64,000 nt of DNA from Cunninghamella blakesleeana (lineage: Eukaryota > Mucoromycota > Mucoromycetes > Mucorales > Cunninghamellaceae): NCBI GenBank assembly GCA_017871115.1, contig JAFCIZ010000005.1, positions 5,449,501 through 5,513,500 on the forward strand, read 5' to 3'. The stretch's first letter is position 1; each line of letters opens with the position of its first letter. Positions 1-64,000 of the stretch are shown here, in pieces. Below the pieces are notes generated by a model. It searched no databases. It saw only the letters and a list, made by a program, of their open reading frames with translations, and was not told the origin of the DNA. Position numbers and translations under genes: made by a program.

Positions 1-1903
1 TATTCTATTATTATTATTATTATTTAAAAAAAATGACCCACAGAAAAAAATCTATTTACTGGGAGCAGTTTACTCAACCACAACAACAATATATTACATC
101 ACTTCAACACGATATTGACCATGCTAAACTTGGATATGGAAGATTAGTAAAAGCCCGTGATGATATCATTGCTGAAATGATTATGCTCAACACTAAAAAC
201 GCCGAATTATCTTCTATGAACAATGATTTATCAAGAAAGGTAACTGAACGAGAACGTGAAGCAATAGCCGTGATGGCGGGTACTAGCTTTTTACCAAATG
301 ATTTAATCAATAACGCTACAACAACAGCAGCAGATTCAGATAGTTTTAAAAATATCACCTCACCAAAATTGACAGCTCATCGTGATAACTTTAATGATGC
401 GGTTGCTCCTCGTTTGTTTAAGTTTAGAAGAAATCGAAGTAAAAATAATGGAAGTAATAGCAGTGGAAGTTACAATAACAGTAGCAGTGCTCATGATAAA
501 AAAGAAAAGGAATCAATCGATACCTTAATCGGCATGCCATATGATGCTAACAGCAAGGATGTGGCTGAAAAACCAGCCAATATAGAAGGTCAACTACGTG
601 TAGGAAATCATTTATTCAATCCAACCAAATATTTACGTCCTACGAAATGTGATGTTTGTAATGAAAAAATGTGGCGATCAAATGAATTTAAATGTCAAGG
701 TAAATATGCTTTATATATATTAGTATATTAGCAATTTAATCATAGTATATAAAAATAATACATGCGATTAAATGACTTTGTATTTATAACTTTTAATAGA
801 ATGTAATATTGCTTGTCATACAAAGTGTGTATATCGTGCTATTTCATGCCAAAGAAAATCCACTTCTGACTCTACAAATAGTGATCAATCTCAAAAAGGT
901 AATTTTAAATAAAATAAATAGTATTTCTAAATACAAAGATATACGCATTCATATTAAATTGCAATATATTATAAATTTAGGAATCATGTTTGGTCAAGAT
1001 TTAATAAAACAAGTTAAAAGTGAACAAAATCAAATTCCATTAGTAGTACGAAAATGTATTGAAGCAGTTGAAAACAGAGGAATGGATTATGAAGGAATTT
1101 ATCGAAAATCGGGTGGAGCTGGACAAATGAAATCTATCCAACAAGCTTTTGAACAAAATGAAAATCCTAATTTATGTGATGAAGATCAATGGAATGATAT
1201 ATGTGCTGTTACAAGTGTGCTAAAACAATATTTCCGTGATTTACCTAATCCATTATTCACATATGAGCTTTATAAGGAATTTGTTACTGCTATATGTAAG
1301 AAAGAAAGAAAGAAAGAAACATAAAAAAGAAAAAGAAGAAAAGCACTAATTACAATCGACCTTTTAATTTTATTTTATTAACTATATTTAATTTTTAATT
1401 TTTATTTTTAACAGTATCATCTGAACCAAAAGATAAATTAGAGACATTTCAAAAATTGCTTCGTAAATTACCAACTGAACATTTCAACACTCTTAAATTC
1501 TTGATGCAGCATTTATCAAAGTAAGTCATCTTTTATTAGTATAAATAGCATACATAATGACTTTTATACATGTATTCATTTCTCTATTTTTTGTATTTAT
1601 TTTTATTATAGAGTCGATGCTAGGAATGAAGAAAATTTAATGACAGCCAAGAATATAGCTGTTATTTTTGGTCCAACACTATTAAGAAGTAATGATGAAA
1701 GTTTAGATCTTATAGAAATGAATCATAAAATAGGATGTATTGAATATATTCTTAATCATATGACCATGTTTGATGAACCTATTCCCGAAATCAATAAATC
1801 TGCACCTTTACCAACTCGAAAAAACTCATTACCAAGTCGTCACCGTCGTGAAGCATCTATCCCTACCCCTGTTTTCCCTCCCGAAAAGGCTGGTTATATC
1901 TAA
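1..1903 (+). CDS. C1-domain RhoGAP protein (5' end probably outside the window)
   Basis: Rho-family GTPase-activating protein, which switches Rho/Cdc42-type GTPases off. Exons: up to 699, 800-898, 981-1295, 1415-1520 and 1612-1903; phases close at every junction. From the ATG at 33 the model gives 492 residues. In order they show an N-terminal helical/coiled-coil segment, a Ser/Asn-rich linker, a C1 zinc finger rebuilt across the first intron (HLFNP, CDVC, C..ACH..C, SC) and a RhoGAP domain with the arginine finger in GIYRKSG and the conserved NIAVIFGPTLLR. The C-terminus is a basic, Ser/Pro-rich tail. The ATG at 33 may not be the true start: an AG acceptor lies at 42-43, so this may be an internal exon. 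Many fungal Rga-type proteins carry LIM domains upstream, but that part cannot be seen here. Confidence 0.9.
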
Positions 1904-2602
1904 GTTATTTATTTATTTATTTTACATACCGTCATTATTAACATTAGTTGTATTTATCTGACTCATATTACAAGTTTGTATATATATCTTGTAGATTTAT
2001 ATATATATTTAGTTTTAGCTATCGAAAAAAAAAAAAAAAAAAAAAAAAAAATATCAAGCTGGCCTTGATTTATTTACTTTTATTCTTTATTTTTTAATTA
2101 AAATTAATAAAATGAATTATATTTATTTATGATTTAATGATATATGCATCTATTTTCTATTGTCTATTTTTATCAATAAAATAAAATAACAAGAAACAAG
2201 TTTAATTAGTAAATAGGAGGTATAGAAAAGTGACATTGATATAAACTTTGAATAAGCTTTTCGGTTAAAAAATATTATTATTATTCATTAATTTCAAAAT
2301 AAAACCTTTATCATATTTTTTTTTTTTTTAAAAAAAAAAAAAAAATACAATTAAGCATGTTACATATGATCAAAAATAATTTTAAATAATAATAAGAAAC
2401 ATCACCATCCGCTCTATTAAAAAATATCAAGTGTAACTTAATTTGGTGAATAGTTTGCTGGCTTTCAATTTCATTTATATTTTAGATTTTTAAAAAAAAT
2501 CTTTTAACCCCTTCTTTTCTTTTTATCCTTTTTTTATAATATTTTATTCTTATTACTATCATTTAATAAATAAATACATAATAATAATAATAACAATACA
2601 GA
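1904..2602. other. Intergenic, RhoGAP 3' side and NPP upstream region
   Basis: No gene seen. It holds a run of 26 A (2025-2050) and a T14-A16 tract (2316-2345). The last 80 bases before the ATG at 2603 are pyrimidine-rich and then AAT-rich, which is usual for a fungal leader. Confidence 0.6.
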
Positions 2603-4733
2603 ATGGATAAAAGTGATAATGTTCCGTTAAGAAGTCTATCAACAGAAATGGAAAATAGAAATATAGATAATAGCAATAATAACAATGAAGAAGAATACGA
2701 TCAAATGTATAATAAGCCAGTTGAAGATCAAGAAGAGGATCATTTATTATCTGATTATGATGAAGAAGAAGAAGGAGAACATGGCGAACGCATTGTTTAT
2801 ACTTTTCCTTCTATGTTTTGGGTAAAATGATTAATATTAATTATAATTAAATGCTTGCGTATTATTTATTAAAATATACTTATCTATTTTTTTTTTTTTT
2901 TTATATTTCTATTCATTTTTAGCGCGATCCTGGATTAAGATATATCTTGATAGCTATAGGTATTGGTATTTCATTTTTAATTATTCGTATTTCATTAGCA
3001 GTAGTAGGACATAAACACGGACATCATCAACGACCTGCTGAAATGCTTTATAATAATGGTTCTGATTATTTTGCTTCAAGTGTCATATTCATATCTTTGG
3101 ATGGTTTCAAACCCGATTATCTTAAACTTGGTATCACCCCTAATTTAGATAAAATAGGTATTTATACATATACATGCTTTCATAAAAAATGGAAAAAGAA
3201 AAATGACACTTTTAATATTCTAAACTTTATATGCATATTTTTTTTTAATAATTTTTAATGCAGTGGACCAAGGAATTCATGCTGATTATATGTATCCATC
3301 CTTTCCAGTAAGTAAAGGAAATAAAATATGTAATAGTAAATGAATACATGATAAATAAATTTAATTTTTTATATAATAACCTATATGTATATATTATTTA
3401 TTTACTTAATATAATAAATAGTCTTTAACTTTTCCTAATCATTGGACATTAGTTACTGGTCAATATCCTGAATCACACGGTATTGTAGCAAATGAGTTTT
3501 ATGATCCTAAAAAACAACAAACGTTTACTCATGGTAACATTAATTGCACTACTAATCCAGAATGGTGGGATATGGCCGAACCTGTAATATATAAAACAAT
3601 GATTTATTTATTTATATATAAAAAAAGAAAAAAAGAGTTGTAATTAATCCTTTATTTTATTTTAAAAATATATAAATAATAACATATATAGATATGGGTA
3701 ACAGGTAGTAAAAGCGGTAGACGTTCAGCTTCAATAATGTGGCCAGGATCAGCGGCGGTTGAATCAGAATATATCGTATCATACAATGGTTCTGTGTCAC
3801 CTTTAGAAGAAATCAAATTGGTTCTGGAATTAATAGATAAACCTTATGATGAACGACCTCATCTTATTTCAACATATATGCATCATGTAGATACAGATGG
3901 ACATGTTTTAAGCCCAGAAGGTCCTGGTATTACATTATCAATTAAATTGGTGGACAAAGCAATTGGTTATCTTATGGACGAATTAAAAAAGAGAAACTTG
4001 GATGAACATATGCATATTGTTGTAGTAAGTTTTTAATTGTTTTTTATATATATTTCATTTATATAATACATAAAAGGATATGCTTATTTATAATACTTTT
4101 TCTTTTTCCTTTTTCTATTTATTTTTTTAATAGGTAAGTGATCATGGCATGGCAACAACTAAAAATTATATCTATTACGATGACATATTATCCAATACAT
4201 CACTTAGCTATTTAAATCACAGAGAAGCATGGCCTTTATTAGATCTTCGACCTCATGCAGATGCGCCCTCTAATGCTACCCAACAAATTTATGAAGAATT
4301 AGTAAACTATCGTAAAGACCATCCAAATGAAGCTCATTATCAAGTTTATCTCAAAGATGAGGTACCAGAAAAATACCATTATTCTAATAATGATCGGATC
4401 ACACCTATTGTTACTATCCCCGACGTAGGTTATACATTTATCTCACATGATAACACTGACAAAACCTCTGGAAAATCTTATCAACCATTGGGAATGCATG
4501 GATTTGATCCATTTGAACAAGATATGTTAGCCATCTTCATGGCAAAAGGTCCTAAAATTAATAAATGGTACTCAATTGATCCTTCTCGTAATAATAAAAC
4601 TAAAGTGGAACCTTTTCAAAATGTGGAAATTTATGAATTATTGACAGAAATCATCAACATTAATGGAAATCCAAACAATGGTACTTTACATGGAAAATTC
4701 AATTTAGTAAACCCAATCAATAATGAACTTTGA
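2603..4733 (+). CDS. Membrane-anchored nucleotide pyrophosphatase/phosphodiesterase (NPP family)
   Basis: Type I phosphodiesterase of the alkaline-phosphatase superfamily; the family hydrolyses nucleotide and related phosphodiesters using two zinc ions. Exons 2603-2821, 2923-3157, 3264-3307 (44 nt), 3422-3583, 3692-4024 and 4134-4733; 530 residues. An acidic cytosolic N-terminus (1-79) is followed by one membrane segment (about 80-102) and a lumenal or extracellular catalytic domain, giving a type II topology. The metal and catalytic set is complete: D133 in ISLDG, nucleophile T169 in LTFPNH, D287 and H291 in VDTDGH, D334-H335 in SDHGM, H453 in MHGFDP. The exon 3-4 junction falls two codons before the nucleophile. 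Close relatives are the yeast Npp1/Npp2 proteins. The exact substrate cannot be read from sequence. Confidence 0.93.
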
Positions 4734-4738
4734 AGTTG

Positions 4739-4780
<42 letters not shown>

Positions 4781-5324
4781 TTATTATATTAATTAAAACC
4801 ATCCATCTTCGTCATACCCACCTTTACCTTCCTATCTTTTTTTGTGTATTAGTTTTATAATTTTGGCTTTTATTCTATGTTTATTTATTATATATATATA
4901 TGATGAAAAAAAAAAAAAAAAAAAAAGAAACTTTAAAATAATTAATTTTTATTTATACTTTCATGAAATAAATTACATAATAATATTTTTTATATATACG
5001 TAATTTTTCTTTTCATTTTTTAAAAATAGAAAAAGGACTTTTTTTTTTTACTTCAAGCTCTAACAATTTCCTATTTTAGAATATAGTTCATTTTTTGCAT
5101 GAAATATTTACATGATCAGATACTGTTAATCATAGTTTAGTAACGAAAAGAATAACTTCACAAATATTTATTACATAATGTTATTTTTTAAATATTAATT
5201 GACCATCATAAAAAAGAAGATTTATATATGCTCAATTTAACAATCATTTTACAAGTATAAAGTATTTTTTAAATATAAATAAATAAAGGGTCTATATAGT
5301 ATACGTAGAGTAGGTTTATTTTTA
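4734..5324. other. Convergent intergenic region
   Basis: Space between two convergent genes. Apart from the TA repeat and A/T homopolymers (for example A-rich 4905-4930) I see no coding signal. Confidence 0.6.
4741..4776. repeat. (TA)n microsatellite
   Basis: Uninterrupted AT dinucleotide run immediately after the NPP stop codon, probably in the 3' UTR. Confidence 0.9.
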
Positions 5325-6962
5325 TTACAAATCGCCATTTTCTTCTAACATAGCACCAGCTTGTTGAGCAATAGCATGGAATAATAAATAATTCCAGTCA
5401 TCCACGACAGAAGGTATACAAAAATGTAAGCAATCTATAGCGACATACGTATAATATAATTTAATATTATAATATAAAAATTACGGTATTGTTAATAAGT
5501 AATCTATTTTATTTTAATCAAATTTTCATTTTCCATTTAGCTATATATTTGTTTCTTACCAGAATCAGGACTTGAGTGAGCATCACCTCTAAGATTTGAT
5601 AACGAAGATACGTTGAAAAAGTGGAATCGTTTATCTTGTTCATCATCAATCCAGTTCTATTTTTTTTTTTAAAAAAAAAATAATATGAAATGAATAAATA
5701 AATATTATTATACATTACTATCAACTGAGCGCCTTTTTCATCCTTTATATATATATATATATATATATATTTAACTATTTTACCTTCCAAACGAAATCGA
5801 ATTTTTCTAATAAATCCCATTGATATTCACCTTCTTTTTTAGTTGGAACGTGAGGTTTTTTTGAAGGAGCTTTATATTGGGAGCATTTTGCATGACCATA
5901 AGGAGTACTTCTAACCCAAACACGTTGATGAGGCTTGATATGATCTTTTAAATAATTAAAAACGACCTTCATACCATCTGTATAAGCCTTGACCAACTCT
6001 TCATCTGATTTATGGGGACCCCATTTCAAATCAGCATGCCAATGAGGGCCAGTATTGATAATAATATAAGTAAACCGGTCCAAAGCATGTACCCAAGGGA
6101 AATTACTTCCTTTGCCAATTAGATAACCTTCATCATCAAATGGATTCATAATTTTAAAATCATCCAATCTTACTAAATAATCACTTCTTAAATAGGCTAA
6201 AGAGACAGCTTGTGGTTCATTTACCTTGCTTGGGTGTACGAATTGTCCTGCCCAAAGATTTCTATCCCCACCCGTCATATTACTATCCAATTTCACACCC
6301 GTTAAATCCTGTCCCAATAAACATCCTAAACTTTCAAACATCAATTGTGTAATCGAATCCCCAACCAACAACATAGGATGTGTAGCCAAGTGTTCTGTAA
6401 ATTTTCTTACATCAACTTTAATTAATGAGCATTCGTCCGGTTGCCATGAATAATCCACACTATAAGTTAAAAATAGATAAAAAAAATGATAGTAATAGTA
6501 ATTATAATAATAATGTATACATTAGTATTTCAAGGAGTCACTTTGTATATTTATAGAGTAAGAGAGAGAGAGAGAAAAAGAAAGGTGTTATTATAAATAA
6601 ACTTACATTGCACGACTTCTATTGAATTCCCCAGGGTCATCCCGTCGATAACACTTATGAGGAAAGTTCCAAGGGCAATAATAGTTAACGGCTTTTTCCA
6701 ACCCTTTTCTTGTATTTTCTTGAAGCTTGAGAGGTTTGTGTTCCCAAGTACCTTTATTAAAAGAATCAGATGTACACTGCAGAGAATGACTTGGTACCTG
6801 TGTAGCAAATTCTAAAGATGTGGCTGGATCAGGTTTATGTGTAGTAGGTTCTGGTAATAATAAATTGCTATCTTTCCAAGACCAAGCAAATAATAATAAT
6901 AGTATAATAACACCTACAGTGATGGTATTAATAGTTGTTACTTTTAGTTGTGGTACGCCCAT
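5325..6962 (-). CDS. PC-esterase / TBL-like type II membrane protein
   Basis: Member of the PC-esterase (GDSL/SGNH-like) group that includes plant TBL proteins and Cas1-type polysaccharide O-acetyltransferases, which modify glycans in the Golgi. Exons (minus) 6962-6607, 6459-5784, 5656-5560 and 5434-5325; 412 residues. There is a short cytosolic N-terminus, one hydrophobic anchor near residues 12-27, then a lumenal domain with the catalytic GDS block (G152-D153-S154, in LVGDSITQ). The partner D-x-x-H motif (D377-C-L-H380) forms only after the last intron is spliced, which confirms that splice. The acetyl acceptor is unknown. Acetyltransferase versus esterase activity cannot be decided here. 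Confidence 0.87.
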
Positions 6963-7701
6963 ATTTTTATGATTGTTTTTTTAAAAAAATAATATAAAAA
7001 AAGAGCTGATATTAATCGACAATAAAAAAATATATTATTAATAAAAGGTAGTAGTGAAAAAGGAAAGGAGAATAATAATAATACTAATAATTTAAAAAAA
7101 AAAGAGTGTGAGTGATAATACTATTAATATGTTATAAATATAAAAAAGATTTAGAAAAGAAAAAAAAGAAGAAAAAGAAAATGGTTTTTTTTTTTGTCAT
7201 TTATTTTAAAAAGAGCCCAAAATAGATCAAATCATTTTGAACCTCCGAATATGAGATCGACCAACGCCCCTATTTTTACAACACATAATTATATATTTTA
7301 CTTTTGCTTTAATTCCTTTATGTGTAGTATAAGTTTTTTATTGTTATTATTATTATTATTATTACTATTACATTCTGTTTCTTTTTCTTTTATCTTTATT
7401 TTTCTTTTTACTAGACATAATACTTTATATAAATATTTTAACTAAATATAGCATAAAAAAATAATTAATCGGTCACTAATAAAGTGATACAAAAAATTTA
7501 GTGGATGTGGATCTCATTTGTAGCCAGTCATTTTCTTTTAAATTTATTTCCCTCTCCTTTTATATATAAATTAAGCTAAAAAGAATCATATTTATTGATT
7601 TATTATTTATTGCTATTATTATTATTATTATTTAGTTAAAAAAATTACCATTTGATGCTTATTTTTTATTTTTTTAATTGTTTTTATATTTTCATATTAT
7701 T
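6963..7701. other. Intergenic region upstream of PC-esterase
   Basis: Very AT-rich spacer with (ATT)n stretches near 7340-7370 and 7610-7635. It should contain the PC-esterase promoter and the BTB-gene terminator. No gene seen. Confidence 0.55.
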
Positions 7702-10449
7702 TTAAACTTTAGTAATACCAAAGATTTCAAGTACTACTATCATATCGATATCCACAGTATTTTTTTCATTATTAATAAATCTTTCATCAAGTACAATTTG
7801 TCCAACATAACCAGTAGATGGTTCAGAGGAATCTTTGGATTCAGTGACTTCAGATACAGGAATTAAAACTCTATCTTCAGGATCAATGTAATCATAACTA
7901 ACAACTGCTTCATGTCGATTTAAACAATAAATAGAATATCGAATTTTTGAGTCTTGTTTTTGTGTAATAGCATTTTTTAAATGATCATTAGTACTCATTG
8001 ATTCCTTATCATTATCATCATCTTTGTCTTGATCACTATCAATTATTGTTTCTCCTTCATTATTTTCTTTCCGGTTTTCGTTTTTTTTCTGTATCGTATT
8101 ATGATTATCATTTTGTTGAGATAAAAATGAAGTGGCGAATTCAATGGTTGTGTTATTATTAAGATCATTACCAACATAGCTATCCCTTTGTAATTCAAAA
8201 CGGCAAGCAATCACATTTGCATCTTTGTCTTCTTCATTCTTTTCTACATTATCTTCATTATTAGTAGTAGAATGGCTATCATCTTGAAAAAACATTAGTG
8301 ATTTGGGTAAGATCTGAACTTCTACACGTACACGGTACCAATGACCAAGTATATATTCTGATTCTGAATAAATGGTTTTATTATAGATTTTTTGATATGA
8401 AGTAGTATTGCTAGTTGTTGACAAAGTTTCATTTGTAGTTGTAGAATTACGTTTATTGCCTGTTGTATTTTCAGATATCTTTTCAACATCGTCATCATCG
8501 GCAACATCACTTTCTTCTTCTTCATCATCTAGTTTAGTATTGCACTTCATATTATCATCACTATTACTATTTTGTTGTTGTTGTTCATGTTTATATTCAT
8601 ATTCTTCATGTTTTTTATTGTCATTTGTAATATTCATGCACTTCCAGCCATTATCATGCATAGGTGAAGTTAATTGAACTGAAGTACTAAATCGATACCT
8701 TGGTACCCCTAATAAGATTCTTCTTCTACGTTCATGGCTATCAGAACCGTCCACATCAAAATATTCATCCAAAGCAGCCTGTCTTTCCATTCCAATTTGT
8801 TTATTTTCTTGAGTATCCTTATTATTATTATTTAGAGCGGTGTCTAATTTTCCATAGCGGGGAATTATTGTTGTTTTTTTATGTGTAGAAGTAGAGGTAT
8901 TAGTAGTGGTAATTATGGGAGATTGACTATTAGAATTAATAGAAGTTGGATCTGTAAGTGGTGGAGAAGAAGTGATCATCCTTGATTGACTTTGTTGAAA
9001 ACTAAAAGGAAACAAAACCCTTTCTAAAGCTTCCCGTTGCCACAAAGCTCTAAAAACAATACTTTCATCTACAATGCCATCTTGTCGTACAATAGATAGC
9101 TGATCAAACGTCATGTTACTATAAATCACAGTTGTCCTTAATAAATAAGATATAATCGTTGCTTTATCAATCACTCCACCAGATGATGCATCAGCTACTA
9201 GCTTTTCAAATGGAATACGTGCTGAAAAACTAAGTCTAGCAATTTTACGTGGTTGTTGTTGCTTTTGCTGGTTGAATGTACTTGATGAGGAAGAGATTGA
9301 AATCGCATCATTATCGTCATTATCTTTATTATTATCACTGCCATTTAATTCATCTACAAGTTCTTCAGAAGGTATTCTTTTTCTTTTTTTACTTGATTGT
9401 CGTACAACTGAAGGTGATAATAATCCAAGTTGTTGATATTGTTGTTGTTTTGATGTATATTGATCGTTATTTTTATTATTACTTTGAAGTGTTGATAATG
9501 ATTTTAAAGGTTTGCGAAGAAATCCAGATAATCTTTTACTATCTTGATCAACAGGACCAGCCGTTGTCCAAGTAATTTTACCAACCGATTGCATAAAAGC
9601 AACCAGAACTTCGCGTAATAAACAATATCGTTCATATTCACAACCCACAAAAAGTAAATCAGCATTCAAAATATCAGACATATAATCAACAGGTAAACGA
9701 GAAATCATACGTGGATGATCAGGACCATGGCGTAAAAGTAATAGTAAAGCAGCATCGCGTAGTCGATGATAAGATGAATGATGGCGTGGTAATTGACAAA
9801 TGATTTCTAAATCACGATTGATCGTACTAATTGATAATAAGTGAGTAGTATATCTTTGTAAACAGGTTTGAACTAGAGATTCCAGCTCAAATAAAACCGC
9901 TATGGAAAGAACGCGTAGGGTATCTTCATCTTTTAATTGTTTGACAAAAGCTATTCGATCTTCCACGTAAAGCCATTTCAATACAAACCTTATATGTGAT
10001 GATAATATATGTTGTGGTTGATCATTATTATCCATTCGATTCACAACGCTATTATTATTACTTTTAGTTGTTGTGGTTGAAGAAGATATAATGATTGGTT
10101 TCTGCCATCGTCGTCGAATAATATGATCAAAAGGTGCCTTAATAAATCCACGCCTAGTCATAGCTTCAACAAGATCAATAGTAAGATACAATTTTTTTGA
10201 TTGATCGATGGTTGGATTTATTTTTGATGTGGATGTAGATGTATTTGCTGCTGTTTTAGAATTATTTATTTTTGTAAGTCGTTCAGTATTGTTCAATAAA
10301 ATATTAAAAAAAGGTGACTGAGCAACAATTGCTTTATGTACATCAAATCGCATAGTAAATGGAAAATCAGAGTGATAAAAAGCAAGCGATAAATCAGAAA
10401 ATAATGATTTTTCAAACATTTCTTCTAGTACATACTGACTTAACTTCAT
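7702..10449 (-). CDS. Large single-exon BTB/POZ protein
   Basis: 915-residue protein in one exon. The N-terminus reads as a BTB fold (SDLSLAF, FDVHKAIVAQSPFF), interrupted by a Thr/Ser/Asn-rich insertion. The end of the BTB fold and a BACK-like helical region follow at about 155-250 (FVLKWLYVEDR, LESLVQTCLQRY). Further conserved-looking islands (a GVPRYRFS block, an LGHWYRVRVEVQ block, a YSIYCLNRHEAV block) are separated by long Asn, Gln, Ser and acidic low-complexity tracts. BTB proteins often act as Cullin-3 adaptors or transcriptional regulators, but no DNA-binding or kelch domain is visible, so a function cannot be assigned. Long and intronless among intron-rich neighbours. It diverges from the FKBP gene across 183 bp. 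Confidence 0.88.
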   Translation of the reverse strand: MKLSQYVLEEMFEKSLFSDLSLAFYHSDFPFTMRFDVHKAIVAQSPFFNILLNNTERLTKINNSKTAANTSTSTSKINPTIDQSKKLYLTIDLVEAMTRRGFIKAPFDHIIRRRWQKPIIISSSTTTTKSNNNSVVNRMDNNDQPQHILSSHIRFVLKWLYVEDRIAFVKQLKDEDTLRVLSIAVLFELESLVQTCLQRYTTHLLSISTINRDLEIICQLPRHHSSYHRLRDAALLLLLRHGPDHPRMISRLPVDYMSDILNADLLFVGCEYERYCLLREVLVAFMQSVGKITWTTAGPVDQDSKRLSGFLRKPLKSLSTLQSNNKNNDQYTSKQQQYQQLGLLSPSVVRQSSKKRKRIPSEELVDELNGSDNNKDNDDNDAISISSSSSTFNQQKQQQPRKIARLSFSARIPFEKLVADASSGGVIDKATIISYLLRTTVIYSNMTFDQLSIVRQDGIVDESIVFRALWQREALERVLFPFSFQQSQSRMITSSPPLTDPTSINSNSQSPIITTTNTSTSTHKKTTIIPRYGKLDTALNNNNKDTQENKQIGMERQAALDEYFDVDGSDSHERRRRILLGVPRYRFSTSVQLTSPMHDNGWKCMNITNDNKKHEEYEYKHEQQQQNSNSDDNMKCNTKLDDEEEESDVADDDDVEKISENTTGNKRNSTTTNETLSTTSNTTSYQKIYNKTIYSESEYILGHWYRVRVEVQILPKSLMFFQDDSHSTTNNEDNVEKNEEDKDANVIACRFELQRDSYVGNDLNNNTTIEFATSFLSQQNDNHNTIQKKNENRKENNEGETIIDSDQDKDDDNDKESMSTNDHLKNAITQKQDSKIRYSIYCLNRHEAVVSYDYIDPEDRVLIPVSEVTESKDSSEPSTGYVGQIVLDERFINNEKNTVDIDMIVVLEIFGITKV

Positions 10450-10632
10450 TTTTGTATGTATATTTTTTTTAAAGAATTACAAAGAAAAAAAAAAAATAGT
10501 AAAAAAAAGTAAAAAAAAGTAAATTTTAGAATTTCATTTTTTTAATCCCGATAATTTTTTTTTAAAAAATAAAAGTGCGCCATACTTTCTTCCTCCCTTC
10601 TTTATTACCCACACTTTTTTTTAGAAAATAAT
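10450..10632. promoter_or_regulatory. Short divergent upstream region (BTB / FKBP-TPR)
   Basis: Only 183 bp separate the two start codons. It contains AAAAAAGT repeats and T/A runs. Both promoters must lie here or reach into the opposite gene. Confidence 0.5.
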
Positions 10633-12213
10633 ATGATAGAATATATCCCAATAACTGAAGATAAAGGCGTCACTAAAAAAATATTAGAAATAGGTACCGG
10701 TCCTACTCCGATTGAACATGAACGCGTTTGTTGTAAGTATTAATCAATTCAGTAAGTGAATAGTATTAATATAGATATAAAAAAATTCTGTATTTTTATA
10801 ATTATCTCGAATATTAATATATATAGCAATAAATAGTGCACTACGAAGCTTATATAGATTCGAATGACACAAAGTTTGATAGTTCTTATGATCGGAATAC
10901 TTTTTTTGAATTTATTCTTGGTGAAGGTACAGATACTCATAACTATATTTATTATTTTCTATTATTATTTTATTTCAATATGTTATTAACTTATAAAACA
11001 TGTTTTTATATCACCGAAAAATAGGAAAAGTGATCGAAGGATGGGAGTACGCTATTAAAACTATGAAAGTAGGTGAAACGGCTGAAATAATTTGTACTAG
11101 TGACTATGGTAATAACTAAAATAATTATGATAATAAACACAAGCGATCCTATCACTGTAAGATTTTTTTTTTAATTTTTGTTTTATTTTTTTTAGCATAT
11201 GGTAAAAAAGGCTATTCATCTATCATTCCACCATATACAACACTGAAATTTAAAATAACATTATTATCTACAGAAGAGGTAAGTATAAAAAAAATTTATT
11301 ATTAAATATTTATTATACTAATACAAAAATGATCAATACTAAAAATATTTTTTATCATCCACACGCTTTATTATAGTCTACAGATTCTATATCATATCGT
11401 ATTAAAAAGGCAGCTGATTTAAAATCAAAGGGGAATGAAATATTTAAAGAAGGGAATTATGAGGACGCATTGAAGCTTTATGTACAGGTAAATACATAAA
11501 TATATACATTCATACATACATACAATATATACTTATAATAACGGTTACAAAGATTGATAACTTTAAAAAAATAAAAACCTATTGTATTTTTAATACATTT
11601 TTTGCTCTTTTATTTTTTAATATAAAAAATTATAGGGATCAGAAAAAGTGAAAAATTTAAGTAGCAGTGATAATAAAGAGATGGACCAATTAAACCAAAT
11701 ATTAGTTACCCTTCTTTTGAACATGGGAATGTGTTGTCTAAAATTAAAAAATCCAAATAAAACCATTGAATATTGTGAAAAGGTATATATATTAATTAAT
11801 TTAAAAGAACAAAAGAAAGAAAAAGAAAAAGGTTAGGAATTTAACAGTATTTTTTTCAAGGTAATCGATTTAGATAATGGTAATGTCAAAGCCTATTACC
11901 GTTTAGGCCAAGCTTATTCTGAAATAAATGACCACGAAGAAGCCATTCGTTATGTTAAATTAGGATTAAAGGTAGTAAAACAAAATAAAGAATAATAAAA
12001 TATTAAATAATAGAATTTCGCTAATATATAATACTAATTGTAACGCTACTACTATATACTAACGGCAACAATATTTTATATTTGTTTTTAATTTATTGTG
12101 AATAGAATCATCCAAATGATAGTTCACTCATAACTCTTTATAAACAATTGGAACAAAAACAAGCTATATGGAAAAAGAAAAATCAAGAAAAGTTTAAAAA
12201 TATGTTTACTTAA
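10633..12213 (+). CDS. FKBP-type peptidyl-prolyl isomerase with TPR repeats
   Basis: Predicted immunophilin co-chaperone. Exons 10633-10732, 10837-10926, 11025-11108, 11196-11278, 11377-11487, 11636-11782, 11861-11971 and 12106-12213; 277 residues. The FKBP domain (about 1-118) keeps the usual pocket markers: HYEA, the FDSSYDR block, VIEGWE with the pocket-floor Trp, an AYG loop and the strand ending LKFKITLL. Three TPR units follow (about 125-265): ADLKSKGNEIFK..NYEDALKLY, the segment around MGMCCLKLKN, and NVKAYYRLGQAY. The protein ends in a basic helix. The layout resembles the FKBP6/FKBP8/AIP group; TPRs of this type usually bind Hsp90/Hsp70 C-termini, which is inference here. No membrane anchor is seen. 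Confidence 0.9.
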
Positions 12214-12483
12214 GTTATTTCATACAAAAATTGGGTTCATTCCGCTTTATAATTTAATCATATACCAATCATATTTTAACTGTACATAAATGCTTATATA
12301 TATTTATTTTGATAATTTATAATTGTTTTGCTAAACTTTTAAATCTAAAATAATATAAAGGAAAAAGATGAAAAAATGAAAATAAAAATATAGTATATAA
12401 ACGTTTTTATATATCTGAATGATTGGTTTTTTTAATGTAAATTTTGAAAATATAATATATATATGTTTGTTTTTTCTTTAGAA

Positions 12484-14368
12484 TTATATTCCTTGACTGA
12501 TTTGAGTAACAGTAGGAGCAGAACCACCATGGAAAAGATAAAGCATCTCCTCCATACCTAAACGACCTAGTTTTTGAGTTTTACCTTCGCCTAAAGCACT
12601 ATCAGCAAGTTCTTGTTTTTTACGTTGTAATTCTAAAATACGATCTTCTACAGTATCTTTAATAAAAATACGATGAACTTCAACATCTTTTGTTTGACCA
12701 ATACGATGAACACGGTCGATGGCTTGGTTTTCAAGGGCAGGATTCCACCATACATCCATCATGATAACACGGTTAGCCATAGTTAAATTCAAACCTAAAG
12801 AACCACACTTTGTTGATACTAAAAGTACTTTCATATCAGGATCATTATAAAAGGCGTCAATCATTTTTGTACGGTTTCCAATTGGCATGGATCCATCATA
12901 TCTTCCAAATTTAATACCATTCATTTTTAAAGGTTTTTCCATAATATCCAACATAGAAGTGAATTGAGAGAAAACAATCGTTTTATCTTGTCCATGGGTA
13001 TCTTTTTCTGTTTTCTTTAAAATTTCCAGCATAGTATCAATTTTCTTACTACTAATAAAATCCTGAACAGCAGCAAGGCCTTCTAAAAGACTTTCAGGTT
13101 TTACTTCTATTTCCTCTTCAGATTTATGTAATTCAGGTGCATGAATTTTAAAAAAGATTTCGACAGATAAAAGTGCTTTAGGGTCTAATTCACCACGGCA
13201 TTGGGGACATGTTTTTGGACCACTATAGTTACCACCAGAGTTCATATAATCTATTTTAAAGAGAGAGAGAAAAAGAAAGTGAATATAAGAATCTTTCAAT
13301 ATGATTTTATATTTTTATTCTTTTGACCAATTTTCTTTGACGGGTTTTTTCTTTCTTTTTTCATCAATCACTTACTAGAAATACATTCTTTGCACATAAT
13401 ATGGCCACATTGAGCAATGATTTGAGGATTATCAGCAGCATCCATACAGATTGGGCACTATTAATAATATATTTATACACATGTATATTTACCTTGATAA
13501 ATAAATAGTTCTTTATATATATATATATATATATTGCTATCTTTATTTTTAATATTTTTATTATAACCTTCACTTACTTCAGAAGTTTCTAACTCATATT
13601 TGCTAGATAAAAGTCGATCGACTACTTTAGAATCCAAACTCATAGCACATTTTTCTTGGTTTTCAGTATCATCAATTTTTTCAGGTTTTTCAATGGAAGT
13701 CAAGCTTGGATGAAGACAAGCTTGGCGTAAACGTAATAATAATACCAAAATCTATTTATAATACACAAACATACAAAAGGAGATCATCAGGAATATTTTT
13801 GGAATAATTAATTTTTTATATAGTTTCTAATATACATTTATGCATATAATACTTACACTAGAATAATGTTTCATAACGGTTCCATTTCGAACATATTCAT
13901 CAAATTTTTTCATCACACCGGTATTAACGTAATTGTAAAATTCTCTTTCTTCCGGTGGAAATTCTACATGTGTAAAGTGGATGTTTCTTTCAGGTAAATT
14001 AAGAATAGGTTTTCCATCAATCTGTGCCTTTTTAGTACGTCGAAGGGAGATAGCTTTGAGAATAAGTTGAATTTTAGTACAAACCTATTATTTTTTTTAT
14101 GCAAATACAAAATATAGTAATAATAACGATTATTCAGTAAGTATTTTTTTTATTTTTTTTTTATTTTTTTTGTTTGCTTACATTAGGATCGCCAGCTTTA
14201 ACCTTTTTCGAAATTTCGTCCCTGAAGATATTCCAATCGTTATACGGTTTTATTTGTAAAAACTTAATTAATGAATACAATTCATCAATGTTATTTTGAA
14301 TAGGTGTAGCAGTCAAACACCAACGATAATCAGCTTCAATTTGGCAGCTATAAAATATAGACAATATA

Positions 14369-14399
<31 letters not shown>

Positions 14400-16567
14400 T
14401 ATAAATTAATACTATACTTCTATTTTTATATATAAATATCCTTGTTTTAATACATGTAATCATTACCATCCCATTGCTGCACGAGTATTTCTATTCTTAA
14501 TAGTATGAGCCTCGTCTAAAATGACACGATGTACTTTAACTTTTTTAAGAGGACCAGCGAGTATTTCATTATCATTAAATTCCATAGAAATAATATTATA
14601 CGAAGTGATGATAACTATGTAAATAAATAAAGATGATATAAAATAATAATGATTAATAAATAAATGAAAAATTTATCTGTTATTAATTTATTTTCTCATT
14701 CTATTCTTAATTTTTATAATAATCTTTTTAAAAAAAACATTACCATCAAATTTTGCTAATTCATATATATTGTGTATACGATTTGCCCCATGGTGAATAT
14801 AAACCGAAATATTCTCTGTTTTTGTTTTAATTTCTTGAGCCCATTGCTCCATAAGAGAGACTGGACAAATCACTAATGTTGCCTTTATTTTAAATGTTTT
14901 TTCTGGCTGTTTAGCTCTTCTTCTAATTGCCACACTCATCACATCAGGCACTTCATCCATTTCTTGGCATTTTCGACTAACAATTATTGATAAAGCTTGT
15001 ATTGTCTATATATGTACAAGTCAGTAATTATTTAATCATTAGCAACAAAAGATAATTACAATTCTGTTATTGCTATTATTTTTATTATTATTCTATATTT
15101 AAAAACATATAAATAAAAATAATAAGTACATACCTTTCCTAACCCCATGTCATCTGATAACATACCGCCTTTATTAATAGATTCTTCTTGTTTTGTCATC
15201 CACTGAAAGCCAATTTTTTGGTGCTCTAGTAAGTTTACTACTAGCCCATCAGGAGTACCCACTCTACTTTCTGGAGGAGGTACATCATCATTAATCGATT
15301 CTAATAATTTTCGAAGTTGTTCACGTGCCTGACCTTCTGTTAAAATAGCATTATTTGCTCCACGATAAATGGAAGAAGATATTGAATTAGAAATAGGATT
15401 TCTATTATATTGGAATGGTTTGCTGTTGTTGTAATTATTATTAAAAAAATCTAGATCATCCAAGTCGATGTAGTTCTTTGTATTACGCGAAAGACCATAT
15501 CGTTTATTTGAATCATTTTGATTCAGTAATAATGTCAACTGATGCTGGAGTCTACTTAAATTCTGGCTAGATATTATATTGTCGTTTGGATCTTCATAAT
15601 TTTCTTCATCAATATAGTTTGAGTGATCCGAGTCGATATTATAGTAATCGTTTTGCTCCTGTGTTAAGTCTACAAATTGTGGTTCTTCATCACTGTCTAT
15701 AACGAATACATTAAGATTACCATTGTTATTATTATTATTTGAAGTGGAAGGTGCTGCTGCTGCTGCTGCTGTTGATGATGATGATGATGATGAAGATTCA
15801 CCTTTATATTGTTGGTTCATGAAATTGTTGTTTGAGATATCAATTTTAGGTCGTTTAAAATGATCTGTTGTGTTTTCAAGTGAATTCATAGATCGTTTGC
15901 CTTTTAGAAATGAATTAATTGTAGGTTGTTGCTGACTATCTAATGTCGAAAGATCTTGAGAAAAGTGAATATTATTATTATATGTGGTATCATTATTATT
16001 GTTGGCATAATTAGTGGAAGTGGAAGTAGTAATAGTAGTAGTAGTAGAATTGTTATTAAAAATAGAAGGGGATGAAGAGGAAGAAGGAAAAGAAGAGGAT
16101 GAAGCAAATGTAGATGTATTATTATTGTTGCTATTGCTATTATTTTCAATTTGTAATCGTGCTTCTCTATTAAGTTCTTCTTGAACCTGTTTGGCATATT
16201 CAAGTTGCTGTGCCTCCATTTCTAATCGTTTCTCGATTTCTTTTTGGGCTCGAATTTCGTTAATATCTATTCCCATTGCAATTAGAGCTTCTTCTGATAT
16301 ACTGTCAGTTACGAGATCATCTAAAGGATTAGGTATATAGCTATCGTTTTTATTTTCCATATTATTATTATTGGTGTTATCATTGTTGGATAAAATCAAA
16401 TTTAAAGATTGATCGTCACTCTCGATATGAGTATCATAAGAATCAATTATATCCATATCATTTCTAAATTGACTACTGGTATTATCTGTATAAGAATCTT
16501 GAGTTGTATTAGTAAGATCGATAGATTCAGCAGTTGATTGACTATCTATATCATTATTATAATCCAT
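12484..16567 (-). CDS. ULS1: SNF2-family translocase with RING finger, Uls1/Ris1-like
   Basis: 1086-residue Swi2/Snf2 ATPase with a RING inserted between the two helicase halves, as in Rad5, Rad16 and Uls1. Exons (minus) 16567-15134, 15005-14744, 14614-14467, 14347-14182, 14084-13857, 13751-13578, 13457-13376 and 13250-12484. The ATP site is GGMLSDDMGLGK ending exactly at the first splice; Walker B is LDEAH; motif III is LTATPIQNN. A C3HC4 RING (CPIC, CGHIMC, CPQC) spans the exon 7/8 junction, then helicase motifs V/VI (STKCGSLGLNL, DRVHRIGQ). There is no HIRAN-like start. The 400-residue disordered N-terminus instead holds hydrophobic-acidic motifs like SUMO-interacting motifs (SIDLT 15-19, VFVIDSDEE 287-295, FVDLT 298-302, YIDLDD 366-371). 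This points to the SUMO-targeted Uls1/Ris1/Rrp2 group rather than Rad5 or Rad16. Expected nuclear. Confidence 0.88.
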
Positions 16568-16805
16568 ATTATTGCTTTTGCTATTATTACTTTTATATTC
16601 AAAAAAAGAAGAAAAAAAAAAAAAAAGCAGGAGAGAGAGAAAGTGAGCAAAAAAAAAGGACTAAAATTATAAAGTTTCAAAAAAATATTTAAACACCTCA
16701 TTTTTTTTCACGATTTAGAAATTAAATTACATTAAGCAGTGCTTTATTGTTATGATGATATATGTAATAAAAATATTATAACAATATAATATAATAAATT
16801 AATAT

Positions 16806-17800
16806 CTAAAAAGATTGATTATTAATTTGTTTTACAAACATTTCCAAAGAAGCTTCAGGTTGATAATATGGTACCTATAAAATAATATTAGTTGTAAATG
16901 AAAGTAGATTAGATTGGAAATAAAAACTCTTTTTTAGCATATATATATAAAACTAACCTCATGTCCAGCTTCATATACTCTTACAAAAGTTAAACCACCA
17001 CCAGATTGGAATTCCCCGACTTTTTTACCATTTACTGTCCATGGTTGCATTGAATGTTGGCGATATTCGTCCTTTCCATCAAACTCTAACTTTTCCGCCC
17101 AAGCATAATTACCATACTATAAATAAAATAATATAGATGCGATTTAGTGCTACTATTATTATCATTGTTTGTTTGTTTGTTTATTTGCTATTATCATTGT
17201 TTTTAGTTTCTAATTATTATTTATTTATTACCCATGAACAAATATAATCAGCATCACCAGAATATAATAAGACTCGTATGTTCTCATTTAACAAATTAGC
17301 TACATGAGGTGCTGTAGTTCTTACACTAAATAAATCAAATAACACATATATTCTGCTTAATAAAATAGTTCTTGTTATTTTTTTCTGTTTTCTTTTTTCC
17401 TTTCAAAAGTGTATAAAATAAAATGAAAAAGTGTTAAATTACCCATCACCTGTTCGAGAAAATCTTTTAAACTATTCAATTAAAATAAAAATTAAAAAAT
17501 AGTATATTATTAAAGCTGATCTATGCTATTATTATAACAATTGTTAAGAATGAAAAAAAAAAACTTTTATTTACCACATTATCGGAACATGCTTCAAAAT
17601 CACCTTTATGGCCAATTTTTAATTTTACTGCTTCGCTATTCAAAAACCTAACATAGTTTTCGGGCATATCATCGCGTGTGCGTACATCATAGTAACTTCG
17701 TTCTGATTCCCCATATAAGGAAGTTATATGTATATTGCAGAAATTATCGGCTATAAAACAATCTTGATCATTATGAGTATCATAACATTTCTGAACTATG

Positions 17801-17836
<36 letters not shown>

Positions 17837-19240
17837 TAATAGAATCAATATTAATTGCCATTGTATATATAACATTATATTTCTTTTTCTCTTTTTTTTT
17901 TTTCTCTACCTTTTTCTGCACACGAGGGATAGTTGTCTTTCATTCTTTGACATGTGCTTTCGGATACTACACGACCATCTAATATATAGTAAAATATATA
18001 TGAATATTAATGATAAGTATATATAAATATTCAAATTTATGCTATTATGTATAGTTTACATGAAGAGTTACAAGCCATGGTGGAATAGTGCTCCCTGTTT
18101 GTTTCATATATTTAAATATTTTATGTAAATATATACATTTTTACATAAATAAAATTAGTTTTGATAGATAAATAAGTAAATGAATAGATAAGTATAGGTA
18201 TCGATTGTGATATAATAATAAAGCTTACAGTTGTATTAAAGGATCTGTCCAACCATTTCCGATACCAATAGACTCCAAGTTAATAAAAGTATTATTAGTT
18301 TTTCCTTGTTGAACACGTTTATTTTGGTTGACAATGTAGTCTGCATAAACAGGAATATAATGACCCCCATATGACTCCCCATACATATGAAAAGGTTGTT
18401 GGCTATACTTTGGAAATTCTTTATAAAAGGCTTGGATAAAATTATAAGTTGGTTCTGCTCCTTGGAAAGTACTGTTTATTTGATCTTCACCTTTAGAAAA
18501 CCCAACACCACCCGGCTATTTTTATATAAAATAAAATAAATAATGAATATGATATTAGTTATATACAAAATAAAAATTAGAAAGTGTTATTAAAATAAAG
18601 TAAAATGACTTACTTGATCGAGAAATAATAGGTTTGAATATTTATTCCAACTATATGGATTTATTTCAGTTGATTGTCCATCTTCTCTAACTTTACAAGG
18701 CCCAAGTTCTTGAAAAAGGCCACTATTTTTATCCAGTTCAATAAAATAAAAATTGTGGACAGGAAGAGGTTAAAAAAATATTTTGTGTTACCATAATGAG
18801 GTAATAATTACGTTGAGTTTAAAAAAATAATAAAGAAATTATCCTTTTTCTGTTAAAAAAAATTCTATATTAATATATTTACTTACATCATTGAAGAGCA
18901 GCCAGGACCACCATTTAACCATAAAGTTAATGGTGCATTTTCTGGATCATTTTGACTTTCAAAGAACCAATAAAAATACTCTATATTATTAGGTAATGTT
19001 AAATAACCTGATTTCTACATATATAAAATAAAAAAATACATTTGTACAGCGTACATTTTTTTTAAATATCATATACATTCTTATACGTAATAAAATTATA
19101 TATTATTTTTAGATGTATTCTTTTTTTACTTGAAAAACATTTCCTTCACATATTTCTAGTTGGCTATTTGAATGTTCTAAAGGTGCCAACCAAGCCAATT
19201 GTGCACCACTTAATAATATTAAGAGAGCACTCTTTAACAT
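16806..19240 (-). CDS. Serine carboxypeptidase (S10, carboxypeptidase Y-like)
   Basis: Secreted or vacuolar exopeptidase removing C-terminal residues. Eleven exons (minus): 19240-19130, 19014-18887, 18722-18614, 18515-18229, 18094-18060 (35 nt), 17978-17910, 17795-17575, 17471-17443 (29 nt), 17325-17232, 17116-16958 and 16874-16806; 436 residues. A signal peptide ([10 protein letters not shown], about 1-20) comes first. Then the oxyanion motif NGGPGCSS, the LDQPGGVGFS block, nucleophile S164 in GESYGGHY, the GDADY block near 353-357 with the catalytic Asp, and H413 in AGHE at the end of exon 10. The size fits a form without the long propeptide of yeast CPY, and Cys residues are plentiful. All members of the catalytic triad are present, so activity is expected. 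Confidence 0.93.
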
Positions 19241-19780
19241 GGTAAATATAATAATATAATAATAATAATTGTAATGATAATAATAACAATAATAGTATAT
19301 AAAAAAACAATAAAATAATGATTATTTATATAATTATATATTTTTTAGTTTGTTTGTCCAAGAAAGGGAAAAAATACACCAGCTAATAGATCTCGGGTGA
19401 TATATATAGTTCTTTTTTTTTTTTTTGAAATAAACCAGAATCTAGAATAAATAGGTAAATATATATATATATATTGTATTGTTTTTAATAAAAAAAAAAT
19501 GGGCATAATGATAATAATAATGTTATTATTTATTATTATTATATATATAATACATATTTAAAAAAATATTAAAATACGAAGAGAACGCCACTTTTTTTTT
19601 TTTTGACATGTTTGAAAAAAGAATAAGCCAATCAAAAAATTTTATGCATTACATCGGAGATACCCATTTTGCGGATGATAATTCTGTTTTGTAAAAAAAA
19701 AGAGTTGAATTTTTTTTTTCCATTTTCCATTCCTTTTTCTTTTTTTCTCTTTTCTACTTTTTTCTATTTCATATATATTT
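19241..19780. other. Divergent intergenic region (carboxypeptidase / transporter)
   Basis: Shared upstream region of two divergent genes, rich in ATT and TA runs. A CCAAT motif lies at 19628-19632 on the transporter side; the rest is low complexity. Confidence 0.55.
19628..19632 (+). promoter_or_regulatory. CCAAT box upstream of the amino acid transporter
   Basis: AGCCAATC lies about 150 bp before the ATG at 19781, a typical place for a HAP/NF-Y site in fungi. It is a match by eye only. Confidence 0.4.
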
Positions 19781-22041
19781 ATGCCTAATACAACAACAGA
19801 AAGTCCACATTCCACAGAAGAAGGAATAGCATCTCCAAAATATGGTAGATCAAGGCCAACTTCAGTAATTATTGAAGAAGGAAGAGAGCAAAAATCACCA
19901 ACAGCAGCTGGCGGCACTCGACCTCGACCTCGGCCCAAATTATCAAGTCGAGCCACTTCATTTGCTCATTCTGCTAAAAGAGCATCCATGGGCGCAAGAT
20001 CTTATTCCACCATGTCCTTATATACTAATTTTGCCGGTGAACATTTAGATGATGAAGGAACCTCTCAAGGATATAGAACCAAACGAGCCATTAGTGAAGA
20101 AAAATCAAATGTTCCAAATGATGATTCTGCTATTGAAACGGAACAAGTTCGAGCTACACCTACTGCTTCTGTTGGTAAAGCTATGTTTATGTTCTTGAAA
20201 GCTTTTATAGGTTCTGGAGTTTTGTTTTTACCAAAAGCGTAAGTCTGAATCAAAATATTAAACTTATTTGTTTGTTTAAATAATAAGAAATAAAAATAGG
20301 ATAATCCATATACTAATATACATATATATATATATCTATCTATAATATAGTTATGCAAATGGTGGTGTGGCTTTATCCAATATTTTAATGGTGATTATCG
20401 CTATGATTTGTTTAGTTGCATTTTTGCATTTAATTAAAACTCAGTTGATAGTAGGTGGTTCTTATGGTGATATAGGAGGAACTTTGGTAAGTAAAAAATC
20501 GAATTTTTTTTCATGCACGAATCTCCCCCACTTTATTTTATTTTATTTTATTAATAATATATTATATTTATACAATAGTTTGGGCCAACATTGCGATATA
20601 TTGTTTTATTTTTCATTGTTATATCACAAATAGGTTTTGTTTGCTCTTATTTCATTTTTGTCTCAGGAAACTTTTATAGCGTTGCCAACGTCTTATCTGC
20701 ATGCCGTAATCACATTGAACAAAAGAACTATATTTGGTTTCCATTAATCCTCTTAATTCCTATGTCTTTAATCCGTCATATGGCACGCTTATCATTTGCT
20801 GCTATTGCTGCTGATATTTTGATCTTGTTTGGATTAATTGTAATTATTTATTTTTCTTCTGATCAACTTTATAATCATGGCCCTGGTCCAGGTATAGTTG
20901 CCGTCAATTCGATGGACTTTGGTCTTACAATTGGTACAGCCACTTTCTCTTTTGAAGGCATAGGTTTATGTAAATAAAATATAAATAAAATAATGTTAAT
21001 ATCAAGAAAAAAGAGAATGAAAAGAAATATAAATGTATGTGTTGTATATTTATTTTTTTTTATTATTTTAAATACTAGTAATTCCTATTGTCGAATCTAT
21101 GGCGGACCCTCATAAGTTCCCTATTGTCACTATTTTTGGTATGATCATTGTATGTTGTATCTATGTATTAATTGGTACTCTCTCTTATATGGCATATGGT
21201 GATCAAATTCAAGCTGCTGTTATTTATAATTTTCCTCCTGATAACCGATTAAACATATCCGTTGAATTACTATACTCTCTTGCCGTTATGTTAACGTAAG
21301 TGATATGTTCATGCTATTATTTTTCTTTTTTCTTTTTAAAAATAATACGATGCAACGAATTATCTTCTCATTATTAACAATAATATTTAGTATGCCTTTT
21401 ATGTTATTCCCTGCATTAAAAATCATCGAAAATGGTATATTCCGTAAGTTTAAATCAGGTCGTGACAGTGTAACAGTAAAGTTTTCAAAAAATATTTATC
21501 GTGTCATTATATCTGTTATTTGTGCCGTTATTGCTTATGGTATTGGTGGAGAAAACTTGGATAAATTTGTAGCTTTTGGTAAGTACATAAAAAAAAAAAA
21601 AAGAATTTTTTATTTACTGCTTTTTTGTTCTCTTTTTTTTTATATATAGTTGGGTCTGTTGCCTGTGTAAGAATTTTTTCTTTTTATTAATATAATAATA
21701 ATAATGATTACATTGCCCACTTAGTAACTATATATAATTATATAATCATTATATTTATAGGTTCCATTATGTTTTATTTTTCCAGGTCTATTCCATATTA
21801 AAGTAGCTAAGCGTTTATGGGAAAAAATAATTGATATGGCATTAATTATTTGGGGAGTGGGTATTATGATTTATACCTGTAAGTTACTAAGACAAACAAT
21901 CAATTTTATATTTTTATCATCAAACTAATATTTCATATACTACAATCTTTTTTATTTTTACTTTTTATAGTATATGTCACTATAAACTCATGGGTACATC
22001 CTGGACACGCTGAAGCATTAACACCTTACTGCCCATTATAA
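19781..22041 (+). CDS. Amino acid transporter, AAAP family (Avt3/Avt4-like)
   Basis: Eight exons: 19781-20238, 20351-20486, 20579-20969, 21079-21295, 21391-21578, 21650-21666 (17 nt), 21761-21878 and 21971-22041; 531 residues. A long hydrophilic Ser/Arg/Pro-rich N-terminus (about 140 residues) precedes about eleven membrane segments. The first carries the family hallmark (FLKAFIGSGVLFLPKAYANGG, split by intron 1). Later markers include SYGDIGG, the SFEGIGL block and LIPIVESM. Family members Avt3/Avt4 export neutral amino acids from the vacuole; that location is inferred from similarity and the long soluble N-terminus. The 17-nt exon 6 is needed to restore the frame through VGSVACVPLCFIFPG. 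Confidence 0.9.
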
Positions 22042-22347
22042 TATATATATATATTAAAAAGTATTGGTATATTACTTTTTTTATTTAATTGTATATATGT
22101 TGGTATTTTTTTATTTGGTATATATATATATATATATATATACAGAACTTATTTATTACTAAATTATTATTATTACTACTATTACTTTCATAACTTAAAA
22201 ACTATATAATGTCTTATTGTATTTCTCTTAATAAAAAACAAAAAATATAAATATACTTTCATAAAATAAAATAAAATTATTGGTACGGGGATTTAATTAT
22301 AAACGGTATATTTTTTTATTTAAGGACAAAAAATTATAGAGCTATAT
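22042..22347. other. Convergent intergenic region
   Basis: 3' ends of the transporter and the OHCU gene. TA repeat at 22121-22143; nothing else seen. Confidence 0.6.
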
Positions 22348-23002
22348 TTAAAGTCGGCTATCATTAATTTTCTTTAAACGATCTCTGGCAATAAGCATCA
22401 TATCTACCATACCAGTTTTCATTTCTTGTTCTCTATTATTGGAAGCAATTCTTTCACGAATTAAAGGAATGATTTGAGATCGAGGACGACCAGCGACGAA
22501 GACCACAAATTTAAATCCATACTTTTCTTCATATTCCTATTATACGTATATATTGTTTTAAAAAACATCATTAATTTAAACATATCCGTATATATACTTC
22601 TTTTACTTTCCTTTTTCCTTTTTTTAAAAAAAATATTATACATATCCATACCTTATTTAATTGAGCAAGAGTAGCATTGATTTCGCGATCTTGTTCTGAT
22701 TCACCACCTTGACGATTTTGATAACCTTGTTCTTTAAGAGACATGGCAGATAAATTAGTTTTGTTTTCTCCAATACGAGGGTGAGCATTGATAACGTCTA
22801 ACTTATCTTGATCGCTTAATTCATTACCAAGGCAGATGGATTCAGCAAGTTCAATAAGTTCAAGATAAGATTTATAAGGTCTTCCGGCTAATAAACGACT
22901 TGCAAGTGGAGGGGCAGTTTCAAATAAAGTATTGACAGCTTCAATGAATACTTCAGGTGATTCACGATTAAGTTGTTCAATGGGAGGAATGGTACTAGAC
23001 AT
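22348..23002 (-). CDS. URAD: OHCU decarboxylase (uric acid degradation)
   Basis: 2-oxo-4-hydroxy-4-carboxy-5-ureidoimidazoline decarboxylase, the last step from urate to (S)-allantoin. Exons (minus) 23002-22652 and 22536-22348; 179 residues, the full size of the single-domain enzyme. Seen in sequence: the catalytic-His block NAHPRIGE, the LAGRPYKSYLEL stretch, the Gln/Glu-rich helix before the intron, and the C-terminal block with VFVAGRP and IPLIRERI. The protein ends in Ser-Arg-Leu, a peroxisomal PTS1 tail, which fits the peroxisomal urate pathway. No transthyretin-like HIU hydrolase is fused to it and none lies nearby. Confidence 0.93.
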
Positions 23003-24214
23003 TTTAATTATGTATAAAAATTATTAAATGAAGAAATAAATAAATTGATAGAATATATCAAGTCAATAACTATATAAATAAAGAAAAGAAATAAAGAAAA
23101 GAAAAGAAAAGAAAAGAAAAGAAAAGAAAAGAGAGAGGGATAAAATGAAAAAAAATAAAAATTTATGGATATGTTTTTAAATCTCCGCAATATATAAGTA
23201 TTTGCTGCGATCAATAAAAAGTAATGGGTTTTAAAGAAAAAAATCTCTTTATTCCTTCACAAGAATATACTTATCTTAAAAAATGGAATATATACAAAAT
23301 AAAATCCAAAAGACGAATAATAATAAAAAAAGGTAAATGATTATGAATTAATAAAAGTATTAAGTAGCAATACAAAATATAAAATAATAATCGTTGTCAA
23401 AGTCAAAAAATATAAAAAAAAGGTGATACAAATTATACAAATAGTAATAACTTGGTATTTGCTTATGAATTAGTAAAAAAAAAAAAAAAAAGAAAATGAC
23501 GGATAGATAATATAATGCTGACTGTATTTGTAAAAGAAAAAATGTTGATCACATCAAAAGAAAAAAAAATTTCAACTCCTAAAAAAAATGATAGATTTTT
23601 TTTAATTATCCGCTTTTTTTTTTTATTTATCACCTTGATAGAACATGTTTAAAGATGGAAGTTTATTTAACGATGGTAAATACTTATTTTGGTGGATAAA
23701 TAATCTATAATATATTTGGCTACACTAAAACAATAAACCAACTTTAAGCTCAGATATTAATCCAACAAACTTTTTTTTGTAGATAAAAAAAAATATATAT
23801 ATCCTGATCTTTTTTATATATATATATAAATAAAACAAGAAGGATAAAAAGTTTATTTGTAAGGTAGTATAAAAAATTAAATAATATAAATAGTATAAAT
23901 AAATAAATGTGAAGTAAATTTTTTTTTTAAAAAAAAAATAATGAATAATGAAGAGTACGAAGAAAAAAGATAGATTTTTTAAATGAGGAGAGTAGTAATA
24001 AGTGTAGAAAAGATGTTTAAGGTAAGAAATAATGTGATTATTAGTGATATTTTGTTCATTCAAGGTAAAACTAGAAAAGGTATCCACACATACACCACGC
24101 ACACACAAAATAAAAAAAAAGAGAGAGTGAGAGAATGATAAATAAATTAAAAACAATATATTATTAACCTTGTAAAGTAAATCATCACATATATATTTTT
24201 TTTTTTTCGTTTTT
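23003..24214. other. Long AT-rich intergenic region
   Basis: Spacer between the septin 3' end and the OHCU start. It contains a (GAAAA)7 repeat, many A runs, a T10-A10 tract (23919-23938) and a CA-rich patch near 24085-24105. Short reading frames here are translations of A/T tracts. Confidence 0.6.
23096..23130. repeat. (GAAAA)7 microsatellite
   Basis: Seven perfect GAAAA units about 95 bp upstream of the OHCU start; on the gene strand this is a TTTTC pyrimidine tract in the leader or promoter. Confidence 0.9.
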
Positions 24215-25150
24215 TTAGATTTGATTAAGATCTTCCAAGATTTTTTTACTAACTACCATACTTTTCATTTTAGTTGCACGTTTCTGTAAAAGTTTTTCAG
24301 TACGGTATTGTTCATAATAACGTTCCAAAGTTTCCGAAATAAGAATACGTCGGTGAGTGACTAAGAGCATGGTTTTTAATTTATTAAAATCGCTGTATTG
24401 ATCACTTAAACAATCGATTGTTCCCCATCCATAATCTCTTCCTAATTGAATGATTTTTCCTTCTTCTTGACTTTTCATTGTAATAGGTATACCGGTTTCT
24501 GGATCTTCTTCACAAGCAATAAATGTAAATGGAATAGCACGTAAATAATCAATAAATGCTTGTACTTCATCATCTTCTTCTTCATAATTGAATTGTTGTA
24601 AAAATTCATCCAAGGTAGGTGTTGATTTTTTTTCTTTATTATCTTTATCTTTATTTGTAGTTGATTTATTTTTATCTTCATCGTCGGCATTTGACTTTTG
24701 ATCTTTTTCTTCTTCTTTATCATTAACATCCACTTCTTCTTCTTCGTCTTCTTCTTCATCTTCAGGCATGCCATAGATAGGGATTTTATGAGTATTATAT
24801 ATGGTTTGAATAATAGTAGGTTTCAATCGGTTTCTTTGAGCTAAAGTTAAAGTATCTGTTTTACCAATGACAGGAATTACATTGACTCTTTTTGATAATT
24901 TGGATAATACTCGAACATCATATTCACCTAAATCACGTTTACTTGGATCGACAAAATAAAGACATGCATGAACTTGGGTATCAACAGCTTTTGGATTTCT
25001 TTTGACTTTACTTTCCTATTATTAAAGAGTAATAGATAGATTTGGTCTGGTTAAAAAATGAATTGTTTTAATGCATCTACCTCCTTTTTTTTTTCTTTTT
25101 TATTCTTTTTTTTTCTTATCCTAATCCTTTTTTTTTTTTTTTGCCACATC

Positions 25151-25183
<33 letters not shown>

Positions 25184-25553
25184 TATTTTTTACCTCAGCC
25201 AAAGTTAAATCAAATTGATGCTCAATATAACCTAATATATCATGTAATTGTTTATCAACAATATAATCAGTTTGAAAGCCAGGTGTATCAATTAAAGTAA
25301 GAACCATTTTTTCACCATCAACTTCAGCTTCAACAGAAACAGTATAAGGTACCAAAGTACGTTCTAAAGGACCAGTTATCAATGCTTGACCATTACCAGC
25401 TGGTTGTACCATTGTTTCTCGTTTATCTTTAGGCATCTTTAGTTTTAATGATTCTAAAAGAGTTCTAACAAATGAAGTTTTCCCTACACCTGAAAACCCA
25501 ACTACCATAACGTTAAACTGTGATACCACTGGTTTTCTTGACCTTGGTGTCAT
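24215..25553 (-). CDS. Septin-like GTPase with an acidic insertion
   Basis: Exons (minus) 25553-25194 and 25015-24215; 386 residues. Septins polymerise into filaments at septa and hyphal tips. G1 is GFSGVGKTS (19-27), G3 is DTPGF (89-93), and the G4 position reads GKTD (171-174) where most septins have AKAD. Between G4 and the septin unique element there is a block of Asp, Glu, Lys and Asn at about 204-255. The domain then resumes (IPFTFIACEEDPETG) and continues through the WGTIDC and DFNKLKTMLLVTH motifs of the septin unique element. The basic C-terminal helix is short, with no long coiled coil. The Walker motifs look intact. It could be a divergent, non-core septin. Confidence 0.87.
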
Positions 25554-26178
25554 TTTTTTTTATATGTTCTATGGCTTAAATATAATAAAATGAAAAAGGA
25601 ATGAATAAATAAATTAATAGGTAGGTATATATAATAAAGGGAAGAGAAGAAGAAGAAAAAAATAAAAATAAAAAGGAAAGAGAGAAAGAATAAAAAAAAA
25701 TTTAAAAATAAAGAATATATGAAAAAATAAAATAAAAAGTTACACAAAGTATAAAATAGTTATTTTTGCTCCGTGTTTGGAAATCTCGTGTAATAAAAAT
25801 ATATAACCTTTTGATTATAATAAAATTGACTTTATATCAAATCTTAATTATTTTATTATTATTATTATTATATTATTATTATATCGCTCTTTTATTATAT
25901 ATAGGATTAAAAATAATAATATTAATCATTATAATCATTTATATTGTCATTTAAAATACTTATAAAGCCATAATATATAATAATAATAACAATAATAGTA
26001 ATTATAATAAAAAGTTGATCATTTTTTTTGAATAAGATCTTACCTTATTATTTTTCTTTCTTTTTTTCTTTTTGTGATACACATTTTTTAAACAAGTTTG
26101 ACACTGTTCATAAGTTGTTCTAATATATTGTACTACCATACCAAAATTTTATTTTATTTTTATTTTTTTTCTAAATTA
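25554..26178. other. Intergenic region between septin and aminopeptidase
   Basis: No gene seen. ATT/ATA repeats around 25850-26000, and purine-rich DNA just upstream of the septin start. Confidence 0.55.
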
Positions 26179-28531
26179 TCACTGTTTAACGCTGTTGCTA
26201 CCTAAACGAATATATTCAATCAAGGATCGGGTAGGTCTACCTATTAAAACAAATAAACAAATAAAAATATGTGTATATGTGTGTGTGTGTATTTATATTA
26301 TGTCATTAGTATTATTATTACTATATATTTCTTTTGTTATTTTATTTTATTTTTATAATATAATCTAATATATTTATTATATTAATTATATATTACCACT
26401 CATTCCTTTAATATGATAGCCTTGAGTACTTTGACTATCCATCACACCAGCAATATCAATATGGGCCCAATCTACTTTCTTTTCTCCTTCGCTATTATCA
26501 TTTTCTTGCTCATTATCTTGATGATCAGATTCTAATCCAGCTACAAATTCTTTCAAAAAGGCAGCAGCTGAGCAAGCACCTCCAGATCGCCCTTTACCAA
26601 GATTATTCAAATCCGCTACGTTAGATTGTTGCATTTCTTTAAGGTAGCCATCATGAAGGGGCATACGCCAGAATGGATCAGATGTTAATTCACCAGCTAC
26701 ATTTAAATCCCTCCATAATTGATCAGAGTTTGTAAATACACCAGCATATACTTCTCCTAAAGCCACATCCATAGCTCCTGTTAATGTTGCCAAGTCGATA
26801 ATACTTTTAGGTGAATAAGTCGAACTGAGATAATATAAAGCATCAGCCTAAATAAACAAATAAATAAATATATAAATAAATAAATTATATTTATTAGTTA
26901 CTTTTTTTAATATTATTATTATTATTTAGGAAAATAAAATATAAACAATCATATTTATTTTTATATTGTGTGTTTATGTTTATATATTATTTGCGTATAT
27001 ATATATATATATTTGTAAACTTACCAAAATCAATCGTCCTTCAGCATCAGTATCAATTACTTCAATAGATTTACCATTCATTGCTTTAATAACATCACCA
27101 GGTTTGGTTGCTCTACCAGATGGTAAATTTTCACATAAAGGTGTCACTGCCACTACATTGACTGGCAATCCCATTTTAATAATACCATACATAGCTCCTG
27201 CTACTGTCGCTGCTCCTCCCATATCACCTTTCATTAATGCCATATTGTTGGATGGTTTCAAAGAGATACCTCCTCTATATAATATTATTAATTGTATTAA
27301 TTATATATATATATATATATATTAATTTGTGTCATATTGCATTTTCTTCTCTTATTTTATTCATTATTATTGATACATCACTTACGAATCAAAAGTAACC
27401 CCTTTACCAACAAGTCCAAAAGGTTTATCATTGGGATTACCACCATTATAACGAATTTCTAAGAAGCGTAAAGGTTCCGTACTAATAGAATATATATATA
27501 TGCGATTAATATCATCAAATAAACCACCATGGCAATTCCTTGTTTCCTTTTTGCATTTTTTCTTGATTTTTTTTAAAAAATAAAAAAATAAAATAATGTA
27601 ACTTTTTTTTTTACCTTCCTTTAGCAACAGCTAAAAATGAATTCATATTATTTTTAATAGCCCATTCTTCATCATGAACAATGACTTCAGTATTTTCAAG
27701 ACCAGCCAAAAGGTAGGCAACTTCTTCCGAGAATAATTTAGGTGTCATTAAATTAGAAGGAGTAGTCATAAGCATACGGGCCAAGTTTTGGGAGGTACCA
27801 TATATTTGTCCAGATTCCCAATTTAAATTTGTTTGTTGTTCCATATTTTGATCCAAAGTTGTGGAAAAGGGTGTTACTTGTATATCCACTTGTCTTGATT
27901 TTTCTGCCTTTAATTTATCAAAAGAAAATTGTGCTAAAACTGCTCCTTCAGATGCACCATGACTACTAAGTGATACATCAACTCCAATTGTTTTGACCTT
28001 ACGATCTTTAAGAGCTTGAATACCTAAAGCAGTCTATAAATACATATTTATAATAAAATAGAATATTGGTTATTAACCCTATTATTGCTTTTTTTTTTCC
28101 TTTATTCTTTATTTTTCTTTATTATTTCTCTTCATTTTCTTTTCATAATATAATAATAAAATTACAGTGTTTCTAGCCAATTCAAAAAGGCGAGCGCGTT
28201 GAGTAATAGGATTATCATTTCCCTTTTTAACCTTAGGTTCTGGACCAAGAGAAACTACAGCTACTTGTTGAATTCCACCAACGTTATATAATAAACGTAC
28301 GTCACCGGCCTTTTTAAAGTTTGATACTTTTAACTGTTCAGTAATAAGGGATTGTGTAGAAGTAGAGATATCTTTAGTAGCAGGAAAAACAACATTTTTT
28401 CCATCAGTATAAGCACCAACAACTATAGCATCTAATTGTTGTGAACTATTGAATAAACGAATAGTAGTAGATTTTTTGATGATATGCTGTTGATACCGAG
28501 GTAAAACACGTTTAAACAATAAAGCTGACAT
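26179..28531 (-). CDS. Leucyl aminopeptidase, M17 family
   Basis: Two-metal aminopeptidase that trims N-terminal residues. Exons (minus) 28531-28166, 28033-27615, 27481-27386, 27274-27025, 26847-26397 and 26240-26179; 547 residues. The first 30 residues are basic and lack acidic residues (MSALLFKRVLPR, then RLFNSSQ), a likely mitochondrial presequence. The catalytic half contains VGKGVTFDSGG split by intron 3, the SLKP block, and the family signature as DTDAEGRL (368-375). The usual first residue is Asn, so this is a conservative change. A 25-residue acidic insertion (about DNEQENDNSEG) lies near the end of the domain, before WAHIDIAG. The active-site blocks seen are complete. Confidence 0.93.
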
Positions 28532-29012
28532 TATTATTTAAGGTAATAGAAAGAAAAAAAAGAAAATGAAAGAGGAAGAGAAAAAAAAAAATAACAATGG
28601 CAGTTTAAAATTGCGTGGCGCCTTTTAAACTTTTTATAAAAAGTCTATTTTTGTAAATTTTTTTTATTGATGATGGATGACCCTAACTTATTTAACATGA
28701 AAACTGTTTTATTTATTCTTGTAATATTCTTCGATTTTATTTTATTTTATTTTTTTTAAAAAAAAAAAAAAAAAACACATTTCAAAAATGAACTAAAACC
28801 AGAATAATCCGAAAAAAAAAAGTAGTATCAATATAAAAAATAAGAGGTATATGTTTTATTAGGTATGATAAATTTGAGAACGAAATTGAAATGGAGAGAA
28901 AAAAAAAGGGAATATTCATGGATATATATAATTAAAAAAAACATCAATAAAAACAAATGTAAAAAAAGATTGCCAATATGCATTAATGTATAAAATTGAT
29001 ACGACTGCTTCT
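28532..29012. other. Intergenic region between aminopeptidase and chitin synthase
   Basis: Aminopeptidase promoter side and chitin synthase 3' side. A T8-A18 tract lies at 28750-28775. No gene seen. Confidence 0.55.
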
Positions 29013-32000
29013 TTATAATCGTCCTTGTAATATATTTTCAATGGTAGCATTAATAAATTCTTTCTTGGCTGTCATATCAAATCCAAAGAAGGCACTTAAT
29101 TGCTCTCGTACTATTGTTTTTTAAAAAATAAAGCAAATGAAAAAAAAGTTAATATAAAATAACAGACAATAATTAATATATATATACTATTTTTGATTAA
29201 ATAGTCAATACTTTTTTTTTTTACCTTGTTTCTTTGTTACACTCATAAGATTTGCAGTTGCAAGAATATTTCCTATTTCAGATACTATTTCATCATCCGT
29301 TGGAAAACCAGAAGATGGGTTAGTTGTAAATGGACCACCACCAACTTGAGAAAGAGCAAGTGAAAATTGACTCATAGGTCGTAAAGATAAATCAAATTCA
29401 TTTCCATTTTGTATCATTGAAGCTCTACTATTATTTGTATAATGTTGGTACATACCTTGCTGTTGTTGTTGTTGTAAAGAAGAAGGTGGAAGGGTAGGTA
29501 CAGCGACTGCAGGAGGATAGCCGCCCATCATACTCATTCTATCATTCATCATTGAAGCTGCAAATTGATTAAAATCAGGACCAAAACTATTTAATGACAT
29601 TGTTCTTGAATCACGATTTAATGGTGGATTCATTGTTGGTACTCCTCCTCCATATTCAGATCCAGGCGGAGGGAGAATTGCTGATCCAGCATAACCAAAT
29701 CCACTACCATTAGTTGGTGGAACCATAACCATAGATGATTTAGACCGATGATTTCGTTTTTTTTTATTACTATTATCATTGTTGATATTATTTGTATCTT
29801 TATAATAATCATAATCCATTCCATATTGACTGTTATTACCACCATACTGACTACGATTATTGTGAATACCAGAAGCTCCACCATAGGTGTGATAACTACG
29901 ATAGCTATGTTTTGTAATACCAGTTTCTTTAGATCCTGTTGATCCAACTTCCCATAATTCTTGTTCATAATCACTCCATTTCTTAAGAGGAATCATTTTT
30001 TCATCAAATTTTTCATCATCAGCCACAATAATCTTCTTTTGTTTATTATCCCCTACCACCACACGAGTATTTCCCCATGAGAAATCATCAAAATGCCAAA
30101 AGGAATAAATAGGTAAAAAGAAGGAAAAGACTGGAATTGCCAAAATATAGAAAAACATCCATCCAATATGTTGCCATTGTCGTTTTAAAATAAACAAAAT
30201 GGCTTGTAACCCATAAATACCCGCCAACATACATAATGCTAAAATAGGAAGTGGGCCAGTACCAGAAACAATAACATAAACCAAATAAACAAGATATACT
30301 ACAGAGACTGGAAGTGTTAATGTACCAATTAAATCAATCAAGACCACAAACCGCATAGAAAAACAACAAAAGCCGCAAAGATCAGGTAAAAGAACAACTT
30401 CAAACAGATTATGAATAGTTGAATTAATCCATCGTCTTCTTTGAGATAACAATACTTGCCAACGATCGGGAGCTACTGTTTTACATTGCGCATGAGAAGT
30501 AAATTTCATTTTATGTGAAGGAAAATGTTTCATCATGAGAGTTGTTAAATATCGATCTTCACCAAGATGTAATAAGTTCTTTTTATGAAGTGTATCCACA
30601 TGGTTATCAGAATAATCAGATATTACTTTGGGTGAGACAATTAAAGGTTCGTTTTTAATAGGTGTACGGATACGATACATACAAAAACAACCAGGTAAAC
30701 AGGTTACAGAACCAAAAAGTGATTCAAACGCCTTAGCTAAATGATGAGAGATATAATATTCGTATACTTGAATCATAGTTGTCCAAGAACGATCTTCATT
30801 GACCAATTTTGTTTCACCACAAAGACCAATAATCCGTCCATCATGTAACATACAAGAAATCATATGATTCAGTGCATCAGGAAGTACCTCCGTATCAGAA
30901 TCAACCATGAGAAGATATTCATAAAAAGATGGATTCACACCAATAACATTTTTAATTTGATGATAGACTTCTAATTCCAAAGGTGTCATTTCACTATCAA
31001 AATGGACTTTGTTGAGAAAGTTCATACAAATCATTTGAGAATCTCGTTTACCACGATTACCAGGCTTAGCACGTTCAGAAGCTTTTCCTACTTTTACAAT
31101 CACAACGTAAGGAACGACATGGCCTTCGCATTCATAAAGACCAGAATAGACTTTACCATAATTTAATTGTTTACTACCTTCGCCAATGGATTTAAACATA
31201 AGAGGTTCAGGATCATTCTTAGTATCATAACCTAATACATCTAATACAATTCTTGGTGTTGGTCTATCATTCCCACTGCCCATAATCATGCCATCTGCAA
31301 TAATAAATAAGAGTTTCCTTTTATCATCATAATTTAATACTGTTAATGAATCAATGGTCTTTTTGATGGATTCTTCATCTTCAGTATAACAAGGGACTTG
31401 ACAAATAACAAATTTATCATGGTTTTCAGGTGTAGGAGCTCCACCAAATTGCAATGCTGCTAAAAATTTCACTAGAATGACAAAACACATGATACAAGCA
31501 AAGGATAAAAGTAAATAATTTGTAAATGTACATCGAATAGTTTCACGTTCATCTACATCACCAATATAGAAAAAGTTGTCCAAACAATTTAAATTGGCAG
31601 CTTGGTCCGCTGCAGAAATGGCCCCTTTGTATTTATTCCATTGTGCTGTTGCATCTCCACCACTAAATTTATTAAAGATTTCTTCTACTGCAGGAGAAAG
31701 ATAATGGTAATCGCCACCGCCAGCACCAGAATCAAAGTTTTTAGCTGTTTCAAGGTAATCCGTAATATCATAAACGCGTTTATTAATGGCCATAGCTTTT
31801 CTACCCCAACCTTGGAAATCTTGTTGAAGTTGACTTAATTGTACTACTACAGTTCCCTTTTTATATAATTTCATATTTGGTAAAAAGGTATTCCAATACC
31901 ATTTAGGATTTTTCATATTAGCCAAAGTGGATTCCACTAACTGATCACCTGATAAATGTTTAAAAGGACCAATTGTAACGGTTTGATTAGGAATAACTTG

Positions 32001-35000
32001 TACTGCAGGGTTTTTCACTAAGCCTTCGCAAGCTACTGTTAAAGGAGGAGGGATAGAATAGGATACATCTAAACCGGCCAATTCAATCATTGCATCTTTA
32101 TTAGCATTGTGAGCAGTAGTTCCATGTCCCGATATTGCAAAATTTGTAACATCATAAACAACACCACGTACACTCATAAACATTTCTTCAGGTGTACTAC
32201 GAGCTTGAACGTTTGCAGGGGAATACATACTTCTTGTACCAGGGCAGACCATTTCGCCGAGCCCTACAATAACAAAGATGACTAGACCAGAAAAGAAAAA
32301 AATAACAATGCAAAGAGTTACTTTTTCACGCCATGCCATTTGGACATCTTCACGTTTCATCTTGCCAAACCAACGCAAAAAGGGGGATGGAATCCACCAT
32401 GTCATTAACCATACAAATCGAACCCACCAAATTCGAACAGATGTGATAGGCATTTCTTCTACTTGTTCGTGTTGTGGTGTTTGATAGTCTTCAACCATTT
32501 TACTCATATCCATATTAGGACCAAATCTAATATAAAATAATATAAAATAAAAATAGAAATTAAAAAATAGAAATAGTTATAATATTTAATATATATATAT
32601 ATGTATAGCTTATTTTTTTTTATTTTTAAAATAAAAATAAAAAAATAAAAAAATGATAAATACATAAAAAAAGACTTACCCTTCAGATAATCCTTTTAGA
32701 CCCCATTCAGATTCATCGCCCCATTGACTTCCATCTCGTTTTAATCCATCATCCGTTTCGGTATAGCTTGCGCCATCATCAAAATAAGAAGAACGAGGTA
32801 AATTATGGTGACCATCCAATTGATCATTTGTCACATAACCCATATCCATATAATTTTGGTTTTGCTGTTGTTGTTTATTATCTAAATACATATCACCTTG
32901 TAGATTAGGATTCATGTCATATTCTCCACCAGTATTAGCATGTTCCATACTATCTAATCCAACTGTGTTTGGATAATGGTTATATTGCTGTTGTTGCTGG
33001 TCTTGTGTTGATGATACTAATTTCATTTTTTCACGTTCTTCTTTTTCAGCAACCCGTAATCCATCTTCTAACTCTTTCCAAGTGTCATAAGATATCCAAA
33101 TAAATTCATTTCCTAATGTAACCTGTTGGCTTGACCAATTTAAAATAGTAATAGCGGTTTCTATTTTTTCGCGATCCGATTTCATTGCACTACCATCATT
33201 ATCATCTTCATTTATTTGTGTTGGTACTAAAGAGTTCATCATTGTTTCATAACGAATTAAAAATTCTTCAAAGGTATAATAATTGGCATATTCTTGTTGA
33301 GATCTGACAATCATATCAGGTATAAGAAAGGCACGAATTTGAGCTTTCACTTTTTTAGTATCAAAATGATCAGAAGCAAACGTATCATTTGGTCGAAGAT
33401 GAATGACGTGGTACATGGTTGTATTAGACATTGTGTAAAATAAATCTTGTAATGTCATATAGAGTTGGTCAGTGACAGTAGTTGTTTGCATATTTTGATA
33501 GGTTTCTTCAGTATCTTTATTAACTGCTGTAGCTGTAGCTGTAGCTCCGGAAGAGGATGTTTTTTGATGATGCTGTTTTTTAGGTGTCGACGAATCATCT
33601 ACTACTGTATTGTTATCATCCCCACTATTATTTCCATTTAAATCAATAGGACTACTTCCAAGGGTTGAAATACCATTACCACCAACAATACGACGCTTAT
33701 TTTTTTTCATAGAAGGAGCTCTTGTAGGCTTACTTGTTAATTGGGCTTTTACAATAGTACGATCGTCTTTTGGATGAGATTCTGTAGCCATGGCAGTACT
33801 TTGGAAAAGACTTGATACAAAATTATTAGTAGAATTATCTCTTAATAAGTTGACAAAATCAGGCGATAAATCATCTAAATTTTTTTCTAAAAAGGCATCG
33901 ACTGTATAATGGACTGTACCAGAGAAATGGTTAATCCCAAAAGCATAAGCATAACCAGATTTTGCAAAAGAAGGATGAGATCCATATTGACGTTGAAGGT
34001 TTGCCAAAAAATTAGCTTCTGTTGCGTCAGTAGCACCCGTTTGATATTTAGCACAATCTCGATTCATGATACCCATAATTCCACCTAAGCCAAGTTGAGC
34101 CGATTTATGTATGACTTTATGATGAGAATAAGTAATATATTTTTCTTTTCCAATTAAAAATTCAAGGCATCCAACATTATCCATGGTCATTAATGGAGGA
34201 ATAGATAATCCATCGTTAATCATGATAGCATTTAAACCTTCGGTTTCATTTAATTTCTGTTGAATGATATATTGATGTACTTTTTCATTAGCAAAGTTAA
34301 CACAAAATTCTTCAAAACCATTTGTTTTAAAACTTTGAAATCCAAATTGATCCAAAATACCAATAAAGTTGGAAGTTTCGGTGGCTGCCACGTCATTATA
34401 GCATATCTTGGAATTGATAGTTTCAACCAACCACAAAAACAATACATGATAAAGAGCACGAGCCAAAGCATCTCGTTGTTCAATAGCACCTTGAGGGTTT
34501 AAAAACATGGTACATACTTCTTTTCGAATCAATCTTAATTTATAAGTAAGTGCTGTCTCCAATTTAGAAGGTGAGACACCCAGCATGGCAGCTACTAATT
34601 CTAATTCATTTAAATTTTTAACGCTGCAGGCCTCTTGAGTAGTAGCCATCACGCCCCCACCATCTCTATTTTCACCAAATTGTAAATTTCCCAAATGTAA
34701 AATAGTAGCCAAGAGTTGGAAAAGCTGAGTCACTGTTTTTGCTTTAAATCCACATATTTTAAGGGCACTTTTCAGATCGCTGAAACCTATAGAATCATTG
34801 AGACCAATTACTTGGAGTCGTTTGGATTGATTTAAATAATGAAAATGATCAGGATCAAAATGTATATGTAAAGCGGTTTGTTCCTCCACACTTGTTCCAG
34901 CCAATAATTGATAAAATACATGAAAGGTTCTTTCATCTTTAGGTATATTAGTAACTCTTGACTTATCAAAGGAGTAAGTTAATACTTTGGTACCTTGAAT

Positions 35001-35818
35001 ACGTCCACGTTCACTAAATTGAAGTTCTTGAAACATTCCAAATTTGGAAGCAGAGTTATTTTGTACTGTACTGACATAACCAAATGATTCCATAATAGTT
35101 TGTGCACTTTTTATTTGCAGTTGTAATTTTGTTTCTTTTTTACTATGTGTTGATAATAATAATAATTCATTTAATATATGTTTTCTTGTTGTACTTTTTC
35201 CAGAACCGGTGATACCACTATTATTAAAATAAAAAATAAAAGGAAAAGAAATAGGAAAAAAAAAAAATATTAATAAAAAAAAAAGCTTAATTTTTTTTTA
35301 ATAGTTTAAGACGGAGATCCTTTTTTTATTTTTATTTTTATTATAATGCGTGTAATAAAAATACATCAACTACTTTTATATACATATTATAATCATTAAA
35401 TAAAAAAAAAAAAAAAATAGGAGGGATGTATAGTTAAGGGATACCGTTTTTTTTTTTTATTTTCTTTTTTTCTTTAAAAATACCTAAGTATAATGGATTG
35501 ATCTTCGCCAGTACGTCTCATATGATAGTATACTTTTGTAGCCAGATCATAAATATGAGGCTGCATGAATGAAGTTTGGCCATTTGAGATATTTCTATAA
35601 CCATTATCAGCATATGCTTGTAAAGTAGCATCATTTAATATATCTAAGGTTTGATATGGATTGACAGTAATAAGAGTTGAATGACCAAGTTGTGTATAAG
35701 GTTGATTTCTTTTATAACGGTTTTGAAGTAGGTTAACAATACTATCCTCTGAAGGTGGTTGAAGTTTTGCTGTTGAGTTTAATAGACAACAAAGATCTGT
35801 TTTTGAATCGTCTTGCAT
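29013..35818 (-). CDS. Chitin synthase with myosin motor-like domain (class V/VII type)
   Basis: Processive GT2 enzyme making cell-wall chitin at the plasma membrane. Four exons (minus): 35818-35484, 35217-32680, 32526-29225 and 29110-29013; 2090 residues. Order: myosin head-like domain (about 1-760) with P-loop GITGSGKST (113-121, completed by the first splice) and a switch-I-like NNSASKFG; a disordered Gln/Asn-rich linker; membrane segments from about 990; a cytochrome-b5-like region; chitin synthase core with VDSDTEVLPDAL, EDRYLTT and QRRRW (near residue 1650); a C-terminal membrane cluster; a 250-residue Asn/Gly/Ser-rich stretch; and a DEK_C domain finished by the last small exon. All class V parts are present. 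The P-loop differs from the usual myosin GESGAGKT, and motor activity is doubtful in this class. Confidence 0.95.
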
Positions 35819-36764
35819 CGATATTAAGATTATTAAAAGAAAAAAAAAAAGAGTATTATAGTGGTATATAAAACAGTAACTTTTAGAGATTAAGTAAAGT
35901 TAAATCACTTTGCTGTATTATATATATCTTAAAGATAATGATAATAAGCAAAAGAAGTAAAAGAGGAAGGATATGAAGAAAAGAAAAAAGAAAAGAAAAA
36001 AAAATACAAGAACAAGAAAAAGTTAATTCACTTGTAATCTTGATATTTTATTTTATTTTATAAAAGTAAAGAGAAGAGAAAAGGAAAAAGGAGGAAGAAA
36101 TAAAAAAAACCATCTTTTTATTATTATTTTTTAAAAAATTAAAAGAGTAAAAGAAAAGAAAAACTATTTTTGAATTCAGTACGCCACCCCTTTTTATATA
36201 AATATTTTTTAGGGACAAAACACCAAACATTATATAACAAAAAAAAAAAACAACCTCCTGTTCGCTAATCACCCTTTCTCCTGTATGTTTATTTAAAGAA
36301 GATCTTTTTTCTATTATTATTATTATTATTATTTATTAATTGGTAAAAGATAAATATATTTTTTATTACTATTTTACTTTTTTATAAACTTCTTTACAAG
36401 TAACTTTGTATTAGTATTCGGACATTTAATATATGAATACTTATGCAAAAAAATGAAAAGAAAAGGCGCCTCTTTTTATTATTAAATAAAACTGTGAATA
36501 AAGACTAATTTATCTATTAATCATTAAAAAAAAATTTTTTTTATTATTCATATAATTAATTCAATGTATTTTTTTTTAAAAAAAAATTGACTTTTTGTCC
36601 GTGATAAAATATCCTAGAAGAGAAAGCAAAAAAAAAAAAAGGTTATCGCGAAACTATATTTTTTTAAAGCCAGATTTTTTTATAAAATTTTTGATACAGC
36701 TTTTTTTTTAATGTTCCTCATTCACTTTTTTTTTTTTTTTTTTTTTTTTTCGTTCAATTTCCTT
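35819..36764. promoter_or_regulatory. Divergent upstream region (chitin synthase / CHD)
   Basis: About 950 bp shared by two large divergent genes. It contains purine-rich DNA (35940-36020), A/T tracts (36526-36586) and a run of 25 T (36726-36750) ending 14 bases before the predicted CHD start codon. Confidence 0.5.
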
Positions 36765-39700
36765 ATGAGTGTACAAAAAAAGAAAAAAAATAATGAAGCT
36801 TATAAAAATAAAGTAAATCATATGCTTTTATAAATATAGACCTATATATAAACATTATCATGATTGCTTTTACTAATTAAATTTATATAGTTATTTTTAA
36901 AAAAGGCACAGCCTTTAGTATCAATCAAATTACCTGAATGTAGAATTGACAATAAATCTAAAATTAATAAAGTACTTGATCCTCAATACCGTGGTGGTAT
37001 AGATATTATTAAGGCAAAAGGTGTTTCAAGATCTGGAAGAGTAGTATATAATATTCAATGGAAGGATGGATCACAAACAAGTGTAAGCAATGCTATTATC
37101 ATTGTTATTATTTTGATTAAATAATAAAAGTAGGATAAAAATCAACCTATCAATCAATATTATTTTAACATTACTTCTTTAATATATTTATTTATTTATT
37201 AATAATAGGAACTATTAAGTTGTTTAACCAATCATTCAGAAGTAATTGAACAGTATGAATTTGATTTATTCCAAAAAAAAGACAAAATGACAATGAATAA
37301 AAAGCCAATTTCTTCCAAGATCAATAATATTAATAAAAAACAAGATCGTAAACGTAAAACAATAGAATTAAGTGATGCGGATGATTTTATGGATAGCGAT
37401 ACAATAAATTCAAAAAAAAGGCCTCCAAATAGACGACCACCAGTAGTAGTAAGAGAAGAATCGTTTAAAGGCGTAGCAACAAAAAATATATCATCAAACC
37501 AAAATAAAGAACTTCAATCTAAAGAATTAAGTCAGCAAAAATTAAATTTATCCTGTCGTAGAAAAACATCCGAAAGGCATCAATATACCACTTCTAATAT
37601 TAATTCTAATGCACCAATAAAACATTCAGATTACTTAACTTTAAATGATAGCATGGTCAATTTACATATAGATAATAAAAATAATAATAAAAAGAACCAT
37701 GTTAGTCAATCAAGATCAATCTATACAGCACCTCCAAACAACTTGTTAACAAAAATTATACCATATTTGAAATCAATTTCTTCTTCTGGGAAGGATCATT
37801 CATCAATATGTCATAAATGTGATTACCGCGGTTCACCTTTTACAAAGAATGTAGAAAAAGTAAATACTCCAGAAAAAGTATTACTCCCTTGTGGCTACTG
37901 TACAAATTCTGTTCATGTTGGTTGTCTACGTAAAGATTTTAGAACGTATTTTGAAACCATAGAAGAAAAGGAAGAAGAGAACATAAGTGATAATAATATC
38001 TCTTTTTCTAAAATGGATACTGATAACGCTACAAATAAGGAAAAGAACCCTGCCCTTTATTCTCCACAATCTTCTATTTCTCCTTCTTCATCTACAATCG
38101 ACAAAAAATTGAATAAAGACAATAATAAGGATACTGATACAGAAATAGATACAAATGATAAAGATGGGCTACAAAAGAAAGATCAGTTTAATGCCATGAA
38201 AATAGATAAAAATTCGGCAGCTTCTATCAATGACAGCGATAAAAAAAAGGAAATTGTAGTGATAGATAACAGTGATGATAAAAACAAACCAATGGATGTT
38301 GCTACTGAACATACTAAAACGGAAGAAAAGAAAACTTTTATGCGATATGTATGCAACAATTGTTTAAATGCTTTAAAAGATGGAAAATCCTTAAATAGCA
38401 GCACTCTCCTTTTCAGATGTAAAGTATGTCTTCGTGCGTTTAATTCACAACATATGCCAGCTTTATGGGAATATTCAGATTCAGATTATAACAATAATGA
38501 TAAAGAAGTAGATCTAGAAGAAAGATTAAGCCAAAAAAGAAAAAAGATGCTGGAAATATGCAATTCAAAAATGACTTGTGCAACTTGTTTACATTTTGAA
38601 GGAAAAGAGGTAGAAACAATATTAACTTGGCGTAATGTTCCCGATACTTCTGAACCTATTCATGCAAAATTACCTATTGTAGATTCCAATGAAATTAAAA
38701 AGAAAATGAATTCAAATGATGATGGCCAAATTAATGATGATAATGACGACTTAACTTCATCAATCCGCTTTACAGATGATATTTCTCAACCTAAAGTATT
38801 TCTTATCAAATGGAAAGATACATCCTATAGGCATTTAAGTTGGGTACCTGGTAGTTGGCTTCGTCATTACAATAGGCAAAAAATGGCATATTATATTAAA
38901 AAGCATATTGGCCGAGTGGCAAATAAAATAAGTATGGTAGTACCATTGGCATGGAAAAAAGTGGATAGAATATTTGATCAAAGAAAAGAGCCTGATGGAT
39001 CTACTCTTATTTTTGCAAAATACCATGGTTTACCTTATGACACAGGTAAAACAACCATTTGTTATTATTATTAAATATATGTTCTATCGAATTTATTTAT
39101 ATCGTTATTTATTAATTTATATCTTTTTTTTTTTTATTGCTATTACTATTATCATCACCATCATCACCATCACCATTGTCTTCATTATCTTCATTACCTT
39201 CGTCATAAATATTATTATTCTCATTATCATTGTTATTTTTATTTTTATTGTTACTTTTATTGATATCGCTATCGTTATTGCTTATATCGTTGCTATTATT
39301 ATTGTTACTGTTATTATCATTACTATTAAATGTATATATTACTGGATTCTGTTTATATTGCTATTTCTTAATTTATATTTATTACTATTATTGTTCAATT
39401 CATTTATTTATTTATATAGCTTGTTGGGACACATTACCTTTTGAAAGCGAATTATTATCTGCTTATCAAGTTGCATTGGAGCGATTTAAAAAAATAGATA
39501 TAATTAGATCTAATCCTACTATCAGCTCATATATTAATGATATTAGAAACAAATTGAATCCTACTGATTTTGGAAAACTTCGTGAAAATAAAGCTCAACC
39601 TCATTATATCCAAGGCGGCCAACTATTAGGTCACCAATTGGAAGGTTTAAAGTAAGTTAATTTTTTTTTTGCAAAAGAAAAAAAAAAGAAACGTAACAAA

Positions 39701-42700
39701 AAAGAAACTAACACTGACCTTTTTAAAAAAATATATATACTAGTTGGCTTTTATATCAATGGGAAAGACAACAACCATGTATTCTTGCAGATGATATGGG
39801 ACTTGGTAATAATATTAACAATTAGAAAAAGAAGGGAGGAGGAAGAAAGAAGAATAAATAATAATCAACTTATGATTATTACATTATGAATTAGTAATTA
39901 TATTTTATTTTATTTTTATTATTATTTTGTATAGGGAAAACAATTCAAATTGTAGTATTCCTATATGTTCTTTTTAAAAAATACAATATATATCCATTTC
40001 TTTTGGTAGTTCCAAATAGTACAGTGATGAATTGGGTTAGAGAATTTAGTAAGTGGGCTCCTGAAATGGTAGTAGTACCTTATCAAGGGTCTAAACAAAG
40101 CCGCGAATATGCCAGAAAATTCGAAATTTTTAAGCATTCATCAAACTCAACAATAACCTCTTGTCATGCTGTAATTACTACATATGAATCTTCTCTTCAA
40201 GATTATGCACAGTTTTCTAATGTAAAAACTTGGCCCTATCTTATTGTGGATGAAGCACATCGTTTAAAAAATAAATCAAGTCAATTGTTTCAAAAATTAG
40301 ATCAATTAAAAACTGATAATCGTGTTTTATTAACAGGTAAATAATAACAATAACAATAACAATAAAATCTATATATTCTATTTCATTTATTTATACATTT
40401 TTTTTTATTACTATTATTATGTACTTGCATATTTGATAATTTATTTATTTATATTAGGTACACCTCTACAAAATAATATTGAAGAACTTATTACCATCAT
40501 GAATTTCATCGACAGCAAAAAATTCCAAGACATTACAGGATTGGGAAAACATTATTCACAACTTACACATGAAACAATTCCTGAATTACACAGCCAATTA
40601 AAACCATACTTTTTACGTAGAACCAAGGAAACAGAACTAACTGACCTTTCACCTAAAAAAGAGCTTATTGTACCGGTGTCTATGACAAGTTTACAAAAAG
40701 AACTTTACAAGGCCACATTAATGAAAAATGCCAGTATTATAGCACAGCTTAGAAAAATAGCTGCCACTAGTGTTGGACTTGCTGAACCTAAAAAGAAATT
40801 AAATAATTCAAATATTTTAATGGAACTTCGTAAAATCTTAAATCACCCATATCTTATTCACGGTGTAGAGCTGATTCAATCTGATGCCAAAGCAACGCAA
40901 CAAGCTATGATCGATGCCTCTGCCAAACTCTCTTTATTACATATGATTCTTCCGAAACTAAAAGCAAAAGGTCACCGAGTACTCATTTTTTCAACCATGG
41001 CTATTATGCTGGATATTTTAGAAGATTATTTGATATTTGAAAATTTAAATTATGTTAGAATTGATGGTAGTACTAATCAAGAAACAAGAGTAGAAAATAT
41101 AGATCGATTCAATGATCCTGAATCCTCTGTCTTTGTATTCTTATTAACAACACGTGCTGGTGGTGTGGGGATTAATTTGGCTACTGCTGATACTGTTATT
41201 TTATTTGATTCTGATTTTAACCCACATGCTGATATGCAAGCCATTTGTCGTGCTCATCGGTTTGGTCAAAAAAAGCCTGTTTTAGTTCTTCGTCTTATTA
41301 CAAGATTATCAGCAGAAGAGCGTATATTGGAAAAAAGTAAGAAGAAAATGATTATGGATCATTTGGTGGTAGAAAAAATGGATGATGAAACTATAGAATT
41401 GGATGATATTGAAAATATTTTGAAATTTGGTGCTCAAGCTTTATTTGAAAATGACGATTCAAAAGATATTGTTTATGATGCAGCTGCTGTGGATGATTTA
41501 TTAAACCGTGAACTACAATTTGCTGATATGATGGAGGAAAATAAGAAGAAGAAGAATAGCGATGAAATTATGGTTGATCAAGAAAAAAATGAACATAAAA
41601 ATCAAGCTCAAGATCAACAAAAATCTGGCACCTCAGAAAACAATAATACTAGTTTCTCCTTTGCAAAGATTTGGCAGACGCATTCAAAATCAAGTGATAC
41701 TGAAAATAATCAGGGCAACTCTTCAGAAACTGATACTCGTGGTGAATTGATTTTAGGTACTTCCACTGATGAACAACGTGATAATAATATATGGGAACAA
41801 CTTTTAGAAAAAAATAAACAAGAATTGGCTAAACAGGAATTAGAAAAAGAGAAGTTAGGGCGTGGTGCAAGGCAGAGAAAGGCCGTTGTAAGTTTTTTAT
41901 GATAATAATTATATAGTTACATATTTATTTTATTTTATTATGTATACATATATATTAAAAAAGGATTTTTCTTTTTTTATTGTTTTCTAATTTTCTTTGT
42001 TTATGCCGTTTTTTATTTATTAATATTATTAGTCCTATGCTGAAATTACCAACATTAGAAAAAATAATAAAAAAAAGGAAGATAAAGAAGGTGAAAAGGA
42101 GTTTACTGGAGAAGGATTATTTGATGATGAAAGTAATGAAAATGAACCAATAGAAGATGGAGATTATATGTTTGTTGATGAAGAAGAGGATGATGATTAT
42201 GAAACGGGTGCTAATGATGCTCTTGATGATGACATTATGATATCAGATTCTGGTCAACCAAAACGTTTTGATCAGCCTGGAAACAAAGATGATGTTTCAC
42301 AAGGAATAATACCTACACCCACATTATCAAAAGAACCGTTATGCCATGAACAATCCATAAATAACGATGATGTTTTTCAAGAAACAACTTCTAGGACTAG
42401 ATTATCAAAACAACATGAAAGCACAGATAACGGCAACAGCAATGATAAAGGCAAAAAGAAAAAGAAAACAATTAATCCTTCATTACCAATATCAAAAAAG
42501 ACTCAAAAAAGTACACTAAAATCAAAAAAAGCAAATCAAAATACTCCACAATTAAACAATTCTACGGAAAACACTCTGCAAACTACCACCCAAACTATCC
42601 AACAGATAGCAGATTCACAAACAGCCACGCCTTCCTCTACTACTACACCTACTACTTTTACTCCAACTATCAGCGCTAGTGATATACATTCATCATTACC

Positions 42701-43619
42701 ATTAGTAAATAGAAATCACCAAGAAAATACTATTGTCCAAAGCTGCATTAATAATGGTAATAGCGCTATAAATCAAAAAAATAATTCAGCAATATCGTAT
42801 AATAATCATCCACCAAATGTACAACAACAAAACGTTAGCAATATACCAAATAAACTGCAAAATATGCATACTCATCCACTCCAAAAATTAATACGTTACA
42901 TACATATACCACAGCAAGGTCAGTTAGAGGAACATCGACAAAAATTGTTAAAGTCATTAAGTGAATTGGACTACACATTTTTACAATTACAACCAGATAT
43001 CCAGGCTGGCTGCTCTCCAGTATTCTATCAAAAACAAGAAAGTTTAATAAAAGAATACATACAACATTTTCAGTCTTATTGGATTCGAGTGATGGAAGCA
43101 CAAAATCAGATACAACAACAACATCAGCAACAGTTATCACATCTTCATTCATCTCAACAGGCTCAACTACTAAATCGAAAAAATCAACAAGGATTACAGG
43201 AACAATATCTACGACAAGAATTATATAAAGAACAAGAACGGCAAAGACATTATCAAGAGCAGATACATAATCAAAATGCATATCAGCAAAAATTACAAGA
43301 GTTTGAATTTCAACGACAACAATATGGCAATAACCCAGGTCCATCAATCCATCCATCTTCAACATCACTTGGTGCGCAGCATCAATTTCATAGCATGCAA
43401 TTACAAAACGTGGGTATTTATAACCCTTCTCAACAAACGTACGTTTATTCACATAATTTACAATTATATAACCCACAAAATGCACAACCTTTATCTCAAC
43501 CACACTTTGTACAATCACAACAACCTCAACCCCAACGGAATACACAATTTTCATCTCAACAGAATAATCAGTCACAAAATCTACAGAATTCACACTCACA
43601 TCATCCGCAGAATACCTAA
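36765..43619 (+). CDS. CHD/Mi-2-type chromatin remodeller (Mit1-like)
   Basis: 1929-residue nuclear SNF2 ATPase. Exons 36765-36812, 36891-37082, 37209-39045, 39420-39651, 39744-39805, 39935-40336, 40458-41887 and 42033-43619. The first exon (16 lysine-rich residues) is inferred from the only ATG that keeps the frame open across a good splice. Order: a segment at about 40-100 that resembles an HP1 chromo-shadow domain (IIKAKG..., NIQWKDGS, VIEQYEFDLF); PHD-like zinc fingers near 277-480 (CHKC, CGYC, HVGC, CNNC, CKVC, CATC); a chromodomain pair near 605-700 (FLIKWKDTSYRHLSWV); the ATPase with LADDMGLGKT (784-793), VDEAHRLK and TGTPLQNN; helicase C with TTRAGGVGINL and RAHRFGQ; an acidic segment; and a 300-residue Gln/Asn/His-rich tail. 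PHD plus chromo plus SNF2 matches Mi-2/Mit1 remodellers of HDAC (NuRD/SHREC-like) complexes. Confidence 0.9.
39046..39419 (+). repeat. Unusually long ATT/ATC-rich intron of the CHD gene
   Basis: A 374-nt intron, about four times the local norm, made largely of degenerate ATT, ATC and CATCACC-like triplets on the coding strand from 39135 to about 39390. The splice GTAAAA...TATATAG joins the frame of DTACWDTLPF, so it is an intron despite staying open in two frames for long stretches. Confidence 0.85.
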
Positions 43620-44886
43620 TATCAAATGAGCTTATTGTTCTTTTATACATCCAAATCATATACAACAATAATATAAAAAATTCAAGTATCTCTTTTTTAA
43701 ATAATGACACCATTTTTTCCCTAAAAAAATAGATTAGATTACATATATATTTGTATATGTTTATGTAAGTTTATGTAAAGTTATATTTATTTCGATAAAA
43801 TTATATTAATATTCAATAATTTATTTATTTTATTTTATTTTATTTTATTTATTTTATTTTATTTTTAAAAAAAAAAAAGACGATGGAAGTTTAAATCCGA
43901 TTTTTTGAATAAAAAATTTTTACTTAAAAAAATTGTTACACACTTAAATTTAGAATGATGTTTCGTTCGTATTAATTTTTTTTTTTTTTTATTGGATAAA
44001 TTTTTAATACTTTTACGTATATACACACATATAAATATATACATGAATGAATGAAACAATATATAATTTGTTTATTATTATTATTCTTAAAAAGAAATAT
44101 TTATTTTCACTGATTTTATACGTATGTATACATATAAATATATATATATATATATCTAAACTTTATCGATAAAATAGTAGTACACACACATCATTCTAAA
44201 TAATTTCTTCTTTTTCTATAGTTGACCAATTTTTTCTTTTTACTAAAAACTGATGATTATCACTTTAGATATGGATATATTTTCTAAGTATACAAAGAAT
44301 TATTTTTCTAAGTAGTACTAATTACATCATAATCTTTTTCCATATATTGGTAAAAGAAAAAAAAATAGGACTCGGCCTCACTTGATTTGTATAAACTTAA
44401 TTGCCCGCACCTATCGGAGAATACAGGACTTCATTTTATCCTAATCAAGGTGTTTTTAACTTTAAGAAGAAATCTTTTGATTGGCTAACATTTTAAAGTT
44501 TTTTTTTTAAAAAACTTCACTATTTTTACAGAAATATTATATTACTCCTGTTTACTTTTTTAAGATAGTACCATTTTTTTTTTTTACTAGATAGAATAAA
44601 TGAAAAATAAATTGTCGGGAATAAGAATTATGAAAGGAAGATGTGGGTGAAAATGTGGGTGAAAAAAACAAAAACAAAAAAAAAAAAATTGTTCCTATTT
44701 CTAATACATGCTAAAAAAAATTATAAAAGTGATTGTTTTTTTTTATATACTTTCTATTTTCTACCTCTTTCTTTCTTTCTTTTATCCATTTTTTATATTT
44801 TTGTTTATTTTTATTCCCTCGCTTTATTTTTATTTATTTTTTAAATCTCTGATCTCTTTCTTATTCCTTAGTAAAATAAAACAATA
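43620..44886. other. Long intergenic region upstream of the sugar transporter
   Basis: CHD 3' side, then the transporter promoter. A patch of higher GC at about 44370-44465 stands out from the A/T background, and an inverted CCAAT (GATTGGCT) lies at 44480-44484. The final 130 bp before the ATG are pyrimidine-rich. No gene seen. Confidence 0.5.
44480..44484 (-). promoter_or_regulatory. Inverted CCAAT box upstream of the sugar transporter
   Basis: ATTGG about 400 bp before the ATG, next to the local GC-richer patch. Match by eye only. Confidence 0.3.
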
Positions 44887-47130
44887 ATGCCTTTGAAAGG
44901 AAATGCATTATTTCAAGCGTCAACAACTCTTGCTGCAGTTGGGTTTTTACTCTTTGGTTATGATCAGGTAATTTATAAAAATAAAGAAAAAGAGAAAAAA
45001 ACCAAACAAATTAAAAACAAAAACTTGTATATTATTATTCTTTTTATTTACGTATATTGTATTCTTATTATATATATATAGGGAGTAATGTCAGGTATTA
45101 TTACTGTAAGTGACCTCTATCATACATCAATCCACAGTATATATATCTCTTTATTTATTTATTTATTTATTTATTTATTAGAATGATGATTGGTTATTAT
45201 TAATGGGTGATCCTGGTCCTGCTATTATAGGGTCTGTAGTAGCACTTTATGAAATTGGTAAATAAATAATAGTAGTTTATTGGTTGATTTGTTGATATTT
45301 TTTATTTATTTATTTATTTATTAATATGTCTATACTTTTCTATATAAATAGGGTGTATGTTTGGTGCATTATCTTGCGGTACCATAGGTGATAAGTTAGG
45401 TAGACGTAAAACTATTCAATTGGGAGCTGTTATTTTAATTATTGGGGCTGTTATCCAAACAGCTACTATTGATTTACCTATGGCTATTGTATCTCGTATT
45501 ATTACTGGTGTCGGAAACGGTAAATAGTTGTATAATAAACAACAAATAATAATAATAATAATAACATATTTCTTTTATATTTATATATATATAGGTATTA
45601 TTACAGCAACTATTCCTGTGTATCAAGTAAGTGGACTTAAAATAACTCTTTAAAAAGATAATTTTTTAAGTTGGCGCGAATTAAAAAAAAATTTAATTTT
45701 TAAAAAAGGTTATTTTTTTTTTTTTCTCACTCAATTTTTTTTTCTTTTCTTCATACTGACTTTATTTTTTTGTTATATATTTATATTTATATATGAATAA
45801 TAATGACAATAGTCTGAAATTGCACCACCTCATTCAAGAGGAGCAAATATTTGTTATGAATGTACTTTATTAGTAATTGGTATGTCTATTGCTTATTGGC
45901 TTGAGTTTGGTCTTTATTATGTAGGTGGAGCTTTCGCTTGGAGATTCCCTTTGGCTTTCCAAAATGTATTTGCGCTAATCTTATTATTTGGTACTCTTAT
46001 TTTACCTGAAACCCCACGTTGGCTAGTGTCTAAAGATCGCCATGAAGATGCAAAAAAAGTCTTGGCTCGTTTATGGACTGACGATGATATAGCCCACCCA
46101 CGTTGTATTTCTGAATTTGAAGAAATTAAAGAAGGTATTGAATTAGAACGTCGAGTTGGTGTATCCTCTTATAAAGAATTATTTAGTAAAGGAAAGTTCA
46201 ACAATCGTTATCGTGTTTGTCTTGGTATGCTTAGTCAAATCATACAACAATTATCTGGTATTAATGTAAGTATATAAATGGGTATATATAGATATAATAA
46301 TAAAGCTGCTTCATACATATATATATATATATATATATGCTTATTTTTATCACTTTTTTTTTTAATAGGCAACCACTTATTATTTAACTTCAGTATTTAA
46401 AGGAGCAGGTTTCAGTACTCCAATGGCTATGATGTTTGGTGGTGTAGATACAGTAGTCTATGGTATTGGATCTGTTTTGCCCATCTTTTTTGTAGAAAGA
46501 ATTGGAAGAAGACCTATTATGTTATGGGGTTTAGTATTCCAAGCTATTACATTGATATGCCTTGCAGGATGTCAAAAAGCAGGACAAGATTATGATAAAG
46601 GGATTAACGGTTTGCCAGGAGGAAAAGAAGGCGCTGCCGCTTTTACAATGTTATATAACTTTGTCTTTGGGGCTTCTTGGTTAAGTATGGCTTGGCTTTA
46701 TCCTGCCGAAATCTTCTCTACTGGTATGAGAGCAAAAGGTAACTCTATGAGTACAGCCGCCAACTGGTTGGGTAATTTTGTTGTAGCAGAAATCACTCCC
46801 GTTTTATTTGATTCTATTGATTTTTGGACCTATATTCTCTTTGCGTTCTTAAACATTTTATTCATTCCTATGGTTTACTTTTGGTTCCCTGAAACAAAAG
46901 GTCTTACTTTGGAACAAATCGAAGTTTTATTTGCTACTCAAGACGTAAAAGATGATGCTCATTCTGTTCACGAACATAGTGATAACAATAGTAACATGAA
47001 GGAACTTAATAAACATAATAACTACGACGTGGAAAAAGTGGAAATTAATCATCAAGATAATAAAACGGAATTAAGTCATCAACCTCCTCAAGAAAAACTT
47101 GAAAAGACAAATGATGATCAACAACCATAA
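44887..47130 (+). CDS. MFS sugar (hexose) transporter
   Basis: Plasma-membrane sugar:proton symporter of the sugar porter family. Exons 44887-44967, 45082-45105 (24 nt), 45182-45257, 45352-45519, 45595-45626 (32 nt), 45813-46265 and 46369-47130; 531 residues. Twelve membrane segments are expected. Markers in order: GFLLFGYDQGVMSG (rejoined by the 24-nt exon), DKLGRRKT, RIITGVGNG, PETPRWL, the QQLSGIN helix-7 block, ERIGRRP, and PETKGLTLE closing helix 12. The last 60 residues form a hydrophilic Asn/His/Glu-rich tail. It resembles fungal high-affinity glucose or xylose transporters; the exact sugar cannot be read. Confidence 0.94.
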
Positions 47131-48224
47131 GATATGATCACTAGCATATAAAAAAAAATACAAATATAAACAAGCTTTTTGCCACCTTCTCCTTTTTTTT
47201 TTTTCATTCTATTTTTTTCTACTATTCCTATTTTATTTTATTTTATTTAGTACTGTATTATTATTCTATTCTATTTTTATTTTTATTCTTATTACTTAGT
47301 ACATGATTATTTTTATTCTTCTCTTTTTTAATAAATATATTTATATTTTTTACGCTTTAGTTTAATAATAAAGTTTATTTGATTAGGGTCACCAAGCTAA
47401 ATAAATTCAGATGATTTTTTTTTTTTTTTTGCGTTTTGACCTTATCTCCGTTTTTTTATTATCCTAAAAAGGTTTAATATGTTCTTTATCTCAGTTCATT
47501 AAATTATAACACTAAAAAAAAAACGATCTAAAATAATATAAAGAAAAAAAAACGCTTAGTCCTTTTGCTTTTAAAAAAAAGAATAAAATATAGCGGGGAA
47601 AGGAGAACAATAAGCATTTTTTTTTTTAGAATGATTTTATTATTATTATTGTCTAAAGAATCATTTATGCTTTTTATTACTACTATTTTATTATTATTAT
47701 ATTTATGCATTACATAGAGAAAAATAAGATGTCAATAAAGAAAAATCGATTTCTTTTTTTGGCAGGGACCCAGTTCATGATTTGAATATGATTATGGTTT
47801 ATTTATTTATTTATTTATTTTCTCATTTTTGATTTTTTTATTCTGTAAAATATATAAAAAATAGGTGATACAACTTATTTTTTTCATATAATAAAATATA
47901 GGAGAACTTAGGCTTACTATATAAGGTTGTTTTCACTTTATATCGATAGTTCTTGTTTAGATGATTTTTTTTATTTATTTTATCTAGTCATATTAAAACG
48001 ACTGATTAGAATTATGGGAAAGTCTTGGTACTTGTGTATGACATTTGTTGCAAATGTGATGATCCTTTTGCTATCCTCCAAAAAAGCAGTTCTTTAGAAG
48101 TAAATATATGGTATTAAATTTAACTTACGTAATTACCTTTGGGGTGTGTTTTTTTTTTTTTTACTTGGCACACACTATGAGATTTTTAGAACTAGTATAT
48201 TTAACTTTATTTTATAATGTGAAT

Positions 48225-48255
<31 letters not shown>

Positions 48256-48578
48256 GCGTGTACATGTATATGTATATATGTATGTATTTCATTTTTTTAA
48301 AAAAAAACTGGTACATTAATACTTTAAATAAAATAATGACGTTATCAAGGTAAAATAATAAAAGAAAATAAAGAGATGAAAAAAAAAAAAAAAATAGACA
48401 GATCAAAAAAAAAAAAAAGAAAGAAGAAAAAAAAAAGGCGGGATGTATAAAAATTCAATTTTTTTTTTAAAAATTTTATTGAAAAATATAATACAATGAA
48501 ACTAAATGAAATGATATATATGTATAAGTGCAATTATTGTTTTTTTTTTTGCGTATATATGTATAAAAGAGGTATAAA
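47131..48578. other. Convergent intergenic region, 1.4 kb
   Basis: Longer than the other convergent gap regions. It holds the 3' ends of the transporter and protease genes, many A/T runs, a TA repeat (48232-48253), a T9-A5 tract near 48460 and one small open frame at 48014-48097 (see findings). No recognisable gene. Confidence 0.5.
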
Positions 48579-50100
48579 TTAAATAACTATATAAAAATAA
48601 TATAATAAATATATAAATATATAAAGGATATATAAATTCCCAGGCATCTGTTTGATAGATTGATTAGCCTGTGATGGATGCTTTGATGAAGATACTAATT
48701 TGGAATGAGTTGATTCAGTACCAACAAAGGCTAATAAATTAGGTGTTCCATCCGTCACATTTTTAATAATATTTGGGGTTGCTAATTGATATAATTGGTC
48801 GATCACTTGTGATTTATTTAATGGTACTGATGTTTTATTTTTATGTTGTGGCTGGCTCCAGTAAATGGCCAAGATACCGGCTACATGAGGTGCACTATAA
48901 GATGTTCCACTATATGCTACAATAGTATCGTCTTTATTTTCAGATATGATTCCCTCGCCAGGTGCTAAAATATTGACACATTTTCCTGTATTACTAAAGT
49001 GCGATAATTGATCATGATCATCTATAAATTAAATATAAATATTTGTTTTTAAAATAAATCAATATGCTATAGACAATGATATAGTTTTATTTATGTATTT
49101 ACCAGTTGATCCTACAGTAATAGCCGTTTCTGATGAAGCTGGACTTTTTTGGCAACTATCCTATTTTTATCAAGTGAAGAAATTGAAAAGAGAATTGAGC
49201 ATTATTACTTGTATTATTACTAATATTATTATTATTATTATTATTATTATTAGTTATTACCTTAATTGTTGAATTATCACTTGGTAGAGAATTTCCAGCA
49301 GCTGCTACCACTATAACTCCAGCTCTAGACAAAGCATCAACCGCTTGATTAAGTGCTATATTTTTATCGGACGATAAAGAAATACTATAAAACAATTACA
49401 TATATAAAAAATAAAAAGTTAATTATCCATTGGTTTTATTTATTCACTAATTTACATATATTTATATTTTAATAAAGTAAAATAAAAGACCACTTACTTT
49501 ACAATAGATTTTTTGTGTTTTTGAGAATGGTTATTTTCAACCCGTTTTAAAATATAATGTAAGCCATCAATTATATCCTCGATATTTCCATTTCCATCTT
49601 TTCCTAAACATTTAACAGAAATAATATTTGCCTTCTTTGCTACCCCAACGGAAGCGCCAGCTGCAATGCCTGCTACAAGAGTCCCATGTCCTGCTTCGTC
49701 CAAATCTGGTGATCCTTTTACAAAATTAGCACCCCATTCAGCTCTACCTTCAAAATCAGGGTTGTTTATATCTACACCACTATAATAATGATGGTTTATT
49801 TGTTGATTAAAGTAAGATAAAATAAATAAAAATTAATAAATATATAAGCAGATACATGTATTAAGAAGGAAAAAGTGAAAGAAAGAAAGAAAAGTTATGA
49901 AATTATAAATTATTACCTGTCAACTATATAAATATCTACATCTTTTCCAGCAGAAGTAGGATATGTATATACTTGATTCAAAGGTAATTCTCTCTGACTA
50001 ATTCTTGAGAGACCCTAAATAAATATAGGTATATAATAATAATAATAACAATAATAAAAATTAGTATTTAATTGCAAAGTAATATTATTTAAAACAGTGT

Positions 50101-50139
<39 letters not shown>

Positions 50140-50470
50140 AGCTAGGTATATCGTACTGAGTTTTTGTCTTTCCAACCATTTTAACTTGATGATTTGATTC
50201 CATTGTTATACAATCTTGACATGTTTTATTTCTCAAATAATGATAATCGTTATGATCCAATTCACCTAATAGGAATTGTGTTTGACTATCAAATTTTAGT
50301 AAGCGATAACCTTTAGAAGATGGATAGTCCATTAATATATTTTCAATGGATTGACTTGATGACAACGAATTTGTAGATATACTGATGATGTTTTGTTGTC
50401 GTTGATAAGCATCAACAGAAAAGACTTGATTTATTAATATGAATAACAGAATTAAAAGAAGAGATTCCAT
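48579..50470 (-). CDS. Subtilisin-like serine protease (S8, proteinase K/cerevisin type)
   Basis: Secreted or vacuolar endopeptidase. Exons (minus) 50470-50138, 50014-49917, 49779-49498, 49384-49261, 49160-49103 and 49021-48579; 445 residues. A signal peptide lies at about 1-20 (start MESLLLILL chosen because it gives a clean signal), then an I9-like propeptide to about residue 111, then the catalytic domain with D143 in IVDSGVD, H175 in AGHGT, the oxyanion AAAGNS block and S339 in SGTSYSAPHVAG. The serine motif has Tyr-Ser where proteinase K has Met-Ala. The reading frame runs into AT-rich DNA at its 3' end, giving a C-terminus rich in Ile, Leu, Tyr and Phe after MPGN. That may be a real hydrophobic tail or a missed last splice. 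Confidence 0.9.
50103..50132. repeat. (TA)n microsatellite in protease intron 1
   Basis: About 15 TA units directly next to the splice donor of exon 1 (minus strand). Confidence 0.9.
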
Positions 50471-51650
50471 TGTTTTTGGACTATATAATAATAAATACAA
50501 AAATAAAATAAAAAGAAAAAGTAAAAAAAAAGTTAAAAGGATGGTAAATAAAGACTATTTATATAAACCTGATTTAATTGTTATTATAATTACCTTTTAT
50601 TGTTATAACAATGAATTGTTAAAAATAATACCTGATACGCCATTTTTTTATGCATTGTTTAAATAATCCATTATTAATAATAAATATCAAATCAACAATA
50701 AATTTCAGTTCTATTATGAATAAATGATAAAGTAATAAAATAAAATAAAATATATAGATGTATTCATCAATACATAATCATATTACATTAATTTATGTCA
50801 ATATTAATTACATATATTTAAAATTTAATTTTTTTTAAACTTTGTTCATTTTCATTATCCCTGTATATTTTGTATTATAATTTGGTGATTTAAGTTCAGT
50901 TATAGGAGGTATTGTTGGTATTGATCGGTACTTCCGCGCAATTATCAACTATTTATAACCAAGCTTTTTCTTTTTTCTTTCATTCATTCTTTTGTCTTTC
51001 TTTCTTCTTTTTATATATTTTTTGATATATATATATATATACTCTTTATTTTATTTTTTTGATAATTTTCAATATCTGTTATTATTGTTAGCTTAATATA
51101 ACTCTCATTTATGATAATTTTACTTTTAGTTTTTTTTTATAACTATGGTACAAATAAGATGGTGGAAGGTAGATAATAAAAAAACATGCATAATATGGAT
51201 TGTTATAATTGAAAGGTGGTATATATATATATATATATATTATAAATTTATCTTTCAAAAATTTAACATTTGTATTAATATAGGAATGGTTTTCTTTTTT
51301 TTTTAAAAAAAAAAAAAAAGAATAGCAGAAATAACAGTCTATTGTTTGGTTTTCATATATCAATTTAGCTGAATAGACGTAGCAAATCAAATATATTTAT
51401 AGGTTGAATATGAAAAGTAAAATGGGTATTACATAATATAATTCATAAAAAAAAGGTGAAAGGGAAGGTGGAAGAGTGAACAAAAAAAAAAAACTGAGCT
51501 TTAATATATTAGAGTTTTTTATTATAAAATTAAAATACAAAATGGAATCTATTACTGTTTCAATTCATTATATATATTTTTTCTTGGATAAAATAAACAT
51601 GAATACAACATACAAATAACTTAATTCATCGGGAAAGGGTTATTATTTTT
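50471..51650. other. Intergenic region upstream of the protease
   Basis: 1.2 kb between two genes on the minus strand. A slightly GC-richer patch lies at about 50900-50965 (GATCGGTACTTCCGCGC). There are TA repeats (51023-51041 and 51220-51241) and a T10-A15 tract (51295-51319). No gene seen. Confidence 0.5.
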
Positions 51651-52567
51651 TTAAAGTTTTTTAGTCTTGTAAGCATCAACGCCCAAACCTAATTTTTTTT
51701 TTAAAAAAAAGGAGTTTGAATACAATTCATTTGAAATTATATAATTGTAATAAAAAAAAAAGAATCACTTACATTCAGATACGGTAACAAATCTAAGGTT
51801 TTTGCTCTTGATTAATTTTATAAGCTTAGGGGCTAATTCTTGAGAAGTCTTTTTTTGAACCTAATTAATTAATTGGGTAAGTAAACAAATAATTAATAAG
51901 GATATAAATATTCATGTATGAAAATTATAACAATAATAATATTAAAACTTACATCATGAGCTAAAATAATATGACCAGCTTTACGAGGTTTGGATAATTC
52001 CGCTTTAACATAGTTATATTGTTGAGTAACGGATACATCTTCCCAAGTATCTTTGCTATCAATAGACCAATTGACGATAGAATAGCCGTAGCTATTTAAT
52101 AATTTAATGACTCTGTCATTGACACTACCGAAAGGAGGGCGAATAACAGCAGGATATTTCTTAATAGCATCATAAATAGTTTTTTCATTATTTTGAAGTT
52201 CCTTTTTAATAGCAGAGTTACCGAGTTTGGCTAAATCAGGATGTGTATAAGTATGGCTAGCAATTTCGAAACCTGCGTTGTAAGCCTTTTTAATAACGGG
52301 GGCAATTTTCTTTTGGTCACCTTCAACCCACCAGTTATTACCATTAACAAAGAATGTAGCTTTTACATTTTCTTTAACCAATAAGTCAATAAGATTGCTA
52401 GTATATTGGTATGGACCATCATCAAAAGTAAGAGCTACATCATTTTTATTAATACAAGTTTCTAAAACACCAGTGCGAATACCACGCTTTTCTAAGGTGG
52501 TTGGTAAAGCTTGAATAGAAGAAGCTAAACTTAAAGCAGCAGCTAAACAAATGGAAAATTTGACCAT
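51651..52567 (-). CDS. Polysaccharide (chitin) deacetylase, NodB domain
   Basis: Secreted CE4 enzyme, probably converting chitin to chitosan in the wall. Exons (minus) 52567-51953, 51860-51773 and 51688-51651; 246 residues. A signal peptide (1-20) is followed by a short propeptide ending in a dibasic LEKR Kex2-type site at 25-28. Then come the NodB motifs: TFDDGP (D49, D50), the metal pair H105 and H109 in SHTYTH, RPPFG, the DSKDTW block and ILAHD (201-205) at the end of exon 1. The last exons add the VTVSECLGV strand and helix. The protein lacks a chitin-binding domain and a GPI-type tail and is shorter than the roughly 400-residue fungal chitin deacetylases, so it is a minimal form. Confidence 0.92.
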
Positions 52568-53647
52568 ATTAAAGATTAATAAATAAGTAAATGAAATAAA
52601 AAAAGATGAAAAAAAAAATGAAAAGAATGAAAAAAAGGGTCGTTTAAATATTGAATTAAAAAAAAAAAAAAAAGTCGAAATTACGTGAGTTCCAATTTTT
52701 TTTTTTTTTATTTTTCCCTTATGAAACCAAGGTTAAGAATATAATTGCATTTAAAATCATACAAAAATAGCAAGTCTATTTTTGATATTAGATTTTTACC
52801 TTTTTATCTTTTTTTTCATGGTCCACATATATTCCAAACTTAAAATATTTTATACTTCTTTTAAGGATTAGCCTGTATATAGAAATAAAAAAACGTGTTT
52901 TTTTGGTTATTTTGTTTTTTTTTTTCGCTGTTTTTATGCAAACGAGTCAATTTAAAGTTTTTTTTTTTTTTTTCTTTAATCTTTTTCTTTTTATGTTACC
53001 CAAATGTTTATAACCGAAGATTGGATTTTTTTCTTTTTTTTTAAAAATATTAAAAATAAAAATATAGGCTATGTTATCTTTACTATGATCAATATAGTCT
53101 GGTTTTTTACAACATCTGATAAAAAAATTTCACCATGGTTTTAGAACTGAGTTTTTTCTATATATAAATAGGCCATTAAGGGGAAAAAAAAAAGAAAAGT
53201 TGATGATTAAGGGGAGGTTCAAGTGCAAAAAAAAAGCATGGAGCGAAAAACTAAAAACAAAATAATACAAAATAATAATAATAAAAAGAACATAAAGACT
53301 TTTTTGAAGATCTTAATTAGATTTTGTATCACAAAAAAATTACTTGTTACATGGTAATAATGTAATACAAAGGCAGTGTCGATTTTATTAATATGGTAAT
53401 TGGCTATTATACTACCCTTCTTTACTATCTATTTATCTAATAATCTTTTTAAAAATAAGAAGGAAAAAAAAAAAGCATATGTTATTAAAAAAGTTTATTC
53501 TATTAATATATATATATGTTTTATTTATTTTATTTTATTTTATTTTACCTATTATTTCTATTGCCAAGGTTTCACTCTTGTTATATATATATTTTAACAT
53601 TTTTATAAATAGAATGTATAACCCTGGTGATTGGTTAAACGTTTATA
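52568..53647. other. Intergenic region upstream of the deacetylase
   Basis: Deacetylase promoter side and HIBCH-A terminator side. Besides A/T runs it holds two exact ATTAAGGGGA decamers and a TATA-like element, listed separately. Confidence 0.55.
53158..53215. promoter_or_regulatory. TATA-like element with paired STRE-like ATTAAGGGGA motifs
   Basis: CTATATATAAATA at 53158-53170 is followed by ATTAAGGGGA at 53175-53184 and again at 53206-53215, 31 bp apart. AGGGG is the core of the fungal stress-response element. On the minus strand the order (two CCCCT sites, then TATTTATA) would suit a promoter driving the deacetylase through a long leader. On the plus strand only a 39-codon frame follows. 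Confidence 0.4.
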
Positions 53648-56018
53648 TTAATTTGAAAGAGTTCTTTTTTTATATCGATTCCACACGTCTGTTACTTTTT
53701 CTAGAACTCCGAATTTATTTTTCCTTTCTAGTTGATAATGTTCAATAGTTTGTTTTAACGTCCAGGTAGGCTGTTGTTGAATCACCTGTTGAATTTCTTT
53801 TTCGCTTGGTAATGAAAAATGTTGATAAGGATGTTGATGATAATTGATATCGTTTAAAAATTGAATTGGATGTTTTGCTGGTGTATCAAAGTATTCCTTT
53901 TTCAATTGTTGATCATCTATTTCTGATAATGTTCTAGGTTTCCATTCTGGTTGTTTCTTTAGTACAAGATGTGAAATAACCCCTTCTATAAAATCATGTC
54001 CTTCCTATTTTCCCAGATCATTTGGAATGAAATATATATATATATATGTAAAAAAAGTAAGAATAAAGATAAATAAATAAATAATTATGTGCATTGAAAA
54101 TTAAAAAAAAAAAAAAGTAATATGCACTTACAATACATTTTTGCCACAAATAATACTCCATGGCTAAACAATCAGCGATTCCCATATGAGCTCCTAAACG
54201 GAGATGTTGAAGTGTAATTTTAACCGAAGTAGGTGATCTTGTTAGGATAGTGTCTCGTGCTTGTTTAGCAAATAAAGATCCATCTTTTTCTAAAGCATCT
54301 ACGATTTCTTCTGCTGAATTGTATTTAAAGCATCTAATAAATTATAAAATAAATTATATATATATATAAATATATTAGGAAATGTATTTAACAATTTTAC
54401 ATCGTTATGATTAAATATTACCTATCAATAATTTCCCGGTTTTCACCACAAAGTGTATAATGTTGTTGGTTTTTATTTTCATCATCCATATGTTGAGTAG
54501 CAAATTCATTGATAACACTGTTGATTTGTTCGTGATCATCTGTATCTAGTTTAATTAATAAAGATTCAAGTTCATCAAGTTTAGAAGAAGGTACAAAATG
54601 ACTAGCAAGACCAGCATAACTATAAAATAAACAAAATTGATAAATAGATTGAATAAATGTGAATTAAATTTACAGCGTATTTCTTTCATATATATATATA
54701 TATTCAACTTACTATACATCATGGGATTTGATTGTTTGACCCGTCATAGCGAGATAAGTACCCAATTCACCATCTAATCTAGGAAAATAAAAACTAGCGC
54801 CCTGAAAATACATGTATATTAGTCCGTCAATGTCCCTTTATATAGTTTTACATTTTTTTTTGTTTTTTTTTTTTAAAAAAAATAATAATAATAGTAATAG
54901 TAATTTCACTTACAACATCTGGGAATAAACCTATAGCCGATTCTGGCATAGCAAATAGCGTATGCTCTGTAGCAATTCTAAAAGGCGTATTAATTGATAA
55001 CCCAGCCCCAGCACCAACTAATAGAATAGAATAATTTATATATACATTTATATATCAATGTATTTCCCTTTCTTTAATAGAATCATAAATATTATAAGAA
55101 TAGAAATAAATTAACTTAAACTTACTTGTCATCCCATCCATAACAGCAATATATGGCGTTTTCAAAGTTGAGATATAATGAAACATTTTAAATTCATAAT
55201 CCAAGATATCAATCACTACAGGATCCTTATTCTTGAGAAAATCCACAACAGCTACATGTAGTTTTATAATTGAAAGTATATTATATATATAAATAAATGT
55301 ACAGTAACCTATTTTATTTCCCTTTTTAACCTTTATCTATTACCTCTAACATCACCACCAGAGGAGAGAACTCGACGTTTGCCATGATTTGTACCTTTGA
55401 GAAAAATTAATTTGACATCTTCTGATTTTTCCCACGCCTTTCATTAATGAAAAAAAAATAAGTGAAATGTTCATTAATTTAATTATTTGGCATATTTTAA
55501 TATTATTTTGATATTGATACTATTTTATTACATACCTGTATATAAGGAAAAAAGGTCTTAACCATTTGTATATTCATAGCATTTAATTTATTAGGTCGAT
55601 TTAGAATGTATTGTCTTGATCTGCCAATTTCCTTTGTTAAAACTAAATTCTATAATTGGTAATCAAACATTATGTAAGATTTTTTATGTTAGTCTGTTTA
55701 TTTGACATTTTTCTTATATATATTCTTCTCATTATGTCATAGAATTTATACTTACTTCGTTGTCATTTTCTAAGGTTTTTTCTTGTTGTAAAGCAGTTTG
55801 TTGAAATCTTGGCAAAGAGGCAATATTCTATTGTATTAAATATATTGTATATTTTGTGTGAAAAAACATGACAATGGTAAATTGATTGTTTAAGCGACAA
55901 TAAATGGAAATATGAAAATAAAGTATTTACATTAATAAATTACCCTAACTGTAAAAGGTTGAATAGTTTTATACTGATGTTTTAAAACTGGGAAAGAAGA
56001 TCTTAAAGTTCTTAGCAT
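53648..56018 (-). CDS. HIBCH: 3-hydroxyisobutyryl-CoA hydrolase-like protein, copy A
   Basis: Enoyl-CoA hydratase superfamily; the HIBCH group hydrolyses 3-hydroxyisobutyryl-CoA in mitochondrial valine catabolism. Ten exons (minus): 56018-55944, 55827-55756, 55649-55536, 55437-55344, 55251-55126, 55017-54914, 54801-54713, 54619-54422, 54333-54132 and 54004-53648; 476 residues. The N-terminus is basic and Ser/Thr-rich, a likely mitochondrial presequence. Family motifs are [49 protein letters not shown] and, at the C-terminus, [10 protein letters not shown]. This is the downstream member of a tandem pair in the same orientation, and the exon map matches copy B except for one extra intron (54421-54334). 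Confidence 0.9.
54444..54790. repeat. Near-identical tract shared by HIBCH copies (copy A side)
   Basis: This stretch, covering most of exon 8, all of intron 7 and most of exon 7, matches 57171-57527 with only about four substitutions plus a TA-repeat length difference. The rest of the two genes is clearly more diverged. Confidence 0.88.
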
Positions 56019-56503
56019 GGTTTTGGATAATATCCTTTTTTTAAAAAAAAAGAAATTTGAAAAAGAAAATAAAAAATTAGTAGAAGAGAAGTTAAAAAAA
56101 AAAAGATAACCAAATAGTAGATAAAGAAAATTGAAATTCCGGTTGTTTATATTCCAAAAGCGTGTAGAAAAAAATGAAACTGCACAATGCTTTTTATTTT
56201 ATTTTATCCAAAACACTACTATTTAGATAATGGAAAGTTTATATAAATGAAAAATGATAAATAATTTCAATCTTTTTTATGGGGTTGAATGTATCCCAGA
56301 GCGTATGTAAATAATTTCTTCTACAAGGAAAACTATTTTCTGCTTCCATAAATTGTTCGTTACTATATTTTATTTTATTTGTAATAAATACAAAGTCATG
56401 AAGAATAAAAATAATAATTTTTTATCAAGTATAAATTCTAGTCTAATGTGTTATTAAAAATATTATAAGATGAATAATAAATATATAATAATAATAAACA
56501 ATT
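56019..56503. other. Spacer between HIBCH copies
   Basis: Copy A upstream region and copy B 3' end; 485 bp, AT-rich, with no visible similarity to the region upstream of copy B. Confidence 0.55.
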
Positions 56504-58736
56504 CTATATATTTTTATATCTATTCCAAACATCCGATACTTTTTCCTGAATACCAAATTTCATCTTCTGTTGATTATTAAAATGATGGATTATATCTTTT
56601 AATTGAAAATCAGGATGCTGTTGAATAGCAAATCGAATTTCTTTTTCAGATGGTAATGCAAAGTGTTGATGAGGATGCGTAAGATAATTTATGTCATTGA
56701 AAAATTTAATAGAGAATTTGGATGGTGTATCATAAAATTCTTTTACAAAAGTTTTATCATCTAATTCTGGTAATGTCCTGGGTTTCCATTCTGGTTGTTT
56801 TTTTAAGACAAGATGTGAAATTACGCCTTCTGTAAAATCATGTCCTAACTATTATTTTCATTAAAAAGATATATATATATATAAACGTATATATAAATAC
56901 ATCATCTCTTTTTTTTTCTTTTTCTTTTTTTTTAATAAAAAAGCACTTACAAGACATTTTTGCCATAATTGATGCTCCAAAGCTAAACAATCAGCAACAC
57001 CCATATCTCGACCCAATCTTAGATTTTTAAGAATGATTTTAACAGAAGTAGGTGATCTTGTTAGGATAGTGTCGCGAGTTTTCTTGGCAAAAGAAGATCC
57101 ATCTTTTTCTAAAGCATTTACAATTTCTTCTGCAGAATCATATTTAAAGCATCGATCAATAGTTTTACGTATTTCACCACAAAGTGTATAATGTTGTTGG
57201 TTTTTATTTTCATCATCCATATGTTGAGTAGCAAATTCATTGATAACACTATTGATTTTTTCATGATCATCTGTATCTAGTTTAATTAATAAAGATTCAA
57301 GTTCATCAAGTTTAGAAGAAGGTACAAAATGACTAGCAAGACCAGCATAACTATAAAATAAACAAAATTGATAAATAGATTGAATAAATATGAATTAAAT
57401 TTACAGCGTATTTCTTTCATATATATATATATATATATATTCAACTTACTATACATCATGGGATTTGATTGTTTGACCCGTCATAGCGAGATAAGTACCC
57501 AATTCACCATCTAATCTAGGAAAATAAAAGCAAGCGCCCTAAACATACATATATATCATTAGTCAATTAATATTCCTTTTTTATTTCCATTTATGTATTT
57601 ACAATTATCTATATATAAAATCACTTACAACATCTGGGAATAAACCTATAGCTGTTTCTGGCATAGCAAATACAGTATGCTCTGTAGCAATTCTAAAAGG
57701 TGTATTGATGGTTAAACCAGCTCCTGCACCCACTATTTAGTATAGAAATAGTATATATATATATATATAAGTATACATGATATCAATATATATGTTTATT
57801 ATTCGCATTTCTAATTTTTTTTTTTTTACTAACTCGTTATTCCATCAAGAACAGATATATAAGGTGTTTTTAATGTTTGAGCATAATGAAAAACTTTAAA
57901 TTGAAAATCTACCATGTCAAAAAGTCTTGGATCTTTATTTTTAATGTATTCTACTAGTGCTATAAATTTTAAAAATAAATAAAAATAAATATATTAATAT
58001 ATATATATAGACATAATTATATAAACTACCATTGAATAAATAATTATAAGTATCATATCATATATACATTTTTATATATATTACATTTTACATCACCACC
58101 AGCGGAAACAAGTCTACGTTCACCATAATTATTTCCTTTAAGAAAAATTAATTTGACATCCTTTGATTCTTCCCATTCCTAAAGATAAAAAAGACCCCAG
58201 CTGATAAGTATTTTCGTTTTTAACAATAAAAACATGTAATATTTCTATTTTCTTCTTATAACAAAGCCCCTTACTTTTATATGAGAAAAGTATTTTTCAA
58301 ACATTGAATAATTTATAGCATTCATTTTACTTGGTCTATTAAGGTATATATGTCTTGATCCATCTATTTCATTTATTAAAATTAAATCCTAAATAGGAAA
58401 TGAGTGTTATTTATTATTATTATTATTATTTTGACATATTTCATAAAAAAAATCTAATAAAAAAGTATTGGACTCACTTCTTTTTCTTCTGCTAAATAGG
58501 ATTCCTGTCTTAAACTTTTTTCTTGATACCTTGGTAAGGTAGCAAAATTCTATATGTATATGTAAATAAATATATAATTATAATAATAGAAATAAAAATT
58601 ATATGAACTCTAGTTGTTCGCGCAATATAAACAAAATACAAGTATATTTTAATAACAATACCTTGAAAAATATTGGTTTAGCATATTGGAATTGTTGTTT
58701 TAGAGTTGGTAAAGAAGATTTTAAAGATTTCAACAT
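56504..58736 (-). CDS. HIBCH: 3-hydroxyisobutyryl-CoA hydrolase-like protein, copy B
   Basis: Tandem paralogue of copy A. Nine exons (minus): 58736-58662, 58549-58478, 58388-58275, 58178-58085, 57959-57834, 57732-57629, 57538-57450, 57350-56951 and 56848-56504; 472 residues. Exons 1-7 have exactly the same lengths as in copy A. Exon 8 equals copy A exons 8+9 fused without the intron. Motifs: [37 protein letters not shown] and VSDVWNRYK. Two splice donors are non-standard for this window: GTGAGT after exon 2 and GTTAGT after exon 5. The frame is intact, so it is probably functional. Weaker residue conservation at the N-terminus suggests it is diverging. Confidence 0.9.
57171..57527. repeat. 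Near-identical tract shared by HIBCH copies (copy B side)
   Basis: Partner of the tract at 54444-54790, including the same intron 7 sequence and a longer TA repeat (57420-57440). Confidence 0.88.
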
Positions 58737-59083
58737 TGTTTTTCAATAATGATCTCTTGATTAGATTAATAAAAGAGAGCGAAAATGGAGAGAAAAGAAT
58801 AAAAGAGGTTGAGATAATAGAAGTTTGTTTGTTGGTAGCCAATCGGAGATGAAGTAATGAATTAAAATATTTAACCGCCATTATGATTACTAAGAGAATG
58901 TGTGAAAGAATAGATAATAGACATAAATCAATAAAATCTGAATAATAAAAATTACAATAATGTATATCAATATACATTTAAATAGCTAAACAAAAGATTA
59001 TGAATAAGTATTACCTTTTTTTGAAATGCCTTTTTGATCATAATTACATTTTTATTTATTTATTTATTTATTTATTATTATAA
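58737..59083. other. Intergenic region upstream of HIBCH copy B
   Basis: Copy B promoter side and BRAP2-like 3' side. A CCAAT motif on the plus strand (58839-58843, AGCCAATCGG) lies about 100 bp before the copy B start; a TTTA repeat lies near 59052-59075. Confidence 0.5.
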
Positions 59084-61316
59084 TTAACTTGATGATGATG
59101 CTGTTTCTTCAGTAGGGGCAATATCATTTTGTGATTCTAAAACTGCCATCAATTCCATACTTTTCTTTGTCAATAAATCTATATTTTGTTGCAAAGTATC
59201 TATATCTTTTTTCACCATAGCATTATTAGATGATAATGAAGCAGCTAGCTATAATTAATAAAGTAAAAAAAAAAAAAATAGAAATAGAATAAGTATAGAA
59301 TTTATTTTTTAGAGTATTCTTATTTGCATAAAATATCTATTATTATTATTATTATTATTATCACTGTTAATTTTACCTCTTTTTCTTCCAAATATTTACG
59401 TTTAGCTGATTCTGTTTTATCCTTCCAACTTTCAATTTTTTGTTCCAATTTTGAGACTTCTTTATGGTTTGAGCTCAATCTTTGAGCTGATTCATTATTT
59501 TCATCTGCCAACTTTTTATTATCAGATCGTATATTTTCTAAATCGTTTGTTGCTAATTTACATTGATCCGTTAACAATGATAGTTGTTCTATAACTTCCT
59601 TCATTCTATCTTCATAATATATTCTTTGTGAGTCTAATTGAGATGTTAACAAATATGAATATTCTAATGACATAGCATTTAATTTTCCCTAATCAGTTCC
59701 AAGAAATATATATAAAGAATAAAAATATAAATTTACGTTAGTATCAGTATATAAGTAGATATTACTTTATTTCATTTCATTTTATTTTATGTATTACTTG
59801 AGCCATTTCTGATAGTTCCCCTGTATTATCATCATTTTCATTTTGATTTATATGGCTAGGTAATTCCACCAATTTCCCATCTACTACATTTTGAATTAAA
59901 CGATGCACATATCTATATATAAGTATAATGATAATAAACATACATATATATGTATATATGATTAAATCAATATGATTATTATTATTATTATTTCTCTTTT
60001 CCTATGATATAAATCATGACATATTTAATTACATATATTTATGTATTTACCCATCGCTAGCATAATCCCAGACCCTTTGTGTTTCTATTTCTAAAGCATA
60101 TAAATGACTTGTTGATTGATAATGTTCTAATGCATGGCCTTGATTTTCTCTTCCGCAACCAATTTGTCCACAAACTAAACATATCCATAAATTATCAACA
60201 ATGCCACACGTTTGACATTGATTTGAAAACCCATCTTGAAAACTATTGGAGATATTATCTAACGAGAATGGTTCTTGTTGTTTTGGTGTACTTGTGCTAT
60301 CTGGCTGATTGCTATTTTGGGAATATCTACAAACTGGGCAACTAAATAACAATAGTAATCATAATAACAATAACAATCATATGATTAAATTTATATCTAT
60401 TTTATGCTATTTATTTTTTTATTTCATCTTTTAACAAAATAAAATAAGATTTACCTTTCACCACCCCATTTACTAATGCAATGAGCATGAAAAGTATGCT
60501 GGCATGATATGGTTAATAACCCGGTGATAGATTCATCCATATGTTCTAAACAAACAGGGCAATTATTTTCTTCATAACTTGAATGAAATATTAATGGTGA
60601 TATAAGTTTTGACTTGATAATAATAGATTTTAAATAAACCACTTGACATACTTCATCCTATAATTAATAAATAATAATAATAAACCATCTTGGTTTATTA
60701 CTATCCTTATTCTTATGTATTATATATTATTATTATTATTTTTAAAAGATACTATTTAATATTCTTATATTATTGGCACTTACTTCCATAGAACTAAATT
60801 TTCTATTATTATATTGTTTATAATAATCTTGGCCAGCTTTTTCATTACGAAAAGTCATAATCACCATATATGAATGTGGCGTAGCTTCACTATATTATTA
60901 TAAGTAATACCATAGATAAATAAAAAGAATAAATAAATAAAAAAGAGTTGGAAACAGGTAATAATAACACGTAGTTTGGTTTCATATTTATATATTTAAA
61001 AAAGTTACCGAAGGACACGATAGTGACTAACGAAAGGATCTGCAGGAGCCACGTAGTTTAAAAAGTCATGTATAGACATAAAAGATGGGATAGATTGGGT
61101 ACACAAAGTCAAAGTCATAGTCGTGGCGAGGTCAGATTGGTCAGTAGAGCTGATCAAGTGAATATTTTTATTATCTTCAACGATTTCAGACAAATGTTGA
61201 TAAACGTATAAAGTGGCGTTGTTGATATCTACATCTTTTTCTTCTTTTTGATCATTTTTATCAAGATGAATGATTCCAATAGGTGGTCCTCTTTTTCTAT
61301 ATTCATTAGCCGTCAT
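59084..61316 (-). CDS. BRAP2/Etp1-like RING and UBP zinc-finger ubiquitin ligase
   Basis: Orthologue candidate of human BRAP (BRCA1-associated protein 2) and yeast Etp1. Exons (minus) 61316-61009, 60889-60784, 60657-60455, 60341-60051, 59912-59798, 59688-59377 and 59248-59084; 499 residues. In order: an RRM-like BRAP2 domain at about 45-155 (SIPSFMSIHDFLNYVAP, YMVIMTFRN); a RING-H2 finger starting CPVCLEHM, with CQHTFHAHC and CPVC across intron 3; a UBP-type zinc finger (CQTCGIVDNLWICLVCG, GCGRENQGHALEHY); and a C-terminal coiled coil of about 180 residues ending in a Ser run. The domain order is diagnostic. The family is cytosolic, binds nuclear-localisation signals and ubiquitin, and modulates Ras/MAPK signalling in animals; a fungal role is inference. 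Confidence 0.94.
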
Positions 61317-61637
61317 ATTAAAAATATTATGGTAAATAAAAAAAAAAATAAGTGAGGGTGAAAAAAAAAAAAAGAGAGAGGGTGAAAAAAAAGCTCATAT
61401 GCTTAAAATAAAATTTTTAGCTGACTGACCTTTAACAAAAAAGGGAAGGAAGAAAAAAAATACACGCATGATCAAACTTTTAAAAGTCATATGGCCATTC
61501 TTTTTTTTTCCCTTTCCTTTTCCCTTTCCTTTTCCCTTTCCTTCTCTTTCCTTTTCTTTTTCCTTAACTTCTTCTTCTTTATTTTTTTTATAATCTATTA
61601 ATCTTTTTCTTTTATTTTTTTTTATTAAAAAAAAAAG
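61317..61637. promoter_or_regulatory. Divergent upstream region (BRAP2-like / orphan)
   Basis: Shared promoter of about 320 bp. Strongly strand-asymmetric: pyrimidine-rich on the plus strand from about 61500 to the ATG at 61638, with a 12-bp repeat listed separately. Confidence 0.5.
61510..61541. repeat. CCCTTTCCTTTT tandem repeat in a polypyrimidine tract
   Basis: 2.7 exact copies of a 12-bp unit inside a near-perfect pyrimidine run (about 61500-61565), just upstream of the orphan gene. Confidence 0.85.
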
Positions 61638-62598
61638 ATGACGAAGCGATCTCATAGTGATTACTTAACTGGTGATCATCATGAACAAGCTAACAAGATA
61701 AAACGGCCAAGTATTCGACGTCAACATAGTCTTGTATCTCGTTTTGAGTCGCTTCGTCGCCAATATTCAGAAAATGATTATTATGATCCTTATCAAAAAG
61801 AACAAGCTGCACAACAACAAGGAAAACGCAAATTGATGGATGATGATGAAGACTATCAAGGCAGTATGAATAATGAAGAATATAGAAGACCTACCAAAAG
61901 AAGAAAGTCAATTACTACAATGATAAAAAATGGTGTGATACAAGGTGTCCTTTTTGGCTCAGCAATGGCATTAACAGCCATTGATTACCTTCAAACCACA
62001 ACAACTCCTTTTATTAAAAGAAGACCCTCTTTTTTATCCATTGAAAATTTGAATACGAGTTCAAATAGTAATAATAATGATAATGGTAATAATAAACAAC
62101 AACAAGATTTTTGGATTAAACATCAACATGATCATCAACATAATAATAAAAAACAGCATTCTAAAAATGGATTCTCGTTATTTTATAATAAATTTATAAT
62201 GGATCAGCATCAACATCAAAAAAACATGCGTGGCCATGGCGTGGATTTTACTTATTTTCCTCGATCACCTACTTTTGGAAAAAGAATGGAAAAAACCGAA
62301 GAAATGATACGAAGCATATGTTTAGATCAACAAGATGCTTTGAATCAACATTTTTCGTTTACTTCCTTATTGAAAAAAGATGATCATTGTTGGGGTATTA
62401 TTGATAAAGATAATTATGGTGTTGATTTTACTGTAAGTATTATGTTTATATATACATATATTTACATTTTTATTAATAAATATATAAATATAACTTTATG
62501 TACGTATCATTTTTTTGCTTTATCAATAGTCAATGCCTCCACCCAAACCAAAACATTCTTTTAATTATTTACAAAAGCAAAAGAGTTTGTTTTTTTAA
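61638..62598 (+). CDS. Unrecognised basic, Asn/His-rich protein with one possible membrane segment
   Basis: Two exons, 61638-62432 and 62530-62598; 287 residues. Not recognised. The N-terminus is very basic with SRFESLRRQYSE-type repeats of Arg and Ser. RRPTKRRKS at about 80-90 looks like a nuclear-localisation or kinase-target motif. A hydrophobic stretch (GVIQGVLFGSAMAL, about 97-112) could be a single membrane or amphipathic segment. Asn- and His/Gln-rich low complexity follows. The C-terminal third (HGVDFTYFPRSPTFGKR, LDQQDAL, HCWGIID) looks more conserved and is probably the functional part. The last exon adds a PPPKPK motif and a basic end. The clean splice (ACT-GTAAGT...AATAG-TCA) and codon-like composition support a real gene. 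Confidence 0.75.
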
Positions 62599-64000
62599 AG
62601 AAAAAGAAATACTCTCTTGGCTTATTGATTTTTTTTCTCTTTTCTCTCTTCCTCACACTCTCTCTTTATCGCCTATCTTTTCTTTTTTTTTTTTAAAAAA
62701 AAAAAAAAATAATTAATCATCCTAATACTGGTTATTATATATCCAATTTTGTACAATTACCATCCCTCTCCTCCTTTTTCTTTTTCCACCTTCTTTCTCC
62801 TTCCAACTATGAAATTTTATATATGTATATATATTTTTGTTTAAAAAAAAATTTATTAGTATAGTAGTAGTATGTTTATAATTATCCTTTCCTCCTTTTT
62901 TTTATATATTCCCTCATTGCCATCTTTTTTTATTATATATTTATCCCACCCATATATATATATATATATATATATATTAATTATAGTTTATCCAGCAAAA
63001 TAGTCCAAAAAAGATTTATATATAAATATCATCTTGGTTATTTTACTCTCGAAAAATAAATATCATAAAAAAAAAGAGAAAAAACAATCTATTCCATCAT
63101 TTCGTCAAAATAATATATGACTCAGCATTATTGAATCATAATACATAAATACATACACATTTATGATAATAGAACGAAAACAGTTAATATCGAAACCTCA
63201 TCACAATACATATTTATTTATTGACTTATTTTATTCAAATTTTCTAACATATTATTTTTGAGGATTAATTGATAACAGGTTTCAATACTTGAAGAGAGTT
63301 TTTTTTTAGCATAATATATTATAAATATCAACAATATAGATATCATATACTGAAACATACATCCATCTTTTTTTTTTTTTTTCATTCTTTTTTAATCTAG
63401 TAATAGATCCGAAATATCTCCACTCATCATCATCCATCTACAAACTAATTCTTTTGTTTTTATTTTTTAAAGAGCGAATGCTTGTCCTATTTCACCCGAG
63501 AAATAAGCAAAATAAAATAAAGTATTAAGACTTTGATTATATTTTTAAGATGTAATGAGTTTACTAATGAGAAAAGCATGAGTATAAATAAATAAATAAA
63601 TAAAAAACAGATTTATTATATTATTAAATCTACTAATGAATTGAAACATATCACGTAGATTTATGCGTATATTTAAATCGACCTTGACCATGAGAACATA
63701 TTATTTATATAAAAAAAAAAAGGATATACTAATAACCTATTGTTGGGTTATTTTTTTTTTTTTGATGTTGCACTGATCGGTTTTCTCTTAAAATAATACG
63801 AAAAACAACAAATTAGATTATCTATTTAACATATATCCATGTTTAGACCATTGGAACGGGTGCATAATCAATGAGACTGTGATGTTTAAATAAATAATTT
63901 TTTTAGGGTGAGAATATTTTTTTTAAAAGCGCGTATAAAAAAAATAATTTTAAAAATAAAAAGGGTTCAAATTTTTTTTTTTTCTTCCTTCTTTTTCTTT
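62599..64000. other. Gene-free AT-rich end of the window
   Basis: 1.4 kb with no coding signal that I can support on either strand. Contains a T12-A15 tract (62683-62709), TA repeats (62955-62977), homopolymers and a few scattered mixed-base patches (63470-63500 and 63830-63890). It may be the promoter of a gene beyond the window. Confidence 0.5.

Follow-up and report, generated by a model that had tools for sequence, protein, structure and literature searches.

Two neighboring genes on contig C5 of a fungus, probably a Cunninghamella, raise the question of how tandem paralogues that diverged long ago came to share a nearly identical segment that runs straight through an intron. The genes, here called A and B, lie within a window of 64,000 nucleotides (the whole stretch of DNA that was analysed). 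Both are encoded on the minus strand with a spacing of 2.7 kb from start to start, and both have full open frames in gene models that rest on reading frame and splice motifs rather than on transcripts.

53648..56018, minus strand: gene copy A, HIBCH/mS47 family (Pfam ECH_2), 10 exons, 476 amino acids, probable donor (gene model and Pfam)
56504..58736, minus strand: gene copy B, HIBCH/mS47 family (Pfam ECH_2), 9 exons, 472 amino acids, probable recipient (gene model and Pfam)

The ECH_2 domain (PF16113) covers most of each protein (residues 62–393 of A, E = 3e-106; residues 61–392 of B, E = 2.6e-102). For A, B, and the C6 paralogue, the two best relatives of solved structure are 6yw5_88 and 3bpt_A, chains that both bear the name 3-hydroxyisobutyryl-CoA hydrolase; 6yw5 is a Neurospora mitoribosome and 3bpt a human structure. 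Chains with the name mS47 are among the matches too. The label HIBCH, under which a preliminary description had introduced the pair, thus holds at the level of the family; the structure matches do not separate the enzyme from the mitoribosomal mS47.

An island of identity across intron 7

The coding sequences of A and B are 78% identical overall, and the exons outside the segment in question are 63–89% identical. A window-wide repeat scan returned six families of at least 100 bp, every one of them from the A/B pair. The segment itself and the elements around it are located as follows.

54441..54792 (352 bp), minus strand: putative conversion tract in A, comprising most of exon 7, the whole of intron 7, and most of exon 8 (A–B alignment and maximal-segment test)
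57172..57529 (358 bp), minus strand: putative conversion tract in B (A–B alignment and maximal-segment test)
54620..54712 (93 bp), minus strand: intron 7 of A, inside the tract (gene model and alignment)
57351..57449 (99 bp), minus strand: intron 7 of B, inside the tract (gene model and alignment)
54688..54703, no strand: (AT)8 in intron 7 of A (read off the sequence)
57419..57440, no strand: (AT)11 in intron 7 of B (read off the sequence)
54520, 54528, and 54532 in A and 57251, 57259, and 57263 in B, minus strand: three of the four tract substitutions, spanning 54520..54532
54802..54913, minus strand: intron 6 of A, diverged from intron 6 of B
54334..54421 (88 bp), minus strand: intron 8 of A, 19 bp from the tract edge; B is without intron 8
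57152..57153, minus strand: site of the missing intron 8 in B (A–B alignment)

Within the tract, 348 of 352 aligned bases are identical between A and B. The copies differ by four substitutions (A positions 54520, 54528, 54532, and 54659) and by one 6-bp change in the length of the (AT)n repeat. The preliminary description had placed the tract of A at 54444–54790, accurate almost to the base, and its estimate of about four substitutions plus a TA-repeat change matches the four substitutions and the (AT)8 and (AT)11 repeats found here. It had also recognized that the tract takes in intron 7, which is identical at 92 of 93 aligned bases (z = 19 versus shuffles). Three of the four substitutions fall within 13 bp, an arrangement with a chance of 0.012, and one of these three causes the Q/K difference at codon 256.

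Outside the tract, the two genes are far more diverged, as had been described. By exon of A, pS between the copies is 0.51, 0.56, 0.51, 0.41, 0.78, and 0.31 in exons 1–6 and 0.45 and 0.53 in exons 9 and 10, compared with 0.05 in exon 7 and 0.12 in exon 8. Uniform synonymous divergence along both genes, which had been named beforehand as the pattern that would speak against conversion, was thus not found (pS 0.05–0.78 by exon). The neighboring introns had been considered to share no visible similarity. They do lie far below intron 7, but the seven other shared introns are weakly alike (z of 2.3 to 5.9 versus shuffles, with many gaps) rather than wholly unlike. In a maximal-segment permutation test on the coding sequence, an island as strong as the observed one appeared in 0 of 10,000 permutations in each of four sets (two penalties, each with base-wise and codon-block permutation); the best segment under the milder penalty extends into exon 6 as well. 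At the protein level, A and B differ at 1 of 86 positions in the tract and at 101 of 313 positions in the flanks (p = 1.5e-11).

The tract ends inside exons on both sides. Toward intron 6, its end lies 9 bp inside exon 7, as measured from intron 6 of A. Toward intron 8, it stops beside the intron that B is missing. An intron occupies the same position in the C1 paralogue (judged by eye), and intron 8 is apparently ancestral.

We are highly confident that interlocus (ectopic, non-allelic) gene conversion produced the island, with ∼350 bp of one tandem paralogue, across intron 7, being replaced by the sequence of its neighbor. The island is sharp, its identity includes silent and intronic sites, and each gene has its own sequence on both sides of it. 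The last feature also bears on unequal crossover or partial gene duplication, which we regard as a most improbable origin of the pattern. Unequal crossover needs tandem genes, as A and B are, but a single crossover would leave one hybrid junction and an altered copy number. Of the two possibilities in the preliminary description, “conversion or unequal crossover,” the first is thus supported, whereas the second is at odds with an island flanked by each gene's own sequence. Partial duplication is also disfavored by a genome search with 54424–54819, which gave at least two matches; those listed are A and B, so that both are accounted for. An exchange through cDNA was considered as well and ruled out, because intron 7 lies within the tract.

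The near-invariance of intron 7 between A and B could also be read as purifying constraint, with exons 7 and 8 and intron 7 carrying a conserved function (a structured RNA or a regulatory element) and no exchange having occurred. This is very unlikely, because the tract is not better conserved between orthologous proteins: A differs from the A protein of Cunninghamella blakesleeana at 22 of 86 tract positions and 62 of 315 flank positions, and B from the respective B protein at 30 of 86 and 91 of 313. Moreover, the position-equivalent intron of C1, a third paralogue, shows only weak similarity (z of 2.4 and 2.8), and no Rfam family matched within 53600–58800 at E values up to 1, which also counts against constraint.

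We also surveyed 264 kb of contig C5 for other islands (20 stretches of 10 kb and the window). Four repeat clusters came out of this survey: a single 724-bp repeat with its partial copies accounts for two, short repeats of 67–81% identity for the third, and the A/B pair for the fourth. The survey gives no base rate. Islands of the A/B kind would escape it, because the A/B tract, although known, did not pass its filter of at least 95% identity: BLAST had absorbed this tract in a longer match of 74%.

Discordance between tract and flanks in protein trees

The comparison with relatives covers proteins; that of intron 7 and of silent sites is confined to the two copies in the window. Trees and AU tests included six Cunninghamella-type sequences and four outgroups. 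Among the former are A, B, P0001 (the A orthologue), P0003 (the B orthologue), and the C. blakesleeana copies P0002 and P0004, without the B copy of the assembly of P0001.

In the tract, the four C. echinulata-type sequences group together (97/98), and the clades of A orthologues and B orthologues are rejected (AU 0.0016 and 0.00923). The joined flanks recover both orthologue clades (96/97 and 100/99) and reject a grouping of the four C. echinulata-type sequences (AU 1.3e-5). When the upstream and downstream flanks are taken separately, the A-orthologue clade is without a star in either (94/94 and 71/98, respectively), and the B-orthologue clade is absent from the best tree of the downstream flank, yet not rejected there (AU 0.45). 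Sites that split A and P0001 from B and P0003 number 0 in the tract, 40 upstream, and 45 downstream. The clustering within species of this tract only, which had been proposed as a check, is therefore seen in the protein trees, and the flanks group orthologues. Constraint would not make the tract tree differ from the flank tree. In the flanks, the A clade and the B clade each include a C. blakesleeana protein. The gene pair is therefore older than the tract, which again argues against unequal crossover or partial duplication.

The relatives also bear on an assembly artefact, in which one paralogue would have received sequence of the other when the genome was assembled or polished. P0001 and P0003, which apparently belong to two further assemblies, diverge little in the tract from the other copy (5/86 versus 97/313) and have the same borders, and at 78% identity in coding sequence, confusion of the two genes outside the tract is unlikely. 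We consider an artefact very unlikely.

Direction and timing of the exchange

Gene conversion from A to B in one event, after the split of the more distant C. echinulata lineage (that of P0001) and before the split of the nearer one (that of P0003), is the probable course. Such an event fits nearly all data. Compared with P0001, A is uniform (6/86 in the tract, 16/317 in the flanks, p = 0.44), whereas B shows an island (5/86 and 99/313, p = 1.6e-7). When agreement with the C. blakesleeana copies is scored (A-like:B-like), the flanks of B give 28:47 and its tract 14:5 (p = 0.0085); the respective ratios for P0003 are 27:46 and 12:5 (p = 0.015), whereas A shows no shift (61:18 and 13:5, p = 0.76). 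The tract borders of P0003 at the protein level are those of B. The exchange is common to B and to P0003, which is the B copy in a different C. echinulata assembly, and thus probably predates that split.

A variant of gene conversion has the transfer going from B to A or occurring before the P0001 split, possibly followed by a second exchange in the lineage of the window. We consider this variant possible but clearly less probable, its likelihood being a share of that given to gene conversion and not a rival to it. In the ML tract tree, it is the B copy of C. blakesleeana rather than its A copy that joins the C. echinulata sequences, weakly (64/64, unsupported), and a tree with C. blakesleeana A in that place is not rejected (p-AU = 0.137). 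The tree leaves the donor unsettled, so the direction rests on the site counts and on P0001. Holding A together with P0001 in the tract is likewise not rejected (p-AU = 0.095), which leaves room for an exchange before the P0001 split. At 4 of 86 tract sites, compared with 3 flank sites, A shares the residue of B and P0003 rather than that of P0001, its orthologue. A single clean event does not account for two of the tract sites: codon 256 is Q in A and P0003 and K in B, P0001, and P0002, and a further site is T in A, B, and P0002 and I in P0001 and P0003.

However, a single late transfer from B to A predicts that P0001 differs in the tract as much as it does from the flanks of B (99/313), and 5 or 6 of 86 was found. 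An early single event predicts that A and B are at least as diverged as A and P0001; the counts are 1 and 6 of 86 positions, respectively (Fisher p = 0.12). Of the three sequences, P0001 is the odd one out at 5 tract sites, B at 0 (one-sided p = 0.03), and A at 1. A transfer from B to A combined with an older homogenization was our first reading. It was dropped, because P0001 and P0003 apparently come from different assemblies, so that a single event from A to B fits.

Possible mechanism and known systems

For the favored conversion from A to B, we infer that a break within the AT-rich intron 7 of B, or close to it, may have been mended with A as the template while the alignable exons 7 and 8 were paired. 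The tract would then end inside these exons just short of heterologies, namely the diverged intron 6 and the intron 8 missing in B. It is conceivable, if doubtful, that exon 7, intron 7, and exon 8 form a recurrent exchange site in this lineage. The AT repeat in intron 7 would have initiated at least two conversions whose borders nearly coincide, and the diverged intron 6 and the presence or absence of intron 8 would have halted them. The Q/K cluster and the shared T would then be small leftover patches that a single event does not explain.

The A/B exchange is a new example of a known process and a clear case with well-defined bounds, from a fungus of an early-diverging lineage. Searches of the open-access literature gave no match on gene conversion between tandem paralogs in Mucoromycota or on HIBCH gene conversion in fungi, and those on Cunninghamella and gene conversion gave incidental mentions only, as far as titles tell. 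The pair offers a concrete locus for settling donor, recipient, and tract ends, and gene trees or dates based on exons 7 and 8 of A and B would mislead.

A review describes interlocus conversion between the red and green opsin genes as a frequent process that prevails in the introns and leaves exon 5 as a divergent island (PMC3924837). Like A and B, the opsins are neighboring paralogues with homogenized introns, in which converted parts are closer within species than between them and another part groups orthologues; unlike the opsins, A and B show one island of identity in otherwise diverged genes. The GOT1 paralogues of the copepod Tigriopus californicus, which were compared across populations, form a similar conversion mosaic of high and low divergence. 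Conversion in one pair is described as largely restricted to exons, with a large un-alignable intron, and the other pair is intronless (PMC3728101), whereas the A/B tract crosses an intron. Yeast duplicates from the whole-genome duplication are likewise fungal paralogues homogenized in coding sequence long after duplication. According to a personal communication cited in the review of the opsin case, the region under concerted evolution is coding-only in almost all cases (PMC3924837). Thus, whereas the yeast and copepod cases cited here are described as largely confined to coding sequence, the A/B tract includes non-coding sequence, and two long-diverged tandem genes exchanged a segment with a whole intron.

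The tandem genes and their near-identical tract

The window belongs to a contig (C5) of a 31.9-Mb genome assembled in 12 contigs. Gene models for A and B, two tandem members of the HIBCH/mS47 family, were predicted from splice motifs, and the closest named relatives of their proteins are from Cunninghamella echinulata and C. blakesleeana. The family has at least two more genes elsewhere in the genome, on contigs C1 and C6.

53648-56018, minus strand: gene A, 10 exons, complete open frame, Pfam ECH_2
56504-58736, minus strand: gene B, 9 exons, complete open frame, Pfam ECH_2
C1:7634500-7637500: L011, HIBCH/mS47-family gene (C1 paralogue)
C6:3674500-3677500: L012, HIBCH/mS47-family gene (C6 paralogue)

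A and B carry the motif MPE..FPDVG, the C1 paralogue MPE..FNAG, and the C6 paralogue MPE..LPEVG. An acidic residue that is catalytic in HIBCH is thus altered in both paralogues.

Positions 54441-54792 of A and 57172-57529 of B differ by four aligned bases and three AT units, in agreement with the preliminary description, which had read about four substitutions and a TA-repeat length change. The 86 whole codons of this tract contain two synonymous differences and one Q-to-K replacement, the fourth substitution is located in intron 7, and silent sites differ at 3 of ∼144. Directly beyond the tract, differences are dense on either side. Coding identity is 78% over the whole gene and 63, 64, 67, 80, 67, 89, 98, 95.5, 81, and 73% for exons 1-10 of A. 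Synonymous divergence (pS) is 0.05 in exon 7 and 0.12 in exon 8 versus 0.31 to 0.78 elsewhere, so the other exons are indeed far more diverged, as had been noticed by eye.

Intron 7 is identical at 92 of 93 positions (z of 19 against shuffles). The neighboring introns had been described as lacking visible similarity; the seven other shared introns are diverged and their alignments gap-rich, but a weak likeness persists (z of 2.3 to 5.9), with residual similarity in introns 6 and 9, the top scorers. When the A–B differences were permuted (10,000 shuffles base by base and 10,000 by codon block, under each of two penalties), no shuffle set yielded an equally good segment. Under the milder penalty, the best segment extends into exon 6 and spans 340 bases with 9 mismatches, and exons 6 and 9 contain identical runs of 24-32 bases, perhaps the mark of an older, partly worn exchange or of protein constraint. 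Exon 6, with runs of 26 and 32 bases, has the lowest pS outside the tract.

A 54914-55017 and B 57629-57732, minus strand: exon 6, 89% identical, pS 0.31

Tract and flanks across Cunninghamella

We compared A and B with four Cunninghamella proteins, two labeled C. echinulata (P0001, of A type, and P0003, of B type) and two labeled C. blakesleeana (P0002, of A type, and P0004, of B type); the latter two appear to be located together. The flanks span at most 317 columns because P0001 lacks its N terminus. Sites splitting A and P0001 from B and P0003 number 40 upstream and 45 downstream, with none among the 86 tract residues. The tract tree unites these four C. echinulata-type rows (support 97/98) and rejects the A- and B-orthologue clades (AU 0.0016 and 0.00923), whereas the joined flanks recover both clades (96/97 and 100/99) and reject the four-row grouping (AU 1.3e-5), as do the upstream (5.5e-5) and downstream (0.0057) flanks separately. 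The A-orthologue clade is unstarred in the separate flanks (94/94 upstream, 71/98 downstream); the best downstream tree lacks the B-orthologue clade, though this clade is not rejected (AU 0.45). Within-species clustering of the tract alone, proposed at the outset as a sign of conversion, is thus seen in the protein trees. Between P0002 and P0004, the C. blakesleeana pair, no significant island is seen (23/86 tract versus 108/315 flanks, p 0.2).

Constraint, which would keep the tract alike without any exchange, does not explain the near-identity. Between species, the tract evolves no more slowly than the flanks in either A (22/86 versus 62/315) or B (30/86 versus 91/313). Introns occupy the intron 7 and intron 8 positions in the C1 paralogue too (the latter read by eye); the first of these bears only a weak resemblance to intron 7 of A (z of 2.4) and of B (z of 2.8). 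An Rfam search over both genes matched no family at E up to 1.

Direction and age of the exchange

The gene adjoining the pair helps to place the C. echinulata proteins.

About 51953-52567, minus strand: polysaccharide deacetylase gene, first exon alone

It differs at 34/206 positions (83% identity) from the relative matched to the P0001 assembly and at 13/206 (94% identity) from that matched to the P0003 assembly, its two closest C. echinulata relatives. These sequences suggest that the two C. echinulata assemblies represent rather different strains or species; P0001 and P0003 appear to derive from two separate assemblies, that of P0001 being more distant from the window.

The A to P0001 comparison is even along the gene (6/86 tract, 16/317 flanks, p 0.44), whereas B against P0001 shows an island (5/86 versus 99/313, p 1.6e-7). 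Counting sites that agree with one C. blakesleeana copy alone (A:B), affinity shifts between flanks and tract for B (28:47 versus 14:5, p 0.0085) and for P0003 (27:46 versus 12:5, p 0.015), but is steady for A (61:18 and 13:5, p 0.76). These site counts fit a single A-to-B event in the ancestor that the window shares with P0003's strain, once the lineage of P0001 had branched off, and we consider copying from A to B the probable direction. Two tract results count against such a single event: the maximum likelihood tree weakly places C. blakesleeana B beside the C. echinulata rows (64/64), although C. blakesleeana A in that place is not rejected (p-AU 0.137), and the tract also fails to reject a grouping of A with P0001 (p-AU 0.095). 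Three of the four substitutions fall inside 13 bp (chance 0.012); at one of these, A and P0003 carry Q where B, P0001, and P0002 carry K. At another odd site, T is shared by A, B, and P0002, and I by P0001 and P0003. These sites could be explained equally by homoplasy, by an allelic difference at B, or by a second small exchange.

Tract ends and mechanism

A genome search, whose counts are lower bounds, finds two copies of the tract, in A and in B, and each gene keeps its own flanks, which points to repair without crossover; of the initial alternatives, conversion or unequal crossover, the former is retained. The tract ends 9 bp before the diverged intron 6 and 19 bp before intron 8, which A shares with the C1 paralogue, position and phase included, and which B lacks.

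A 54334-54421, missing at B 57152-57153, minus strand: intron 8 (A versus B versus L011)

B would thus have undergone an exact loss of intron 8 beside the conversion tract. A natural reading is that the genes paired within exons 7 and 8, which can be aligned, and that intron 7 was copied along with them; the AT repeat may have been the break site. Heterology alone does not account for the positions of the tract ends, as intron 7 had presumably diverged before the event too.

Interlocus gene conversion is a textbook process, of which the A/B tract is a new example; the open-access literature searched yielded no case from Cunninghamella or HIBCH genes. Parallels occur in opsin genes (PMC3924837) and copepod GOT1 (PMC3728101). 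According to a personal communication cited in the review on opsin genes, yeast cases are almost all restricted to coding regions (PMC3924837). Elsewhere on the contig, a 724-bp repeat (G000:C5:5306488-5307211 versus 5313984-5314707) is 99.9% identical, with partial copies nearby at 84-90%.
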